Positions 1 to 64,000 of a DNA stretch of 64,000 nucleotides are shown here, piece after piece. Every line of letters begins with the position of its first letter. Position 1 is the first letter of the stretch. The stretch spans positions 682,001 to 746,000 of the forward strand of contig NZ_FTNW01000002.1 of assembly GCF_900156545.1 (NCBI RefSeq), read 5' to 3'. The position numbers and the translations under genes are program-made. Under the pieces are notes generated by a model. It was given only the letters and a program-made list of their open reading frames with translations, did no database searches and was not told the DNA's origin. Source of the DNA: Aquipseudomonas alcaligenes (lineage in GTDB: Bacteria; Pseudomonadota; Gammaproteobacteria; Pseudomonadales; Pseudomonadaceae).

Positions 1-552
1 GTGGTCGGTGCTGCTGGCGGCGTTGGATCGATCCTGGTGCAACTGGCCCGTCAGCTCACCGGCCTGACCGTGATCGGCACCGCCTCGCGTGCAGAAACCC
101 AGCAATGGGTCCGTGAGCTGGGCGCCCACCACGTGATCGATCACAGCCAGCCGCTATTGCCACAGCTCAAGGCACTTGGCCTTGACCAGGTGAGCATGGT
201 CGCCAGCCTGACTCACACCGACCAGCATCTGGATCAGCTGATCGAGACGCTGGCACCGCAGGGCAAGCTGGCGCTGATCGACGATCCGGCGCAGCTCGAC
301 GTGGTCAAGCTCAAGCGCAAGAGTCTGTCGCTGCACTGGGAGTTCATGTACACCCGCTCGCTGTTCCAGACAGCGGACATGATCGAGCAACACCGCCTGC
401 TCAATCGGGTCAGCCAACTGATCGACGACGGCGTGCTGAAAACCACTCTGGGCGAGCACTACGGTCGTATCGAGGCGGCCAATCTGCGACGTGCCCATGC
501 CCTGCTGGAAAGTGGCAAGGCGCGCGGCAAGATCGTGCTGGAAGGTTTCTGA
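1..552 (+). CDS. Zinc-type alcohol dehydrogenase family protein, C-terminal part (5' cut by window edge)
   Basis: This is an open frame entering from the left edge, so the annotated start is not the real one. The first residues carry the glycine-rich Rossmann loop (GAAGGVGS), followed by a nucleotide-binding half typical of medium-chain dehydrogenase/quinone reductases. The end (ALLESGKARGKIVLEGF) is the usual C-terminus of the zinc-binding alcohol dehydrogenase family (adh_fam_1 type). The missing N-terminal half would hold the catalytic GroES-like domain. Family membership is clear but the substrate is unknown. The next gene, gltS, starts 82 bp downstream with its own ribosome binding site. 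Confidence 0.88.
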   Translation: MVGAAGGVGSILVQLARQLTGLTVIGTASRAETQQWVRELGAHHVIDHSQPLLPQLKALGLDQVSMVASLTHTDQHLDQLIETLAPQGKLALIDDPAQLDVVKLKRKSLSLHWEFMYTRSLFQTADMIEQHRLLNRVSQLIDDGVLKTTLGEHYGRIEAANLRRAHALLESGKARGKIVLEGF

Positions 553-634
553 GACAGCCTCGTCGCCCTGGTATAGGCTCTGAGCAGCGCCCCACGAAGG
601 GGCATGCCAGAGCCCTTGCGGATAAGGAGCGCCG

Positions 635-1828
635 ATGACGTTGCAACCCGTGGAAACCCTGCTCGCAGCCGTGCTGGTGCTGCTCCTCGGTCACCTGCTT
701 AACCGCCTCGTCCCTCCGCTTTCGCAGTACAACATCCCCGCTCCCATCACCGGTGGCCTGCTGTTCGCCCTGGGACTGTTGCTGGTTAACAGCTCCACGG
801 GGTTCACGCTGGAATTCGACGTCACCCTGCGCCCGGTCCTGCTGCTGTCATTCTTTGCGGCCGTGGGCTTGTCGGCCAACCTGTCGCTGCTGCGCCAGGG
901 CGGCAAGCGCCTGCTGCTGTTCGTCATGGTGCTGGCGCCGTTCCTGGTCCTGCAGAACCTCACCGGCCTGCTGATCGCATGGACGCTGGACCTGCATCCA
1001 TTGATGGGACTGATCGGCGGCACCATCACCCTGGTCGGCGGCCACGGTACCGGGGCGGCCTATGCGGAGCGCTTCGCCGAGGTCAACAACATCCAGGCCA
1101 TCATGGAGCTGGCGATGACCGGCGCCACACTCGGACTGGTCCTGGGCGGGCTGTGCGGCGGGCCACTGGCGCAGTGGCTGATCCGCCGTCACCGCCTGGC
1201 GGGCGCCGACGGCCACGCGACCGAGCCACACCCCAGCGAAGATGGCGATGCTGCACCGATCAGTGCCGCCGGCCTGGTGCCGGTGCTGGCCGCCGTGCTG
1301 ATTGCGGTGCTGGCCGGGCAATGGCTGGCAGAACTGGTCAGCGATGCGCCGGTCACCCTCCCCAGCTTCCTCTGGTGCCTGCTGCTCGGCGTGTTGATCC
1401 GCAACGGCGGCCATCTGGTTGGCCTGCGCCTCAACGATGCCGCGATCGAGCTGATTTCCGGGCTGGCCCTGGCGCTGTTCCTGGCCATGACCATGATGGC
1501 GCTGAACCTGGCGAACGTCGCCAGCCTGGCAGGACCACTGCTGCTGATCCTGCTCGGCCAGGTCGTGGTGGTGCTGGTCTATGGCGGCGCGCTGGTTTAC
1601 CGCGCCGTGGGCCGCGACTACGAAGGCGCGGTGATGTCAGCGGCATTTTGTGGTTTTGCCTTGGGGGCGACGGCCACCGCCATCGCCAACATGCAGGCCA
1701 TCGTGCAGAAGTACGGCCCCGCACCGCAGGCCTTCCTGGTGGTGCCATTGGTCGGCGCCTTCCTCATCGACCTGATCAATGCTCTGGTGCTGACCGGATT
1801 CCTGTCGCTACCGGGCCTGGGAGGCTGA
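635..1828 (+). CDS. gltS: Sodium/glutamate symporter GltS
   Basis: A 397-aa inner-membrane protein of the usual GltS length, with about ten hydrophobic segments. The N-terminal PLSQYNIPAPITGGLL and the pore-loop GGHGTGAAYAERF are hallmark ESS-family motifs, the second repeated in weaker form in the C-terminal half (inverted repeat fold). It imports glutamate with sodium. AAGGAG precedes the ATG. Three bases separate its stop from the next gene, a TAXI-type periplasmic binding lipoprotein, so the two are probably translated together. Confidence 0.93.
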   Translation: MTLQPVETLLAAVLVLLLGHLLNRLVPPLSQYNIPAPITGGLLFALGLLLVNSSTGFTLEFDVTLRPVLLLSFFAAVGLSANLSLLRQGGKRLLLFVMVLAPFLVLQNLTGLLIAWTLDLHPLMGLIGGTITLVGGHGTGAAYAERFAEVNNIQAIMELAMTGATLGLVLGGLCGGPLAQWLIRRHRLAGADGHATEPHPSEDGDAAPISAAGLVPVLAAVLIAVLAGQWLAELVSDAPVTLPSFLWCLLLGVLIRNGGHLVGLRLNDAAIELISGLALALFLAMTMMALNLANVASLAGPLLLILLGQVVVVLVYGGALVYRAVGRDYEGAVMSAAFCGFALGATATAIANMQAIVQKYGPAPQAFLVVPLVGAFLIDLINALVLTGFLSLPGLGG

Positions 1829-1831
1829 GCC

Positions 1832-3325
1832 ATGCCACGTCTGCTGCTCATCGTCCTTTTCACCCTGCTTGCCGCCTGTTCGCGTGGCCCGGAACAGCAA
1901 ACGCTGGAAGCCGAGCTGCGCCAGCGCCTGGAACAGGCTTTCCCCACCGACAGCCTGAGCCTGGTGAGCCTGAAGCGACGCGGCTCCGCCAGCGACGCCA
2001 GCGCGGGCCCCGACGAGGAGCGCCTGCTGGTGTACTTCGATGCCGAGCTGCAGGTCGAACGTGATCTCGACTTCGGTTCCTGGGACTCTCCAGGGGTCGC
2101 CAGCCTGGTCAGCGCCCTAGGCGCGGGGCCACGCGGCATCGGCGGCATCGAGAGTGGCGGCAACCAGAAGGGCGATAGACTGATTGCCCACGGCAGCCTG
2201 ATCTACCAGCGCCGCGACGGTGCCTGGCAGGCCGTCGCGCCCCAAGGCTTCACCCTGCCGCGGGCACCACAGGCAAGCAATGCGACCAGCCCGCGCGAGG
2301 CGCTGGTCGCGGCCATCGGTACCGCTCTCAACCTCTCGCCTGGCGGTACCGGCAGCACGGCGCGCAAGGTGATCAACGAGGAAGTGGAACGCTCGCTGAC
2401 GAACATCCAGGGCCGGCTTGGCCGTCTGCAGAACGGCTATCCGCTGGCAGGCGGACCGGAGTCCGGACAGTACGCCAGCTTTGCCCGCGCCATGAGCCAG
2501 GCGCTGCGTGAGCAGGGCCTGAATATCGTGCCACTGACGACGGCTGGCGGTATCGAGAACCTGCGCCTGCTGCGCACCGGAGATGCCGCGCTGGCGCTGT
2601 CGCAAAGCGACAGCGCGCATCAGGCGGTCGCTGGCACCGGGCCGTTCTCGCAGGATGGCGCTGACCTCGGTCTGCGCGCCCTGGCCAGCCTCTACCCGGA
2701 GCCGGTGCATGTACTGGTAAGGGCCGACAGCCCGCTGCGCGGCATCGCCGACCTGCGCGGCAAACGGGTCAACATGGGGTTGCCTGGCTCGGCCTCACGG
2801 GATACCGCCGTGGCGGTGCTGGCCGCTCATGGTCTGGCCATGGGCGATCTGCAGCAACAGGGCGCGCTGGACCTGCAGCAGGCCCTGGGCGCATTGCGTG
2901 ACGGCGAGCTGGACGCCCTGATTCAGGTGATCGGCTATCCGGCGGACAGCATTCGCGCCGCTGGCGAGGACTTTGCCATGCGCCTGCTGCCGCTGGATGA
3001 GGCGGCTGTCGCGCAACTGCAGCGCGAGAGGCCCGGCAGCTTCGCCTATCAACTACCGCGCGCCAGCTACGCCGGCCAGGACGAGGCACTGCCGACCCTG
3101 GCGGTGACCAGCCTGCTGCTGGGTACACGACAGCTGACCAGCCAGGAGGTCGAGCAGCTGATGTCCCAGCTGTTTGCGCGCGACCGGCAGTGGCTGCAGT
3201 ACGGCAGCATCCAGGGCAGCCAGCTCGTACCGGCCAATGCCCTGCGCGGACTGGGCGTGCCCCTGCACGAAGGCGCCGAGAAAGCCCTGCGAAAGCTGAA
3301 ATCCACCCTCCCCCCGGCAGGTTGA
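1832..3325 (+). CDS. TAXI family (TRAP-type) solute-binding lipoprotein
   Basis: A 497-aa lipoprotein: hydrophobic signal followed by lipobox LLAAC with Cys16 as lipidation site. Residues about 30-195 are an extra N-terminal region not found in short TAXI proteins. Residues about 200-490 match a TAXI/NMT1-like periplasmic binding domain (GENLRLL-type start, then DLRGKRVNMGLPGSAS and a C-terminal helical part). The family normally feeds glutamate, glutamine or related anions to TRAP transporters. No TRAP permease is adjacent; gltS lies 3 bp upstream, with GGGAGG inside the gltS end serving as ribosome binding site. The partner transporter is therefore uncertain. Some longer family members have no known permease either. 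Confidence 0.85.
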   Translation: MPRLLLIVLFTLLAACSRGPEQQTLEAELRQRLEQAFPTDSLSLVSLKRRGSASDASAGPDEERLLVYFDAELQVERDLDFGSWDSPGVASLVSALGAGPRGIGGIESGGNQKGDRLIAHGSLIYQRRDGAWQAVAPQGFTLPRAPQASNATSPREALVAAIGTALNLSPGGTGSTARKVINEEVERSLTNIQGRLGRLQNGYPLAGGPESGQYASFARAMSQALREQGLNIVPLTTAGGIENLRLLRTGDAALALSQSDSAHQAVAGTGPFSQDGADLGLRALASLYPEPVHVLVRADSPLRGIADLRGKRVNMGLPGSASRDTAVAVLAAHGLAMGDLQQQGALDLQQALGALRDGELDALIQVIGYPADSIRAAGEDFAMRLLPLDEAAVAQLQRERPGSFAYQLPRASYAGQDEALPTLAVTSLLLGTRQLTSQEVEQLMSQLFARDRQWLQYGSIQGSQLVPANALRGLGVPLHEGAEKALRKLKSTLPPAG

Positions 3326-3407
3326 TGAGAGACGGCTAAACTGGGAAAGACCCGGGCCGATGCAGTGGTCCGGGCAGCCCCTAGCCTGTCACTGCCGAGG
3401 GTTCAGG

Positions 3408-6400
3408 ATGACACCCAAGCCTTCCCGGCCACTGCGCATCGCCGGCATCTATCTGCTGTTCAGCGCTGCCTGGATCCTTGGCAGCAATCTGCTGCTGCGG
3501 GCGATCATCGACGATCCCACGATCCTGACCCACTTGCACACGGTGAAGGGGCTGCTGTTCGTCACCCTCAGCAGCGCGCTGATCTTCCTGTTGTGCCGCC
3601 AGGACGAACTGAGCCAGCAGCGCCTGGAGCGTGGTCTGCGCGATCAGCTGCTGACACTGCAGCAAGCCCAACGCGACGCGGGACTGGGCACCTGGAGCTA
3701 CGACGGCCATCTGCACTGGTCGGGCGAGGCACTGCGTCTGCTGGAGCGCCCCGATAGCGACAACACGAGCAATCTGGATGACCTGCTCGGCTGGCTCTAT
3801 CCCGCCGATCGCCATGCCGTGCAACGGGCCCTGCAACATCTGCTGCAGGGGGGATCGCCCTTGCTGGTCAACGCTCGCCTGAACCGACCGGCCGACCGCG
3901 AAGTAGTGTGGGTGATGTTGCGTGGCATCCCCAGCAACGACGGCGGCGCCCATGGCAGCGTGCAGAACATCAGTGGACAGAAGCGCGACGAACAGGCCCT
4001 GCGCGAGAGCGAGCAACGTTTCCGTCAGCTGTTCGAACAGACCCCTCGCATCGCCGTGCAAGGTTACGATCGCGAGCGCCGGGTGATTTTCTGGAACCAG
4101 GCCAGCACCCAGATATACGGCTACAGCGTCAGCGAGGCCATGGGGCGGCCGCTGGAGGATCTGATAGTACCGCCGGCGATGCGTGCCCAGGTGGTCGCCG
4201 ATATCTCATCCTGGATGATGGGCGGGCCACCCATACCCGCTGCCGAGCTGACCCTGCAGCACCGCGATGGCAGCCCGGTTCATGTCTATTCCAGCCACCT
4301 GCTGCTGCGCAATACCCGTAACCAGCTGGAGATGTATTGCGTCGACATCGACCTGAGCGAGCAGCACCTGACCTACCAGCAGCTGGAAAGCAGCGAGAAC
4401 CGTTACCGGGATCTGGTGGAGCAGCTGCATGAGGCGATCTTCCTGGCCGACAGCGGCGGGCGCCTGACGTTCGTCAATCCGGCCTGGCAGATCATGACCG
4501 GCTACAGCATCCACGAGAGCCTCGGCAAACCCTTGCTCGACTTCATTGATACAGACCACCGCGAGCGGGCCGCCCAGGAGATCTCCGCGATCCTCTCCAG
4601 GCAGACCAACTCGTGGCTCTGCGAGCTGTGCCTGCGCAATGCCGACGGGCAGGCACACTGGGTTTCGCTGAGCCTCACGGCGGGGGAACAGCACGACCTG
4701 GGGCTGCGCGGCAGCATGAGCGACATCCAGGACCGGCGGCGCAGCCAGGCCCTGCAGGAGGCCCGCAATGCCGTGCTGGACCGCATGCTGGCCCAGCGCC
4801 CGCTGCAGGAAACCCTGAGCGATATGGTCAAGCGCCTGGAGCAGATCAGCCCGGGGATGCTGGTTACCATCATGCTGCTCGAACAAGGCCGGCTGCGGGC
4901 ACATGCCGCCCCCAGCCTGCCAGTGAGCTACATCGAGGCGATCGACGGCATCGTTGCCGCACCGGGTATCGGCAGCTGCGGCCATGCGGCCGCCACCGGC
5001 GAGATGACAGTGGTCGAGGACATCCTCCAGCATCCCAACTGGGCCGGATTCAGCGAACTAGCCCAGCAGGCCGGACTGCGCGCCTGCTGGTCGCTGCCCT
5101 TCAAGAATGATCAGGGCGCCGTACTGGGGGTGTTCGGCATCTACCATCGGCGCCCCATGCATCCGCTTCCAGCGGATGTGGCTCTGGTGACAGAATTCAC
5201 CCGTCTGGCAGGTCTTGCCGTGCGTCAGCACCAGCGCGATGCCGAACGCCTGCAGAGCGAGCTGCGCTTTCGCGCCACCTTCGAGCAGGCCGCCGTCGGC
5301 ATCGCCCACCTGTCACCGGACGGCCAGTGGCTACGGGTCAACCAGCGCCTGTGCCAGATGCTCGGTTACAGCCGCGCCGAGCTGATTCAGCGGACCTTCC
5401 AGGAGGTCACCCACCCGGATGATCTCGATGCCGATCTGACGCTGACTCGCCAACTGCTGGCAGGGGAAATCAGCCGCCTGGCCATGGAGAAGCGTTATCT
5501 GCGTCGCGACGGCAGTACGCTGTGGGCCAACCTCAGCGCCACGCTGGTGCGGCATACCAATGGCACACCCTACTACTTCATTTCGGTGATCGAAGACATT
5601 GGCCTGCGCAAGCAGCAGGAGCAGGCGCTGCGCCAGGCCGCCACCGTATTCGAGAGCACCCAGGAGGGCGTACTGGTGGTCGACGCGCGTCGCCGCGTGC
5701 TGACCAGCAACCCGGCCTTTACCCAGATCACTGGACTGACGGCACAGCAGGTACTGGGGCGGCGCCTGCCGCTGCTGCCCGGCAACGATCTGGACCGCAC
5801 CCGCTACCGCACCCTGTGGCGCAAGGTGCAGGAATGCGGATATTGGCAGGGCGAGCTGAACAGCCGCCGACGCGACGGCTCGCGCTTCACCTTCTGGCTG
5901 ACGATCAGTCGGGTACGTGACTGCGACCCGCTGCAGCCGCAGTACGTACTGACCTTCAACGACCTCAGCCAGTACCGCGACAGCCAGGAGCGCCTGGCCC
6001 ACCTGGCGCACTTCGACCCGCTCACCGACCTGCCCAACCGGCTTTATGCCATGGAGCGTCTGAGCCATGCCCTGGACCATGCGCAGCGCCACAATGAGCG
6101 CGTGGCATTGCTGTACTTTGACCTGGACAACTTCAAGACGGTCAACGAGAGCCTTGGTCATCGGGTCGGCGACGATCTGCTGGTTGCGGTGGCACGTCGC
6201 CTGCAACAACGCTTGCGCAACGAGGATACGCTCGCCCGCCTGAGCAGCGATGAGTTTCTCGTGGTGCTGGAGAATCTGCACCGGCCGGAAGAGGCCGCCA
6301 ACATCGCCCGCACGCTGATTGAGCTGCTGGAGCGCCCGTTGCCGCTGGGCAGCGGCGGCCGCGAAGCCTACCTGAGCGCCAGCATCGGCATCAGCCTGTA

Positions 6401-7304
6401 TCCGGACGATGGCCTGTCCAGCGACGACCTTCTGCGCAATGCCGACAGTGCACTGCACCAGGCCAAGCAGGAGGGCCGCAACACCTTCCGCTTCTACACC
6501 GAGGGCCTGACTCATCAGGCACATACCCGCCTGAGCCTGGAGGTCCACCTGCGCCAGGCGCTCAAGCGCAACGAGTTCGTTCTGCATTACCAGCCGCTGG
6601 TCAATGCCAGTACCGGCGAGCCGATCGGTGTCGAGGCGCTGCTGCGCTGGAACAGCCGGGAAGGCATGGTTTCGCCTGCCCAGTTCATTCCCCTGGCCGA
6701 AGAGACCGGCCTGATCGTACCGATCGGCAACTGGGTCCTGCGCGAGGCCTGCCGGCAAATGCAGTTCTGGCGTCAGGAGGGCCTGCCGCTGAATACCCTG
6801 GCCGTCAACCTTTCGCCCCGCCAGTTCCGCCAGGCGGACTTGCTGCAGCAGGTCAGGGAGACGCTGCACGACAGCGGCCTGCCGGCCGAACATCTGGAAC
6901 TGGAAATCACCGAGGGTGCGCTGATCGAGAATCTGGAGCAGACCCAGGCCACGCTCGCCGCACTCAAGAGCCTGGGTTTGAAACTGGCCATCGATGACTT
7001 CGGCACCGGTTACTCCTCGCTGGCGTACCTGCGGCGTTTTCCGCTGGACAAGCTGAAGGTCGACCAGAGCTTCATGCGCGGCGTCCCGGAGGACCAGGCC
7101 AACCTGGAAATCGTCGCTACCATTGTGGGGCTGGCACGCAACCTGAAACTCTGCGTACTGGCCGAAGGGGTGGAAAACGGCGAGCAGCTGAAGGCTTTGC
7201 GCCAGCTGGGCTGCGATCAGTGCCAGGGCTACCTGTTCAGCCGCCCGCTGAGTGCCATGCGGTTGGCGCACTGGCTACGCAGTGACCATCAGTCGGTGGG
7301 TTGA
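3408..7304 (+). CDS. Membrane-anchored multi-PAS/GAF protein with degenerate GGDEF and intact EAL domain
   Basis: Start chosen at the ATG at 3408 (GAGGG upstream); an upstream ATG at 3360 lacks a site. The 1298-aa product has two N-terminal membrane segments (about 9-30 and 45-62), three PAS domains (about 85-465), a GAF domain (about 475-620), two more PAS domains (about 640-870), then GGDEF and EAL domains. The GGDEF signature reads SSDEF (residues 946-950), so cyclase activity is unlikely, while an RxxD product-binding site (RNED) remains. The EAL domain keeps EALLRW (E1076), DDFGTGYSS and AEGVEN, so c-di-GMP phosphodiesterase activity is predicted. It probably couples several small-molecule or redox inputs to c-di-GMP breakdown. 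Inputs are not identifiable from sequence. Confidence 0.92.
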   Translation: MTPKPSRPLRIAGIYLLFSAAWILGSNLLLRAIIDDPTILTHLHTVKGLLFVTLSSALIFLLCRQDELSQQRLERGLRDQLLTLQQAQRDAGLGTWSYDGHLHWSGEALRLLERPDSDNTSNLDDLLGWLYPADRHAVQRALQHLLQGGSPLLVNARLNRPADREVVWVMLRGIPSNDGGAHGSVQNISGQKRDEQALRESEQRFRQLFEQTPRIAVQGYDRERRVIFWNQASTQIYGYSVSEAMGRPLEDLIVPPAMRAQVVADISSWMMGGPPIPAAELTLQHRDGSPVHVYSSHLLLRNTRNQLEMYCVDIDLSEQHLTYQQLESSENRYRDLVEQLHEAIFLADSGGRLTFVNPAWQIMTGYSIHESLGKPLLDFIDTDHRERAAQEISAILSRQTNSWLCELCLRNADGQAHWVSLSLTAGEQHDLGLRGSMSDIQDRRRSQALQEARNAVLDRMLAQRPLQETLSDMVKRLEQISPGMLVTIMLLEQGRLRAHAAPSLPVSYIEAIDGIVAAPGIGSCGHAAATGEMTVVEDILQHPNWAGFSELAQQAGLRACWSLPFKNDQGAVLGVFGIYHRRPMHPLPADVALVTEFTRLAGLAVRQHQRDAERLQSELRFRATFEQAAVGIAHLSPDGQWLRVNQRLCQMLGYSRAELIQRTFQEVTHPDDLDADLTLTRQLLAGEISRLAMEKRYLRRDGSTLWANLSATLVRHTNGTPYYFISVIEDIGLRKQQEQALRQAATVFESTQEGVLVVDARRRVLTSNPAFTQITGLTAQQVLGRRLPLLPGNDLDRTRYRTLWRKVQECGYWQGELNSRRRDGSRFTFWLTISRVRDCDPLQPQYVLTFNDLSQYRDSQERLAHLAHFDPLTDLPNRLYAMERLSHALDHAQRHNERVALLYFDLDNFKTVNESLGHRVGDDLLVAVARRLQQRLRNEDTLARLSSDEFLVVLENLHRPEEAANIARTLIELLERPLPLGSGGREAYLSASIGISLYPDDGLSSDDLLRNADSALHQAKQEGRNTFRFYTEGLTHQAHTRLSLEVHLRQALKRNEFVLHYQPLVNASTGEPIGVEALLRWNSREGMVSPAQFIPLAEETGLIVPIGNWVLREACRQMQFWRQEGLPLNTLAVNLSPRQFRQADLLQQVRETLHDSGLPAEHLELEITEGALIENLEQTQATLAALKSLGLKLAIDDFGTGYSSLAYLRRFPLDKLKVDQSFMRGVPEDQANLEIVATIVGLARNLKLCVLAEGVENGEQLKALRQLGCDQCQGYLFSRPLSAMRLAHWLRSDHQSVG

Positions 7305-7346
7305 CCCAGATCATGGAAGCCAGGTCGGCGCGATCTACACTGCAAA

Positions 7347-7364
7347 CTCCATTTTCTAATGGAG
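7347..7364 (+). promoter_or_regulatory. Hairpin sequestering the ribosome binding site of the 61-aa gene
   Basis: CTCCATT (7347-7353) and AATGGAG (7358-7364) form a perfect 7-bp stem with a TTCT loop. The right arm holds most of the Shine-Dalgarno GGAGG that serves the ATG at 7372. A TACACT -10-like hexamer at 7336-7341 would place the hairpin at the very 5' end of the message. This could limit translation or respond to temperature or a protein, but function is inference. Confidence 0.4.
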
Positions 7365-7371
7365 GTCTGCA

Positions 7372-7557
7372 ATGGACATCCGCATCCGCACCCTGAACAC
7401 TGCAGCGGGCCCCCGCTGGCAGGTTTGCCTGGACCAGCACGGCGTCAGCTTTCGCAGTGAGGCCGAAGCCAATACCTTCGTCGCCACGCTGCAGGCTCGC
7501 CTGCGCGCGCCCCATCCACTGCCATGGCGAGCGGGACCACTGAAAACCGCCAGCTAG
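7372..7557 (+). CDS. Small conserved-type hypothetical protein (61 aa)
   Basis: The ATG has a strong ribosome binding site (GGAGG, 6-10 bases upstream). The product is soluble, without signal peptide. The middle (WQVCLDQHGVSFRSEAEA) suggests a short beta-hairpin followed by a helix, a pattern seen in small DUF2188-like proteins, but I do not assign a family. It lies between the large PAS-EAL gene and a convergent MFS transporter, and its stop is 3 bp from the end of that gene. Function unknown. Confidence 0.6.
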   Translation: MDIRIRTLNTAAGPRWQVCLDQHGVSFRSEAEANTFVATLQARLRAPHPLPWRAGPLKTAS

Positions 7558-7560
7558 CAG

Positions 7561-8748
7561 CTAAAGGTTCAGCCCCACACGACGGGCATGCTTAGCGGTC
7601 AGCAACCCCAACGTCAGGCTGGCCAGCCCACACAGGGCGATGACCTGTGCCATGGGTAGCGCGCTGCCATCATGCAGCGCGCCAACCAGTGCCGACGCGC
7701 CGGCCGCCACACAGAACTGCAGTGAACCTATCAGTGCCGAAGCACTGCCGGCGTGCATGCCCTGCCCGGCCATCGCACAGGCGGTGGCATTGGGTAGTAC
7801 GCAGGACAGGCTGGCGGTACTGATGAACAATGGGATCAGCAGCGGCCAGAGAGCCTGGGGTTTGGCCAGCGCAACGGCCAGCAGCGCGAGGGTTGCCGCG
7901 CAGTAAACCCACACCGTGCGCCGGATCCAGTATTCCGGGCCATGATGACGCAGCAGCCAGCCGTTCAGCTGTGCCGTAACGATGAAACCTGCGGCATTGG
8001 CCCCGAACAGCCAGCCATAGTGCTCTGCCGGCACCCCATAAAGCTCGATGAACACATAGGGTGAACCGGAGATGTAGGCAAACATGCCAGCCATCGCCAC
8101 CCCGCCGGTCAGGCCGTAGCCGATCAGCAGGCGGTCACCGAGCAGCTGCCGGTAACGCCCCAGCGCACCACTCAGGGGTGCGGGCGGCACCCCCGAGGCG
8201 CGCGTTTCCGGCAGCCAGAGCAACACCGCCACCAGGCACAGAGCGCTGAACAGCATCAGCCCGTAGAAGATCGAATTCCAGCCGAACAGCTCCAGCAGCA
8301 CGCCACCGGCAAGGGGCGCGAGTATCGGCGCAACCCCCATGACCAGCATCAATTTGGAGAACACCCGGGCAGAGGCCAGCGGATCGCAAAGGTCACGCAC
8401 CACCGCACGCGAAATGACCATGCCTGCGCAGCCGCCAAGCGCCTGGACGAAGCGGGCGACGATCAGCCATTCAAGACTCTGTGCCTGGGCGCACGCCAGC
8501 GAGGCCAGGGTGAAAAGCACCAGCCCGGCGAGCAGCGGCCAGCGCCGACCGAAACGGTCGGCCAGCGGCCCATAGAGCAGTTGCCCCATGGCAATACCAA
8601 CAAAGTAGGAGGCCAACGACAGCTGCACATGTTCTACATCGGTGGCAAAAACCCGGGCCAGGGTCGGAAAACTGGGCAGGTAGAAGTCGATGGCCATGGG
8701 ACCAAAGGCGCTCAGGCTACCGAGGATCAGCAGGATGCGAAGGTTCAT
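7561..8748 (-). CDS. Bcr/CflA family multidrug efflux MFS transporter
   Basis: A 395-aa protein with twelve predicted membrane segments. The start MNLRILLILGSLSAFGPMAIDFYLPSFP and the loop GPLADRFGRRWPLL (motif A of drug:proton antiporters) are typical of the Bcr/CflA group, which exports bicyclomycin, chloramphenicol-like drugs and sometimes cysteine. It lies downstream of the RND pump on the same strand but is separated by an apparent terminator, so it is likely its own transcription unit. Substrate cannot be read from sequence. Confidence 0.92.
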   Translation of the reverse strand: MNLRILLILGSLSAFGPMAIDFYLPSFPTLARVFATDVEHVQLSLASYFVGIAMGQLLYGPLADRFGRRWPLLAGLVLFTLASLACAQAQSLEWLIVARFVQALGGCAGMVISRAVVRDLCDPLASARVFSKLMLVMGVAPILAPLAGGVLLELFGWNSIFYGLMLFSALCLVAVLLWLPETRASGVPPAPLSGALGRYRQLLGDRLLIGYGLTGGVAMAGMFAYISGSPYVFIELYGVPAEHYGWLFGANAAGFIVTAQLNGWLLRHHGPEYWIRRTVWVYCAATLALLAVALAKPQALWPLLIPLFISTASLSCVLPNATACAMAGQGMHAGSASALIGSLQFCVAAGASALVGALHDGSALPMAQVIALCGLASLTLGLLTAKHARRVGLNL

Positions 8749-8783
8749 GCGTTATCCACTGCGGGGCGTACCCCGGAAAACCA

Positions 8784-8805
8784 AGGGCGCCCCGGAGGGC
8801 GCCCT
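8784..8805 (-). terminator. Rho-independent terminator after the RND permease gene
   Basis: AGGGCGCC (8784-8791) pairs with GGCGCCCT (8798-8805). On the minus strand the stem is followed by TTGGTTTT, a T-rich tail. It lies in the 88-bp gap between the permease stop and the MFS start. Confidence 0.55.
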
Positions 8806-8836
8806 GAGAAGTACTGCGGCTAAATTGTTGGCGGCT

Positions 8837-11800
8837 CTAGTGCTGTTCCAGGGCCGTCGGCTTTTTCTTGCGGCTCAGCTTATCGCTCATGGACTCCACC
8901 AGCAGGTAGAACATCGGGATCAGGAAGGTGGCCAGCAGGGTAGCGGCGAGCATGCCGCCAATCACCCCGGTACCGATGGAGTGCCGGCTGGCCGAACCGG
9001 CGCCGGTGCTGATGGCCAGGGGCACACAACCGAGAATGAACGCCAGCGAGGTCATCACGATCGGGCGGAAACGCAGCTTGGCTGCCTCGAAGGCAGCATC
9101 GAAGATGCTCTTGCCTTCGGCCCGCAGCAGCACGGCGAATTCGACGATCAGGATGGCATTCTTCGCCGCCAGGCCGATCAATGTCACCAGACCGACCTGG
9201 AAGTACACGTCGTTCTGAATGCCGCGCAACCAGACGGCGAGGATCGCCCCGAACACCGCGAAGGGTACTGCGGTGACCACTGCCAGCGGCAGAGTCCAGC
9301 GCTCGTACTGGGCAGCCAGGATGAGGAACACCATGATCAGGCCAAAGATGAAAGCCGTGCTACCAGAGCCCTGGGTAGCCAGCTCCTGATAGGCTGAACC
9401 GATCCAGCCGACGGTGTAGTCACTGCCAAGCACCTCGCCGGCCACTTCCTGAATCGCCGCCAGCGCCTGGCCCGAGCTGTAGCCCGGAGCCGGCCCACCC
9501 AGGAACTTGGCCGAGGGGTAGACGTTGAAGCGTGCATAGGTATCAGGCCCGAGAATACGCTGCACCTTGATCAGGCTGGTCAGCGGCACCAGATCACCAC
9601 CACTGGCCCTTACATAGACCTGCGAGAGATCTTCCGGCTTGCGACGGAACTCCGACTCCGACTGCAGGCTGACCTGCCAGGTCCGTCCGTACAACGTGAA
9701 GTCGTTGACATAGTAACTGCCGAACGTCGACTGCATGGCGGTGAATACGTCGCTGATCGACACGCCCAGGGCGCGCGCCTTGGTGCGATCGAGGTCGATG
9801 TAGTACTGCGGCACACTGGCATTGAAAGTGGTCTGTACCCCCGCCAGTTCGGGACGTTTCTGCGCGGCAGCGACGAAGGCCTGAACCTTGGCCGCCAGCT
9901 CCGCGACACTGCCTCCGCTGCGATCCTGGATGTAGCCCTCGAAACCACCCGTGGTGCTCATGCCGGTGATGGGCGGCGGGTTGAAACTCATGACCACGCC
10001 GTCTTTTTCGCTGAGCCCCATGCCCATGAATTCGCGGGTCAGATTGCGTGCATCAAGCTCAGGGGTGGTGCGCTCGGACCAGTCCTTCAGCGGCACGAAA
10101 CTGACCCCGGAGTTGGTTCTCTGTCCGGATGTCAGCACATCGAAGCCGGCAAAGGTGACCACATCCTGCACCGCCGGATGCTTCATCAATTGCTGCGAGA
10201 AATCACTGGTCAGCGCATCGGTACGGTTGATGGAGGCTGCTGGCGGCAACACGTAGGCATTGATCACGTAGCCCTGGTCTTCATCGGGCACCAGCGAGCC
10301 GGGGACGCGGGTGAACAGCACCGCCATGATGGCGATCATGCCGCCGAACAGCAGCAGTCCGAGGATCGAGCGTTTGAGGAAGAACGCCACGCCGGCCCCG
10401 TAGGCCTCGGTTACCCTGTCGAAGAACCGGTTGAACGCGCGGAAAGGCGCCGCCGGCTCGCGATGCTCCGGCTTGAGCATCAACGCACAGAGCGCGGGCG
10501 ACAGGGTCAGCGCCACGATGCCGGAGATCACCACCGACACGGCGATGGTGATGGCGAACTGACGATACATCTCGCCCGCCAGCCCTCCGAGGAAGCCCAC
10601 CGGGACAAACACGGCGCAGAGCACCAGTACGATGGCAATGATCGGCCCGGTCACCTCCTCCATGGCCTCGATCGCCGCCTCGCGGGCATTGAGCTTCTTG
10701 GTACGCATCACCCGCTCGACGTTCTCGATGACCACGATCGCGTCGTCCACCACGATACCGATGGCCAGCACCAGGCCGAACAGCGTCAGCAGGTTGATGG
10801 AGAACCCCAGCGCGTACATGCCGGCGAAGGTGCCGACCAGCGATACCGGAATGGCCAGCACCGGGATCAGCGTGGCGCGCCAGTTCTGCAGGAAGATGAA
10901 GACCACCAGCACGACCAGTACCAGCGCCTCGAAGAAGGTGTGGATCACCTCCTCGATAGACACCTCGACGAAGCGGGTGGTGTCATAGGGAATCTTGTAG
11001 GTAATGCCCTCGGGGAAGCGCTCCGCCAGGCGATCCATGGTTTCGCGCACCGCGTCCGCGGCATCCAGCGCGTTGGCGCCCGGCTGCAGGTAGATACCAA
11101 AGGCGGCATTCTGCTGGCCATTCAGGCTGGTGACCACCGAGTAGTCCTGAGCACCCAGCTCGATACGCGCCACATCACCCAGGCGCAGGCTGGCACCCGT
11201 GGCGTCGGAACGCAGGATCACGCTCTCGAACTCCTTCGGATCCTTGAAGCGGCCCTGGGTGGTCACCGTGTAGGTGAAGTCCTGCGGTGTCTGCAGCGGT
11301 TGCTGGCCGAAGCTGCCGGCGGCGAACTGGGAGTTCTGCTCGCGGATGGCGTTGACCACGTCGGTCGGCGTCAGGTCGTACTGCGCCAGCTTGTCCGGAC
11401 GCAGCCAGATACGCATCGAGTAGTTCTTGGAGCCGAACTGGCTGACATCGCCAATACCCGGTAGGCGCTTGAGTTCGTCAATGACGTTGATCAGCGCGTA
11501 GTTGGAGATGAACACCGGATCCTTGGAGTTGTCTGGCGAATAGAGCGTGACCACCTGGAGGATGTCCGAAGACTTCTTCTCCACCTTCACGCCTTGCCGG
11601 CGGACCTCCTCCGGCAGCTTGGCCAGGGCCGCCTGCACCCGGTTGTTGACGTCGATGGTGGCCTGGTCGGGATCGCGGCCCACCTCGAAGTACACCGACA
11701 GACTCATGCTGCCACTGCTGGCCGAGTTGGACAGCTGATAGATCATGCCCTCGACACCGTTGATCTGCTGCTCCAGCGGGGCAGCCACGGTCTCGGCGAT

Positions 11801-11971
11801 GACCTGGGCACTGGCGCCCGGGTAACTGGCCGATACCGACACCTGGGGCGGCAGAATCTGCGGGTATTGGGCGATGGGCAGGGACTTCATCGCCGCCAGA
11901 CCGGCGAGGATGATCACGATCGAGATGACCGCGGCGAAGACCGGACGGTCAATGAAGAATTTCGAAATCAC
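8837..11971 (-). CDS. RND efflux transporter permease subunit (HAE1 family, MexQ-like)
   Basis: A 1044-aa inner-membrane pump of full family length with a GTG start (AAGGAG just upstream, overlapping the end of the adaptor gene). It begins [18 protein letters not shown] and has the two large periplasmic loops of the hydrophobe/amphiphile efflux family. The paired aspartates of the proton relay (D409-D410, in [14 protein letters not shown]) are present, so it should be active. It would form a tripartite pump with the adaptor encoded 12 bp upstream. Placement next to a CopZ gene recalls P. aeruginosa mexPQ-opmE, which is CueR-controlled, but here no outer-membrane factor gene is present. Assignment to MexQ is inference; class assignment is firm. 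Confidence 0.93.
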
Positions 11972-11983
11972 GGGCCGCGCTCC

Positions 11984-13141
11984 TTACTGCTGGGGCTGCG
12001 CGGCGGGCGCGGCACTGACAACCTTGACCGGCGCATTCGGCCGTACCTTGGGCAGGCCCTCGACGATGACCCGATCGCCGGCGGCAATCCCGCTGTCGAC
12101 GACCCAGCGCCCAGCCGCGGTGTGCGCGGTGGTGACCGGACGGATACGCGCCAGCCCCTGATCGTCCACCACAAACACGAAGGTGCCATTCGGCCCCTGG
12201 GACACAGCGCGCTCGGGAACAGTAACGGCATTGGGCTTGCTGATGCCCTTGACCATCACCCGCACAAACTGTCCGGGCATCAGCGCCTGTTCCGGGTTGG
12301 GCACCACGGCGCGCACGCTGACGGTGCCCGTGCTGCGATCGATGGTGCTGTCGGTGAAGTCGACCTTGCCTTCCAGCGGGTAGCTGGAGCCGTCGCCAAA
12401 CTTGATTTCCACACTCATCTGCTGACCGCCCTCGCGCACCAGGCTGCCGCTCTGCAGGCCACTGCGCACGCTGGATACCTCGCGATCCGGCGCGGCGAAG
12501 TTGACATAGATGGGATCAAGCTGGGTGATCTGAGTCAGCAGGCTGGCGTTGGGGTCTCCGGCCACCATCAGGCTGCCCTCGGATACCGTCTCCTTGCTGG
12601 TGATGCCCGAGATGGGGGCCTCTACCGTGGTGTAGTCGAGGTCGATCTGCTTGGACTGCACCTCGGCCTTGGCCGCCTCGATATTGGCCTTGCTCTGCTC
12701 GAAGTTGGACACGGCGTTGTCCAGCTCGCTCTCGCTGGCAAAGCCCTTGCGCTGCAGCTCACGAATCCGTTTCAGGTCACGCTCGGTCTGCCGGTAGCGC
12801 GCCTGCTCCTGGGCCAGCGCGCCCTTGGCGCGGGCCAGCGCGGCCTGGTAGGGCCGCGGGTCGATGCGAAACAGCACCTGCCCCTGCTTGACCTGGCTGC
12901 CCTCCAGGTAAGTGCGCTCCTGCAGGATGCCACTGACCTGAGCCCGCACCTGCACCTCGCGGTAACCCGCGGTGCGCGCCGGATACTCGAACTGCAGCGG
13001 CAGCGACTCGACCTTGGCCGCCTCGACCAGCACCTCCGGCGGCGGCATCTGCTGAGCGCTCTCTGCGGCATACAGCGCCGGGGCGATGAGCACCCCCAGA
13101 GCCAGCGTGGTGAGCGCGAGAGCATGGGAGCGAGCAAGCAT
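11984..13141 (-). CDS. RND efflux periplasmic adaptor subunit (MexP-like)
   Basis: A 385-aa membrane fusion protein with a Sec signal peptide (residues 1-26, cut near ALYAAES) and no lipobox cysteine. It has the expected order: barrel-sandwich half (QVRAQVSGILQERTYLEGSQVKQG), a long alpha-helical hairpin (about 95-175), second lipoyl half, and beta-barrel/membrane-proximal domains (about 210-370). It bridges the permease to an outer-membrane channel. AAGGAG precedes the ATG. It is the first gene of the pair with the permease, 238 bp downstream of copZ on the same strand. The name MexP rests only on context. Confidence 0.92.
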   Translation of the reverse strand: MLARSHALALTTLALGVLIAPALYAAESAQQMPPPEVLVEAAKVESLPLQFEYPARTAGYREVQVRAQVSGILQERTYLEGSQVKQGQVLFRIDPRPYQAALARAKGALAQEQARYRQTERDLKRIRELQRKGFASESELDNAVSNFEQSKANIEAAKAEVQSKQIDLDYTTVEAPISGITSKETVSEGSLMVAGDPNASLLTQITQLDPIYVNFAAPDREVSSVRSGLQSGSLVREGGQQMSVEIKFGDGSSYPLEGKVDFTDSTIDRSTGTVSVRAVVPNPEQALMPGQFVRVMVKGISKPNAVTVPERAVSQGPNGTFVFVVDDQGLARIRPVTTAHTAAGRWVVDSGIAAGDRVIVEGLPKVRPNAPVKVVSAAPAAQPQQ

Positions 13142-13173
13142 CGGGTCTTCTCCTTGACGTCAGGATCGGGCAG

Positions 13174-13193
13174 GGCCCTTTAAATGAAGGGCC
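13174..13193 (-). promoter_or_regulatory. Palindrome upstream of the RND operon, candidate operator
   Basis: GGCCCTT (13174-13180) and AAGGGCC (13187-13193) form a perfect 7-bp inverted repeat with a 6-base centre, 33 bp upstream of the adaptor ATG. On the minus strand a TTTACA / 18 bp / TAGCAT promoter candidate lies just upstream, so the palindrome would cover the transcription start. The repeat does not resemble the CueR boxes nearby. The regulator is unknown. Confidence 0.4.
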
Positions 13194-13379
13194 ATGCTAG
13201 TGACATAGTTTCAGGCGTGTAAACAGGAACACGGGGCAATAATCGCTAAAGAGCGTTCCACCAGAACACAGCCTAGCCCTATTGACGGGAGCCAACATGG
13301 GCAACAGCGCAGCGGCGGCACGCCGTCACCCGTGCGCCCGAGCGCGCGCAACGAGACCTGCGCCGGCAGGTGTCGCAGC

Positions 13380-13577
13380 CTAGGCTGGCTCGGCCGGGTA
13401 ACCCTGCGCGCGGATAGCGGCCAACAGCTGCTCCAGATCCAGGCGACTGGCGACCCGCACCTCGCCATTCGCCAGATCGACCTGGACATCCGCCGCCGGG
13501 TCCTCGGCCTGCACCGCCTCGGTGATGGCACGAACACAGTGACCGCAGGACATACCGGAAACTTTCAGAATCTGCAT
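13380..13577 (-). CDS. copZ: CopZ-like copper chaperone (heavy-metal-associated domain)
   Basis: A 65-aa single HMA domain with the metal motif GMSCGHC (Cys11, Cys14), the size of bacterial CopZ. It would carry Cu(I) in the cytoplasm and hand it to CopA or buffer it. It is transcribed away from copA from a MerR-type promoter that carries a CueR-like dyad at 13637-13657. A short GC hairpin (13356-13371) follows its stop but lacks a T-run, so readthrough into the RND genes is possible. P. aeruginosa has a CueR-regulated CopZ beside its mexPQ-opmE genes, matching this layout. Confidence 0.88.
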   Translation of the reverse strand: MQILKVSGMSCGHCVRAITEAVQAEDPAADVQVDLANGEVRVASRLDLEQLLAAIRAQGYPAEPA

Positions 13578-13636
13578 AACCTATACCTCTGAGTGGGTGA
13601 CCATGAGCCTTGTCGAGGGCTCTGCGAACAGTTTCA

Positions 13637-13660
13637 AGCCTGCCACGATGGCAAGGTCAA
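13637..13660 (-). promoter_or_regulatory. CueR-type operator/promoter of copZ
   Basis: On the minus strand TTGACC (-35, 13660-13655) is followed after 19 bp by GAAACT (-10, 13635-13630), the long spacer typical of MerR-family promoters. The spacer holds the dyad ACCTTGCC-ATCGT-GGCAGGCT (13657-13637), with one mismatch pair between arms. It fits the known CueR consensus (CCTTGCC...GGCAAGG). Confidence 0.75.
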
Positions 13661-13726
13661 GCCCTGTGACTTGTAGTCGCGACTGACCTGGCCCAAGCTG
13701 GCAACACGCTTCAGGAGAAACCCGTC

Positions 13727-14173
13727 ATGCGCCTGCCAATTGCCCTGCTCGCCCTACTCTGCCTGCCCGTGTGGGCCGACGAGTCGGTGCCGGAGCCGGC
13801 CACCATGATGCCCGCCCCCGCCCCGCAACCGGCCAGCGTGCCGCTGGCCCCGATGACCCTGCCAACCCCCATCGACTATGGCGTGCTGATCGTCTCGCGC
13901 GAGCGCCTGGAGGTTTCCACGCCCTGCGATATCGGCCTGTACCTGCAGGGCAACCTGACGGCACGCCTGTACCAGGGACAGTCGATCACGCTGAACCTGC
14001 CTCCGGGCAAGGTGCAGGTGCGCCTTGGTCAGCTCGGTGGCCACCAGTGCCAGCCACGCTTCGAGCAGTTGCGCAGCCAGACCCTGCAGATACAGACCGG
14101 CGAGGTGCTCAAGTACCGCATCGCCATGGACTCGCTGGGCCTGCAGCTGATCCCGGCACCGCAGAATTATTGA
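13727..14173 (+). CDS. Exported hypothetical protein in the copper cluster
   Basis: A 148-aa protein with a clear Sec signal (MRLPIALLALLCLPVWA, cleavage near residue 17), then a proline-rich linker (about 20-45) and a compact beta-rich domain (about 50-145). Two cysteines in the domain (TPCDIG and HQCQPR) could form a disulfide. The pattern GNLTARLYQGQSITLNLPPG resembles PEGA/DUF2846-like folds; this is my inference. AGGAG precedes the ATG. It lies between the divergent copZ and the copA promoter, so a periplasmic copper-related role is possible, but it has no methionine- or histidine-rich metal motif. I do not recognise a named family. Confidence 0.7.
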   Translation: MRLPIALLALLCLPVWADESVPEPATMMPAPAPQPASVPLAPMTLPTPIDYGVLIVSRERLEVSTPCDIGLYLQGNLTARLYQGQSITLNLPPGKVQVRLGQLGGHQCQPRFEQLRSQTLQIQTGEVLKYRIAMDSLGLQLIPAPQNY

Positions 14174-14188
14174 AGACGCAGGCGGGGC

Positions 14189-14219
14189 TTGACCTTGACC
14201 CAGTGTCAAGGTTGATCCT
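14189..14219 (+). promoter_or_regulatory. CueR-type operator/promoter of copA-cueR
   Basis: TTGACC (14189-14194) and GATCCT (14214-14219) are separated by 19 bp. The spacer contains the perfect dyad ACCTTGAC-CCAGT-GTCAAGGT (14192-14212). Position and geometry match Cu(I)-activated copA promoters of MerR-type CueR. The copA ATG lies about 26 bp beyond the -10, with GAGGAGG as ribosome binding site. Confidence 0.8.
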
Positions 14220-14245
14220 GTGGGCGAATCGAGGAGGAATCGCCC

Positions 14246-16618
14246 ATGTCCAACCTGCAGACCTTCGATCTGCCCATTGCGGGAATGACCTGCACCAGCT
14301 GCGCCGGCCGCGTCGAGCGTGCCCTGAGCCGAGTGCCCGAGGTCGAGCAAAGCAGCGTCAACCTGGCCACCGAGCAGGCCCGGGTAACCGCCCCGCGCGA
14401 ACGCCTGGACGAGCTGCTGGCAGCCGTCGAGCAAGCCGGCTATTCGGTACCGCTGCAGAGCCTGGAGCTGAACCTCGGCGGCATGACCTGTGCCAGCTGC
14501 GCCGGACGCATCGAGCGAGCGCTGCTGAAGGTGGCTGGAGTGCACCGCGTCAGCGTCAACCTGGCCAGCGAGCGCGCCCGTGTCGAGATGCTTGCGGGCA
14601 CCCCCAATGCCGTGCTGATCGCCGCCGTCGAAAACGCCGGCTACACCGCCAGCCTGCACGACGCCGCGCCGGCCTACGATCCACAGACTGCCCTGCGCCG
14701 CGAGCGCCTGGCGGTGATCCTCGCCCTGCTGCTGGCCTTCCCGCTGGTGGTGCCGATGCTGGCCGGGCACTGGATGTTGCCGGCCTGGGTGCAGTTCCTG
14801 CTGGCCACGCCGGTGCAGTTCGTCCTCGGCGCACGCTTCTACAAGGCGGCCTGGAAGGCAGTGAGGGCCGGCAGCGGCAACATGGACCTGCTGGTGGCCC
14901 TGGGTACCAGCGCCGCCTATGGCCTGAGCCTGTATCTCTGGGCCACGGCCGAACACCCTGTGCCGCACCTGTATTTCGAAGCCTCGTCGGTGGTCATCGC
15001 CCTGGTGTTGCTCGGCAAGTACCTGGAAAGCCGCGCCAAGCGCCAGACCAGCGCCGCCATCCGCGCCCTCGAGGCGCTGCGCCCGGAACGCGCTACCCGC
15101 CTGGTCGACGGCCACGAGGAAGAGGTGGCGATCGCCACCCTGCGCCTGGACGATAGGGTGGTGGTGCGCCCCGGCGAGCGCTTCCCGGTGGACGGCGAAG
15201 TGCTCGAAGGCCACAGCCAGGCCGACGAGGCGCTGATCAGCGGCGAAAGCCTGCCGGTGGCCAAGGCCCCGGGTGATAGGGTCACCGGCGGCGCCATCAA
15301 TGGCGAGGGCCGCCTGATCGTGCGCACCACGGCGCTGGGCGGCGAAACGGTACTGGCGCGGATCATCCGCCTGGTCGAGGACGCCCAGGCCGCCAAGGCG
15401 CCGATCCAAAAGCTGGTGGACCGGGTCAGCGCGGTGTTCGTCCCCGCCGTGCTGCTGATCGCACTGCTCACCCTCGGCGGCTGGCTGCTCGCCGGTGCCG
15501 GCCTGGAGCAGGCGCTGATCAACGCGGTGGCGGTACTGGTGATCGCCTGCCCCTGCGCCCTGGGCCTGGCCACCCCGGCGGCGATCATGGCCGGCACCGG
15601 CGTGGCGGCGCGCCATGGCATCCTGATCAAAGACGCCGAAGCCCTGGAGCTGGCACACAAGGTCACCGTGGTGGCCTTCGACAAGACCGGCACCCTTACC
15701 TCCGGCCAGCCGCGCATCGTCCACCTGGCCAGCGAGAACATCGAGGAAAGCGAGCTGCTGCGCCTGGCCGGCGCCTTGCAGCAGGGTAGCGAACACCCGC
15801 TGGCGCGCGCTGTGCTCGACGCGGCAGGCGAGCGCGGCCTCACCCTGCCGCCGCTGGCCACCAGCCAGGCCCTGGCCGGTCGCGGCATACGCGGTGAAGT
15901 CGAAGGCCGCGCACTGGCTCTGGGCAACCAGCGCCTGTTCGACGAACTGCAACTCGACAGCCCGCTGCGCGAGCGGGCTACGGCCTGGGAGGCCGAGGGG
16001 CGAACCCTGTCCTGGCTGATCGAACAGAGCGAGCCTGCCCGTGTGCTGGGCCTGCTGGCCTTCGGTGACAGCCTCAAGGCAGGCGCTGCGGCGGCCGTCG
16101 CCGCACTGCGCGAGCAGGGCATCGAGAGCCACCTGATCAGCGGTGACAACGCCGGCAGCGCCAATGCCGTGGGCCGCGCCCTGGGCATCGACCGGGTGCA
16201 TGCCCAGGTTTTGCCGGCAGACAAGGCGGCCCATGTCGCCGCGCTGAAGCGCGCAGGCATCAGCGTGGCCATGGTCGGCGACGGCATCAATGACGCCCCG
16301 GCACTGGCCGCCGCCGACGTCGGCATCGCCATGGGCGGCGGCACCGATGTGGCCATGCACGCCGCCGGTATCACCCTGATGCGCGGCGACCCGCGCCTGG
16401 TACCGGCCGCGCTGGAGATCAGCCGGCGCACCTGGCGCAAAATCCAGCAGAACCTGTTCTGGGCCTTCATCTACAACCTGGTGGGCATCCCACTGGCGGC
16501 TGCCGGCCTGCTCAACCCGATGCTGGCCGGCGCGGCCATGGCCCTGTCCAGCGTCAGCGTGCTGAGCAATGCGCTGCTGCTCAATGCCTGGAAGCCCGAT
16601 ACGGAGAAACGCCCATGA
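14246..16618 (+). CDS. copA: Copper-translocating P1B-type ATPase CopA
   Basis: A 790-aa Cu(I)-exporting ATPase. Two N-terminal HMA domains carry GMTCTSC (Cys16, Cys19) and GMTCASC (Cys82, Cys85). The membrane metal site CPC is at residues 435-437, the phosphorylation motif DKTGTLT begins at Asp479, and the hinge [10 protein letters not shown] is present. Length matches other two-HMA CopA proteins of Pseudomonas. It pumps Cu(I) from the cytoplasm to the periplasm. The next gene, cueR, overlaps its stop by four bases (ATGA), so pump and sensor are co-translated from the CueR-controlled promoter upstream. Confidence 0.97.
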
Positions 16619-17013
16619 ACATCGGTCAGGCCGCCAAGCACAGTGGACTCAGCGCCAAGATGATCCGCTACTACGAATCCATTGGCTTGCTACACCCCGC
16701 CGGGCGCAGCGAAAGCGGCTACCGCCGCTACGCAGAGCAGGATCTGCACGTGCTGGCTTTCATCAAGCGCTCGCGCGATCTGGGCTTCTCGCTGGAGGAA
16801 GTCGGCAAGCTGCTGGCCCTGTGGCAGGACCGCGAGCGCGCCAGCGCCGACGTCAAGACGCTGGCCCTGGCCCACGTCGACGCACTGAACCGCAAGATCG
16901 CCGAACTGAGTGCGCTGCGCGACACCCTGAGCGACCTGGTGGAGCATTGCCAGGGCGACCACCGCCCGGATTGCCCGATCCTCAGAGACCTGGAAGGCTC
17001 CTGCTGCCACTGA
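16615..17013 (+). CDS. cueR: CueR, Cu(I)-responsive MerR-family activator
   Basis: A 132-aa MerR-family protein: winged helix-turn-helix ([21 protein letters not shown]) then a long dimerisation helix. Cys112 and Cys120 in [10 protein letters not shown] are at the same positions as the two Cu(I) ligands of E. coli CueR, and the end CCH is also CueR-like. It should activate copA and copZ by distorting their 19-bp spacers. Its ATG overlaps the copA stop, so it is autoregulated as part of the copA operon. A strong terminator follows. Confidence 0.95.
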
Positions 17014-17020
17014 GATGAAA

Positions 17021-17042
17021 AAAGGGAGCCGCAGCTCCCTTT
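17021..17042. terminator. Bidirectional terminator between cueR and bfr
   Basis: AAAGGGAGC (17021-17029) and GCTCCCTTT (17034-17042) form a perfect 9-bp stem with a CGCA loop. A-rich and T-rich flanks let it work for both convergent genes. Confidence 0.85.
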
Positions 17043-17060
17043 ATGCTCACTGTGTCGCCG

Positions 17061-17525
17061 TCAGGCCTGTGACTGCAGGTAGTTCTGCAGGCCGATGCGC
17101 TCGATCAGACCGAGCTGCTTTTCCAGCCAGTAGGCATGGTCTTCCTCGGTATCGTGCAGCTGCACCTCGAGAATCTCGCGGCTGATGTAGTCGCCATGCT
17201 GCTCGCACAACTCGATCCCCTTGGCCAGGGCCGCACGCACTTCGTATTCCAGCTTGAGGTCGCTCTTGAGCATCTCCGGCACGGTGGCGCCCGGGTGCAT
17301 CTTCTTCGGCCGCATGTCCGGCGTCCCCTCGAGGAACAGGATGCGCTTGAGCAGCGCATCGGCGTGCTCGGTTTCCTCCTCCATCTCGTGGTTGATCCGC
17401 TCGTAGAGCTTCTCGAAGCCCCAGTCCTGGTACATCCGCGAATGCAGGAAATACTGGTCGCGAGCCGCCAGCTCGCCGCGCAGCAGTTCCTTGAGATATT
17501 CGACGACTTCGGTCGCGCCTTTCAT
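17061..17525 (-). CDS. bfrA: Bacterioferritin-family ferritin (BfrA/FtnA type, no heme ligand)
   Basis: A 154-aa four-helix ferritin that oxidises and stores iron in a 24-subunit shell. Ferroxidase ligands Glu18, Glu51, His54, Glu127 and His130 are present. The heme-coordinating methionine of true bacterioferritins (Met52 in E. coli) is replaced by Thr52 in EETEHADAL. This matches P. aeruginosa BfrA, now called FtnA, rather than BfrB. It is monocistronic with a Fur-like sequence about 90 bp upstream. The start [11 protein letters not shown] is the normal family start. Confidence 0.93.
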
Positions 17526-17610
17526 GACTCGTGCCCTGCTAAAACCCTATCCAGATAGGCAGCTTCGACCCTCCGACGGGATTGGTCAAGCCGTAGAACA
17601 ACATCCCTCA

Positions 17611-17629
17611 CGGAGCGATTCTCATTGGC
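17611..17629 (-). promoter_or_regulatory. Possible Fur box upstream of bfrA
   Basis: On the minus strand GCCAATGAGAATCGCTCCG keeps the AATGA-AATC core and matches 11 of 19 positions of the classical Fur consensus. Only the first half of the palindrome is convincing. Iron control of a ferritin gene would be natural, but this is a weak site. Confidence 0.3.
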
Positions 17630-17734
17630 GCAAAGCCGCATGGCAGCTGGGCTGCAGGAACAAAACCCGCTAGCAGTCGCAAGCGGTTCGCAGGGGTAAA
17701 AACCTGTCATTCGAAGGCGCCAGCGCCATCCCGT

Positions 17735-18622
17735 TCAGCCCGTGCGCAGGCGCATCACGCCGCGGTAAAAACCGGCCGGCAACAGGCTGATCGCCAGGCC
17801 GCCGAACACCAGTGCGCAGGCCAGCCATCCCAGTGCGCTGAGCGCTTCGCCGAGCAGCAGCCAACCGGCCAGCAGGCCGGACACCGGCACCGCCAGGGCG
17901 AAGGGCGTGACCTCGCTGGCCGGGTAGCGACGCAGCAGGAAGCTCCAGATGGCGAAGCCGACCGTGGTGGCCAGGAAGGCGATGTACAGCAGCGCACCGA
18001 CACCGCGCCAACTCAGGTGCTCGAACGCCGCGCCCAGCGCCTGCGGCCCCTCGAACAGGTAGGACAGGCCCAGCAGCGGCAGCACCGGCACCAGGCTGAC
18101 CCAGCAGATCAGGCGCAGCATGTCGCTGGCGCCGGAGCGCTTGGTGGCGATATTGGCGAAGGCCCAGGCCAGCGCCGCAGCGACCACCAGAGCGAAGCCC
18201 AGCAGGCTGTCACCCAGCGGTCGCTGCAGGCCCAGCAGCAACAACCCGCCGGCCGCCAGCAGCAACCCGACCAGCGCGCGGGCACCGGGGCGCTCGCCGA
18301 GCAGCAGCGCGGCGATCACTACGGTGAAGAACACCTGGCTCTGCAGCACCAGCGAGGACAGTCCGGCCGGCATGCCCAGGTGCATGCCGAGGAACAGCAG
18401 GCCAAACTTGACCACCCCGAGCAGCACGCCGATCTGCACGATGCGCCAGCCCGGCGCCGGCAGCGGCCCGCGCAGGAACAGCAGCGGCAGCGCCGCCAGG
18501 GCAAAGCGCAGGGCACAGAACAACAGCGGCGGGAAGTCCTGCAGACCGACCTTGATCACCACGAAATTGACCCCCCAGATCAGGGTGACCAGCAGGGCCA
18601 GGAGTATGTGCGGCAGGGACAT
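17735..18622 (-). CDS. EamA family drug/metabolite exporter
   Basis: Start set at the ATG at 18622 (GGAG upstream) instead of a longer frame opening at 18664. The 295-aa product has ten hydrophobic segments in two EamA repeats; the first begins LLALLVTLIWGVNFVVIKVGL, the second ALAWAFANIATKRSG. Similar proteins (YedA/YtfF-like) export amino acids or metabolites. A gene of this type sits between cueR and a RIO kinase in P. aeruginosa too, as I recall. The substrate is unknown. Confidence 0.92.
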   Translation of the reverse strand: MSLPHILLALLVTLIWGVNFVVIKVGLQDFPPLLFCALRFALAALPLLFLRGPLPAPGWRIVQIGVLLGVVKFGLLFLGMHLGMPAGLSSLVLQSQVFFTVVIAALLLGERPGARALVGLLLAAGGLLLLGLQRPLGDSLLGFALVVAAALAWAFANIATKRSGASDMLRLICWVSLVPVLPLLGLSYLFEGPQALGAAFEHLSWRGVGALLYIAFLATTVGFAIWSFLLRRYPASEVTPFALAVPVSGLLAGWLLLGEALSALGWLACALVFGGLAISLLPAGFYRGVMRLRTG

Positions 18623-18714
18623 GGGCGGGCTCCGGAAGCGGTTCCCGCACACTAGCAGCCGCAACGCGGCCCTTCTCGGTACAGTTGCGGCCTATCGCGA
18701 CCGGACAGACGCGC

Positions 18715-19602
18715 TCACTGCGCCCAGGGCGGCGGCGGCGGTTCGTCGCGCGGGGCATCCTCGGCATTGCGCGCCGCCTCGCGGCGCGCCTGTTCGGCCA
18801 GGGCGGCCTTGATCTCGCGCAGCACCGCGCCGACATCGGCCTCGTCCTCCGGCTCGGCGAAACGGCCGGTGAGCGGGGTTTCCGGGGTCAGTTTGCCTTC
18901 CTCATAGAGCGCCCACATTTCCTTGGCATAGCGCGTCTCCAAGAGCTCCGGGGCGAACTGGCCGAAGTACTCGGCCATATTCCGCACATCGCGCTCGAGC
19001 ATGCTGAAGGCGTGGTTGTTGGCGGCGGCATCCACCGCCTGCGGCAGGTCGATGATCACCGGGCCGTGCGGGTCGAGCAGCACATTGAATTCCGACAGGT
19101 CGCCATGCACCAGGCCGGCACAGAGCATCTTGACGATCTCGCCAATCATGAAAGCGTGGAACTCGCGGGCATCTTCCGGCAGCAGGTCGACGTCGTTGAG
19201 GCGCGGCGCGGCATCACCGTAGCCATCGTCGACCATCTCCATCAGCAGCACGCCATCGAGGAAGTCATAAGGTTTGGGCACCCGCACACCGGCAGCGGCC
19301 AGACGGAACAGCGCGGCCACTTCGGCGTTCTGCCAGGCGTCCTCCTGCTCCTTGCGCCCATACTTGCTGCCCTTGGCCATGGCCCGGGCATCGCGGCTGT
19401 TGCGCGTCTTGCGCCCCTCCTGGTACTCGGCAGCCTGGCGGAAACCACGCTTGTTGGCCTCCTTGTAGACCTTGGCACAGCGCAGCTCGCTACCACAGCG
19501 CACCACATAGACCGAGGCCTCCTTGCCGCTCATCAGCGGGCGCACCACCTCGTCGATCAGGCCGTCTTCAAGCAGGGGTTCCAGGCGTTTCGGGGTTTTC
19601 AT
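18715..19602 (-). CDS. RIO-type serine protein kinase
   Basis: A 295-aa atypical protein kinase. It has a RIO flexible loop (RKTRNSRDARAM), an ATP-site lysine at Lys44 (RCAKVYKEAN), catalytic HGDLSEFN (His166-Asp168, Asn173) and metal-binding IIDLPQ (Asp185). RIO kinases in archaea and eukaryotes act in ribosome maturation; the bacterial role is unclear. The acidic, proline-rich tail (DEPPPPPWAQ) is unusual and probably disordered. It is transcribed alone, between the EamA exporter and a LysR regulator. Confidence 0.92.
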   Translation of the reverse strand: MKTPKRLEPLLEDGLIDEVVRPLMSGKEASVYVVRCGSELRCAKVYKEANKRGFRQAAEYQEGRKTRNSRDARAMAKGSKYGRKEQEDAWQNAEVAALFRLAAAGVRVPKPYDFLDGVLLMEMVDDGYGDAAPRLNDVDLLPEDAREFHAFMIGEIVKMLCAGLVHGDLSEFNVLLDPHGPVIIDLPQAVDAAANNHAFSMLERDVRNMAEYFGQFAPELLETRYAKEMWALYEEGKLTPETPLTGRFAEPEDEADVGAVLREIKAALAEQARREAARNAEDAPRDEPPPPPWAQ

Positions 19603-19658
19603 CGCGTACGGCGGGGCTCCAGTGGGAAATGCTGCAGGCGTTATACGGCAATCGGCAG

Positions 19659-20546
19659 CTAACCCGCCAGCAGGGCGCGACGCAGTGCCTCCATGGCATA
19701 GCGCACCTTGGCCGGCTGGGCATCACGGCGCGGCGTCACCAGATGCAGCCCGATGGCCGCTGGCTGCCACTGCGGTAGCACGGCGAGCAGCTCACCACGC
19801 GCCAGCAGGTCGCGAATTTCTGGCTCAGGCTGCAGCGACAGGCCCATGCCGGCCAGGGTGAACTGGCGTACCGAGAGTATGTTGTTGCACACCACCCGGC
19901 CCTCGACCCGCAGGCGCTGCACTGCGCCCCCAGGCCCGTGCAACGTCACCTGCCCTCCCCGCTCGTGCCCCAGACTGAGCCAGTCCAGGCCACTCAGCTG
20001 CCCGGGGTTATCGATGGGACCGCAGCGCGCCAGGTAGGCCGGCGCCGCACACAGCAGCATCGGCCAGTCGCCGATATGCCGGGCGACCAGGCTGGAGTCC
20101 TCCTGGCGCCCCACGCGGATGGCCAGGTCGATACGCTGCTCGACCAGGTCGATCTGCTCGTCCTGGAAGAACAGCCGCAAGCTCAGTTGCGGATGGGCGC
20201 GCAGCAGTGGTGCCAGTGCGGTGGTCACCAGATGCCCGGAGAAGCCCACCGGCGCGGCGATGCGCAACTCGCCGACCGGCGCGTCACGCAGTTCGGCCAG
20301 ACGCTGCTCTGCCTGCTCGGCCAGCAGCACGATCTGCCGGCAGCTGTCATACAGCTGCGCCCCGGCCTCGGTCAGGGTCAGGCGCCGCGTGGTGCGGTGC
20401 AGCAGGCTGACCTGGGTGCTTTCCTCCAGCTTGCGGATCTGCTGGCTGACGGCCGAGGCACTCATGCCCAGAACCTCGGCGGCAGCGACCATGGAGCCCT
20501 TCTCCACCACAGTGGCGAAAAGAGCCATGCGCTTGAGCTGCTCCAT
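19659..20546 (-). CDS. LysR-family transcriptional regulator
   Basis: A 295-aa regulator with an N-terminal winged helix (LFATVVEKGSMVAAAEVLGMSASAVSQQIRKLEE) and a C-terminal substrate-binding domain (about 90-290). It is divergent from the NAD(P)-binding protein gene at 20649 with a 102-bp shared gap, so that gene is its likely target. The gap contains a dyad that fits an LTTR site. The inducer is unknown. Confidence 0.94.
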   Translation of the reverse strand: MEQLKRMALFATVVEKGSMVAAAEVLGMSASAVSQQIRKLEESTQVSLLHRTTRRLTLTEAGAQLYDSCRQIVLLAEQAEQRLAELRDAPVGELRIAAPVGFSGHLVTTALAPLLRAHPQLSLRLFFQDEQIDLVEQRIDLAIRVGRQEDSSLVARHIGDWPMLLCAAPAYLARCGPIDNPGQLSGLDWLSLGHERGGQVTLHGPGGAVQRLRVEGRVVCNNILSVRQFTLAGMGLSLQPEPEIRDLLARGELLAVLPQWQPAAIGLHLVTPRRDAQPAKVRYAMEALRRALLAG

Positions 20547-20557
20547 TATGAAGCCCT

Positions 20558-20573
20558 GCTTAATTGTTCAAGC
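20558..20573. promoter_or_regulatory. Candidate LysR operator in divergent gap
   Basis: GCTT (20558-20561) and AAGC (20570-20573) flank AATTGTTC, giving a short dyad with the T/A-rich layout of LysR-type boxes. It lies 12 bp upstream of the regulator start. Short and common enough to be chance. Confidence 0.3.
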
Positions 20574-20648
20574 GGATTAGGCCTCTTTTTCCCAGCTTTA
20601 TCCAGAAGCGATTATCTGTCCCACGTAAACACCAACCGAGGACACCCC

Positions 20649-21290
20649 ATGAAAATTGCCCTGATCGGCGCCACCGGCTACGTCGGCGCCGCCCTCCTGG
20701 AAGAAGCCCTGAATCGCGACCACCAGGTCACCGCCCTGGTTCGCCACCCGGAGAAGCTGCCGCAGCACCCCAACCTCACTGCCATCAAGGCCGACGTGCA
20801 TGAGGTTGCAGCCCTGACCGCGCAGCTGCGTGGCCATGATGCGGTGCTCAGCGCCTTCAACCCCGGCTGGGGCGTGGCCGACATCCGCGAACAGTTCATC
20901 ACCGGCTCCAAGACCATCCTGGCCGCCACCAAGGCCGCTGGCGTGCAGCGCCTGCTGGTAGTCGGCGGCGCTGGCAGTCTGTATGTGGCGCCGGGCCAGC
21001 AGCTGATCGACAGTGCCGGCTTCCCCGCCGAATACAAGGAAGGTGCCGAGGGCGCGCGCCAGGCGCTCAACCTGCTGCGCGAGGAACAGGAACTGCAGTG
21101 GACCTTCCTCTCCCCCGCCGCGCACCTGGAACCGGGCCCGCGCACCGGCCAGTTCCGCCTCGGTGGCGATGACCTGCTGCTGAGCGACGGCCAGCCGGGG
21201 CGTATCTCGGTGGCCGACCTGGCGGTGGCCCTGCTCGACGAAACCGAGCAGCCGCAGCACCTGCGTCAGCGCTTCACCCTGGCCTACTGA
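20649..21290 (+). CDS. NAD(P)H-binding oxidoreductase (NmrA-like)
   Basis: Start at the ATG at 20649, preceded by GAGGA. The 213-aa protein opens with the dinucleotide loop ALIGATGYVGAALLEEAL and has VQRLLVVGGAGSL, typical of atypical short-chain dehydrogenases of the NAD(P)H-binding family (YwnB-like). The usual YxxxK active site is not obvious, so it may sense redox state or act as an isomerase/reductase. It is divergent from the LysR gene and 11 bp upstream of a DUF2218 gene, likely forming an operon with it. Confidence 0.88.
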   Translation: MKIALIGATGYVGAALLEEALNRDHQVTALVRHPEKLPQHPNLTAIKADVHEVAALTAQLRGHDAVLSAFNPGWGVADIREQFITGSKTILAATKAAGVQRLLVVGGAGSLYVAPGQQLIDSAGFPAEYKEGAEGARQALNLLREEQELQWTFLSPAAHLEPGPRTGQFRLGGDDLLLSDGQPGRISVADLAVALLDETEQPQHLRQRFTLAY

Positions 21291-21301
21291 GGAGCAGGAT
21301 C

Positions 21302-21595
21302 ATGAGCGACTTCACGTCCGCCGCCTTCGTCGCCACCGCGACGCCGGCGCGCTATATCAGCCGCCTGTGCAAGCACTTCGCGCACAAGATTCCGGTCAGC
21401 TTCGACGAGCACCAGGGGCGTATCGAATTCGCCTTCGGCCTGGCCCTGCTGCAAGCCGAGGATGCCGGCCTGACACTGCGCGTACAGGCGCACAGTGCCG
21501 AGGAGCGGGAGCAACTCGAGCAGGTGGTGGCCAGCCACTTCGAACGCTTCGCCTGGCAGGAAGCGCTGACGCTCGACTGGCGTCCGCAGGCCTGA
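21302..21595 (+). CDS. DUF2218 domain-containing protein
   Basis: A 97-aa soluble protein. The layout TATPARYISRLCKHFAHK...FDEHQGRIEF...LEQVVASHFERFAW is characteristic of DUF2218, a short family often found beside siderophore or iron genes. AGGAGCAGGATC lies before the ATG. It follows the NAD(P)H-binding gene by 11 bp. Its function is not known. Confidence 0.85.
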   Translation: MSDFTSAAFVATATPARYISRLCKHFAHKIPVSFDEHQGRIEFAFGLALLQAEDAGLTLRVQAHSAEEREQLEQVVASHFERFAWQEALTLDWRPQA

Positions 21596-21602
21596 GCCGA
21601 CC

Positions 21603-22784
21603 TTAGCGCGGCAGGGTCAGCTCGATGCTCTCGCCGAGCGAGGCTTCCAGACGCTGCAACTCGCAGTGGATGGACGCCGCGTCGTCCGCATGCTCGCAGG
21701 CGATGGCGGCGAATCCGTCGGCGGCGCCTATGCAGGCCAGTACCACGCTCGGATCGAAACGCGTCGCGCTGGCGGCGCCGATCTGCGCCAGCGCCTCGTC
21801 GTGGCTCAACGGCTGGCGATAGGGACGCCGACTGGTCAGTTCCTCATAGCAGCCGACCACGGCCATCAGCCGGGCCGACAACGGAATCTGCTCGCCACGC
21901 AGCCCTTGCGGGTAACCGCCGCCATCCCACTGCTCATGCTGGCCGTAGACGATGTCGCGGGCGTCACGCAGAAAATCCGGCACGCTGCCCAGGCGCGCTT
22001 CCGCAGCCAGCAGTGCGTCACGCCCGGCCTGAGGGTGGCTGTGCAGCAGCGCGAGATCCTCCCCCTGCAGCGGCACCGGGCTGAGCAGGATGCGGTCGGG
22101 CAGCACCAGTTTGCCGATGCCGTGCAGCAGCGCCGACTTGCCCAGCTGGGCAATGCGCGCCTCATCCAGCTCCGCGGCAAGCGGCGGCTGCTGGCGAGCC
22201 AGGCTGGTGGCCAGGGCGACCATGAAGCGCTCGACCCTTGCCGGATGCTTGCCGCAGGGGTTTTCGCGCATGGCAGCCAGACCGGCCATGGCTTCGATGG
22301 TCACCTCCTGCAGACGCTGGATATCACGGGTACGTCGACGCACCTCCCACTCCAGGTACTCGCTCTTGTCGCGCAGGAAGTCGGCACTGGCCTTGAGCTG
22401 CAACTGCGCACGCACCCGAGCCAGGACAATGGGCGGACTGATCGGCTTGGTGATGTAGTCCACCGCCCCCAGGTCGAAGCCCTGCTGCTCGTCGGCCTGT
22501 TCGCTCTTGGCGGTAAGGAAGATCACTGGGATCTCGGCGGTGACCGGGTCAGCCTTGAGCCGGCGGCACACTTCGTAGCCGTCGATCTCCGGCATCATGA
22601 TGTCCAGCAGGATCAGGTCGGGCAGGCTCTGCGCCGCGATGCGCAGGCCCTTGGCACCATGGTTGGCCACCTTGATCCGGTAGCTACCGGCCAGCAGCTC
22701 GCTCATCAGCGTGAGGTTCTCCGGCGTGTCGTCGACCACCAGCACCAGCGGCTGGTCGGGTCGGTCAAGCATGTCCACCGTCAT
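21603..22784 (-). CDS. Response regulator with degenerate HD-GYP output domain
   Basis: A 393-aa two-domain regulator. The receiver (about 12-130) has DD at 18-19, phospho-acceptor Asp61 (LLDIMMPEIDGYE) and Lys113. The HD-GYP domain (about 160-345) keeps HEQWDGGGYPQGLRG and RPYR. However, the catalytic HD pair reads His221-Gly222 (LLHGIGKLVLPD), and the later aspartate of the usual ADVYDAL region is Gly311 (VVGCYEEL). It resembles PA4781 in context. Loss of two metal ligands suggests it binds rather than cleaves c-di-GMP. Its ATG overlaps a small ORF upstream (ATGA), so it is probably not the first gene of its operon. No histidine kinase is adjacent. Confidence 0.9.
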   Translation of the reverse strand: MTVDMLDRPDQPLVLVVDDTPENLTLMSELLAGSYRIKVANHGAKGLRIAAQSLPDLILLDIMMPEIDGYEVCRRLKADPVTAEIPVIFLTAKSEQADEQQGFDLGAVDYITKPISPPIVLARVRAQLQLKASADFLRDKSEYLEWEVRRRTRDIQRLQEVTIEAMAGLAAMRENPCGKHPARVERFMVALATSLARQQPPLAAELDEARIAQLGKSALLHGIGKLVLPDRILLSPVPLQGEDLALLHSHPQAGRDALLAAEARLGSVPDFLRDARDIVYGQHEQWDGGGYPQGLRGEQIPLSARLMAVVGCYEELTSRRPYRQPLSHDEALAQIGAASATRFDPSVVLACIGAADGFAAIACEHADDAASIHCELQRLEASLGESIELTLPR

Positions 22785-22906
22785 CCTGCTATCCCCTGTC
22801 GTGCGGCCGCCTGCTGCAAAAGCTGAATGGCCCGTTCGAGGTCGAAGCCAAGAACTGCGACCGCCGGCGTGCCGTAGTCATCATTAAAGCTACTGCACAC
22901 CATTGG
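22781..22906 (-). CDS. Possible small ORF translationally coupled to the HD-GYP regulator
   Basis: From ATG at 22906 this frame encodes about 41 residues (MVCSSFNDDYGTPAV..., ending ARQGIAG). TGGAG lies 10 bases upstream of the ATG, and the TGA overlaps the regulator ATG as ATGA, a hallmark of translational coupling. Codon third positions are GC-biased, but less than in the neighbours. No family recognised. It may be a real leader-like small protein or the tail of a decayed gene. Confidence 0.35.
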   Translation of the reverse strand, partial: PMVCSSFNDDYGTPAVAVLGFDLERAIQLLQQAAARQGIAG

Positions 22907-22922
22907 CGGCCCGCTCCAGGCA

Positions 22923-23120
22923 CTACGCCAGTTCACCCAGCCGGGCCCGACGGACATCCTTGATCGCGTTTTCCAGCGCCGGCTGCGAGGCCACATCGGT
23001 CGTCTCCGGATTGCCGGCCAGCAGACGCAGGTCGGCCCGGGCCGACTGCGGCAGCAGGCAACAGAGGCGCGGCATGGACGTTTCCAGGTCGACGCTGTAT
23101 TCGCTCAGCTTAGTCAGCAC
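22923..23120 (-). CDS. Unrecognised short ORF, possibly a gene remnant
   Basis: The minus frame ending at the TAG at 22923 encodes a stretch (VLTKLSEYSVDLETSMPRL..., ending DVRRARLGELA) with very strong GC bias at third codon positions, as in real genes of this window. No start has a good ribosome binding site: candidates are GTG 23120, ATG 23075 and ATG 23201, the last overlapping the ada start. It might be the C-terminal remnant of a longer protein cut by ada-side rearrangement. Together with the coupled ORF it fills the 415-bp gap 22785-23199, in which I see nothing else except the ada leader. Confidence 0.35.
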   Translation of the reverse strand: MLTKLSEYSVDLETSMPRLCCLLPQSARADLRLLAGNPETTDVASQPALENAIKDVRRARLGELA

Positions 23121-23199
23121 TTTGAAAGTCAGATGTGGATTGGCAGCGCTGACGGTCGGGCCGACAATCCGTCCACCAGGACTCGGGAGAACGCCCGCC

Positions 23200-24237
23200 A
23201 TGCTTGATCACGACCACTGCTGGCAAGCCCTGTGCGAGCGCGATGCACACTTTGATGGGCAGTTCGTCTTCGCCGTGCGCAGCACTGGCATCTACTGCCG
23301 ACCCAGCTGCCCGGCACGGCGGCCACACCGCGACAACGTCAGCTTTCATGCCGATGCCGCCAGCGCCGAGGCCGCCGGTTACCGCCCGTGCAAGCGCTGC
23401 TCGCCGCACGGCCAGAGCACGGCCGAGCAGCTGGACGCGCTGGTGGTGGCCACCTGCCGCCTGCTGCAGAACAGCGAGCCGGCGCCGACCCTGGAGCAGC
23501 TGGCGGCGCGTGTCGGTCTGTCTGCCTCGCACCTGGCGCGGGCCTTCAAGGCGCGCACCGGGATGACCCCGCGCGCCTGGCTGGCCGCACAACGACGCCA
23601 GCGCCTGGAAGCCAGCCTGCCGCAGGCCGGGTCGGTGCTGCAGGCGGCGCTGGACGCAGGCTACTCCGGCACCCGGGCGTTGTACGAGCAGCCTGCCGCG
23701 CTGAGCCCGGCGCGGCGACGCCAGCAGGGCGCCGGCGAGGTGCTGCGCTACGCCATCAGCGACTGCCCGCTGGGCCTGCTGCTGCTCGCCACCAGCGACA
23801 AGGGCGTCTGCGCCCTGCTGTTTGGCGACGACGAGAGCGAACTGGAGGCCGAACTGCAGCAGCGCTTCGCCGCCGCCGAACTCCAACGTGACCAGCGCGG
23901 CCTGCGCGACTGGCTGCGCGAAGTGCTCCAGCAGGTGCAGGAACCGCAGCGCGCCGCCAGGCTGCCGCTGGACCTGCGCGGCAGCGCCTTCCAGCAGCGA
24001 GTCTGGCAAGCTCTGCGCGAGATTCCGCCGGGGCAGACGCGGCGCTACGGCGAACTGGCTGAGCAGCTCGGCAGCCACGCCCGCGCCGTGGCCCGCGCCT
24101 GTGCCAGCAACCCGCTGGGCCTGCTGGTGCCCTGTCACCGGGTGGTCGGCGCCAAGGGCGCGCTCACCGGCTACCGCTGGGGCGTGCCGCGCAAACAGGC
24201 GCTGCTGGACCAGGAAGGCGCCACCCTGGGTGACTGA
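23200..24237 (+). CDS. ada: Ada, bifunctional methyl-DNA repair protein and transcriptional activator
   Basis: Start at the ATG at 23200, with GGGAGA upstream; upstream in-frame sequence does not look like Ada. The 345-aa protein has the zinc/methyl-acceptor domain with Cys33, Cys37, Cys64 and Cys67 (IYCRPSCPAR, RPCKRC). An AraC-type helix-turn-helix follows (about 85-180), then the O6-alkylguanine transferase with PCHRVVG and nucleophile Cys312. It repairs methylated phosphotriesters and O6-methylguanine and, once methylated, activates its own regulon. All key residues are intact. Confidence 0.96.
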   Translation: MLDHDHCWQALCERDAHFDGQFVFAVRSTGIYCRPSCPARRPHRDNVSFHADAASAEAAGYRPCKRCSPHGQSTAEQLDALVVATCRLLQNSEPAPTLEQLAARVGLSASHLARAFKARTGMTPRAWLAAQRRQRLEASLPQAGSVLQAALDAGYSGTRALYEQPAALSPARRRQQGAGEVLRYAISDCPLGLLLLATSDKGVCALLFGDDESELEAELQQRFAAAELQRDQRGLRDWLREVLQQVQEPQRAARLPLDLRGSAFQQRVWQALREIPPGQTRRYGELAEQLGSHARAVARACASNPLGLLVPCHRVVGAKGALTGYRWGVPRKQALLDQEGATLGD

Positions 24238-24246
24238 TGATCCACT

Positions 24247-24329
24247 CTCCCCCTGGGGGGGAGGAACTGCCAAGCCACTGCGTGTTGCCCATGGCACACT
24301 CACCCCAACCCTCTCCCGGAGGGAGAGGG
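24247..24329. repeat. Two GC-rich inverted repeats of the CCCTCTCCC/GGGAGAGGG type
   Basis: CTCCCCC/GGGGGAG (24247-24263) and CCCTCTCCC-GGA-GGGAGAGGG (24309-24329) are two stem-loops in the 156-bp gap after ada. The second, with its upstream CACCCCAAC, has the look of an intergenic palindromic element common in proteobacterial genomes. It may also terminate ada transcription, though no T-run follows. Confidence 0.6.
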
Positions 24330-24393
24330 AGTCAGCTCCATACTTGCGACAATCCTCTGCCGGGCCGAAGCTATGCGGCCCGAAGGAGAGCCC

Positions 24394-24696
24394 ATGGACA
24401 CCGCCGAACTCACCCGCCGCCTGCATGCCATCCGCGACCACAACGCCTGGCGCCGTTTCCACAGCCCGAAGAACCTGGCCATGGCCGCCAGCGTAGAGAT
24501 GGCCGAGCTGGTGGAAATCTTCCAGTGGCTGTCCGAAGACGAATCGCGCCAGCTGCCGGCCGAGCAGCTGGAGCATGCCGGCCAGGAAGTCGGCGATATC
24601 GTGCTCTATCTGTTGCTGCTGTGCAGCGAGCTGGGCATCGATCTAGAGCAGGCGGTGCACGCCAAGCTGGCTGACAGCGAGAGGCGCTTCGCATGA
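24394..24696 (+). CDS. MazG-like nucleotide pyrophosphohydrolase
   Basis: Start at the ATG at 24394 (GAAGGAGAGCCC upstream). The 100-aa all-helical protein has the metal-binding pattern of the MazG/RS21-C6 group: SVEMAELVEIFQWL followed by EVGDIVLYLLLL, supplying the EExxE...ExxD-like acidic ligands. It should hydrolyse non-canonical or damaged nucleoside triphosphates (for example 5-methyl-dCTP in related enzymes). Its stop overlaps the cmoM start (ATGA), indicating co-translation. Proximity to ada fits nucleotide-pool cleaning. Confidence 0.9.
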   Translation: MDTAELTRRLHAIRDHNAWRRFHSPKNLAMAASVEMAELVEIFQWLSEDESRQLPAEQLEHAGQEVGDIVLYLLLLCSELGIDLEQAVHAKLADSERRFA

Positions 24697-25442
24697 GCGA
24701 CCGCCATTTCGACGAACTGGCCACCCGCTTCGCCGAGAAGATCTACGGCGGCGCCAAGGGCGCCATCCGCCTGGCCGTGCTGCAGGCCGACCTCAAGGAA
24801 GCCCTGCCGGAGCGCCCGCTACGGGTGCTCGACGTCGGCGCCGGCCTCGGCCACATGAGCCTGTGGCTGGCCCAGCGCGGCCACCAGGTAACCCTGGCCG
24901 AGCCTGCCGCGCCAATGCTGGAGGGGGCACACCAGCGCTTCGCCGAAGCCGGCGTCGCGGCCACCTTCATCCAGGCACCCTGGCAGGACCTGCTAGGTCA
25001 ACTCAACCAGCCCTATGACCTGGTGCTGTGCCACGCAGTACTGGAATGGCTGGCCGAGCCGCACGCCATCCTGCCCGTACTGCACCAGCTCACCGCCGCC
25101 GAGGGCTGGCTGTCGCTGGCCTTCTACAACAAGGATGCGCTGGTCTACCGCAACCTGCTCAAGGGCCATTTCCGCAAGCTGCGCAAGGAGCGCTTCGCCG
25201 GCGAGGGGCAAAGCCTGACCCCGCAGCAGCCGCTCGACCCGCGCGAGCTGGCCACGCAACTCGACGCCCTCTGGCAGGTCCAAAGCCGCAGCGGGGTGCG
25301 GGTGTTCCATGACTACATGCCGGCCGAGTTCCAGGCCAAGGCCGAACTGGCCGACCTGCTGGAGATGGAGCTGGCCTACCGCCGCCACCCGAGCTTCGCC
25401 GCCCTTGGCCGCTATCAGCACTGGATCTGCCGACCACGCTAA
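24693..25442 (+). CDS. cmoM: tRNA 5-carboxymethoxyuridine methyltransferase CmoM
   Basis: A 249-aa class I SAM-dependent methyltransferase with glycine loop [15 protein letters not shown]. It begins [21 protein letters not shown] and ends near GVRVFHDYM, both distinctive for CmoM (SmtA), which turns cmo5U34 into its methyl ester in tRNA wobble positions. It overlaps the MazG-like gene by four bases. Confidence 0.92.
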
Positions 25443-25476
25443 CCGGAGCTACGCTGAGTCAAACTGCGGAGCCACC

Positions 25477-26067
25477 ATGAGAACCTTAGTCCTGCCATTC
25501 GCCCTGCTGCTTGCCGCCTGCCAGAATCCCAATCCCTACCAGGCCGACGGTAAGCCGCTACCGCCCGCGCCGCCCGGCGCCGCCAGCCACTTCGACCGCA
25601 GCGCCTACCCGGCCACGCCACGCGACTTCAGCCGCTACCGCGACTGGGCCTGGCGCGAGCCGCCGGCCGGCAGCGCCTGGGCCGATGGCGCGCTGGTCGC
25701 CGAAGCTGTCGCAGGCAGCCTGGACCAGCGCGGCCTGCGTCCGGCGCAGGGTAACAAGGCGGCCGACCTGCGGGTGAGTGCCAAGGTCAGCCTGGAGCGG
25801 CGCCAGTACCAGGTACGCGACGACTACGGCAGCTACTATGGCAACGGCCCCTATGGCGACCACTACGGCATGTACGGCAGCGTGCCCCTGGTGCGCACCT
25901 ACGAGGTGGAAGTGGCAGTAGTACGCATCGAGCTCTACGACGGGCGCGACGGTCAGCCGGTGTGGAACGGCAGTGGCGAGGCGCGCAGCGAAGGTAGCCA
26001 GAGCGAACGCGCCAACGCCCTGCGCCGGGCCGTTGCCGACACCCTGGGTGCCTATCCGCCGGAGTGA
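25477..26067 (+). CDS. DUF4136 domain lipoprotein (first of a tandem pair)
   Basis: Start at the ATG at 25477 (GGAG upstream). The 196-aa protein has a lipoprotein signal with lipobox LLAAC (Cys15), a proline-rich linker, then a DUF4136 domain (about 45-195: [14 protein letters not shown]..., [32 protein letters not shown]). A Tyr/Gly-rich segment ([18 protein letters not shown]) sits in the middle. It is paralogous to the gene 64 bp downstream. Such proteins are outer-membrane-anchored with unknown function. Confidence 0.88.
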
Positions 26068-26131
26068 CATGGCGCTTGCCGAAGTGCCCCGGTTGCAGTT
26101 GGATAGCGGCTCTAGCACGGAGGTTATCGCC

Positions 26132-26692
26132 ATGTTCCAGCGCCTGTTACTGGTCTCTATCCTGCTGCTCCTCGGCGCCTGCCAGAGCCCGCACGTCGAG
26201 CGCGACTTCGACACCCGCCGCGATTTCGCTGCCTACCGCAGCTGGAGCTGGCAGGAACCGGCCCTGCAGTACCGCCCGGACGACCCGCGGCTGCGCAGCG
26301 ACCTGACCGAGCAACGCATCCGCAGCGCCATCGGCCAGCAACTCGACCAGCGCGGCCTACGCCCGGCGCAGCCCGGCAACCCCGGTGACCTGCGGGTACA
26401 GGCCTGGCTGATCGTCGACCAACGCCAGGAACAGGTCAGCAGCCACTACGGTGGCTACTGGGGCGGCTACTGGGGCGGTGGCTGGGGCGGTCCGGCCTAC
26501 AGCGAGACCCGCACCGTCGATTACCAGGTGGCCACGTTGCAGATCGACCTGCTCGACGGTCGCGACGGCAAGCTGGTCTGGCGGGGCAGTGCCGAGCAGG
26601 TGCTGCGGGACTCGACGCAGAGTCCCGCGCAGCGTGAAGCGGCGATCCGCCACACCGTCGCCCAGGTCCTGGCCCACTACCCACCACACTGA
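26132..26692 (+). CDS. DUF4136 domain lipoprotein (second of a tandem pair)
   Basis: Start at the ATG at 26132 (GGAGG upstream). The 186-aa lipoprotein (lipobox LLGAC, Cys17) shares with its neighbour [43 protein letters not shown] and an end AxYPPx. A GYWGGYWGGGWGG tract replaces the Tyr/Gly tract of the first copy. The pair arose by tandem duplication and then diverged, including the signal region. Function unknown. Confidence 0.88.
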   Translation: MFQRLLLVSILLLLGACQSPHVERDFDTRRDFAAYRSWSWQEPALQYRPDDPRLRSDLTEQRIRSAIGQQLDQRGLRPAQPGNPGDLRVQAWLIVDQRQEQVSSHYGGYWGGYWGGGWGGPAYSETRTVDYQVATLQIDLLDGRDGKLVWRGSAEQVLRDSTQSPAQREAAIRHTVAQVLAHYPPH

Positions 26693-26699
26693 GCCCAAG

Positions 26700-27182
26700 A
26701 TGAGCGACCAACTGCTGACCCACCGTCCCGCCACGGACGACGACCTCGACGCCGTGGCGCACTTCGTGCGCAATGCCGATGAACTCTTCTATGCCTTTCC
26801 GCGCGCGCACTGGCCGCTGAGCCGCGAGCAGCTGGCGGCCGCCTGCGCCGAACGCCAAGGCAGCACCCTGGCATTGCTCGACCGCCGCCCCGCCGGTTTC
26901 GCTAACTTCTACCAGAGCGTGGCCGGGGAGTACTGCGCCCTGGGCAACCTGATGATCGCCCCCTGGGCACGCGGCCAGGGCGTGGCGCAGTACCTGGTCG
27001 GGGTAATGGAACAGCTGGCCCGGCGCGATTTCGCCGCCCGCGAGTTGCGCGCCTCCTGCTTCAACGACAACAGCGCCGGCCTGCTGCTCTACGCGCGCCT
27101 GGGCTATCGCCTGAGCGGCCTGGTCGAGCGTCAGCGCGGCCAGCATCGCGTGGCGCTGGTGCAGTTCGCCAAAGACCTCTAA
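26700..27182 (+). CDS. GNAT family N-acetyltransferase
   Basis: Start at the ATG at 26700, 8 bp after the DUF4136 gene. The 160-aa protein has the acetyl-CoA loop of the family (NLMIAPWARGQGVAQYLVGVMEQLA) and a C-terminal strand NSAGLLLYARLGYRLSG. It transfers an acetyl group to an unknown amine substrate. Probably part of the same transcript as the lipoproteins. Confidence 0.9.
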   Translation: MSDQLLTHRPATDDDLDAVAHFVRNADELFYAFPRAHWPLSREQLAAACAERQGSTLALLDRRPAGFANFYQSVAGEYCALGNLMIAPWARGQGVAQYLVGVMEQLARRDFAARELRASCFNDNSAGLLLYARLGYRLSGLVERQRGQHRVALVQFAKDL

Positions 27183-27241
27183 AGCTGACTACCAGGACAG
27201 CAAAGCGCATAATAGCCGCCCCCTTTTTCCCGGAGACCGGC

Positions 27242-27685
27242 ATGCCCAACTGGTGGCTACTCGTCCTGCCCCTGCTCGCCGGCGCCGTAATGCCGCTGCA
27301 GGCCGGCATCAATGGCCAGTTGGCCAGGCACCTGTCCAGCGTGATGGCCGCCGCCCTGGTGTCCTTTCTGGTCGGTACCCTGGCCTTGTTGATCATCGTC
27401 CTCGCACAACGCGATGTATCTGGTCTGGCAGCCTTCAAGGGGCTGTCCTGGTGGCACTGGAGTGGCGGCCTGCTCGGCGCCTTCTTCATTGCCACCGCCG
27501 CCTTCGCTGGGCCGCGCATCGGCGCCCTGCTGTTCATGGTGCTGGTGCTGGCCGGTCAGCTGGGCATGGCCCTGCTGCTCGACCACAACGGCTGGGCGGG
27601 CTTTCGCGAGGCACCGATCACCCTGGGCAAGGCCGCCGGCCTGGCCCTGATCATCGGCGGAGTCTGGCTCATTCGTCGCGGTTGA
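27242..27685 (+). CDS. DMT-superfamily transporter, half-size YdcZ (DUF606) type
   Basis: A 147-aa membrane protein with about five hydrophobic segments, the length of the half-size YdcZ/DUF606 group. Landmarks are AGAVMPLQAGINGQLARHL at the start and GPRIGALLFMVLVLAGQL in the middle. It should dimerise to act as a small-molecule exporter; the substrate is unknown. GGAGA precedes the ATG. Confidence 0.9.
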   Translation: MPNWWLLVLPLLAGAVMPLQAGINGQLARHLSSVMAAALVSFLVGTLALLIIVLAQRDVSGLAAFKGLSWWHWSGGLLGAFFIATAAFAGPRIGALLFMVLVLAGQLGMALLLDHNGWAGFREAPITLGKAAGLALIIGGVWLIRRG

Positions 27686-27751
27686 CGACGGAATGCTGGC
27701 ACTTTGCTTTCCTTGGCTCCGTTGCGACGCTATGCTGCTGATATGCCGCAT

Positions 27752-27763
27752 TTGTGATCACAA
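27752..27763. promoter_or_regulatory. Perfect 12-bp palindrome at the diguanylate cyclase start
   Basis: TTGTGATCACAA ends 3 bp before the ATG at 27767, where a ribosome binding site would be expected. It looks like two CRP/Vfr half-sites joined without the usual 6-bp spacer, so it is not a standard Vfr site. A GntR-like or other dimeric repressor is possible. Confidence 0.35.
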
Positions 27764-27766
27764 CAC

Positions 27767-28894
27767 ATGGCCTCCGATTCGCATTTACCCCACAGCGCCT
27801 CGTTCACCCTGTTCAGGGAAGCCCGGGACGCCCACTCGCGTACCCGTCTGGGCGGCGTCTACTATCTGCTCGCCTGGCTATTGACCTGGGGCTTCTCCAG
27901 CGCGCCAACCGCCATGCCGGTGCTGGCCGGGGTGGGCACCCTGTTTTTTACCCTGACGCTGGCCCTGCGCTGGCTGCATCGACTGCCCAGCCAGGAGAGC
28001 CGAAGCTGCCTGCAACAGTGGATTGATCGCCATTGGCTGCTGATCCTGATCAATAGCCTGGGCTGGGGCCTGGTCCATGCCTGGGCACTGCTGCGTCCGG
28101 AGTTCGAGGCTTCGCGGCTGATCGCCACCCTCAGCACCGTCGCCTTCAGCACCGCCATGGCTTTCAACTTTCCCATGCGCAAACAGCGCTGCGTGCTGGC
28201 TATCCTGCTGCTGTACCTGCCGGGCCTGGCCGTGCTGGCCTGGCAATGGCCGGGCCAGGAGGCCCTGGCGGTAACCCTGGCGTTCTACCTCAGCTACCTG
28301 TTGCTGGCGCTCAACCGCAGCCATCGCGAATACCACGGCGCCCTGGCCATGGAGCGACAACTGGTCGAGCAACGCGAGCGCTACGAGCAGCTCAGCCGCA
28401 CCGACAGCCTGACCCAACTGGGTAATCGACTGCAGTTCAATGGCCTGTTCCCGGCCATGGTGGCCAGCGCCCGGCGCCAGAACAATCCGTTGAGTCTGGT
28501 GCTGCTGGATATCGACTTTTTCAAACGGATCAATGATGAGTACGGCCACAGCACTGGCGACGCCTGCCTCAGCGACTTTGCCGAGCGCATGCGCCGGGTG
28601 TTCCGCCGTGACAGCGATGCCTTGCTGCGCCTGGGCGGCGAAGAGTTTGGCGTGCTGATGCCCGGCACGCCGCTCAAGGAAGCCTGCGAGCTGGCCGAGC
28701 GCTTCCGTGCCGAACTGGCGGCGCAAGGCTTCGTGCTGCATGACCAACGTCTACCGCTGACCACCAGCCTGGGGGTCGGCGGCTTCGATGCGGCCAGGGA
28801 TGAGAGTGCCGAAGCCTTCTTCAAGCGTGTCGATGACGCCTTGTACCGCGCCAAGGCCGAGGGCCGCGACCGCCTGGCCCTGGCCGAGGCCTGA
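27767..28894 (+). CDS. Membrane diguanylate cyclase (GGDEF)
   Basis: A 375-aa protein: five to six membrane segments (about 25-190), a short coiled linker (MERQLVEQRERYEQL), then a GGDEF domain (about 215-370). The active site is GGEEF (290-294) and the inhibitory RxxD site is RDSD (five residues before it), so it should make c-di-GMP with product inhibition. DIDFFKRINDEYGH holds the metal aspartate. The N-terminal domain is not a recognised sensor. It runs convergent with pbpC; only 7 bp separate the stops. Confidence 0.93.
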   Translation: MASDSHLPHSASFTLFREARDAHSRTRLGGVYYLLAWLLTWGFSSAPTAMPVLAGVGTLFFTLTLALRWLHRLPSQESRSCLQQWIDRHWLLILINSLGWGLVHAWALLRPEFEASRLIATLSTVAFSTAMAFNFPMRKQRCVLAILLLYLPGLAVLAWQWPGQEALAVTLAFYLSYLLLALNRSHREYHGALAMERQLVEQRERYEQLSRTDSLTQLGNRLQFNGLFPAMVASARRQNNPLSLVLLDIDFFKRINDEYGHSTGDACLSDFAERMRRVFRRDSDALLRLGGEEFGVLMPGTPLKEACELAERFRAELAAQGFVLHDQRLPLTTSLGVGGFDAARDESAEAFFKRVDDALYRAKAEGRDRLALAEA

Positions 28895-28901
28895 GCCGAC
28901 G

Positions 28902-31223
28902 CTAGTCGCCGAGCTGGAACTCGACCCGCGCCGTTGCCCCACTCTGGTCCAGCAGACTGAGCTGATACAGCCCGCTCGCCGTGAGCTTCTGCTCGATGCT
29001 CTCGCCGGGCTGACTTTCGGCCACCGGCCTGCCATTGAGGAACCACCAGCGCGTGCCGCTACCACCGAGGGCCGATAGCTTGAGTTGCAGAGGCCCGGCG
29101 CTGCTGGCCGGACGCCGCAGGCGATCCCCCTCGCGTACCCCGACGATGGACAGCGGCGCCGCCGGTAGCGGCAATGCCGGCGGGCACTCGGCCGAAGCCG
29201 CCGGCAACCGCGCGGCACGCCGCTCGCGGCGTGGCAGCCAGGGCTCCAGTGGCGCCGGCCACAGGGCAATCTGGCTTTCCCGCGCGCCTTCGCAGCTGGC
29301 CGCCACCTGCCGGCCATGCGCATCCAGCCAGAAGCGCTGACTCAAGCCCAGGCCCAGCGGCTGATCGGCGGCCTGCAGGGTCGGCGGCACGGTGCCATCC
29401 AGGGTCCAGGCGAAGCGCTGGCGCCGGCAGTTGGGGTCGTCGCGGGCCAGTTCCTGGCCCAATGGCCAGCAGATCGCCGCCACACCGATGCTCGCCGGCA
29501 CCGTCTGCACCGGCGGCGCCAGGCCACGCTGGCGGTCGCGGTTGACCAGCAGGTCGTGCACCTGCAGCAGCAATGGCGCGGCCGAAGCCAGGCCGAACTG
29601 GCCGGGCACCGGGGTGCCGTCCGGGCGACCGATCCACACCCCGATCAGATGGCGCGGGCCAACACCGATGGCCCAGGCATCGCGGAAGCCGTAGCTGGTG
29701 CCGGTCTTCCAGGCCAATACGGGACGCTGCACCAGCTCGGCGCGCGGGTCACGGTCCGGCCGCGCCTGCCCGGCAAGAATGCGCCGCACTATCCAGGCCG
29801 ATCCGGGCGAGAGCAAACGCCGCTCGTGCAGTGCGTCCTGCGGTTGCAGCCGTGGCCGCGCGGCCAAGCCATTGCGGGCGAAGGCACTATAGCCAGCCAC
29901 CAGCTCTTCCAGGCGGCTGCCGGCGCCGCCGAGGATCAGCGCCAGGTTCGGCTCGGCGCCGGCCGGCAGCGCCAGCGGCACGCCGGCGCCGCGCAGCTCG
30001 CCGGCGAAGCGCTTCGGCCCGAAGGCCTCCAGCAGCTGCACGGCGGGTAGATTGAGCGAGGTGGCCAGGGCCTCACTGGCCGACACCGGGCCGATGAAAC
30101 CGGCGGCAAAGTTGCCCGGCCGGTAGTCGCCGTAGCGCCGCGGCACATCCTGCAGCAGCGACTCGGAATGGATCAACCCGGCGTCCATGGCCAGACCGTA
30201 GAGGAACGGCTTCAGGGTGGAGCCGGGCGAGCGCTGGGCGCGGATCATATCGACATGGCCGTAGCGCTTGTCGTCGCCGACATCCAGCGAGCCGAGGTAG
30301 GCGCGTACCGCCATGCTCTCGCTGTCGACCACCAGGATGGCCGCCGAAGTGCGCTCCGGCAGGCGCGCGCGCCAGCCCAGCAGCAGGTCTTCCAGACGTC
30401 GCTGCAGATTGGCATCGAGGGTGGTGCGGATCAGCGGCGGGCTGCCCGCCACGTTCAACCGTCGCGCCAGCAGCGGCGCCAGGTTGGGTTCCTGGCGCGG
30501 CGCCAGCAACACCGGCTCCTGCAGCGCCTCGTCCACCGCCGCCTGCGACCATTGCGCGAATTGCGCCATACGCCGTAGCACCTTGTCCCGCGCGGCCTGG
30601 GCGCGTTCGGGATGACGGTCCGGACGCAGCCTGCTGGGCGCCTGCGGCAGCACGGCGAGCAACGCCGCCTCGGCGCGGGTCAGCTGGCTCGGCGGCTTGC
30701 CCAGGTAGGCCCAACTGGCCGCCGCCACGCCCTGCAGGGTGCCACCGAAGGGCGCGCGGTTGAGGTAGAGGGCGAGGATTTCGTCCTTGGGCAGGTGCCA
30801 CTCCAGCTGCAGGGTGCGCCACAGCTGCTTGAGCTTGCCGGCGAAGGTCCGCTCGTGTGGGTCGAGCAGGCGCGCCACCTGCATCGACAGGGTGCTGCCA
30901 CCGGACAGCACGCGCCCGCCGGACAGGTTCTGCCAGGCGGCACGCCCAAGGGCCAGCGGGTTGACCCCGGGGTGCTGGTAGAACCAGCGGTCCTCATAGG
31001 TCAGCAGCGCCTCGAGGTAATAGGGCGAAACCTCCTCCGGCGCCACCGGATAGCGCCACACGCCGTCGGTATCGGCGAAGCGCCACAGCGGCGTGCCATC
31101 CTCGGCCAGCACCACGCGGGCCAGGCCGTCCTCGGGCAACGGCAGCGGGAACAGGCGATCGGCCAGCCACAGCAGCGCCAGCGGCAGAGCAAGCAGTGCC
31201 AGCCTGCGCCGCCAACGCTTCAT
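28902..31223 (-). CDS. pbpC: Penicillin-binding protein 1C
   Basis: A 773-aa class A peptidoglycan synthase with an N-terminal membrane anchor (about 5-25). Glycosyltransferase domain: catalytic Glu77 (YEDRWFYQHPGV) and GGSTLSMQVARLL. Transpeptidase: Ser335-x-x-Lys338 (SPGSTLKPF) and Lys506-Thr-Gly. A C-terminal BiPBP-type domain (about 685-773) is present. PbpC is coupled in many bacteria with a periplasmic alpha-2-macroglobulin, thought to protect the cell after wall and membrane damage; that gene lies on the same strand 1.1 kb upstream here. Confidence 0.95.
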   Translation of the reverse strand: MKRWRRRLALLALPLALLWLADRLFPLPLPEDGLARVVLAEDGTPLWRFADTDGVWRYPVAPEEVSPYYLEALLTYEDRWFYQHPGVNPLALGRAAWQNLSGGRVLSGGSTLSMQVARLLDPHERTFAGKLKQLWRTLQLEWHLPKDEILALYLNRAPFGGTLQGVAAASWAYLGKPPSQLTRAEAALLAVLPQAPSRLRPDRHPERAQAARDKVLRRMAQFAQWSQAAVDEALQEPVLLAPRQEPNLAPLLARRLNVAGSPPLIRTTLDANLQRRLEDLLLGWRARLPERTSAAILVVDSESMAVRAYLGSLDVGDDKRYGHVDMIRAQRSPGSTLKPFLYGLAMDAGLIHSESLLQDVPRRYGDYRPGNFAAGFIGPVSASEALATSLNLPAVQLLEAFGPKRFAGELRGAGVPLALPAGAEPNLALILGGAGSRLEELVAGYSAFARNGLAARPRLQPQDALHERRLLSPGSAWIVRRILAGQARPDRDPRAELVQRPVLAWKTGTSYGFRDAWAIGVGPRHLIGVWIGRPDGTPVPGQFGLASAAPLLLQVHDLLVNRDRQRGLAPPVQTVPASIGVAAICWPLGQELARDDPNCRRQRFAWTLDGTVPPTLQAADQPLGLGLSQRFWLDAHGRQVAASCEGARESQIALWPAPLEPWLPRRERRAARLPAASAECPPALPLPAAPLSIVGVREGDRLRRPASSAGPLQLKLSALGGSGTRWWFLNGRPVAESQPGESIEQKLTASGLYQLSLLDQSGATARVEFQLGD

Positions 31224-31255
31224 CGCCGGCCCTCGCTGCGCATGGGACGCTGGCT

Positions 31256-31594
31256 ATGGCATGCTGGTCGGCAACTCTTAGCGGCACTGTGGGTATTCAT
31301 ACCTTGATCCAAGACTTCTTCGAATGGCTGGGGCATGCCCTCGGCACCCTGATCCGCTTCATCGTCGAGGCCCTCAGCGGCTTCTTCGGATTCTTCGCCG
31401 ACATCGGCCGCAGCTTCCTCGACGGCATGGCGTCGGCGCTGGGCACCAATGTCGGCCTGCTCAGCATCGTCGCCATGGTCTGCGGCCTGTTGCTGCTCTA
31501 CGCTGCCGTCCGTGCCGGCATGCGCAAGGCTTTCGTGCGCATGGTGGTCTATGGGTTGCTGGGATTGTGGTTGTTGAGTTTGATTGTGAGTTGA
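31256..31594 (+). CDS. Small hypothetical membrane protein
   Basis: About 112 aa from the ATG at 31256; a GTG at 31289 (101 aa) is an alternative, as neither has a strong ribosome binding site. The pattern is an amphipathic N-terminal segment (LIQDFFEWLGHALGTLIRFIVEALSGFFGFFADIGRSF) and a C-terminal membrane helix (LSIVAMVCGLLLLYAAVRAG) plus a second hydrophobic end. It is divergent from pbpC, sharing the short gap. I do not recognise a named family. It could be an envelope-stress or pore-forming small protein; this is guesswork. Confidence 0.6.
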   Translation: MACWSATLSGTVGIHTLIQDFFEWLGHALGTLIRFIVEALSGFFGFFADIGRSFLDGMASALGTNVGLLSIVAMVCGLLLLYAAVRAGMRKAFVRMVVYGLLGLWLLSLIVS

Positions 31595-31611
31595 GCAGCA
31601 CTCAAGGCCCT

Positions 31612-31672
31612 GTAGCCCGGATGCAATCCGGGGAAGCAGGCAACTCCGCTCCCGGATTTCATCCGGGCTACG
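31612..31672. repeat. REP pair (BIME), copy A
   Basis: Two REP units in inverted orientation: GTAG then CCCGGATGCAATCCGGG (31612-31632), and the complement CCCGGATTTCATCCGGG then CTAC (31651-31671). Each unit has the GTAG head plus a hairpin that defines RAYT-associated REPs. It abuts the 3' end of the RAYT gene. Confidence 0.9.
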
Positions 31673-31695
31673 ACCTAGGCAGCCTGCGCGATAAC

Positions 31696-32220
31696 TCACT
31701 CCCCCGTGCGATCTATCAGGCCGTCGCTCCCGCACCAATCAACGGGTAACAATCCGCGCGCCACATAGCGGTGAAAGCTGGACAACGGCCAGTCGCATAC
31801 TCGACCGACCAGGCCGTGCTTGAGCGGATTGACATGGATGTAATCGACGTGCGCGACGAAATCCGCCTCATCTCGTATCAAGTGCTCCCAGAAACGGCGC
31901 TGCCAGATATTTGCCTCGCCTTTCTCGTTAAGCACCACCGGAAAACTCCTGTCGCGTAGGGCTCGAACGAATAACGATTTGAGTCGGCGGACTCTGCAGG
32001 AAAAATCGGCATCGCCCTCAGGCAGCTGCATCAGCAGATGCAGGTGATCGGGCAATATCACCGCTGCAGGTATCTGAAACGGTCGCTCGCAAATGGTCTG
32101 CCTTATTGCATCGCGAAGTTCATCGCTATGCCGTACCAACCAGTCCTGGGTTCGATCTTGCAGAGCCAGCGTCAGAAAATAACAGGCGCCCTCGATCCGA
32201 GCGCGCCGGTAATTGACCAT
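31696..32220 (-). mobile_element. REP-associated tyrosine transposase (RAYT)
   Basis: A 174-aa Y1-type HUH transposase. The metal-binding HUH motif is His59-Leu-His61 (DHLHLLMQLP); IWQRRFWEHLIRD and the catalytic-tyrosine segment DYIHVNPLKHGLV (Tyr127) are canonical for RAYTs. RAYTs recognise GTAG-headed REP hairpins and spread them round the genome as single-strand intermediates. The gene is intact and flanked on both sides by inverted REP pairs (31612-31672 and 32264-32322). It sits between pbpC and the alpha-2-macroglobulin gene. Confidence 0.93.
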
Positions 32221-32263
32221 CGACTAGACCTCCTTGTCCGGTGTTTTTCAGAGTGCCCCGGCC

Positions 32264-32322
32264 GTAGCCCGGATACAATCCGTGAACCAGGCGGCTCCGC
32301 CCCCGGATTACATCCGGGCTAC
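32264..32322. repeat. REP pair (BIME), copy B
   Basis: GTAG plus CCCGGATACAATCCG (32264-32282, slightly degenerate right arm) and the complement CCCGGATTACATCCGGG plus CTAC (32302-32322). It lies upstream of the RAYT start, pairing with copy A to flank the transposase. Confidence 0.9.
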
Positions 32323-32332
32323 GCAAACCCAC

Positions 32333-35300
32333 TCAGCGCTCGCGCACCACCAGCTGCGCCGGTGCGGCGCCCACCGCGTTCCACGCCGGGCGATACATCG
32401 ACTCCACCTGCGGCGGCGGCACCCGGTAGGTGCCGGGGGTAACGGCGCGGGCCAGGTACAGCAGGTGGGTGGTGTCGTAGCCGTTCACGTCCAGGGCCGC
32501 GACGAAGCGATCATCACGGAACTCCTGGTGCTTGATCGCGGCGTTCTGCATCGACTTCTGCCATTCCTTCACCGCGCTGCTGGCGTCGTCCAGGCTGGCG
32601 GCGCTCTGCGCCAGGTTCTGGTTCTCCAGTTCCAGGCCGGCCGGCAGCAGGTCCACCACCAGAGCGTCGGGCACCCGTTCCTCGGCACGTACCGCCAGGT
32701 GCACCAGCACCAGCTGGCCGCTGGCTAGGTTGTTCAGGTCCAGCGGGCGACCGTCCAGGCCGTAGAAGCCGCGCTCGATACTGAGGTTATTGCCGCGCGC
32801 CGCCAGGGCGGCGGTCGGGTAGCCGGAAATGGTCAGCTGCTGGTAGAGCTTGTCGGCGAAGCCGGTGCTCAGGCTCAGCGGCTCGCTCAGGCTGGCGCCC
32901 TCCAGCTTCACCGCCGGCTGGCCGTTGCTCAGCTCGCGCACCTGGCCGCCGGCTTCGAGCACGGCGTTCCAGCTCTTCTCCGGAGTCTTGATCAGGCCGC
33001 GGCCAGCGAGGAACAGCGCGTTGCGCTCCTGGGTCGACAGGTAGTCCTGCACGGCGCGCTCCTCGGCCAGGCTGAACAGCAGCTGGTCGCGGCTGCTGGC
33101 GGCCAGGTCGTTCTCCTCCAGCAGGGCGTAGATCAGCGCCTGGTCGCGCAGCGGGCTGCCGTAGTCGGCCAGCCACTCCTGGCGCTGGCGGCCGAGCCCC
33201 AGGCCGAGGGCCAGGGCCTCGTCGGCGCGCGGCTTGTCACCCATTTTCTGCAGGGCCACGGCCAGCTGCACCAGCGGCAGACCGGACTTGGCGTCGCCAC
33301 GGCGGTCGTACAGTGCGCGCAGGCTGCCCAGCGGCGCCTGCTGACTGCGCGCCAGCACCAGGCCGGCGTAGGCCTGCACGGCGAAGCGGGTGTGGTCGAG
33401 GTTGTCGCTGTAGCCGACGTCGACCAGCTGGCGATCCTGCAGGTAGCGCAGCAGGCGTTCACTGGCCTTCTCCAGCGCCTCCGGCGGCACGGCGAAGCCC
33501 TGCTCGCGGGCGCGCAGGAGGAAGTCGGTGACGTAGGCGGTCAGCCAGAACTCCTCGTCGCTGTCCGAACCCCACAGGCCGAAGCTGCCGTTGTAGCGCT
33601 GCATGCCGAGCAGGCGCTCGATGCCGATCTCGATGGAGTTGCGCCGTTTCTCTTCCGGCTCGCCTTCCAGGCCGAGTTTCTTCAGCGTCGCCGCGTCCGC
33701 GTAGAGCGACGGATACAGGCCGCTGGTGGTCTGCTCCAGGCAGCCGTAGGGATAGGCTTTGAGCGCCTGGATCTGCTCGGCCAGGTTCAGCGGCGGACGG
33801 CTGGAGACGCTCAGCAGCGCCTCGCGCCCGGCCGGCTCGAAGGCGGCCAGGGTGCCGGCTGGCAGCTGCCAACTGTCGCCCTGCAGTACGCTGCGCAGGT
33901 GCTTCTGCTGCGCCGGCCAGGCCGAGCGCACGCCGATGCGCCACTCGCGGCTGAAGGCCGGCAGGTTCTCGCCCGGCAGGCTCAGGCCGTTGACCTTGAC
34001 CCGCAGCACGCCGGCGCCGTAGCCGCCAACGGCACGCACCGGAATGCGCAGGGTCTGGCGCTGGGCCTGGTCGAGAGTCAGTGGCGCGCTGTGGCCGGCA
34101 GGGTCCGCCAGGCTCAGCTGGCCTTCGGCCTCGATCTGCACCTCGAGTTTCTGTGCAGCACCGGACAGGTTGGTCAGGTCCAGGGCCACACTGGTCTCAT
34201 CGCCACCGGCGAGGAAGCGCGGCGCCGACAGCTCGGCCACCAGCGGCGCGGCGACCACCGTCTTGCCCTCGCCCATGCCATAGCGCTCGTCGGTCCAGGC
34301 CTGGGCCATCAGGCGCAGTTCGCCGTTGAAATCGGGGATGTCCAGGCTGACGTCGCCTTCGCCCTGGGCGTTCAGCTCGATCGGCACGCTCTGCAGCGCG
34401 ACTATGGTGACGCTGGTATCCGGGCGCTTGCCGCCCTTAGCCAGCGCCGCGTCGCCACCGAAGGCCAGCTTGGCCAGGCGACCCTGGCCGGCCTCGATCA
34501 GTTGGCCGTAGACATCGAGCTGGTCGACACCGTAGGCCTTGCGGCCGAACAGCTCGGCGAACGGGTCAGGCGTCTGGTATTCGGTGATATTGAGGATGCC
34601 GACGTCCACCGCCGCCACCAGTACATTGACCTTCTGCGCCGGGCTGCCGTCGGCGTTCTTCGCCTGCACCCTGACCTTCAGCGGCTGCTGCGGACGCATC
34701 TTATCCGGCGCAGTCAGGCTGACCTGCAGCTGGCGTGGCGCGCGGTCGAACGGCAGGTGCAGCAGGCCCACGGCGCGCTTGGGCGTGGCACCTGCCTTGC
34801 GTTCGCCGGGACGGATGACCAGGGCACTGACGTACAGGTCATGCCGCGCCCAGTCCTTGGCCAGCGGGATATCGAAGCTCTTGCCCTCGGCGGGCACCTC
34901 GATTTCCTGCCACCACAGCGGACCGTCGCTGGATTCGACCATCAGGTAGCCGCTGCCGGCGGCCGGCGGGGTGACGGTGACCGTGGCCGTATCGCCGGCA
35001 GCATAGGCGGGCTTGTCCAGCGCCAGCTTGACCTGGTCCGGGCGCACCGCGCCGCCTTCGGTGTTGTCCTGCCAGGAGTAGCCGGCCCAGAAGCGCAGGC
35101 TGCTGGTGAGACCGGTCTCGGGGTCGGTGACTTCCACGCGGTACGGTCCCCACTCCACCGGGAAGCTGACCTTGGCAGTGCCACCGGCAGCAACCTTGAT
35201 GCCCTCTTCACCCAAGTTGAGGAACTTCTCGTTGTAGTGGTAGTTCCAGCCCTCGCTCTCCGAGAAGCTCCAGTAGTAGTCGCGGCGTTCGCGGATCAGG

Positions 35301-37237
35301 CGTACCTGCAGGTTGTCGCTGGCCAGCTTGTTGCCGGCCGGGTCGGCCAGCAGCACTTCGAATTCAGCCAGGCCGTCGCCATCCACATTGTCGCCGTCGA
35401 ACAGACCGCGCAGGCCCGGCAGGCGCTCGGCCGGCCACACCGGCTGCACCAGGCGGCGGGTGATCGGGCGACCGCCAGATTCCTGCAGGCTGGCCTGGAG
35501 GATCAGCTGCAGCGGCGACTTGGCCTCGGCCCAGCGATTCTCCACGCCAACCGTGGCCCTGCCCTGAGCGTCCAGGGTGGTTTCTTCCAGCTCCAGGTCC
35601 TGACTCAGTTCCTCCTCGGTGACCGAGCCGAACTGGTAGCCGGGCAGCGCCTTGACCGCCTCGCGCAGCGGACGCACGTAAACCTGGCCGGTGAGGCGAT
35701 TGCCGGAAGCCGGCGCGCCATAGAGGTAGCGGCCTTCGACCTGGAAGCGTGCGGCGTCGCTCGGCCTGATCGGGTTGTCGCTGCCTTTCAGCTCCAGGGC
35801 CAGGCGCTCGGGGAGGAAGTCCTCGACGAGGAATTCATGGACCTGCTGGCGACCGCCGCCGAAGTCGAACAGCAGTTGCCAGCGCCCGGTCGGCGCCTCG
35901 CCGGCCAGTTGCAGCTGGTACTGGTACAGACCGTTGTCACCGGGCTGCCAGACGAACTTGCGGCTGACCTGCTCGTCCGGCCGGCGCACTTCCACGTTGA
36001 CCGGTTGCGGCTTCACCGCGCGGCCATCGGCGTCGCGCAGCAGGGCGTTGAGCAGCACGCGCTCGCCCGGGCGATACAGGTCGCGCGGGCCGAACACGAA
36101 GAACTGCAGCGGGTTGGCCACCGGGCCGGCGATGTCGAACTCGGCCAGGTCCAGGGCCGGGCTGCCGAGGTTGAGCAGACTGGTCTGCTCGCCCTGGCGG
36201 GCCAGCACCACGGCGGCCTTGTCCGGTAGTGGCAGTTCGGCGTGGCCGGCATCGTCAGTCTTGGCGCTGGCCAGCACCTGGCCGTTGCCACCGAGCAGTT
36301 CGATCTCCACGCCCTCCAGCGCCTGACCACCTTCCAGGGCCTGGGCGAAGGCATCCAGGCGGCCGTGGTAGCGGTGCACGGACAGGCCGATGTCGCTCAA
36401 GGTGAACAGGGTCGCCGGCTGCGAATAGTTGTAGGTACCGGCCTGGCGCATCACCGCCAGGTACACGCCGGGCTGCTTGAACGGCGCCAGGCCGGCGATC
36501 GGCAGCAGCAGGGTCTCGCGGGTGTTGCGCGCCGGGTTGAGGTCGAAGCGACCGCTGTAGACCAGTTCGGCCATCGGCAGCAGCTCGCGCGACTGCCAGG
36601 TATCCAGGTTGGAGCTACGGCCCCACTGGGCGAGGAAGTTGGGTAGCGACTCCTGCTTGATGCGGAAGAACTCGACGTTGACCTTGTCGACGTTCAGCGC
36701 GATCACCGGCAGGCCCTCGGCCAGGCGAGTCGGCAACAGCGAGCCGCGGCTGGCGAAGCCGACGCTGGGCTGCAGGTCGCGGGTATCGAGACTGGTGTTG
36801 TACTTGGCGGCCAGTTCGCTGCCGTTGATCGCGCGCAGGCCAGGGTCGATGGACAGCACCAGGCTGCGCCGTGGCTCCAGGTGGCGCAGACGCAGCTCCA
36901 TCAGGTTGTCGGAGAGTTCCCAGGCGCCATCGACCTTGCCGGTCTTCTTGTCCACCAGGTGCAACCTGGCGGCGAAATCCTGCTCCGGGTCCAGCGGCAC
37001 GCTGAAGCTCACCGACAGGGTGCTGGCGCCATCCAGCTGCACTTCCGAGGCATCCGCCACGCTCAGTTCGCGGCCGGCATAGCGCTTGGCCAGCTCGGCC
37101 TTGTCCAGCGCCGGGCGGGCCGCCTCCTGCTGCGCGGCCGGCTTGCCGGAGGGGGCGGCGGGCGTCTCGGGAGTGGAGGAATCGCAGGCGCTCAGCAGAG
37201 CGAGCGCGGCGGCCAGAAACAATCCTTTGTACGACAT
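32333..37237 (-). CDS. Bacterial alpha-2-macroglobulin lipoprotein (YfhM/ECAM type)
   Basis: A 1634-aa lipoprotein (lipobox LLSAC, Cys18) of the family size. Macroglobulin-like beta domains fill the first two thirds. The thioester site Cys1166-Leu-Glu-Gln1169 (YPYGCLEQ) is intact, so it should trap proteases covalently. A helical complement-like domain follows and a receptor-type C-terminal domain ends the protein. In E. coli the homologous gene yfhM precedes pbpC; here both are on the same strand but separated by the RAYT region and a small opposite-strand gene. A TATAGT -10 candidate lies at 37274-37279. Confidence 0.95.
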   Translation of the reverse strand: MSYKGLFLAAALALLSACDSSTPETPAAPSGKPAAQQEAARPALDKAELAKRYAGRELSVADASEVQLDGASTLSVSFSVPLDPEQDFAARLHLVDKKTGKVDGAWELSDNLMELRLRHLEPRRSLVLSIDPGLRAINGSELAAKYNTSLDTRDLQPSVGFASRGSLLPTRLAEGLPVIALNVDKVNVEFFRIKQESLPNFLAQWGRSSNLDTWQSRELLPMAELVYSGRFDLNPARNTRETLLLPIAGLAPFKQPGVYLAVMRQAGTYNYSQPATLFTLSDIGLSVHRYHGRLDAFAQALEGGQALEGVEIELLGGNGQVLASAKTDDAGHAELPLPDKAAVVLARQGEQTSLLNLGSPALDLAEFDIAGPVANPLQFFVFGPRDLYRPGERVLLNALLRDADGRAVKPQPVNVEVRRPDEQVSRKFVWQPGDNGLYQYQLQLAGEAPTGRWQLLFDFGGGRQQVHEFLVEDFLPERLALELKGSDNPIRPSDAARFQVEGRYLYGAPASGNRLTGQVYVRPLREAVKALPGYQFGSVTEEELSQDLELEETTLDAQGRATVGVENRWAEAKSPLQLILQASLQESGGRPITRRLVQPVWPAERLPGLRGLFDGDNVDGDGLAEFEVLLADPAGNKLASDNLQVRLIRERRDYYWSFSESEGWNYHYNEKFLNLGEEGIKVAAGGTAKVSFPVEWGPYRVEVTDPETGLTSSLRFWAGYSWQDNTEGGAVRPDQVKLALDKPAYAAGDTATVTVTPPAAGSGYLMVESSDGPLWWQEIEVPAEGKSFDIPLAKDWARHDLYVSALVIRPGERKAGATPKRAVGLLHLPFDRAPRQLQVSLTAPDKMRPQQPLKVRVQAKNADGSPAQKVNVLVAAVDVGILNITEYQTPDPFAELFGRKAYGVDQLDVYGQLIEAGQGRLAKLAFGGDAALAKGGKRPDTSVTIVALQSVPIELNAQGEGDVSLDIPDFNGELRLMAQAWTDERYGMGEGKTVVAAPLVAELSAPRFLAGGDETSVALDLTNLSGAAQKLEVQIEAEGQLSLADPAGHSAPLTLDQAQRQTLRIPVRAVGGYGAGVLRVKVNGLSLPGENLPAFSREWRIGVRSAWPAQQKHLRSVLQGDSWQLPAGTLAAFEPAGREALLSVSSRPPLNLAEQIQALKAYPYGCLEQTTSGLYPSLYADAATLKKLGLEGEPEEKRRNSIEIGIERLLGMQRYNGSFGLWGSDSDEEFWLTAYVTDFLLRAREQGFAVPPEALEKASERLLRYLQDRQLVDVGYSDNLDHTRFAVQAYAGLVLARSQQAPLGSLRALYDRRGDAKSGLPLVQLAVALQKMGDKPRADEALALGLGLGRQRQEWLADYGSPLRDQALIYALLEENDLAASSRDQLLFSLAEERAVQDYLSTQERNALFLAGRGLIKTPEKSWNAVLEAGGQVRELSNGQPAVKLEGASLSEPLSLSTGFADKLYQQLTISGYPTAALAARGNNLSIERGFYGLDGRPLDLNNLASGQLVLVHLAVRAEERVPDALVVDLLPAGLELENQNLAQSAASLDDASSAVKEWQKSMQNAAIKHQEFRDDRFVAALDVNGYDTTHLLYLARAVTPGTYRVPPPQVESMYRPAWNAVGAAPAQLVVRER

Positions 37238-37273
37238 GGCGAACTCTCGGAAGCGTGACGGCAGAGACTCGGC

Positions 37274-37279
37274 ACTATA
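37274..37279 (-). promoter_or_regulatory. -10 candidate for the alpha-2-macroglobulin gene
   Basis: TATAGT on the minus strand, 36 bp before the ATG. No clear -35 was found. Confidence 0.35.
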
Positions 37280-37374
37280 GCCGAGGCCCTTATGCTCTTC
37301 GAGGAACGACCACGCAGTTCACCGCCGCGTTGGCGGGCAGCCGCCACCCACCTGAGCAGGTGTGGCGGGGGCGT

Positions 37375-37380
37375 TATACT
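37375..37380 (+). promoter_or_regulatory. -10 candidate for the MATE gene, placed for a near-leaderless message
   Basis: TATACT ends 7 bp before the ATG at 37388, and no ribosome binding site lies between. If used, transcription would start at or next to the start codon. Confidence 0.35.
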
Positions 37381-37387
37381 GCGGCCC

Positions 37388-38770
37388 ATGTCCGTATTGC
37401 TCGACGCCTGGCGCCACACCCCGACCCATCGCAAGGTCTGGGCCCTGGCCGCCCCGATGATCCTGCCCAACCTCTCGGTACCTCTGGTGACGCTGGTGGA
37501 TACTGCCGTCATCGGCCATCTGCCGCACACCCAGCAGCTCGGCGCCGTGGTGGTCGGCGGCAGCCTGTACGCCATGCTGGTGGGCGTCTTCGGCATCCTG
37601 CGCATGAGTGCCACCGGCTTCGCCGCCCAGGCCGTGGGCCGTGGCGATGGCGGCGCGCTGCGCCAGGTGCTGCTGCAGAGCCTGGTGCTGGCGGCGCTGA
37701 TCGCCCTGCTGGTCGGGCTGCTGGCGATTCCGCTGAGCGGCGTGGCCCTGCAGCTGATGCAGCCCTCGGCGCAGCTTGAGGCGCTGACCCGCGAATTCTT
37801 CCAGGCGCGTCTGTTCGGCCTGCCGGCGACCCTGGCGGTGGCCGCGCTGATCGGCTGGCTGCTCGGCACGCAGAATGCCCGAGGCGCGCTGGCGGTGATG
37901 CTGACCACCAACCTGCTGAACATCGCCCTCAACCTGTGGTTCGTCCTCGGCCTCGACTGGGGCGTGCTCGGCTCGGCCCGCGCCTCGGTGCTCGCCGAAT
38001 GGAGCGGCGCCCTGCTCGGCCTGTTCCTCGCCTGGCGCACCCTCGGCCGTCACCCCGGGCAGGTCGACCGCGCGGCGCTGCGCCAGTGGCACAGCTGGCG
38101 CGCGCTGCTGGCGGTCAACCGCGACATCCTGATCCGCACCCTGGCCCTGCACCTGGTGTTCTTCCTGATCACCGTGCAGGGTACGCGCCTGGGCGATGCC
38201 ACGGTGGCGGCCAATGCCCTGCTGCTCAATGGCCTGCTGGTCGCCGCTTTCGCCCTGGACGGCCTGGCTCATGCGGTGGAGGCCCTGTGCGGCCATGCCA
38301 TCGGCGCCCGCGACCGCCTGGCGCTGCGCCGCGCCCTGCTGGTCGCCGGGGGCTGGTCATTGCTCGGCAGCCTGCTGTTCGCCCTGCTGTTCCTGCTTGG
38401 CGGGCGGCTGTTCATCGAACTGCAGAGCGACATCCTGGAGGTACGCAACGCCGCCTACCCCTACCTGCCCTACCTGGCGCTGCTGCCACTGATCGCGGTG
38501 TGGAGCTACCTGCTCGACGGCCTGTTCATCGGCGCTACCAGGGCCCGGGAAATGCGCGACGCCATGCTGGTCAGCGTCGCCCTCGGCCTGGGCCTTGGTG
38601 CGCTACTGCAGGGCCTGGGCAATCACGGCCTGTGGCTGGCCCTCCTATGCTTTATGCTGATGCGCGGCCTCAGCCTGGCCATCCTCGGCTGGCGCCTGCA
38701 ACGCAGGAATGCCTGGCTCGATGCCGATGATAGTAGCCTGGATGCTCAACGCCCCTCGCCCCAAGGATGA
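37388..38770 (+). CDS. MATE family efflux transporter (DinF-like)
   Basis: Start at the ATG at 37388 (MSVLLDAWRHTPTHRKVWALAAP); the frame is open farther upstream, but without family similarity. The 460-aa protein has twelve membrane segments and DinF-branch motifs (LPNLSVPLVTLVDTAVIGHL, AVGRGDGGALRQ, LDGLAHAVEALCGHAIGARD). It should export cationic drugs or oxidative metabolites by Na+ or H+ antiport. No LexA box was seen, unlike E. coli dinF. Confidence 0.92.
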   Translation: MSVLLDAWRHTPTHRKVWALAAPMILPNLSVPLVTLVDTAVIGHLPHTQQLGAVVVGGSLYAMLVGVFGILRMSATGFAAQAVGRGDGGALRQVLLQSLVLAALIALLVGLLAIPLSGVALQLMQPSAQLEALTREFFQARLFGLPATLAVAALIGWLLGTQNARGALAVMLTTNLLNIALNLWFVLGLDWGVLGSARASVLAEWSGALLGLFLAWRTLGRHPGQVDRAALRQWHSWRALLAVNRDILIRTLALHLVFFLITVQGTRLGDATVAANALLLNGLLVAAFALDGLAHAVEALCGHAIGARDRLALRRALLVAGGWSLLGSLLFALLFLLGGRLFIELQSDILEVRNAAYPYLPYLALLPLIAVWSYLLDGLFIGATRAREMRDAMLVSVALGLGLGALLQGLGNHGLWLALLCFMLMRGLSLAILGWRLQRRNAWLDADDSSLDAQRPSPQG

Positions 38771-38947
38771 AGACCAACTCAACAGACGCTCAACACCATA
38801 GAGTGGCTCGCCCCCATGCCGTTGCGTCCCCTCCCTGAGCTGTTCAGGTAGAGATCTCACTGCATCGCCAGGCCGACCGCTCACCCTGCAGAACAACCGG
38901 ACCGCGATAGAACGACTCACGCCCAATTGTGCAACCAAGGAGCCACC

Positions 38948-39400
38948 ATGGCCGACGCCATTGCCGCCAGCCTGCATTACCTGTCCATCTTCGTGCTGTT
39001 CGCCCTGCTCACCTGCGAGCACATCCTGTTCCGTGCCGACCTCGACCACGCCACGGCAAAGCGCCTGCTGCGCATCGACATCGCCTACGGCATCACCGCC
39101 GGGTTGGTGCTGGTGACCGGCGCGGTGCGGGTGGTCTGGTATGGCAAGGGCCTGGACTACTACCTGCACAACGGGCTGTTCCACGCCAAGGTCGGCCTGT
39201 TCCTGCTGATCGGCCTGCTGTCGATCGTGCCGACCCTGACCTTCTTCAACTGGCGCAACGCGCTGCTGGCCGGCCAGGCGCCGGACATCAGCCCGGCCAC
39301 GGCCAGGCGCACCATCTGGGTGATCCGCCTCGAGCTGCTCCTGCTGGTCTGCCTGCCGTTCCTGGCCAGCCTGATGGCACGCGGGGTGGGCTACAGCTGA
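38948..39400 (+). CDS. DUF2214 family membrane protein
   Basis: Start at the ATG at 38948 (AAGGAG upstream). The 150-aa protein has four membrane helices and fits DUF2214 (SLHYLSIFVLFALLTCEHILF, VWYGKGLDYYLHNGLFHAKVGLF). Conserved histidines (His10, His24) in the helices are suggestive of heme or metal binding, but this is inference. It precedes a REP pair and a shared terminator with speA. Confidence 0.88.
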   Translation: MADAIAASLHYLSIFVLFALLTCEHILFRADLDHATAKRLLRIDIAYGITAGLVLVTGAVRVVWYGKGLDYYLHNGLFHAKVGLFLLIGLLSIVPTLTFFNWRNALLAGQAPDISPATARRTIWVIRLELLLLVCLPFLASLMARGVGYS

Positions 39401-39407
39401 GTAGCAA

Positions 39408-39458
39408 GTAGCCCGGATGCAATCCGGGAGCGGCCTCCCCGGATTGCATCCGGGCTAC
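39408..39458. repeat. REP pair (BIME), copy C
   Basis: GTAG plus CCCGGATGCAATCCGGG (39408-39428) and its exact complement ending in CTAC (39438-39458), separated by 9 bp. It starts 8 bp after the DUF2214 stop. Confidence 0.9.
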
Positions 39459-39469
39459 GAGCTCCCATG

Positions 39470-39497
39470 AAAAAGCCCGGCGATTACCGGGCTTTTT
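39470..39497. terminator. Bidirectional terminator between DUF2214 gene and speA
   Basis: AAAAGCCCGG (39471-39480) and CCGGGCTTTT (39487-39496) form a 10-bp stem with a CGATTA loop, followed by a T-run (and preceded by an A-run). Confidence 0.9.
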
Positions 39498-39558
39498 TGT
39501 TGCTTGGACCAGGTGGAGGAGCGGCCGCGCACTGCCGGCAAGCGCCTCTCCCAGCGTC

Positions 39559-41472
39559 TCAGGTCGCCAGGTAGGACGAGCGGGTCAGGCCCAGGCGCAG
39601 CGCATCCAGGTACTGGGCGCGCTCGGCGGCCGAGAGCTTGGCGCCGGCCACCTTGTCGCGGTAGTAGGTCATCAGCTCCTCGGGCGACAGGTGCACGTAG
39701 CGCAGCATGTCCTCGATGGTGTCGTGGGTCTCGATGCCGGTGTGCACCACGCTGCCGTCCGGGCGCTGGTAGATGTTCACCGAGTCGGTGTCACCGAACA
39801 GGTTGTGCATGTCGCCGAGGATCTCCTGATAGGCGCCGACCAGGAACACGCCGAGCACGTAGTCCTCGCCCTCGCGCACCTCGTGCACCGGCAGGCTGGT
39901 CTCGATCGACTGCTCGTCGACGTACTGGCGGATCTTGCCATCGGAGTCGCAGGTCAGGTCCTGCAGCACGGCGCGGCGCAGCGGTTCCTCGTCCAGGCGG
40001 TTCAGCGGCAGGATCGGCAGGATCTGGCCGATGGCCCAGGTGTCCGGCAGGCTCTGGAACACCGAGAAGTTGCAGATGTACTTGTCCGCCAGCTTGTCGT
40101 TGAGCTCGTCGAGCACCGCGCGGTGCGAACGCTGGCGCGCCTTGAGCTGATTGTGCAGGCGCCGGCAGATGGCGAAGTAGCACTGCTCGGCCAGCGCCTT
40201 CTCGGTCAGGTTGAGCTTGCCGGCGGAATACTGCGCGGCAACTTCCTCGATGTAGTGGGTGGCGCGCCAGTAGCTCTCGGCGACCATCTCCGGGTCGCTG
40301 TCGGCGAGTAGGTCGATGAGGTTCTGCAGCACTTCCGGCTGCTCGACGCTCGGGTCGATCTGCGGCATGTCGTCGTTATGCCGCTCGACGTCGGTCACCT
40401 GCACCACCAGCACGGCGTGGTGCGCGGTCATGGCCCGGCCGCTCTCGGAGAAGATGTGCGGATGCGGGATGTCCTGGCGGTCGCAGAATTCCTTGAGCAT
40501 GTCGACCACGGTGGAGGCGTAGTCCTCCATGTCGTAGTTGATCGAGCTGGCATTGCGCGAGTGGGTGCCGTCGTAGTCCACGCCGAGGCCGCCGCCGACG
40601 TCGATGTGGTCGACCGGCAGGCCCAGGCCGCGCAGCTCGCCGTAGTAGCGGATGGCTTCGCGGAAGCCCTTGCGGTAGTCGGCGATGTTGGCGATCTGCG
40701 AACCCATGTGAAAGTGCAGCAGGCGGATGCCCTGGTCCAGCTTGGCCGCCTTGAAGCGCTCGACCACGGCGAGGATCTGCGCGGCGGACAGGCCGAACTT
40801 GGACTTCTCGCCGCCGGTGTCGGCCCACTTGGACGACGCCAGCGAGGACAGGCGCACGCGCAGGCCCACCTGCGGGGTGACCTTGAGCTTGGCCGCCTCC
40901 TCGATGACGAACTGCACCTCGGATTCCTTTTCGATCACGATGAACACGTTGTGACCGAGCTTCTGCCCCATCAGCGCCAGGCGGATGAACTCGCGGTCCT
41001 TGTAGCCGTTGCAGACGATGGTGCCGCCCTTGGGCGCCAGCGCCAGCACGGCCATCAGCTCGGGCTTGGAACCGGCTTCCAGGCCGATGGAGACGTCCTG
41101 GGTGGCGATGATGTTCTCCACCACCGCCTCCTGCTGGTTGACCTTGATCGGGTACAGGGCGGTGTAGCGGCTGCCGTATTCGAGGCGCTCGATGGCCGCG
41201 TCGAAGGCGCTGGTCAGCTGGCGCACGCGATACTGCAGGATCTCCGGGAAGCGCACCAGCAGCGGCAGCGACAGGCCACTGCCGCGCAGGTCGTCGAGCT
41301 GCGCATAGAGATCGATGGGCGTGCTGTCCGGGCCGTTCGGGCGCACTTCCACCCGACCGGCATCATTGATCGAGAAGAAGCCGGCGCCCCAGTGGCGAAT
41401 GCCATATACGCTGCGGCTGTCCGCGACTGTCCATTGGCTGCCATCGTCTTTGCGGGTGCGTCTTGCGGCCAT
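39559..41472 (-). CDS. speA: Biosynthetic arginine decarboxylase SpeA
   Basis: Start at the ATG at 41472 with AGGAGA upstream; the longer frame lacks family similarity. The 637-aa PLP enzyme turns arginine into agmatine, the first step to putrescine. PLP lysine Lys110 is in LYPIKVNQQ; the downstream [21 protein letters not shown] and [13 protein letters not shown] motifs are typical of fold III decarboxylases. Length is that of P. aeruginosa SpeA. Confidence 0.97.
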
Positions 41473-41587
41473 CGAGGTCTCCTGTAGGCGAGAAAGGGCT
41501 GCCGCCGGGCAGCACGGGTAATGCATCAGATGAAGGTTGCAGGAGTGTGGACCGCCCCTGCCGCAGAGAAGTTTAGGAAGTGGCGGT

Positions 41588-41959
41588 TCAGCCGCCGGAC
41601 TTCTTGGCCTTGAAACCACGCTTGGTCAGCTCTTCGAGGAGCAGCTCGACCATGTCGCCCTGGATTTCGATCACCCCGTCCTTGAGCCCGCCGCCGCAAC
41701 CGCAGCGCTTCTTCAGCGCACTGGCCAGCTCCTTCAGCTCGGCCTCGGCCAGCGGCACGCCGGTCACGGTGGTGACGGTCTTGCCGCCACGGCCCTTGGT
41801 CTCGCGGCGCACACGGGCGATGCCGTCGCCTTCGGGGATCCGGCTCTGCTTGCAGATGCAGGCGGCCACGGGCTGGCCACAGTCGGGACAGTGCCGACCG
41901 GCATCGGTGGAATAGACGAGACCGCCCAGGGCGGAGAACGACGCAGCTTTCTTGACCAC
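41588..41959 (-). CDS. SUI1/YciH-type translation initiation factor-like protein
   Basis: Start chosen as GTG 41959 (GAGGA upstream), giving 123 aa beginning [22 protein letters not shown] zinc-ribbon-like [13 protein letters not shown] is followed by the SUI1/eIF1 domain ([28 protein letters not shown]). Bacterial homologues resemble eIF1 but their role in initiation is not established. It lies directly upstream of speA on the same strand. Confidence 0.9.
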
Positions 41960-42208
41960 CGGCTTTTCCTCGTAGGGGTCAGGATAGCGACTGGCCGGCG
42001 GGGAGGCCGACCGCGAGGCCCCACTCAGGCAGGGGCAGCGCAACCAGGCATGGCGCCTGGCGTTGAAGGTGGCGCAGTGTAAGGGCAAAAGACCGCGATG
42101 CTAAGTGCGAAATTGCGCCATTGATCGACGGATTGGCGACCTTGTGCGGCATCACGCACGCCATGCCCGGGAATACTGCACAAAGCCGCGCCTGGCGCGG
42201 GTTGCCGA

Positions 42209-42739
42209 TCAGCTCGCCAGGTACAGGCGCAGTGCCTGTAGCGAGTCCGGGCAGTAGGGTTTGGCCTGTGCTTCGGCCAGTGCCTGCTGCGGGGCGATGA
42301 AGCGCGCCTCCAGCACCTCCTCCGGCTGCAAGAGCAACGGGGCGTCGGAAATGACGGAGAACACTGCGCCCCACAGACGGTTGCCCGGCTCGGCGAAATG
42401 AAAGCGGCCGTGCTCGCGCAGCGGTACACCGGCGATGCCCAGCTCCTCGTGCAGCTCACGGGCGGCGGACTCGGCATAGCTCTCGCCCTCGCCGACCATG
42501 CCGCCGGCGGCCACGTCCCAGTAGCCGGGGTAGATCGCCTTGCTCAGGGTACGCCGGTGTACGCACAGCTCGCCGCGCGTGTTGAACAGCAGGATGAAGG
42601 TGCCACGGCCAATCAATCCGCGTTCGCGCAGCTCCGCCCGCTGCAGGCCGCCGAGCAGGCGATCCTGCTCGTCGACCCAGGCGACCCGCTCCAGGTCGGA
42701 GGCGGCCCGGTGCGCCGCCTCGCGTGCGGAGATATCCAT
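42209..42739 (-). CDS. NUDIX hydrolase
   Basis: Start at the ATG at 42739, whose first base overlaps the DUF2333 stop (TGATG). The 176-aa protein has a complete Nudix box: G-x5-E-x7-REL-x-EE-x-GI (GMVGEGESYAESAARELHEELGI split across residues about 81-103). It resembles the IPP isomerase-like/YfcD subgroup (LCVHRRTLSKAIYPGYWDV). It hydrolyses an unknown nucleoside diphosphate-linked substrate. Confidence 0.92.
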   Translation of the reverse strand: MDISAREAAHRAASDLERVAWVDEQDRLLGGLQRAELRERGLIGRGTFILLFNTRGELCVHRRTLSKAIYPGYWDVAAGGMVGEGESYAESAARELHEELGIAGVPLREHGRFHFAEPGNRLWGAVFSVISDAPLLLQPEEVLEARFIAPQQALAEAQAKPYCPDSLQALRLYLAS

Positions 42740-43809
42740 CAGCCCTGGCTCAGCAGGGTACGCAGGTCGATGATCGCGGCGTTGGCGCGGGAGATGTAGT
42801 TGGCCATCACCAGCGAGTGGTTGGCCAGTACGCCGTAGCCGCTGCCATTGAGCACCATCGGGCTCCACAGTGGCTCCTGGGCCGCCTCCAGCTCGCGGAT
42901 GATCTGCCGCACGCTGACGGTGGCGTTCTTCTTCGCCAGCACGTCGGCGAAGTCCACCTCGATGGCACGCAGCAGGTGCGACAGCGCCCAGGCCTGGCCA
43001 CGGGCTTCGTAGAACACGTTGTCGATCTGCAGCCAGGGGGTCTTCACCTCTTCTTCACGGCCCGCCAGGTTCTCGCCATCCACAGCGACCTTGCCCTCCG
43101 GAAGATCGGTATTCAAGCGGACGCGACCGACACTCGCCGACAGCCGCTGCGAGAGCGAGCCCAGGCGGGTCGCGACATCGCCCAGCCAGCTGTTGAGGTT
43201 GTCGGCGCGGGCATAGAACTGCGCCGAGGGCTGACTCGGATCGGCCAGCGCGGCCAGGTAGCTGTCCAGCGACTTGAGGCCGGCGGCGTACTCATCCTCG
43301 GAGGCAGGCAGGGCCCAGCTCTTGTTGTCGAAGTTGAAGCGCTGCTCGGCCTTGATCAGCCGCGAGTCTTCGGTGGACTGCGACTGCGAGCGGGCAAAGT
43401 CCTTGCGCAGGGCCCGCGACAGATCACGCACCTGCACCAGCACGCCGTACTCCCAGGCCGGCATGTTATCCAGCCACAGGCCGGGTGGCGCGATGTCGTT
43501 GGAGAGGTAGCCACCGGGCTTGTTCAGCAGGGTGCCGGACACCTGCTTGAGGGTTTCCACCGTGGTGTAGCCGCTGACCAGCTTGCGCTGCGCCTGCTCG
43601 GCAGCCGCCTGAGCGTGCTGCTGTACGGGGAACAGCTCGGGTTCCTGGCTCCAGTACCAGCCCACCAGCATGGCGGCCAGCAGGTAGAGCCCGAGCAGGG
43701 TGCCCAGGGTGCGGCTCAGCCACAGGCCGCCGAAGTAGCTACGCGCGTTGTCTACCGAGTCGCTGACGTTGCCGCGCAACTCGTCCGTACCTTTCTTCCA
43801 GTCCAGCAT
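42739..43809 (-). CDS. DUF2333 family inner-membrane protein
   Basis: Start at the ATG at 43809 (AAGGA upstream). The 356-aa protein has one N-terminal membrane helix (LGTLLGLYLLAAMLVGWYW, about 34-52) and a periplasmic helical body. The family is common in Pseudomonas and Vibrio, function unknown. It is co-translated with the Nudix gene. Divergent from gcbA. Confidence 0.9.
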   Translation of the reverse strand: MLDWKKGTDELRGNVSDSVDNARSYFGGLWLSRTLGTLLGLYLLAAMLVGWYWSQEPELFPVQQHAQAAAEQAQRKLVSGYTTVETLKQVSGTLLNKPGGYLSNDIAPPGLWLDNMPAWEYGVLVQVRDLSRALRKDFARSQSQSTEDSRLIKAEQRFNFDNKSWALPASEDEYAAGLKSLDSYLAALADPSQPSAQFYARADNLNSWLGDVATRLGSLSQRLSASVGRVRLNTDLPEGKVAVDGENLAGREEEVKTPWLQIDNVFYEARGQAWALSHLLRAIEVDFADVLAKKNATVSVRQIIRELEAAQEPLWSPMVLNGSGYGVLANHSLVMANYISRANAAIIDLRTLLSQG

Positions 43810-44002
43810 GATCTTGGTCCTTGATTGCTCGTCTCGCCCGATCCACCCCTTTCCGCGGCGGACCATTGTCCCGCACTATAAGTGAAGCGCAGCGCACAAG
43901 CAGTGTCGGAATACCCGGAAAGGCGGCAAATCGGCCAAATGCTGGCGGTTTGACGCCAAATGACCGACGGCAACCCTGGGATATGTTACCAGTGGTAGCA
44001 TC

Positions 44003-45670
44003 ATGCCATCACCCAGCCATCAGCTGGATTACCACCAGATGTCTGTCATGAACGAGCACGAAGATCCCAGTCGCGACCGCCTCAAGCAACACTTCGCCAA
44101 GCGCGTGATCCACCAGGCCCGCCAGGTATTGGAAGTGTGGCAGCGCCTGCAGCAGGAGGAATGGGGTGCAGGCGTCATGGCCGAACTGGCGGAGACCAAC
44201 CTCGGCTTGCTGCGCTATGCCGAACGCTTCGAGCAGGACCTGCATATCCAGCTGGCCCGCGGCATCGGTCAATGCCTGGAAACCGTGGAAGGCAACCGCG
44301 GCCGTCTCAACAGCCAGTTGATCACCGAACTCAACCAGCTCATGCAGCGCCTGTCGCGCACCGGCCTGCGCCATGGTGACCAGTACGAGCAGACCTTCCT
44401 GCCACCACTGCGCAAACCGGTGTACCTGGCCCTGCAGGATCAGGACCGTGCCCAGCGCCTGGCCCAGCAGCTGGAGTTCTTCGGCCTGAGTGCCCAGCAC
44501 TTCGGCAGCGCCGCTGCGTTCCGCGCCGCCATGGCCGAGCGTCATCCGGCCGCCATTCTGATGGAAGTGGATTTCGCCGGCCCGGGCCTCGGCCTGCAGC
44601 TGGCTGCCGAGGCGCAGCAAGGCCTGGAGCAGAAGCTGCCGCTGCTGTTCTTCAGCCATGACGACGTCGATACCCCGACCCGCCTGGCCGCCGTGCGCGC
44701 CGGTGGTCAGGAGTTCTTCACCGGCAGCCTGGACGCCTCCGGCCTGATCGAGCGCATCGAGATACTCACCAACGTGGTCCACTACGACCCCTACAAGGTG
44801 CTGATCGTCGATGACTCGCGGGCCCAGGCCACCCACACCGAGCGGGTACTGAACAGCGCCGGCATCGTCACCCGCACCCTCACCGAGCCGATCCAGGCGA
44901 TGGCCGAGCTGGCCGAGTTCCAGCCCGACCTGATCATCCTCGACATGTACATGCCCGAGTGCAACGGCACCGAGCTGGCCAAGGTGATCCGCCACAACGA
45001 CCGCTATGTCAGCGTACCGATCATCTACCTGTCCGCCGAGGACGACCTGGACAAGCAGCTCGACGCCATGAGCGAGGGCGGCGATGACTTCCTGACCAAG
45101 CCGATCAAGCCGCGCCACCTGATTGCCACCGTGCGCAACCGCGCGGCACGGGCACGCAACCTCAAGGCGCGCATGGTGCGCGACAGCCTCACCGGGCTGT
45201 TCAACCACACCCACACCCTGCAGCTGCTGGAAGATGCGCGCTTCCGCGCCCGCCGCGACGGCCAGCCGCTGACCTTCGCCATGCTCGACATTGACCACTT
45301 CAAGAAGGTCAACGACACCTATGGCCACCCCATGGGCGACCGCGTGATCAAGAGCCTGGCGCTGTTCCTCAAGCAGCGTCTGCGCAAGACCGACCATATC
45401 GGCCGTTACGGCGGCGAGGAATTCGCCGTCGTGCTGTCGGATACCGATGCCGTGACCGCCGCCAAGGTGCTCGACGAGATCCGTCGGCGCTTCGCCGAGA
45501 TCCACTACCCGGCACAACCGCACGACCTGTCCTGCACCTTCAGCTGCGGCATCGCCGAGCTGCGCGACGGGATGGACGGCAACACCCTGTCCAAGCAGGC
45601 CGACCAGGCGCTTTACATCGCCAAGCGAGGCGGCCGTAACCGGGTCGAAATCTACCTCGACGAAGCGTGA
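44003..45670 (+). CDS. gcbA: Response-regulator diguanylate cyclase, GcbA type
   Basis: A 555-aa protein from ATG 44003; ATGs at 44039 and 44048 are alternatives, as none has a good ribosome binding site. Order: helical N-terminus, a degenerate receiver (about 133-255; phospho-position is Glu188 in LMEVDFAG), a normal receiver (about 265-385; Asp314 in LILDMYMPE), and GGDEF (about 395-555). The catalytic GGEEF is at 470-474 and the RxxD inhibitory site at 461-464. The homologue PA4843/GcbA promotes initial attachment and affects biofilm dispersal. Context (DUF2333 upstream, MCP downstream) matches. Confidence 0.9.
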   Translation: MPSPSHQLDYHQMSVMNEHEDPSRDRLKQHFAKRVIHQARQVLEVWQRLQQEEWGAGVMAELAETNLGLLRYAERFEQDLHIQLARGIGQCLETVEGNRGRLNSQLITELNQLMQRLSRTGLRHGDQYEQTFLPPLRKPVYLALQDQDRAQRLAQQLEFFGLSAQHFGSAAAFRAAMAERHPAAILMEVDFAGPGLGLQLAAEAQQGLEQKLPLLFFSHDDVDTPTRLAAVRAGGQEFFTGSLDASGLIERIEILTNVVHYDPYKVLIVDDSRAQATHTERVLNSAGIVTRTLTEPIQAMAELAEFQPDLIILDMYMPECNGTELAKVIRHNDRYVSVPIIYLSAEDDLDKQLDAMSEGGDDFLTKPIKPRHLIATVRNRAARARNLKARMVRDSLTGLFNHTHTLQLLEDARFRARRDGQPLTFAMLDIDHFKKVNDTYGHPMGDRVIKSLALFLKQRLRKTDHIGRYGGEEFAVVLSDTDAVTAAKVLDEIRRRFAEIHYPAQPHDLSCTFSCGIAELRDGMDGNTLSKQADQALYIAKRGGRNRVEIYLDEA

Positions 45671-45751
45671 CCCAGATCACGCCGTCATAAAGCCGTAACC
45701 AAATCGCAATAACCTGCAGGCACCACCTCGTTGCTCCCCCGGTGCCCGATC

Positions 45752-47716
45752 ATGCGTCTCAAGCAGCTCACCAACCTCTCCACCGTCCTGCTGGTCACCG
45801 CCTGTGTCGCCCTCGGCGGCACCCTCTGGTGGTCCGAGACCGCGCTGGAGCGTCCTTACCTGCTGATGCAGCGCTACCTGAGCCTGTCACAACAGTTTCA
45901 GCACCAGGTCGCGGACAACGTCCAGGCCTACCTGGGCAGCGGCGACGCCCTGCGCCACAAGCAGGCCCAGCAGGCCATCGAGGCGCTGGCCACGCAACTC
46001 GGCGAACTGCCGCCACACCTGGCGGACAACCTGCGCCCGAGCCTGGAAGAGCTCAGCCAGTTCGTCGCCGGCGATCTGCTCGCCGCCGGCAAGCTGGCGG
46101 GCGACCCGCAAGGCCTGCTGCTGCAGGCCGAACGCGAAATCGGCGGAACCCTGGATCAGCTGCAGCAATACGCCACCACGAGCGGCAACGCACAGGCCAG
46201 CGCTTACTCCTCGACGCTCTTCCAGGCCGCTCAACACCTGGCGCGTCTCGCCCACGCTCGCGGCAAGCTGGTCAGCAGTGGCCGCAGCGAGCTGGCCGGT
46301 GACGTGGAGCGCGAACTGGCGGCACTCAGCCTGCGCGCCAGCGAACTGCAAAGCCTGCCGCTGCTCGGCGTCACCGAGAGCAGCGACACCGGCAACAGCT
46401 TCGCCGCCATGCTCGGCCTGGACAGCGGCGCCGAAGACGAGCAGGCCGAGGATCAGGGCATCGCCCTCAAGCGCGAGTTGAGCAGCCTGCTCAAGCGCTA
46501 TCCGGCCGAACTGCAGCGCACCCAAGCGCTGGTCCGCCAGCGCGCCGAACTGGCCAGCGCGAGCACCAGACGGGTCGATGACCTGCAGCAGGCCCTGGCC
46601 GCGCTGGAACCGGAAGTACGCGCCGAGCATGCGCGCATCCAGGGCGAAGTGCGCCTGGTGCAAGGCCTGGCAATTGGCCTGATCCTGTTGATCGCACTGT
46701 TCCTCGACCAGATCCAGCGGCGCATGAGCCATGTCCTCACGCGCCTGGCTCCGGCCCTGTCGACCTGGGCAGGGGGCGACTTCGCCGCCGATATCCGGTT
46801 GCAGGCACGCACCCGCGAGATGCGCGACATCGAGGATTCTCTGAACCGACTGCGTACATACCTGGTCGAGCTGGTCGGCACCATCCACCAGCATGCTGGC
46901 GAGGTGGCTGGCAGCAGCCGCACCCTGGCCGAGCTGAGCCAGGGCCTGCACGGCGGCGCCGAGCGCCAGCTGGCCGACACGGCACAGATTCGCGACGCCC
47001 TTGGTGAGCTCGAACACACCATCGCCAGCGTGGCCGCCGACGCCAGCCAGGCCGCCGATGCCAGCCGCGCCGCCAGCCGCGCCGTGGAGCAGGGCCAGCG
47101 GGTGATCGAACAGAGCCTCAAGGGCCTGCATGACCTGGTGGGCGAGGTGCAAGGCAACGCCCAGTCGATCGAACAATTGGCGGCCGAGACCGCCACCATC
47201 GGCCAGGTGCTCACGGTGATTCGTGGCGTGGCCGAACAGACCAACCTGCTCGCCCTCAACGCCGCCATCGAGGCGGCACGCGCCGGCGAGATGGGCCGCG
47301 GCTTCGCCGTGGTCGCCGAGGAAGTACGCTCGCTGGCCCAGCGCACCAGCGGGGCGACCGAAGAGATCCAGCAACTGATCGCCCGCCTGCAGCAAGCCGC
47401 CCAGCAGTCAGTGGCGGCCATGCGCGCCCAGGTCGAGCATGCCGAGACCACGGCCAGCCAGGCCGAACAGGCCGACGGCGCACTGGATCAGGTGGTCGGT
47501 GCCATCCGCACCATCGCCAGCATGGCCGAGCGCATCGCCGAGGCCACCGCTCAGCAGGGCGGCGCCGCCAGTGAAATCCGCAACCGCAGCGAACGCATCC
47601 ACAGCCTGGGCGGGGACAACCTGACCCGCATCGGCGAGGGCCGCGCCCAGGGCGAACAGCTGCTGCAACTGGGCAGCCAGCTGCACACGGCGGTGCAGGC
47701 ATTTCGCGTCGCCTAG
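45752..47716 (+). CDS. Methyl-accepting chemotaxis protein, CtpL-like
   Basis: Start chosen at ATG 45752 ([23 protein letters not shown]). The 654-aa transducer has a membrane helix (about 8-27), a large helical periplasmic domain (about 30-300), a second membrane helix (about 305-325), a HAMP-like linker and a signalling hairpin. The tip [19 protein letters not shown] and [18 protein letters not shown] are intact for CheA/CheW coupling. Position beside gcbA and dsbD matches P. aeruginosa CtpL, a phosphate and chloroaniline/catechol chemoreceptor. Ligand here is inferred only. Confidence 0.88.
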
Positions 47717-47827
47717 CCGCCGCGCGTCGGCCGACAATATCCGCTTACGCACTGCGCCACCCGGTCGCCTGGGGTCCGCTGCCGGACTTGGGTATGATGC
47801 CCGCCAAGTCCGTCGTGCGAGCCCGTC

Positions 47828-49627
47828 ATGCGCCGTCTGCTCCCCCTGTTCCTGCTGCTGTTCACCCTCCCTGCCCTGGCTGGTCTGTTCGACGACCCGG
47901 CCCCGCGCGGCGTGATCGAAGATACCCCGCTGAACAACAGCAGCGACTTCCTGCCGGTGCGCGAGGCCTTCCGCCTCAGCCTGGTGAGCAGCGATGCCCA
48001 GTCGGTGAAGCTGCGCTTCGTGGCGGCCGAGGGCTATTACCTCTATCGCCACCAGTTCAAGTTCCGTATCGAGCCCAGCGACCTGGCCAAGGGCGAAGCG
48101 CGGCTGCCGGCGGGCAAGCCCAAGCACGACCAGTACTTTGGCGATGTCGAGGTGTACTACGGCGTCACCGACATCGACCTGCCGATCGACAACCCCATCG
48201 ACCTGCCCTTCACCGTGCATGTGTCCTACCAGGGCTGCGCCGACAAGGGCCTGTGCTACCCACCGGAAAACGAGCGCATCGAAGTCGACGGCCAGGGCGC
48301 GGCACCGACCGAACCAGCAGCCAGCACAGCGCCCAGCGCACCGGCACAGGCCGGCTGGACCTGGAAGGAACTGGCGCTGTTCTTCCTCGGCGGCCTGGCC
48401 CTGACCTTCACCCCCTGCGTGCTGCCGATGCTGCCGATCCTCACCGGCGTGGTGCTGCGCGGCCAACCCGGCGGCGCTCGTGGCCTGGTGCTGTCGCTGG
48501 CCTACGTACTGCCGATGGCACTCAGTTTTGCCATCCTCGGCGCGCTAATGGGCCTGTTCGGCGCCGAACTCAACCTGCAGGCGCGCCTGCAGTCGCCCTG
48601 GGTGCTGGTGCCCTTCGCCATCTTCTTCGCCCTGTTCGGCGCCGCCAGCCTGGGCTTCCTCGAACTGCGTCTGCCGGCCGCCATCGACGGTCGCCTGCAG
48701 CGCCTGAGTCAACGCCTGCATGGCGGCACCATCCTCAGCGCCGCCGCCCTCGGCGTGCTCTCCAGCCTGCTGGTGTCGCCCTGCGTGTCAGCGCCGCTGG
48801 CCGGCGCGCTGCTCTACATCAGCAGCAGCGGCGACGCCCTCGGCGGCGGCCTCAAGCTGCTCGCCCTGGGCCTGGGCATGGGCACGCCGCTGGTGCTGTT
48901 CGCCGTCGGTGGTGGCGCCCTGCTGCCGAAGTCCGGCCCCTGGATGGTCACCGTGCGCAATGCCTTCGGCGCCCTGCTGATGGCAGTGGCCGTGTGGCTG
49001 CTCGAACGCGTGGTGCCCGGCCCGGTCGCCCTGGCGCTGTGGGGGCTGCTGGCTGCCGGTATCGCCCTGTGGCTGGGCGTGCTGGAGCTGACGCCCAAGA
49101 CCCACCACCAGAAGCTGGCGCAGCTGATCGGCCTGCCGCTGCTGGTCTACGCGCTGGTCGCCTGGGTCGGCGCCCTGCAGGGTGAGAGCGATCCGCTGCG
49201 CCCGCTGGGGCATGCCCAGGTCGGCGCAGCCGTCGCGGCACCCAGCGCGCAGCATGGCGAATGGCAGACCGTGACCACCCCGGCCGAACTGGATGCCGCG
49301 CTGGCCGAGGCGAAAAGCGCAGGCCAGCCGCTGTTGCTGGACTGGTACGCCGACTGGTGCATCAGCTGCAAGGTTATAGAGCGCGAGGTACTCACAGCGC
49401 CGGCCGTAACCTCGCAGCTGGGCGGCTACCGGCTGATCCGCTTCGACATCACCGAAAGCCGTGAGGATCAGCGCGCCCTGCTCGACCGTTACCAGCTCTT
49501 CGGGCCACCGGCGATTCTGTTCTTCGGGCCAAAGGGTGACGAATGGGCCGATCTGCGTGTCGTAGGTGAAATCAGCGCCGCCGACTTCGCCGAACGCCTG
49601 ACCCGCGCCGCCTCGCGACAGAACTGA
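47828..49627 (+). CDS. dsbD: Thiol:disulfide interchange protein DsbD
   Basis: A 599-aa three-part electron carrier: signal peptide (1-18), periplasmic alpha domain with Cys137 and Cys143 (GCADKGLCYPP), eight-helix membrane domain with Cys197 (TFTPCVLPM) and Cys319 (VSPCVSAPL), and a C-terminal thioredoxin domain with Cys511-x-x-Cys514 (DWCISCK). All redox cysteines are present. It moves electrons from cytoplasmic thioredoxin to DsbC and cytochrome c maturation. Confidence 0.96.
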   Translation: MRRLLPLFLLLFTLPALAGLFDDPAPRGVIEDTPLNNSSDFLPVREAFRLSLVSSDAQSVKLRFVAAEGYYLYRHQFKFRIEPSDLAKGEARLPAGKPKHDQYFGDVEVYYGVTDIDLPIDNPIDLPFTVHVSYQGCADKGLCYPPENERIEVDGQGAAPTEPAASTAPSAPAQAGWTWKELALFFLGGLALTFTPCVLPMLPILTGVVLRGQPGGARGLVLSLAYVLPMALSFAILGALMGLFGAELNLQARLQSPWVLVPFAIFFALFGAASLGFLELRLPAAIDGRLQRLSQRLHGGTILSAAALGVLSSLLVSPCVSAPLAGALLYISSSGDALGGGLKLLALGLGMGTPLVLFAVGGGALLPKSGPWMVTVRNAFGALLMAVAVWLLERVVPGPVALALWGLLAAGIALWLGVLELTPKTHHQKLAQLIGLPLLVYALVAWVGALQGESDPLRPLGHAQVGAAVAAPSAQHGEWQTVTTPAELDAALAEAKSAGQPLLLDWYADWCISCKVIEREVLTAPAVTSQLGGYRLIRFDITESREDQRALLDRYQLFGPPAILFFGPKGDEWADLRVVGEISAADFAERLTRAASRQN

Positions 49628-49749
49628 CAACGTCATATTTCTGCCGCAAACTTCGTCCATCGTGCCGACTATTTCCGGCAACTGGACAGCCTGCGACGCT
49701 TTCGGCATAGTCCCGGCCAATCCACGGTCAGAACAACAAGGAAGCGCCC

Positions 49750-50193
49750 ATGGCCACCCTACTGGTGCTGCACGGCCCCAACCTCAACCTGCTGGGCACC
49801 CGCGAACCCGACAAATACGGCGCCACCACCCTGGCCGAGATCAATCAGGACCTGGAGCAGCGCGCCCGCGCCGCCGGCCACCACCTGCTGTACCTGCAGA
49901 GCAATGCCGAGTACGAGCTGATCGAGCGCATTCATGCGGCGAAAGGTGAAGGAGTCGACTTCATCGTCATCAATCCGGCCGCTTTCACTCACACCAGCGT
50001 CGCATTACGTGACGCGTTGCTGGCAGTGAGCATCCCATTCATCGAAGTGCACCTGTCCAACGTGCACAAGCGCGAACCCTTCCGCCATCACTCCTACTTC
50101 TCCGACGTAGCGGTGGGAGTGATCTGCGGCCTCGGCGCCAGCGGCTACCGCCTGGCTTTGGAGGCTGCCCTGGAACAATTAGAACGCCCCTGA
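49750..50193 (+). CDS. aroQ: 3-dehydroquinate dehydratase type II
   Basis: A 147-aa dodecameric type II enzyme of the shikimate pathway. The start [19 protein letters not shown] holds the active-site tyrosine region; [16 protein letters not shown] and [18 protein letters not shown] supply the catalytic His/Arg. It dehydrates 3-dehydroquinate to 3-dehydroshikimate. It is followed by accBC as in P. aeruginosa and many gamma-proteobacteria. Confidence 0.96.
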
Positions 50194-50218
50194 CCTCACC
50201 CTTGGGAGTTGCAAAACT

Positions 50219-50683
50219 ATGGATATCCGTAAAGTCAAAAAACTGATCGAGCTGCTGGAAGAGTCCGGTATCGACGAGCTGGAAATCCGCGAGGGCGAAG
50301 AGTCCGTGCGCATCAGCCGCCATAGCAACAAGGCCATGGCCGCCCAGCCGATCTACGCCGCCGCTCCGGCCCCGGTCGCCGCGCCGGTTGCTCCGGTCGC
50401 CGCTGCCGCCCCGGCGGCCGACGCCGCGCCGGCCGCCGCCAAGCTGAACGGTCACGTGGTGCGCTCGCCAATGGTCGGCACCTTCTACCGCGCCGCTTCG
50501 CCAACCTCCGCCAACTTCGCCGAAGTCGGCCAGAGCGTGAAGAAGGGCGACATCCTGTGCATCGTCGAAGCCATGAAGATGATGAACCACATCGAGGCCG
50601 AGGCCAGCGGCGTGATCGAGTCGATCCTCGTCGAGAACGGCCAGCCGGTTGAGTACGACCAGCCCCTGTTCACCATCGTTTGA
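50219..50683 (+). CDS. accB: Acetyl-CoA carboxylase biotin carboxyl carrier protein
   Basis: A 154-aa carrier with an N-terminal helical region, an Ala/Pro-rich linker (about 40-75) and the biotinyl domain with EAMKMM (biotin on Lys120). With AccC it carries carboxyl groups for malonyl-CoA synthesis. GGGAG precedes the ATG. accC starts 18 bp later. Confidence 0.97.
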
Positions 50684-50700
50684 TGCGCGGGGAACCTGCG

Positions 50701-52056
50701 ATGCAGAAGCTGGAGAAAGTCCTGATCGCCAACCGTGGCGAAATCGCCCTGCGCATCCTGCGCGCCTGCAAGGAAATGGGCATCAAGACGGTGGCCGTCT
50801 ACTCCACCGCCGACCGTGACCTGATGCACCTGGGCCTGGCCGACGAGACCGTGTGCATCGGCCCGGCGCCGGGCGCGCAGTCCTACCTGAGCATTCCGGC
50901 CATCATCAGCGCCGCCGAAGTGACTGGCGCCACCGCCATCCACCCGGGCTATGGCTTCCTGGCCGAGAACGCCGACTTCGCCGAGCGCGTCGAGAAGTCC
51001 GGCTTCGCCTTCATCGGCCCGACCGGCGACGTGATCCGCCTGATGGGCGACAAGGTGTCCGCCAAGGAAGCCATGATCAAATCCGGCGTGCCGGTGGTCC
51101 CGGGCTCCGATGGCCCGTTGCCGGAAGACGAGGAAGAAGCCCTGCGCATCGCCCGTGAAGTGGGCTACCCGGTGATCATCAAGGCCGCCGGCGGCGGCGG
51201 CGGTCGCGGCATGCGCGTGGTGCACAAGGAAGAAGACCTGATCAAGTCGGCCAAGCTGACCCGCACCGAGGCCGGGGCTGCGTTCGGCAACCCGATGGTC
51301 TACCTGGAGAAGTTCCTCGGCAATCCGCGCCATGTGGAAGTCCAGGTGCTGTCCGACGGCCAGGGCAACGCCATCCACCTGTATGACCGCGACTGCTCGC
51401 TGCAGCGCCGGCACCAGAAGGTGCTGGAAGAAGCCCCCGCTCCGCAGATCGACGAGAAGGCCCGCGCCGAAGTGCTCAAGCGCTGCGTCGATGCCTGCGT
51501 CGAAATCGGCTACCGCGGCGCCGGCACCTTCGAGTTCCTCTATGAAGACGGTCGCTTCTACTTCATCGAGATGAACACCCGCGTGCAGGTCGAACACCCG
51601 GTCACCGAGATGGTCACCGGCATCGACATCGTCAAGGAGATGCTCAGCATCGCCGCCGGCAACAAGCTGTCGATCAAGCAGGAAGACGTGAAGATCCTCG
51701 GCCACGCCCTGGAGTGTCGGATCAACGCCGAAGACCCGGACAACTTCATGCCCTGCCCCGGCAAGGTCAAGCACTTCCACGCCCCGGGCGGCAACGGCAT
51801 CCGCGTCGACTCGCACCTGTACAGCGGCTACTCGGTACCGCCGAACTACGACTCGCTGATCGGCAAGCTGATCAGCTACGGTCGTACCCGCGACGAAGCC
51901 ATGGCGCGCATGCGCAACGCCCTGGACGAGATCGTGGTCGACGGTATCAAGACCAACATCCCGCTGCACCGCGACCTGACCCGCGACAAGGGTTTCCTCA
52001 AAGGGGGTGTGAACATTCACTACCTCGAGAAGAAGCTGGGCATGGATAAGCACTGA
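50701..52056 (+). CDS. accC: Acetyl-CoA carboxylase biotin carboxylase subunit
   Basis: Start at the ATG at 50701 (GGGGAAC upstream). The 451-aa ATP-grasp enzyme begins [19 protein letters not shown], with glycine-rich ATP loop [12 protein letters not shown], and active-site segment [16 protein letters not shown]. It carboxylates AccB-biotin. Full length, last gene of the accBC unit; a strong terminator follows. Confidence 0.97.
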
Positions 52057-52070
52057 TTATCCTGCCGTGA

Positions 52071-52098
52071 ACAAGGGCCGCCCTCGGGCGGCCCTTGT
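52071..52098 (+). terminator. Terminator after accC
   Basis: ACAAGGGCCGCCC (52071-52083) and GGGCGGCCCTTGT (52086-52098) form a perfect 13-bp stem with a 2-base loop, followed by CGTTT. Confidence 0.85.
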
Positions 52099-52178
52099 CG
52101 TTTCAGCGCCTGAACTGGCGGGGCGCCGCCCCCTCAAGTAAGCTGCGCGCCCACGCAACACCGCCCATGAGGTTCGCC

Positions 52179-53060
52179 ATGCCCTGGTTACAAGTCCGTC
52201 TCGCCATCACCCCGGAACAGGCAGAAACCTACGAGGATGCCCTGCTCGGCGTCGGCGCCGTGTCGGTCACCTTCATGGACGCCGAAGACCAGCCGATCTT
52301 CGAGCCGGACCTGGGCACCACTCCGCTGTGGTCCAACACCCACCTGCTGGCGCTGTTCGAGGCCGATACCGACCCGGCCAACCTGGTCGCGCACCTGCAG
52401 CTGCTGACCGGCGGCGAACTGCCGGCCCACGAGATCGAGCACATCGCCGACCAGGACTGGGAACGCAGCTGGATGGACAACTTCCAGCCCATGCGCTTCG
52501 GCCAGCGTCTGTGGATCGTGCCGAGCTGGCACGCCGCGCCTGAGCCGGAGGCGGTCAACCTGCTGCTCGACCCGGGCCTGGCCTTCGGCACCGGCACCCA
52601 CCCTACCACCGCGCTGTGCCTGGAATGGCTGGACGGCCAGGACCTGAATGACTGCACGGTGATCGACTTCGGCTGCGGCTCCGGCATCCTCGCGATTGCC
52701 GCCCTGCTGCTCGGCGCGCCGCAGGCCATCGGTACCGACATCGACCCGCAGGCCCTTGAGGCCTCGCGCGACAATGCCGGGCGCAACGGCATCGACCCGG
52801 CGCGCTTCCCGGTCTACCTGCCCGCCGACATGCCGCAGCTGCCGGCCGACGTGGTGGTGGCCAATATCCTGGCCGGCCCGCTGGTCTCGCTGGCCCCGCA
52901 GATCACCGCCCTGGTCAAGGCCGGCGGCCGCCTGGCGCTGTCCGGCATCCTCGCCGAGCAGGCCGAGGAAGTTCGCGCAGCCTATGCAGACGCCTTCGAC
53001 CTCGATCCGACCGCGATCAAGGACGGCTGGGTACGCATCAGCGGCGTCAAACGCGCCTAG
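52179..53060 (+). CDS. prmA: Ribosomal protein L11 methyltransferase
   Basis: Start at the ATG at 52179 (GAGG upstream), giving 293 aa and the conserved [17 protein letters not shown]-terminal substrate domain, then a class I methyltransferase domain with [18 protein letters not shown] and NILAGPL. It trimethylates L11 at several positions. Length matches P. aeruginosa PrmA. Confidence 0.96.
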
Positions 53061-53121
53061 AGCTTGTCGACCCGGGCCCCGGCTTGGGTAAACTAGCGCC
53101 CTGTTTCGCACGGACCGCCGC

Positions 53122-54477
53122 ATGACCGACAGCTTCGTCACCCAATGCCCCCACTGCCGTACCAGCTTCCGCATCAGTCGCGCGCAGCTGGGCGCAGCCC
53201 ATGGCGCCGTGCGCTGCGGGGCCTGCATGCGCGTGTTCAATGCCGCCCAGCAACTGCTGGTGGATCAGAACCGGGTCAGCAAACCGGCCACAGCACCGGC
53301 TGCCGCACGTCCCGCGGCACCGGCAGCGCCTGCGCCCCGCCCTGCTTCAGCCGCAACTGCAGTGCTCGCGCCCAGCGCGCCGGCCCAACCGGTCGCTGCG
53401 CAACCGGCGCCGACTCCGGTACCGGCCAAGCCTGCCCAACCCGCAGCGGCCGAGAAGAAGTCCGTCGACACCCTGTGGATTCACGACGATCTGGACCTGG
53501 ACAGCCTCGACCTCGACGAGGAACTGGCCAAGCTGGAAGAACAGGAAATGCAGCTGTCCCGCGAATTCCTGGCAATGGACAGCGCCCCCAAGCCGGGCAC
53601 ACACCTGCTGCATGCCGACGAGGAAGACAATCGCCACGACGAGAGCTGGGCCGAATCGCTGATCAAGGACGAGCCGCCACGCAAGACCGCCACCATGGCG
53701 CCCGTGCGCCCGCGCCCGGAGCCCGCACCCGAGCCGCTGCGCGCCGACCCCCAGGTTCGCGCCAAGCCCGTCGAGGAGCCGCCTGCGGAACGTGAGGAGC
53801 CGCCGCTCGGCAACCTGTCCGCCGCCGATGAAGAGGATGCCGAGGAGATCGCCGATGGCGACTACCGCATCGCCGCCGAGCCGACGCCGGTACAGCCCGC
53901 CAAGCCGGTGCGCAGCGAACCGGCATTGCGCGACGACAGCCTGCTGGAGCTCAGCGAAGACCCGCTCCACCTCGACTGGCAGCAGCCGAAGAAGCCCTGG
54001 GGGCGCTGGATCGGCTGGAGCCTGCTGAACATCATCGCCGCCGGCGCGCTGGCCACCCAGTACACGGTATATCACTTCGAGGAACTGGCACGTCAGGACC
54101 AGTACCGGCCCTGGTTCGAGGCGATCTGCCCGGAAATCGGCTGCACACTGCCGTCCAAGGTCGATATCGCGCAGATCCGCAGCACCAACCTGGTGGTGCG
54201 CAGTCATCCGCAATACATGGACGCGCTGATGGTCGACGCCATCCTCTACAACCGTGCCCAGTTCGCCCAGCCTTTCCCGCTGCTGGAACTGCGCTTCGCC
54301 GACCTCAACGGCCAGCTGATCGCCAGCAGCCGTTTCCGCCCCAGCGAGTACCTCAGCGGCGAGCTGGCCGGCCAGGACGAGATGCCGCCGCAGACACCCA
54401 TCCACATCTCCCTGGAGATCAAGGACCCGGGCGCCAAAGCGGTCAACTACAGCCTCAGCTTCCACTCCCCCGAATAG
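53122..54477 (+). CDS. Zinc-ribbon DUF3426 membrane protein
   Basis: A 451-aa protein: N-terminal MJ0042-type zinc ribbon (Cys9, Cys12, Cys32, Cys35), a long low-complexity Ala/Pro and acidic region (about 50-290), one membrane helix (about 298-315) and a C-terminal DUF3426 domain (about 320-450). It is found in the prmA-dusB region throughout Pseudomonas. Function unknown, perhaps envelope-related. Confidence 0.92.
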   Translation: MTDSFVTQCPHCRTSFRISRAQLGAAHGAVRCGACMRVFNAAQQLLVDQNRVSKPATAPAAARPAAPAAPAPRPASAATAVLAPSAPAQPVAAQPAPTPVPAKPAQPAAAEKKSVDTLWIHDDLDLDSLDLDEELAKLEEQEMQLSREFLAMDSAPKPGTHLLHADEEDNRHDESWAESLIKDEPPRKTATMAPVRPRPEPAPEPLRADPQVRAKPVEEPPAEREEPPLGNLSAADEEDAEEIADGDYRIAAEPTPVQPAKPVRSEPALRDDSLLELSEDPLHLDWQQPKKPWGRWIGWSLLNIIAAGALATQYTVYHFEELARQDQYRPWFEAICPEIGCTLPSKVDIAQIRSTNLVVRSHPQYMDALMVDAILYNRAQFAQPFPLLELRFADLNGQLIASSRFRPSEYLSGELAGQDEMPPQTPIHISLEIKDPGAKAVNYSLSFHSPE

Positions 54478-54689
54478 GCCGCAGACGCCGGATTTCCGGC
54501 GCTCCAGCCTTGTCACCTAGCCAACGGCAATAACCCGATGGCTGCTCATAATTTGTTCAAAACAGCCTTTATCCGGTCATCGAGAGCGGGTATCATGCCC
54601 TCCCTTTTTCGCACTCCCCCGATCGCCGTTTCGCTCTCTGGCAGGCTACGCCATTGCCCGAAACGACCTTCGAGACAACAGGGATGACC

Positions 54690-55688
54690 ATGTCGGTGGT
54701 ACGCATCGGCCCTTACACACTGCCCAACCCGCTGATCCTCGCCCCCATGGCGGGCGTCACCGATCAGCCGTTCCGGCAGCTGTGCCGGCGCCTTGGCGCC
54801 GGCATGGTGGTCTCCGAGATGGTCACCAGCGACGTGCGCCTGTGGAACAGCCGCAAGTCGCGCCTGCGCCTGGTACACGAGGGCGATCCCGAGCCGCGTT
54901 CGGTACAGATCGCCGGTGGCGACCCCGAGATGCTGGCCGAGGCCGCCCGTCGCAATGTCGAGCTGGGCGCGCAGATCATCGACATCAACATGGGCTGCCC
55001 AGCCAAGAAGGTGTGCAACAAGGCGGCCGGCTCGGCATTGATGAAAGATGAAGAGTTGGTGACGGCCATCCTCAGTGCAGTGGTCAAGGCCGTCGATGTG
55101 CCGGTGACTCTGAAGATCCGTACCGGCTGGGATCGCGCGAACAAGAACGGCATAACCGTGGCGAAGATCGCCGAACAAGCCGGCATCAGCGCCCTGGCCG
55201 TACACGGCCGAACCCGCGCCGACCTGTACACCGGCGCCGCCGAGTACGACACCATCGCCGCGATCAAGCAGGCGATCTCCATTCCGGTGTTCGCCAACGG
55301 CGACATCGATTCGCCGCACAAGGCCCAGCAGGTACTCGACGCCACCGGCGCCGACGCCCTGCTGATCGGTCGTGCGGCGCAAGGGCGGCCGTGGATCTTC
55401 CGCGAGATCGCCCATTTCCTGGCAACCGGCAAGGAGCTGCCGGCGCCGACACTATACGAAGTAGAACGGATCCTGCTGGAACACCTGGCCGCCTTGCACG
55501 CCTTCTATGGCGACCTGATGGGTGTACGCATCGCCCGCAAGCATGTCGGCTGGTACCTGGCAACTCTACCCGGCGCCCGCGAGTTTCGCGCCGAGTTCAA
55601 TCGTCTGGAAAGTACGGACGCGCAGTACACCGCAGTTCGGCAGTTCTTCGCCGAACAGAACAATAAGGGAAATGAGGTGGCCGCATGA
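54690..55688 (+). CDS. dusB: tRNA-dihydrouridine synthase B
   Basis: Start at the ATG at 54690 (AGGGA upstream, 332 aa) in preference to the ATG at 54684. The FMN enzyme has LAPMAGVTDQPFR, NMGCPAKKVCNKAAGSALM with the catalytic cysteine, and HGRTRADLYTG. It reduces uridines in tRNA D-loops. Its stop overlaps the fis start (ATGA); dusB-fis is a classic operon with growth-rate control. Confidence 0.96.
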   Translation: MSVVRIGPYTLPNPLILAPMAGVTDQPFRQLCRRLGAGMVVSEMVTSDVRLWNSRKSRLRLVHEGDPEPRSVQIAGGDPEMLAEAARRNVELGAQIIDINMGCPAKKVCNKAAGSALMKDEELVTAILSAVVKAVDVPVTLKIRTGWDRANKNGITVAKIAEQAGISALAVHGRTRADLYTGAAEYDTIAAIKQAISIPVFANGDIDSPHKAQQVLDATGADALLIGRAAQGRPWIFREIAHFLATGKELPAPTLYEVERILLEHLAALHAFYGDLMGVRIARKHVGWYLATLPGAREFRAEFNRLESTDAQYTAVRQFFAEQNNKGNEVAA

Positions 55689-56020
55689 CGAGGATGACCG
55701 AGCCTTTTTTTGAGCAATCAGTTTTTGATGGGGCAGTACCCGTGAGCGACAACGCCAACCTGAAGCAGCACCTGAACACGCCGTTCGAACAGGGCCAGAC
55801 CCTGCGCGACAGTGTCGAGAAGGCCCTGCACAACTATTTTGCCCATCTCGAGGGGGCGGACGTCACCGACGTCTACAACCTGGTCCTGACCGAGGTCGAA
55901 GCGCCGCTGCTGGAAACCGTGATGAACCACGTCAAGGGTAACCAGACCAAGGCCTCCGAACTGCTCGGCCTGAACCGCGGCACCCTGCGCAAGAAGCTCA
56001 AGCAATACGATCTGCTGTAA
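55685..56020 (+). CDS. fis: DNA-binding protein Fis
   Basis: A 111-aa nucleoid protein. The C-terminal helix-turn-helix ([19 protein letters not shown]) is nearly invariant. Start at ATG 55685, overlapping dusB; ATG 55694 is an alternative. Fis shapes growth-phase transcription. It is about four residues longer at the N-terminus than P. aeruginosa Fis. Confidence 0.95.
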
Positions 56021-56036
56021 TCACCCGAATGCCTGG

Positions 56037-56068
56037 AAAAGGGCGGCCCGCACAAGCCGCCCTTTTTT
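56037..56068 (+). terminator. Terminator after fis
   Basis: AAAAGGGCGGC (56037-56047) and GCCGCCCTTTT (56056-56066) with an 8-base loop, followed by further Ts to 56068. Confidence 0.92.
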
Positions 56069-56099
56069 ACTGAATTCCTCAGCTCCGATGGACTTTGCA

Positions 56100-57707
56100 A
56101 TGACCGACCAGACCACCCGCCTCCCCGTTCGCCGCGCCCTGATCAGCGTTTCCGACAAGACCGGCATCCTCGAATTCGCCCGCGAACTCGAGGCCCTCGG
56201 CGTGGAAATCCTCTCCACCGGCGGCACCTACAAGCTGCTCAAGGACAACGGCGTGGCTGCGGTGGAAGTCGCCGACTACACCGGCTTCCCGGAGATGATG
56301 GACGGTCGCGTGAAGACCCTGCACCCGAAAATCCACGGCGGCATCCTCGGCCGTCGCGCCCTCGACGGCGCGGTGATGGAGCAGCACGGCATCAAGCCGA
56401 TCGACCTGGTCGCGGTCAACCTCTACCCCTTCGCCGCCACCGTGGCCAAGCCGGGCTGTGACCTGGCCGATGCCATCGAGAACATCGACATCGGCGGCCC
56501 GACCATGGTCCGCTCTGCCGCCAAGAACCACAAAGACGTGGCCATCGTGGTCAACGCCAGCGACTACGCCGGCATCGTCGAAAGCCTGAAAGCCGGCGGC
56601 CTGAGCTACGCCCAGCGCTTCGATCTGGCCCTGAAAGCCTTCGAGCACACCGCCGCCTACGACGGCATGATCGCCAACTACCTGGGCACCATCGACCAGA
56701 GCCGCGACACCCTGTCCACCGAAGACCGCGGCGCCTTCCCGCGCACCTTCAACAGTCAGTTCATCAAGGCTCAGGAAATGCGCTACGGCGAAAACCCGCA
56801 CCAGAGCGCGGCGTTCTACGTCGAGGCCCAGCGCGGCGAAGCCAGCGTGTCCACCGCCGTGCAGCTGCAGGGCAAGGAACTGTCGTTCAACAACGTGGCC
56901 GACACCGATGCCGCGCTGGAGTGCGTGAAGAGCTTCGTCAAGCCGGCCTGCGTCATCGTCAAGCACGCCAACCCGTGCGGCGTGGCCGTGGCCACCGATG
57001 AAGAAGGCGGCATCCGCAAGGCCTATGACCTGGCCTACGCCACCGACACCGAATCGGCCTTCGGCGGCATCATCGCCTTCAACCGCGAGCTGGATGGCGA
57101 AACCGCCAAGGCCATCGTCGAGCGTCAGTTCGTCGAAGTGATCATCGCGCCGAAAGTCTCCCAGGCCGCCCGCGACGTGGTCGCCGCCAAAACCAACGTG
57201 CGCCTGCTGGAATGCGGCGAGTGGCCGGCCGAACGTGCCGCCGGCTGGGACTTCAAGCGCGTCAACGGTGGCCTGCTGGTGCAGAGCCGCGATATCGGCA
57301 TGATCACCGCCGCCGACCTGAAGGTGGTGACCAAGCGCGCACCGACCGAACAGGAAATCCATGACCTGGTCTTCGCCTGGAAAGTGGCCAAGTTCGTCAA
57401 ATCCAACGCCATCGTCTATGCCAAGGGCCGCCAGACCATCGGCGTCGGCGCCGGCCAGATGTCGCGCGTCAACTCCGCGCGCATCGCCGCCATCAAGGCC
57501 GAACACGCGGGTCTGCAGGTTGCCGGTGCGGTGATGGCCTCGGACGCCTTCTTCCCCTTCCGCGACGGCATCGACAATGCTGCCAAGGTCGGCATCACCG
57601 CGGTGATCCAGCCGGGTGGTTCGATGCGCGACCAGGAAGTGATCGATGCGGCTGATGAAGCCGGGATCGCCATGGTGTTCACCGGCATGCGCCACTTCCG
57701 CCATTGA
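56100..57707 (+). CDS. purH: Bifunctional AICAR transformylase/IMP cyclohydrolase
   Basis: Start at the ATG at 56100 (535 aa, as in P. aeruginosa); the ATG at 56088 is less likely. N-terminal IMP cyclohydrolase ([30 protein letters not shown]) and C-terminal AICAR transformylase ([29 protein letters not shown]). It does the last two steps of IMP synthesis. purD lies downstream after a REP pair. Confidence 0.97.
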
Positions 57708-57848
57708 TTGGCATGGCCGCGCTGTAGCAGGCGTCTGCGTTGTTGCGGACGACTTCGCTAATGCTCATTGCCAGTCGGCAACTGCGCTTATCGAAGCCAT
57801 CCGCGCCTAGCATCCACCAGCTCCATCGCGGCCCGAAAGATTTGCGTC

Positions 57849-57908
57849 GTAGCCCGGATAAAATCCGGGGACACCCCACTCAAAAGCCCCGGATTGCATC
57901 CGGGCTAC
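57849..57908. repeat. REP pair (BIME), copy D
   Basis: GTAG plus CCCGGATAAAATCCGGG (57849-57869) and the complement CCCGGATTGCATCCGGG plus CTAC (57888-57908). It lies in the purH-purD gap and ends 16 bp before the purD ATG, next to its ribosome binding site. Confidence 0.9.
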
Positions 57909-57924
57909 GGTCAGGAGACACCCC

Positions 57925-59214
57925 ATGAACGTACTGATCATCGGCAGCGGCGGCCGCGAGCACGCCCTGGCCTGGAAAGTGGCGCAGGACAAGCGCGTCG
58001 AGAAGGTCTTCGTCGCCCCGGGCAACGCTGGCACCGCCACCGAAGCCAAGTGCGAGAACGTGGCCATCGACGTACTGGCCATCGAGCAACTGGCCGACTT
58101 CGCCGAGAAGAACGTGCAGCTGACCATCGTCGGCCCGGAAGCGCCGCTGGTGAAGGGCGTGGTCGACCTGTTCCGTTCGCGCAAGCTGGACATCTTCGGC
58201 CCCACCGCCGCCGCTGCCCAGCTGGAAGGCTCCAAGGCCTTCACCAAGGACTTCCTGGCCCGCCACAAGATCCCCACTGCCGACTACCAGAACTTCACCG
58301 AAGTCGAGCCGGCGCTGGCCTACCTGCGTGAGAAAGGCGCACCGATCGTGGTTAAGGCCGACGGCCTGGCCGCCGGCAAGGGCGTGATCGTCGCCATGAC
58401 TCTGAGCGAAGCCGAAGAGGCCGTGCGCGACATGCTGTCGGGAAATGCCTTCGGCGATGCCGGCGCGCGCGTGGTGATCGAGGAGTTCCTCGACGGCGAA
58501 GAAGCCAGCTTCATCGTCATGGTCGACGGCGAAAATGTACTGCCGATGGCCACCAGCCAGGACCACAAGCGCGTCGGCGACGGCGACACCGGCCCGAACA
58601 CCGGCGGCATGGGCGCCTACTCGCCGGCTCCGGTGGTCACCGCCGACGTGCACCAGCGCGTGATGGACGAAGTGATCTACCCGACCGTGCGCGGCATGGC
58701 CAGCGAAGGCAACGTCTACACCGGCTTCCTCTATGCCGGCCTGATGATCGACAAGGCCGGCAAGCCCAAGGTCATCGAGTTCAACTGCCGCTTCGGCGAC
58801 CCGGAGACCCAGCCGGTCATGCTGCGCCTGGAGTCCTCCCTGGTGCTGCTGGTCGAGGCCGCGCTGGCCAAGGCGTTGGACAAGGTCGAGGCGACCTGGG
58901 ACCCGCGTCCGACCGTGGGTGTGGTGATCGCCGCCGGTGGCTATCCGGGCGATTACGCCAAGGGTGACGTGATCGAGGGCCTGGACGCCGCCGCCAAGAT
59001 CGACGGCAAGGTGTTCCACGCCGGTACTGCGCTGAAGGACGGCCAGGTCGTCACCGCCGGCGGCCGCGTGCTGTGCGCCACCGCCATCGGCCCGAGCGTG
59101 TCGTCCGCCCAGCAGCAGGCCTACCGCCTGGCCGAGCAGATCCGCTGGAACGGCAGCTTCTACCGCACCGACATCGGCTACCGCGCCATCGCCCGCGAGC
59201 AGGGAGAAAGCTGA
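57925..59214 (+). CDS. purD: Phosphoribosylamine--glycine ligase
   Basis: A 429-aa ATP-grasp enzyme (GAR synthetase) with NVLIIGSGGREHALAWK at the start, VKADGLAAGKGVIV and NTGGMGAYSPAP. It adds glycine to phosphoribosylamine, the second step of purine synthesis. AGGAG precedes the ATG, directly after REP copy D. Full length. Confidence 0.97.
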   Translation: MNVLIIGSGGREHALAWKVAQDKRVEKVFVAPGNAGTATEAKCENVAIDVLAIEQLADFAEKNVQLTIVGPEAPLVKGVVDLFRSRKLDIFGPTAAAAQLEGSKAFTKDFLARHKIPTADYQNFTEVEPALAYLREKGAPIVVKADGLAAGKGVIVAMTLSEAEEAVRDMLSGNAFGDAGARVVIEEFLDGEEASFIVMVDGENVLPMATSQDHKRVGDGDTGPNTGGMGAYSPAPVVTADVHQRVMDEVIYPTVRGMASEGNVYTGFLYAGLMIDKAGKPKVIEFNCRFGDPETQPVMLRLESSLVLLVEAALAKALDKVEATWDPRPTVGVVIAAGGYPGDYAKGDVIEGLDAAAKIDGKVFHAGTALKDGQVVTAGGRVLCATAIGPSVSSAQQQAYRLAEQIRWNGSFYRTDIGYRAIAREQGES

Positions 59215-59278
59215 TCCGGCAGGCCGGTCACGCCGATTCGCGACCGGCCGCATGGTAAAGATGCGGTAAACTCTCCAG

Positions 59279-59304
59279 AAAGGCAGCCGGCATGGCTGCC
59301 TTTT
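59279..59304 (+). terminator. Terminator after purD
   Basis: AAAGGCAGCC (59279-59288) and GGCTGCCTTT (59294-59303) with a GGCAT loop, ending in TTTT. Confidence 0.85.
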
Positions 59305-59320
59305 GCGCATAAGCCGTAGC

Positions 59321-59326
59321 TATAAT
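59321..59326 (+). promoter_or_regulatory. -10 of the retS promoter
   Basis: TATAAT, a perfect sigma-70 -10, 30 bp upstream of the GTG start of retS. No clear -35 lies upstream, where the purD terminator stem sits. Confidence 0.5.
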
Positions 59327-59356
59327 CGGGGCATCACTCATAGAAGGGACTCCACT

Positions 59357-62125
59357 GTGCGCCGGCTCTGGATCGCCACCGGATTCATCGTCAGCCTGCT
59401 CCTGGGTCTGCAGGTGTCGGCTGCGCCGCAGCAGATCGCCGAGGAGAGCTGGTCGATCCTGCTGGACAAGTCCGCGCAGCTGAGTTTCGCCGAGGTGCAG
59501 GCGCAGAGCTCGCGCTTTCAGCCGCTGGACCGCCTCGCCTTCACCCTCCCCGCTTCCCCCCAGGCCATCTGGCTGAAAGTCGAAACCCGCGCCCTCAGCG
59601 CCCCGCACTGGCTCTGGCTGTTCGCGCCGCGTGTGCAGCATCTGGACTTCTATCTGGTCCGGGACGGCGTGCTGGAACAGCAGCTGCGCACCGGCGAAGC
59701 CCTGACCCTGAGCTCGCGACCGCTGCCGTCGCGGGCCTACCTGTTCAGCCTGCCCAACGATGAACAGCCGCGCACCGCCTACCTGCGCATGACCTCCAAC
59801 CACGCCCTGATGATGTGGTTCAAGGTCATCGACGAACCGCAGCTGGTGGCCCAGGAGAAGCCCGCCTACCTGTTCGGCGCCCTGCTCGGCGGCCTCATGC
59901 TGCTGGCCCTGTTCAACCTGCTGCGCATGGCCTACTCGCCCACCGCCAGCAACCTGTGGCTGGCCGGCATGCACGTTGCCCTGGCCCTGTGCGCCACCGC
60001 CAATATCGGCCTGCTGGCCGTGCTGCTGCCGGAACAGAGCTACAACCAGTCGCTGATCGCCGACCTCTCAGCCCTGACCGCCGCCCTGTGCATCCTCGGC
60101 TATACCCGCTTCTTCTTCAGCGGCAGCCCGGCGGAACACAGCCCGCTGCGCCACCTGCTGCACCTGGAATTCGCCCTGATCGCCGCGGCAGCCGCCATGA
60201 TCGGCTTCACCGGGCTGTTCTGGCACAGCTGGCTGGTCTATGGCCTGGTGGTGCTGGTGGCGCTGACCGTACCGGCCATCGCCTTCGTCCATTGGCGCAA
60301 TGGTTACCGCCCGGCTCGCCTGATTCTCGCCGGCATGCTGATCTTCGACCTGGGCTTCGCCACGCTCGGCCCCGTGCTGTTCGGCTTCGACCAGCTCAAC
60401 CCCGGCTGGCTGGTACTCAGCCTGTTCAGCGTGGCCATGATCGCCGGCCTGGTGCTGAGCATCGCTCTCTCCGAGCGACAGCGGCAGATCCAGAGCGAGA
60501 CCCTGTTCCAGCGCACCAGCGAGGCCGCCACCAGCGCCGAGCTGAAGGCCAAGGCCGAGTTCCTGGCCAAGATCAGCCACGAAATCCGCACCCCGATGAA
60601 CGGCGTGCTGGGCATGACCGAACTGCTGCTCGGCACCCCGCTGTCAGCCAAGCAGCGCGACTACGTACAGACCATTCACAGCTCGGGCAACGAGCTGCTC
60701 ACCCTGATCAACGAAATTCTCGACATTTCCAAGCTGGAATCCGGGCAGATCGAGCTGGACGACGTGCAGTTCGACCTCAATGCGCTGATCGACGACTGCC
60801 TGGACATCTTCCGCGCCAAAGCCGAGCAACAGAGAGTCGAGCTGATCAACTTCACCCAGCCGCAGGTGCCCCGGGTCATCAGTGGCGACCCCACCCGCCT
60901 GCGCCAGATTCTGCTGAGCCTGCTGGACAACGCCTTCCGCCAGACCGACGAGGGCGAGATTCTGCTGGTGGTGGCCCTGGATACCGAAGGCAAGACGCCC
61001 AGCCTGCGCATTGCCGTGCAGGACAGCGGTCGCCCGCTGGAAGCCGGCGAGCGTGATGCCCTGCTCAACACCCAGCTGCACAGCAGCGACTTCCTCAGCG
61101 CCAGCAAACTCGGTGGTCGCCTCGGCCTGATCATCGCCCGCCAGCTGGCGCGCCTGATGGATGGCCAGTTCGGCGTGCAGAGCGGCACCGGCACCGGCAG
61201 CACCCTGTGGCTGACCCTGCCACTCGACCCGCAGCGCCTGGAACAGCCCACCGCCGACCTCGACGGTCCGCTGCAGGGTGCGCGCCTGCTGGTGGTCGAC
61301 GACAACGAGACCTGCCGCAAGGTCCTGCAACAGCAATGCAGCGCCTGGGGCCTGCAGGTCAGTGCCGTGGCGTCCGGCAAGGAGGCCCTGGCCCTGCTGC
61401 GCACCAAGGCGCACCTGCGCGAATACTTCGATGCCGTGCTGCTGGACCAGGAGATGCCCGGCATGACCGGCATGCAGCTGGCCGCCAAGATCAAGGAAGA
61501 TCCCAACCTCAACCACGACATCCTGCTGATCATGCTGACCGGCATCAGCAATGCGCCGAGCAAGATCATCGCGCGCAACGCCGGGATCAAACGTATCCTG
61601 GCCAAGCCGGTGGCCGGCTATACCCTCAAGACCGTGCTGGCCGACGAACTCGCCCAGCGCCAGGCCGGCGCTGCGCAACCGCTGCCAGCCGAAACCGGCA
61701 CGCTGCAGGTACCGCAGGACTTCCGCATCCTGGTAGCCGAGGACAACAGCATCTCCACCAAGGTCATCCGCGGCATGCTGAGCAAGCTCAACCTCAACCC
61801 GGATACCGCCAGCAACGGCGAGGAAGCCCTGCGCGCCATGCAGGAACGCCAGTACGACCTGGTGCTGATGGATTGCGAGATGCCGGTCCTCGACGGTTTC
61901 TCCGCCACCGAGCGCCTGCGCGAGTGGGAGCACCGCGAGCGCCGCGAGCGCACTCCGGTGGTGGCCCTGACCGCGCACATCCTGTCCGAGCACAAGGAAC
62001 GCGCGCGCCAGGTCGGCATGGACGGGCACATGTCCAAGCCGGTGGAAATGTCGCAGCTGCGCGAGCTGATCGCCCACTGGGTCGGCGAACGCGAACGCCG
62101 CCAGCGCGACGCCCTGCCCTCCTGA
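59357..62125 (+). CDS. retS: RetS-type hybrid sensor kinase
   Basis: Start chosen at GTG 59357 (AAGGGA upstream). The 922-aa protein has a signal/first helix, a periplasmic 7TMR-DISMED2 domain (about 25-165), seven membrane helices (about 170-365), HisKA with His408 ([11 protein letters not shown]), an ATPase domain, receiver 1 with Asp697 (LLDQEMPGM) and receiver 2 with Asp839 (LMDCEMPVL). In P. aeruginosa RetS inhibits GacS and so favours acute-infection traits over biofilm. The G1 box reads DSGRPLE rather than DxGxG, so ATP use may be reduced. Position after purD supports identity. Confidence 0.93.
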
Positions 62126-62192
62126 ACCCGGGTAGCGGCCTCCGGCCGTCGCCCTCTATGCTGTGCTGCACTTCCACTGGCGAGCCGTTCCC

Positions 62193-62789
62193 ATGCTGTC
62201 CTTGCTGTTCACCATTTACCTGAAGATGCTGGTTCTCTACAGCCCGTTCTTCGTGCTGTCCTGCTTTATCGGCCTGACGCCGGGCTACAGCACCAAGGAG
62301 CGCAAGCGCCTGGCCTGGAAGGTCGCGCTGGGCACCCTGATCTCCAGCGTGCTGCTGTACCTGTTCGGCCAGACCATCTTCGAGATCTTCGGCATCACCG
62401 CCGATGCCTTCCGCATCGGCGCCGGCTCGGTACTGTTCATCTCGGCGCTGGGCATGGCCCAGGGCAAATCGGCGGTGCAGGCCGACAACGTCAATCAGGA
62501 CGTCACCATCGTGCCGCTGACCATCCCGCTTACCGTCGGCCCCGGGACCATCGGTGCGCTGCTGGTGATGGGCATCAGCCAGCCGGAATGGGACGACAAG
62601 CTGATCGCCATCGCCGCCATCGCCATTGCCAGCGTCACGGTAGGCCTGGTGCTCTACCTGTCCGACAAGGTCGAGCGCCTGCTCGGCCAGCAGGGCCTGC
62701 AGATCCTCAGCCGACTGATGGGCCTGTTCGTCTGCGCCCTGGCCGCGCAGATCATCTTTACCGGGGTCAAGGGCTACCTGGCCCCCTGA
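62193..62789 (+). CDS. MarC family integral membrane protein
   Basis: Start at ATG 62193 (MLSLLFTIYLKMLVLYSPFF). The 198-aa protein has six membrane segments and MarC/YhgN landmarks (PFFVLSCFIGLTPGYSTKERK, IPLTVGPGTIGALLVMG). The family was once linked to antibiotic resistance but its role is not known. It follows retS as in P. aeruginosa, as I recall. Confidence 0.9.
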   Translation: MLSLLFTIYLKMLVLYSPFFVLSCFIGLTPGYSTKERKRLAWKVALGTLISSVLLYLFGQTIFEIFGITADAFRIGAGSVLFISALGMAQGKSAVQADNVNQDVTIVPLTIPLTVGPGTIGALLVMGISQPEWDDKLIAIAAIAIASVTVGLVLYLSDKVERLLGQQGLQILSRLMGLFVCALAAQIIFTGVKGYLAP

Positions 62790-62899
62790 TCGCCCGCACG
62801 CACCAGCGCCGGGCGCGCGGCCCCCAAAGAGGGCAACCGCTGTGCCCATGCGCACCATCAACTACGATAAAAATCATATAAATCAGTCAGTTAACAGAC

Positions 62900-62915
62900 T
62901 GGCATAGCTTCTGCT
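62900..62915 (+). promoter_or_regulatory. Sigma-54-type promoter of the allophanate hydrolase gene
   Basis: TGGCATAGCTTCTGCT has the required GG and GC doublets exactly 10 bp apart, as in the -24/-12 consensus TGGCAC-N5-TTGC. It lies 40 bp upstream of the ATG. Sigma-54 with NtrC would fit a nitrogen-scavenging gene. Confidence 0.55.
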
Positions 62916-62955
62916 TTGCGGATACCAACTTGGATACAAGAAGGAATCCGCAGCA

Positions 62956-64000
62956 ATGTCGCAGAGCACCCGCGGCTGGACCCTGAACGACTGGCAACAG
63001 GCCTATCGCAACCAGCACCTGCAACCGGCCGTGCTGGCCGAGCTGCTGGCCGAACTGAGCGACAGCGATCCCGCCTGGATCAGTCTCGCCTCTGCGCAGC
63101 AGCTGCAGGTCCAGCTCGACGAACTGGTCGAGCGCCTGGCCGGCGTCGCTGGCGACCTGGCCAAACTGCCGCTGTATGGCGTGCCCTTCGCCATCAAGGA
63201 CAATATCGACGTCGCCGGCTGGCGCACCACCGCCGCCTGCCCCGAGTTCGCCTATACCGCCAAGGCCGACGCCTGCGTGGTCGCCCGTCTGCGCGCTGCC
63301 GGCGCCATCGTCATCGGCAAGACCAACCTCGACCAGTTCGCCACTGGCCTGGTCGGCACCCGCTCGCCTTACGGTTCGGTGCCCAACAGCTTCGATCCCA
63401 CCTACGTCAGCGGCGGCTCCAGTTCCGGCTCGGCCAGCGTGGTCGCGCGCGGCCTGGTGCCCTTTGCGCTGGGCACCGATACCGCCGGCTCCGGCCGTGT
63501 GCCGGCCGGCTTCAACAACATCGTCGGGCTCAAGCCGACCAAGGGCTGGCTGTCCACCCGCGGCCTGGTGCCCGCCTGCCGCACCCTCGATTGCATCTCG
63601 GTATTCGCCCTGACCGTGGCCGACGCCCAGGCCGTGGCCACTCTCGCCGGCGGTTTCGATGCCGCCGATCCCTACAGTAGGAAAAACCCCAACAGCGCCA
63701 AGGTCGGCATGCCGGCCCGCCCGCGCCTGGCCGTGCCGGCCGCCCCCGAGTTCTTCGGCGACGCGCAGAACCAGGCCGTGTTCGAACAGGCCCTGGGCCA
63801 GCTGCGTGAGCTGGACGCCGAGCTGGAGGAGATCGACTTCGCGCCCTTCCGCGAACTGGCCGAACAGCTTTACTACGGCTCCTGGGTCGCCGAACGCACG
63901 GTGGCGCTGGAGCACGTCGATCCCACGCACATCGACCCGGTGGTGCGTGGCATCGTGGCGGGCGGTGAGAAATACAGCGCCTGCGACGCCTACAAGGCCG
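62956..64000 (+). CDS. atzF: Allophanate hydrolase, N-terminal part (cut by window edge)
   Basis: ATG 62956, AAGGA upstream, open to the right edge (348 complete codons; family about 600 aa). It belongs to the amidase-signature family: Lys81 (PFAIKDNID), Ser155-Ser157 (GGSSSGSA) and Ser179 (GTDTAGSGRVPAG) form the Lys-cisSer-Ser site. The start TLNDWQQAYR and FNNIVGLKPTKGWLSTRGLVPACRTLDC match AtzF/DUR1-type allophanate hydrolases more than glutamyl amidotransferase GatA. It cleaves allophanate to ammonia and CO2, usually paired with urea carboxylase. That gene is not seen upstream and may lie beyond the edge. Confidence 0.9.
   Translation, partial: MSQSTRGWTLNDWQQAYRNQHLQPAVLAELLAELSDSDPAWISLASAQQLQVQLDELVERLAGVAGDLAKLPLYGVPFAIKDNIDVAGWRTTAACPEFAYTAKADACVVARLRAAGAIVIGKTNLDQFATGLVGTRSPYGSVPNSFDPTYVSGGSSSGSASVVARGLVPFALGTDTAGSGRVPAGFNNIVGLKPTKGWLSTRGLVPACRTLDCISVFALTVADAQAVATLAGGFDAADPYSRKNPNSAKVGMPARPRLAVPAAPEFFGDAQNQAVFEQALGQLRELDAELEEIDFAPFRELAEQLYYGSWVAERTVALEHVDPTHIDPVVRGIVAGGEKYSACDAYKA

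Follow-up and report, generated by a model that had tools for sequence, protein, structure and literature searches.

RAYTs (REP-associated tyrosine transposases, TnpA_REP) are described in PMC8266576 as enzymes that cleave their REPs, and a clade-specific association between RAYTs and REPs has been described before (PMC3686654, PMC6006769). An open question of the field, modelled in PMC8049555, is what allows RAYTs and REPINs to persist, neither taking over the genome nor disappearing from it. Regarding the expression of the transposase, it is suggested in PMC3733652 that REP hairpins may lower RAYT translation. The words "ribosome" and "Shine" are absent from the main text of that paper, as well as from the main texts of PMC2817692, PMC8266576, PMC6006769, PMC3686654 and PMC3116915.

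A second body of work concerns the Rsm (CsrA) proteins. As described in PMC6849547, their consensus is A/U-CANGGANG-U/A with the GGA in a penta- or hexaloop, and an Rsm site lying over the start codon of cfcR from P. putida was verified there by binding and mutation. RsmQ binds AnGGA best when it is placed in hairpin loops, and RsmE bound well only ATGGA and AGGGA in one assay with ssDNA hairpins, both according to PMC9928087. In addition, transposase activity is predicted in a preprint (PMC12889724) to be enriched among the Csr/Rsm targets of nonpathogens. No link between RAYTs and CsrA/Rsm was found in the literature searched, with supplements and most subscription papers out of reach, and such a link may be reported elsewhere.

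The DNA analysed here (the window) is a stretch of 64,000 nucleotides from Aquipseudomonas alcaligenes, with a RAYT gene located between pbpC and the alpha-2-macroglobulin (A2M) gene (Table 1). By the organisation of its sequence, the locus is a REPtron, having a resident RAYT between two REPINs and related REPINs scattered by the dozen over the rest of the genome, an arrangement that is in itself already known. The protein matches the NCBIfam model NF047646 (REP-associated tyrosine transposase) with 175.9 bits, the cut-off being 80. In the PDB, it has a single match at E <= 0.001, E. coli TnpArep (4ER8, E = 1.4e-43), which aligns to its residues 2-165. In this alignment, the HUH motif PDHLHLL and the tyrosine motif HVDYIHVN are kept, as are W94, Q95, E100, H101 and R104, all residues named in PMC6006769. 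With the HUH motif, a single catalytic tyrosine and a family-model score above the cut-off, the gene belongs to the RAYT/TnpA_REP family. Its own genome holds one match to the protein, in keeping with the one copy per RAYT type that marks a RAYT; the second Y1_Tnp match in this genome belongs to another gene (L009, G000:C3:164373). By inspection, L009 carries GGCAA-AAGGAGC-TTGCC directly 5' of an ATG, a version with a 7-nt loop of the same kind of hairpin as that of the RAYT leaders treated below. When compared with P. alcaligenes NBRC 14159, the window RAYT has a dN/dS of 0.0076/0.042, about 0.18, and is under purifying selection.

Table 1. Features of the window discussed in the text, in window positions.
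Feature	Position	Strand	Remarks
pbpC	28902-31223		Neighbour of the RAYT gap
Small gene in the A2M-pbpC gap	about 31289-31594	plus	Start codon uncertain; seems part of an exchanged block
REPIN A	31612-31671	none	Two GTAG REPs, heads out; 3' side of RAYT
RAYT (TnpA_REP)	31696-32220	minus	174 aa, ATG start, intact HUH and tyrosine
RAYT leader hairpin	32223-32242	minus	Loop AAGGAG 32235-32230 (Shine-Dalgarno); ATG at 32220
Arms of the window hairpin	GGAC 32239-32236, GTCT 32229-32226	minus	Followed by a C/A mismatch and two more pairs
REPIN B	32264-32322	none	5' side of RAYT
A2M gene	32333-37237		Neighbour of the RAYT gap
REPIN C	39408-39458	none	Site also filled in G378, empty in G013
REPIN D	57849-57908	none	G013 and G378 carry an other-class REP at the site

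The REP unit consists of GTAG followed by a perfect 7-bp stem with a 3-nt loop. All eight half-units of REPINs A-D match GTAGCCCGGATNNNATCCG with 0 mismatches, and the GTG that replaces GGG at the inner end of one half of REPIN B lies outside this 19-nt pattern. Allowing up to three mismatches, the window has 10 matches, against 0.54 expected from shuffles. Genome-wide, 80 exact units are found (41 on the plus and 39 on the minus strand), compared to 0 for the reversed-pattern control, and among 66 units with up to two mismatches, read in 21 own-genome stretches picked around REP sites, 60 form heads-out inverted pairs and six are unpaired. Thus, the dispersed unit is a pair of inverted REPs, as defines a REPIN, and the gene is bordered by GTAG-headed inverted REPs abundant in its genome, as is required of a RAYT. 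A preliminary description of the locus had proposed a Y1 transposase of 174 residues with a full HUH site and tyrosine, lying between pbpC and the A2M gene and bracketed by the GTAG-headed pairs A and B, the unit of which recurs in C and D; all of this is borne out by the family model, the structural alignment, the neighbouring genes and the eight matching half-units. It had also held that few genomic copies of the unit, or REPs of another family beside this RAYT, would speak against it; the genome search gave the 80 exact copies, and the flanking REPINs and the genomic units belong to the same family.

The exact unit is present in 29 of 199 genomes of the genus, and most of the RAYT clades read have at their borders a palindrome of their own, which by inspection is GTAG-headed in most cases. 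The nearest RAYT relatives outside the A2M-pbpC gap, L174 (G180) and L175 (G014), are flanked by REPs in which the GTAGCCCG start is kept and the hairpin contains a longer insert; such REPs may be an intermediate in a change of REP class. Elsewhere in the own genome, REP matches follow one another every 197 nt (161521, 161718, 161915 and 162112) in G000:C4:161369-162177, a tandem array holding REPs. An Rfam scan of window positions 31500-32500 returned three microRNA families below their gathering scores, located on REPIN A, which were taken as chance.

The unexpected part of the locus is the leader hairpin, which the preliminary description had left unmentioned, as it had the small plus-strand gene of the gap. 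RAYT leaders can fold around their own Shine-Dalgarno, directly 5' of the start codon, with the loop ANGGAN, while the letters of the stem vary by clade: GGAC-AAGGAG-GTCT in the window, CCAGAC-AGGGAG-GTCTGG in L014, CTGCA-AAGGAC-TGCAG in L024, CACAAC-AAGGAC-GTTGTG in L172 and GCTC-AAGGAT-GAGC in L191. The leader set covers 148 starts from 121 distinct proteins. Forty-four leaders, one row per distinct 30-nt leader, come from the genus loci together with L071, L072, L092 and L110, with a protein that starts with two to three residues followed by YRR; 72 others are non-Pseudomonas, the remainder being duplicates or starts anchored in the wrong place. Of these 44 leaders, 34 have a strict hexaloop NNGGAN on a stem of 4 bp or longer, compared to 6 of 245 control genes taken from the own genome and two relatives by our own ORF calls, some with wrong starts (Fisher p = 3.6e-29, relatedness being ignored). 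After clustering of the leaders, the stem is still present in 12 of 17 clusters at 70% identity and in 7 of 9 at 60%. An earlier control with a loose loop (27 genes, 8 with a stem of at least 4 bp) discriminated poorly and was replaced by these strict-register controls.

The pairing itself was read with an anchor chosen regardless of pairing. From pair 1 to pair 5, standard pairing is seen in 41, 41, 37, 39 and 24 of the 44 leaders, respectively, and slid arms gave 3-24 of 44 for pairs 1-4. Among 39 distinct rows, 82.1% of the cells are paired versus 46.2% after shuffling, and covariation is 0.838 versus 0.200, a value reached in 0 of 500 shuffles; doubly changed pairs, in contrast, are about as many in these rows as after shuffling (5 versus 4.8) and have no discriminating value. 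Where the stem has at least 3 bp (37 leaders), loop position 1 is A in 36, compared to 83 of 257 control genes, position 2 is free (A28 T3 G3 C3), and 31 have C-G as the closing pair. The predicted pair probability exceeds 0.5 in 20 of the 44 leaders (median 0.34) and in 1 of 257 controls. Outside Pseudomonas, RAYT leaders are not enriched, with 8 of the 28 that have a GGA (72 in all) against a shuffle mean of 6.7.

The window's own hairpin lacks this stability, as its stem carries the C/A mismatch and its predicted pair probability is 0.008. In L071, the near relative from which the genus is taken to be Pseudomonas and whose RAYT is 98% identical to that of the window, the near-identical copy is perfect over 7 bp and reaches only 0.08 in the same context, although it dominates when a shorter stretch is folded. 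As the window hairpin is predicted to be weak, the case rests on the leaders of its relatives, and the window RAYT copy may be partly released from control.

Throughout the genus, RAYT leaders have a conserved hairpin with ANGGA in its loop, located at the ribosome-binding site or over the start codon, as expected of CsrA/Rsm targets, and this match to the consensus makes the RAYT leader hairpin a predicted binding site for proteins of the CsrA family. A gene of this family is found in the own genome (G000:C10:199812-199970) and in 8 of 8 genomes searched. RAYT translation in the genus is thus probably under Rsm control. The preference of RsmE for ATGGA and AGGGA counts against the Rsm reading, since the RAYT loops are mostly AAGGA (28 of 37).

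The same word recurs in a second RAYT type with about 35% identity to the window RAYT, presumably group 3 of Bertels. At E up to 1e-20, 130 of 149 genomes have this type, and the own genome lacks it. ANGGA stands directly 5' of the ATG in 30 of 40 leaders of this group, versus 1 of 469 control genes, the 9 leaders without GGA directly before the chosen ATG being scored as misses; its second position is again variable (A10 T8 G6 C6), and clustering leaves 15 of 24 (70%) and 10 of 17 (60%). Twenty-six of the 40 have a hexaloop stem of 4 bp or more, with a shuffle mean of 1.3 and a maximum of 5 over 300 rounds. In this group, the GGA abuts the start codon, away from the Shine-Dalgarno spacing, the AUG lies in the loop and stem, and a Shine-Dalgarno-like word is found further upstream in 12 of 31 leaders. 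Stem covariation is modest here, with 78.5% of cells paired versus 73.6% shuffled and a covariation of 0.289 versus 0.206.

The reading that we favour, with somewhat better than even confidence, is that these two distant Pseudomonas RAYT groups are under Rsm (CsrA) translational control by way of a start-site hairpin with ANGGA, and that Gac/Rsm would thereby switch the copying of REPINs. Rsm bound at the leader hairpin would keep ribosomes from entering at the RAYT Shine-Dalgarno in the window type and at the AUG in the second group. Gac-induced small RNAs would draw Rsm away, and it is mainly then that the transposase would be produced and REPINs would be copied. Both the copying of REPINs by RAYTs and the titration of Rsm by Gac-induced RNAs are premises taken from the literature.

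An alternative that is unlikely, although it deserves weighing, is that the leader hairpin acts as a protein-free brake on the Shine-Dalgarno or the start codon, keeping the transposase low with no part for Rsm. The positions of these elements within the hairpins of both groups agree with it, and hairpins are discussed as brakes on the translation of IS200 and RAYT in PMC3733652. However, a protein-free brake needs neither an A at loop position 1 with position 2 left free nor an ANGGA placed against the AUG, where the GGA of the second group is not at the spacing of a Shine-Dalgarno, and a Shine-Dalgarno borne in the loop of a stem of 4-7 bp is only weakly hidden. Self-repression is doubtful to a greater degree: the RAYT would bind its own leader hairpin, the stems following the specificity of the RAYT of each clade. 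RAYTs do bind hairpins, and the leader stems differ by RAYT clade, but the leader hairpins have no GTAG foot and bear no resemblance to the REP of their own clade, and it is the loop that is conserved across distant groups, not the stem.

The history of the locus bears on a further reading, that of the preliminary description, in which a self-contained REPtron has recently been active at the window site. A related RAYT occupies the A2M-pbpC gap in 12 of the 22 loci read, other species among them and one copy apparently frameshifted, in a non-random sample made of the window, P. alcaligenes NBRC 14159 and 20 chosen loci; some RAYT-bearing gap loci have only 73-75% A2M identity. In the close relatives G013 and G378, the element is absent from the gap, as the preliminary description had proposed to check. 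A RAYT tree built without L019/L167 (G008, apparently frameshifted) and the partial L038 places 11 gap rows on one side of one branch, with weak support (60/54), and a better supported group (99/94) around them adds one row, L072. A single origin of the gap RAYT takes one change on the tree and is recovered in 66% of 200 bootstrap trees. It is possible that the RAYT has had one old residence in the gap, which the tree allows and does not show. In L167 (G008:C1, about 1632384), the gap RAYT is split over two frames near codon 27 and is apparently broken.

Sequence divergence in this region is uneven. Compared with NBRC 14159, the dS of the RAYT is 0.04, while those of A2M and pbpC are 0.16 and 0.24; compared with G054, the RAYT reaches 1.58 and the flanks 0.32 and 0.38, respectively. 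As the RAYT value is clearly below its flanks in one pair and far above them in the other, recombination fits better than movement of the unit. The small gap gene, of which the longer ORF (31196-31594) has no match in Pfam, is 94% identical to that of G148 and 45% identical to those of G013 and G378, whereas A2M is closer to G013/G378 than to G148; having its nearest relatives in more distant genomes and not in the close ones is a sign of recombination. The mismatch between RAYT and flanks and the identities of the small gene together suggest that the intergenic block was exchanged by recombination.

The REPINs were also compared by site, using 124 kb of own sequence with four REPINs outside the RAYT gap and the relatives G013 and G378. 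Three of the four, namely C and two REPINs outside the window, are shared with G378 site for site. At site D, the remaining one, both G013 (C43, about 136004-136087) and G378 (C1, about 486787-486901) carry a REP of another class (GTAGGGTGGATAACG...), and this intergenic position is, on the sequences compared, one reused by different REP classes. In G013, two of the compared sites are free of REPs and a third carries a lone REP. The A2M-pbpC gap of G378 is without a RAYT, and the two RAYTs of this genome adjoin other REP classes. Because G378 keeps the REPIN sites and 167 relaxed REP matches without a gap RAYT, near-identical halves need not mean recent insertion.

Recent activity was rejected after this comparison. 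An intact RAYT, near-identical REP halves, 80 exact units and a gap RAYT missing in G013 and G378 speak for it; against it stand the related RAYTs in the same gap of the chosen loci, their weakly supported grouping on one side of one branch, the sites shared with G378 and a dS pattern that fits recombination, so that a recently active, self-contained REPtron is very unlikely. The preliminary description had read recent activity from the shared unit, some halves of which are identical, a reading that the shared sites and the purifying selection on the RAYT do not bear out; its "self-contained" REPtron stands as a RAYT with REPIN flanks, and is weakened in its self-containment by the better fit of a block exchange.

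A simple rule by which these REPs follow this RAYT was rejected as well. Relaxed REP counts in 24 chosen genomes, which are upper bounds since the pattern also counts shadow matches of the palindrome on the other strand, include 162 in G000, 6 in G013, 167 in G378, 344 in G333, 121 in G392, 386 in G012, 331 in G113 and 443 in G078. No RAYT of the window clade was found among the RAYTs classified in G378, G333, G392, G012, G113 and G078, a classification that left out, among others, L209 of G392 and three of four close G078 matches. The window RAYT clade is found in only part of the genomes with many copies of the exact unit, and more than 100 such REPs occur in some relatives with no window-clade RAYT found. 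The dependence of the REPs on the window RAYT is therefore not strict. G013, which is almost free of REPs of this class (its six relaxed matches) and has no RAYT above the family cut-off and clean empty sites, offers a natural near-REP-free comparison strain.

The remaining reading of the leaders, an accident of shared descent combined with a Shine-Dalgarno, is highly improbable: the leaders do come from related genes, and the Fisher test and pair counts ignore the tree, but the pairing holds while the stem letters change between clades, and the feature recurs in another register in the distant second group.

If Rsm control of RAYT translation is true, a host switch on the transposase would be a concrete answer to how REPINs stay in check, and the birth rate of a genome-wide repeat family would be tied to a host signalling pathway, the Gac/Rsm life-style regulator. 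Mobile repeats would then join the Gac/Rsm regulon, which in turn suggests a condition for catching REPIN movement in the laboratory.

Among known systems, the locus can be set beside the E. coli rayT REPtron (4ER8), with which it shares the HUH motif and tyrosine, the GTAG-contact residues, the borders of GTAG-headed inverted REPs and the many genomic REPs. The REPs of the E. coli subclass (group 2/2.2), in the majority description of PMC6006769 and also in PMC8266576, have longer, irregular stems with mispairs, unlike the perfect 7-bp stem and 3-nt loop of the window REP, which is more like the REP of S. maltophilia as described in those two papers. By inspection, the E. coli rayT leader has no hairpin of the kind seen in Pseudomonas RAYT leaders. 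As in the REPINs described in PMC3116915 and PMC8049555, an inverted REP pair is the dispersed unit and the RAYT is a resident gene; here, however, an other-class REP lies at site D in relatives, and many units occur without an identified window-clade RAYT. At the level of RNA, the transposase message of ISPpu9 from P. putida is under RNA-level control (PMC8450116), and transposase regions of ISPpu8, also from P. putida, were recovered with Rsm proteins (PMC7937890, whose main text names RAYT in 0 places); both are insertion sequences, not RAYTs. The RAYT leaders resemble the control of the cfcR type by CsrA/RsmA (PMC6849547) in that the ANGGA is carried by a hairpin loop located at the ribosome-binding site or over the start codon, and they differ from the known CsrA/RsmA targets in that the putative target is a REP transposase.
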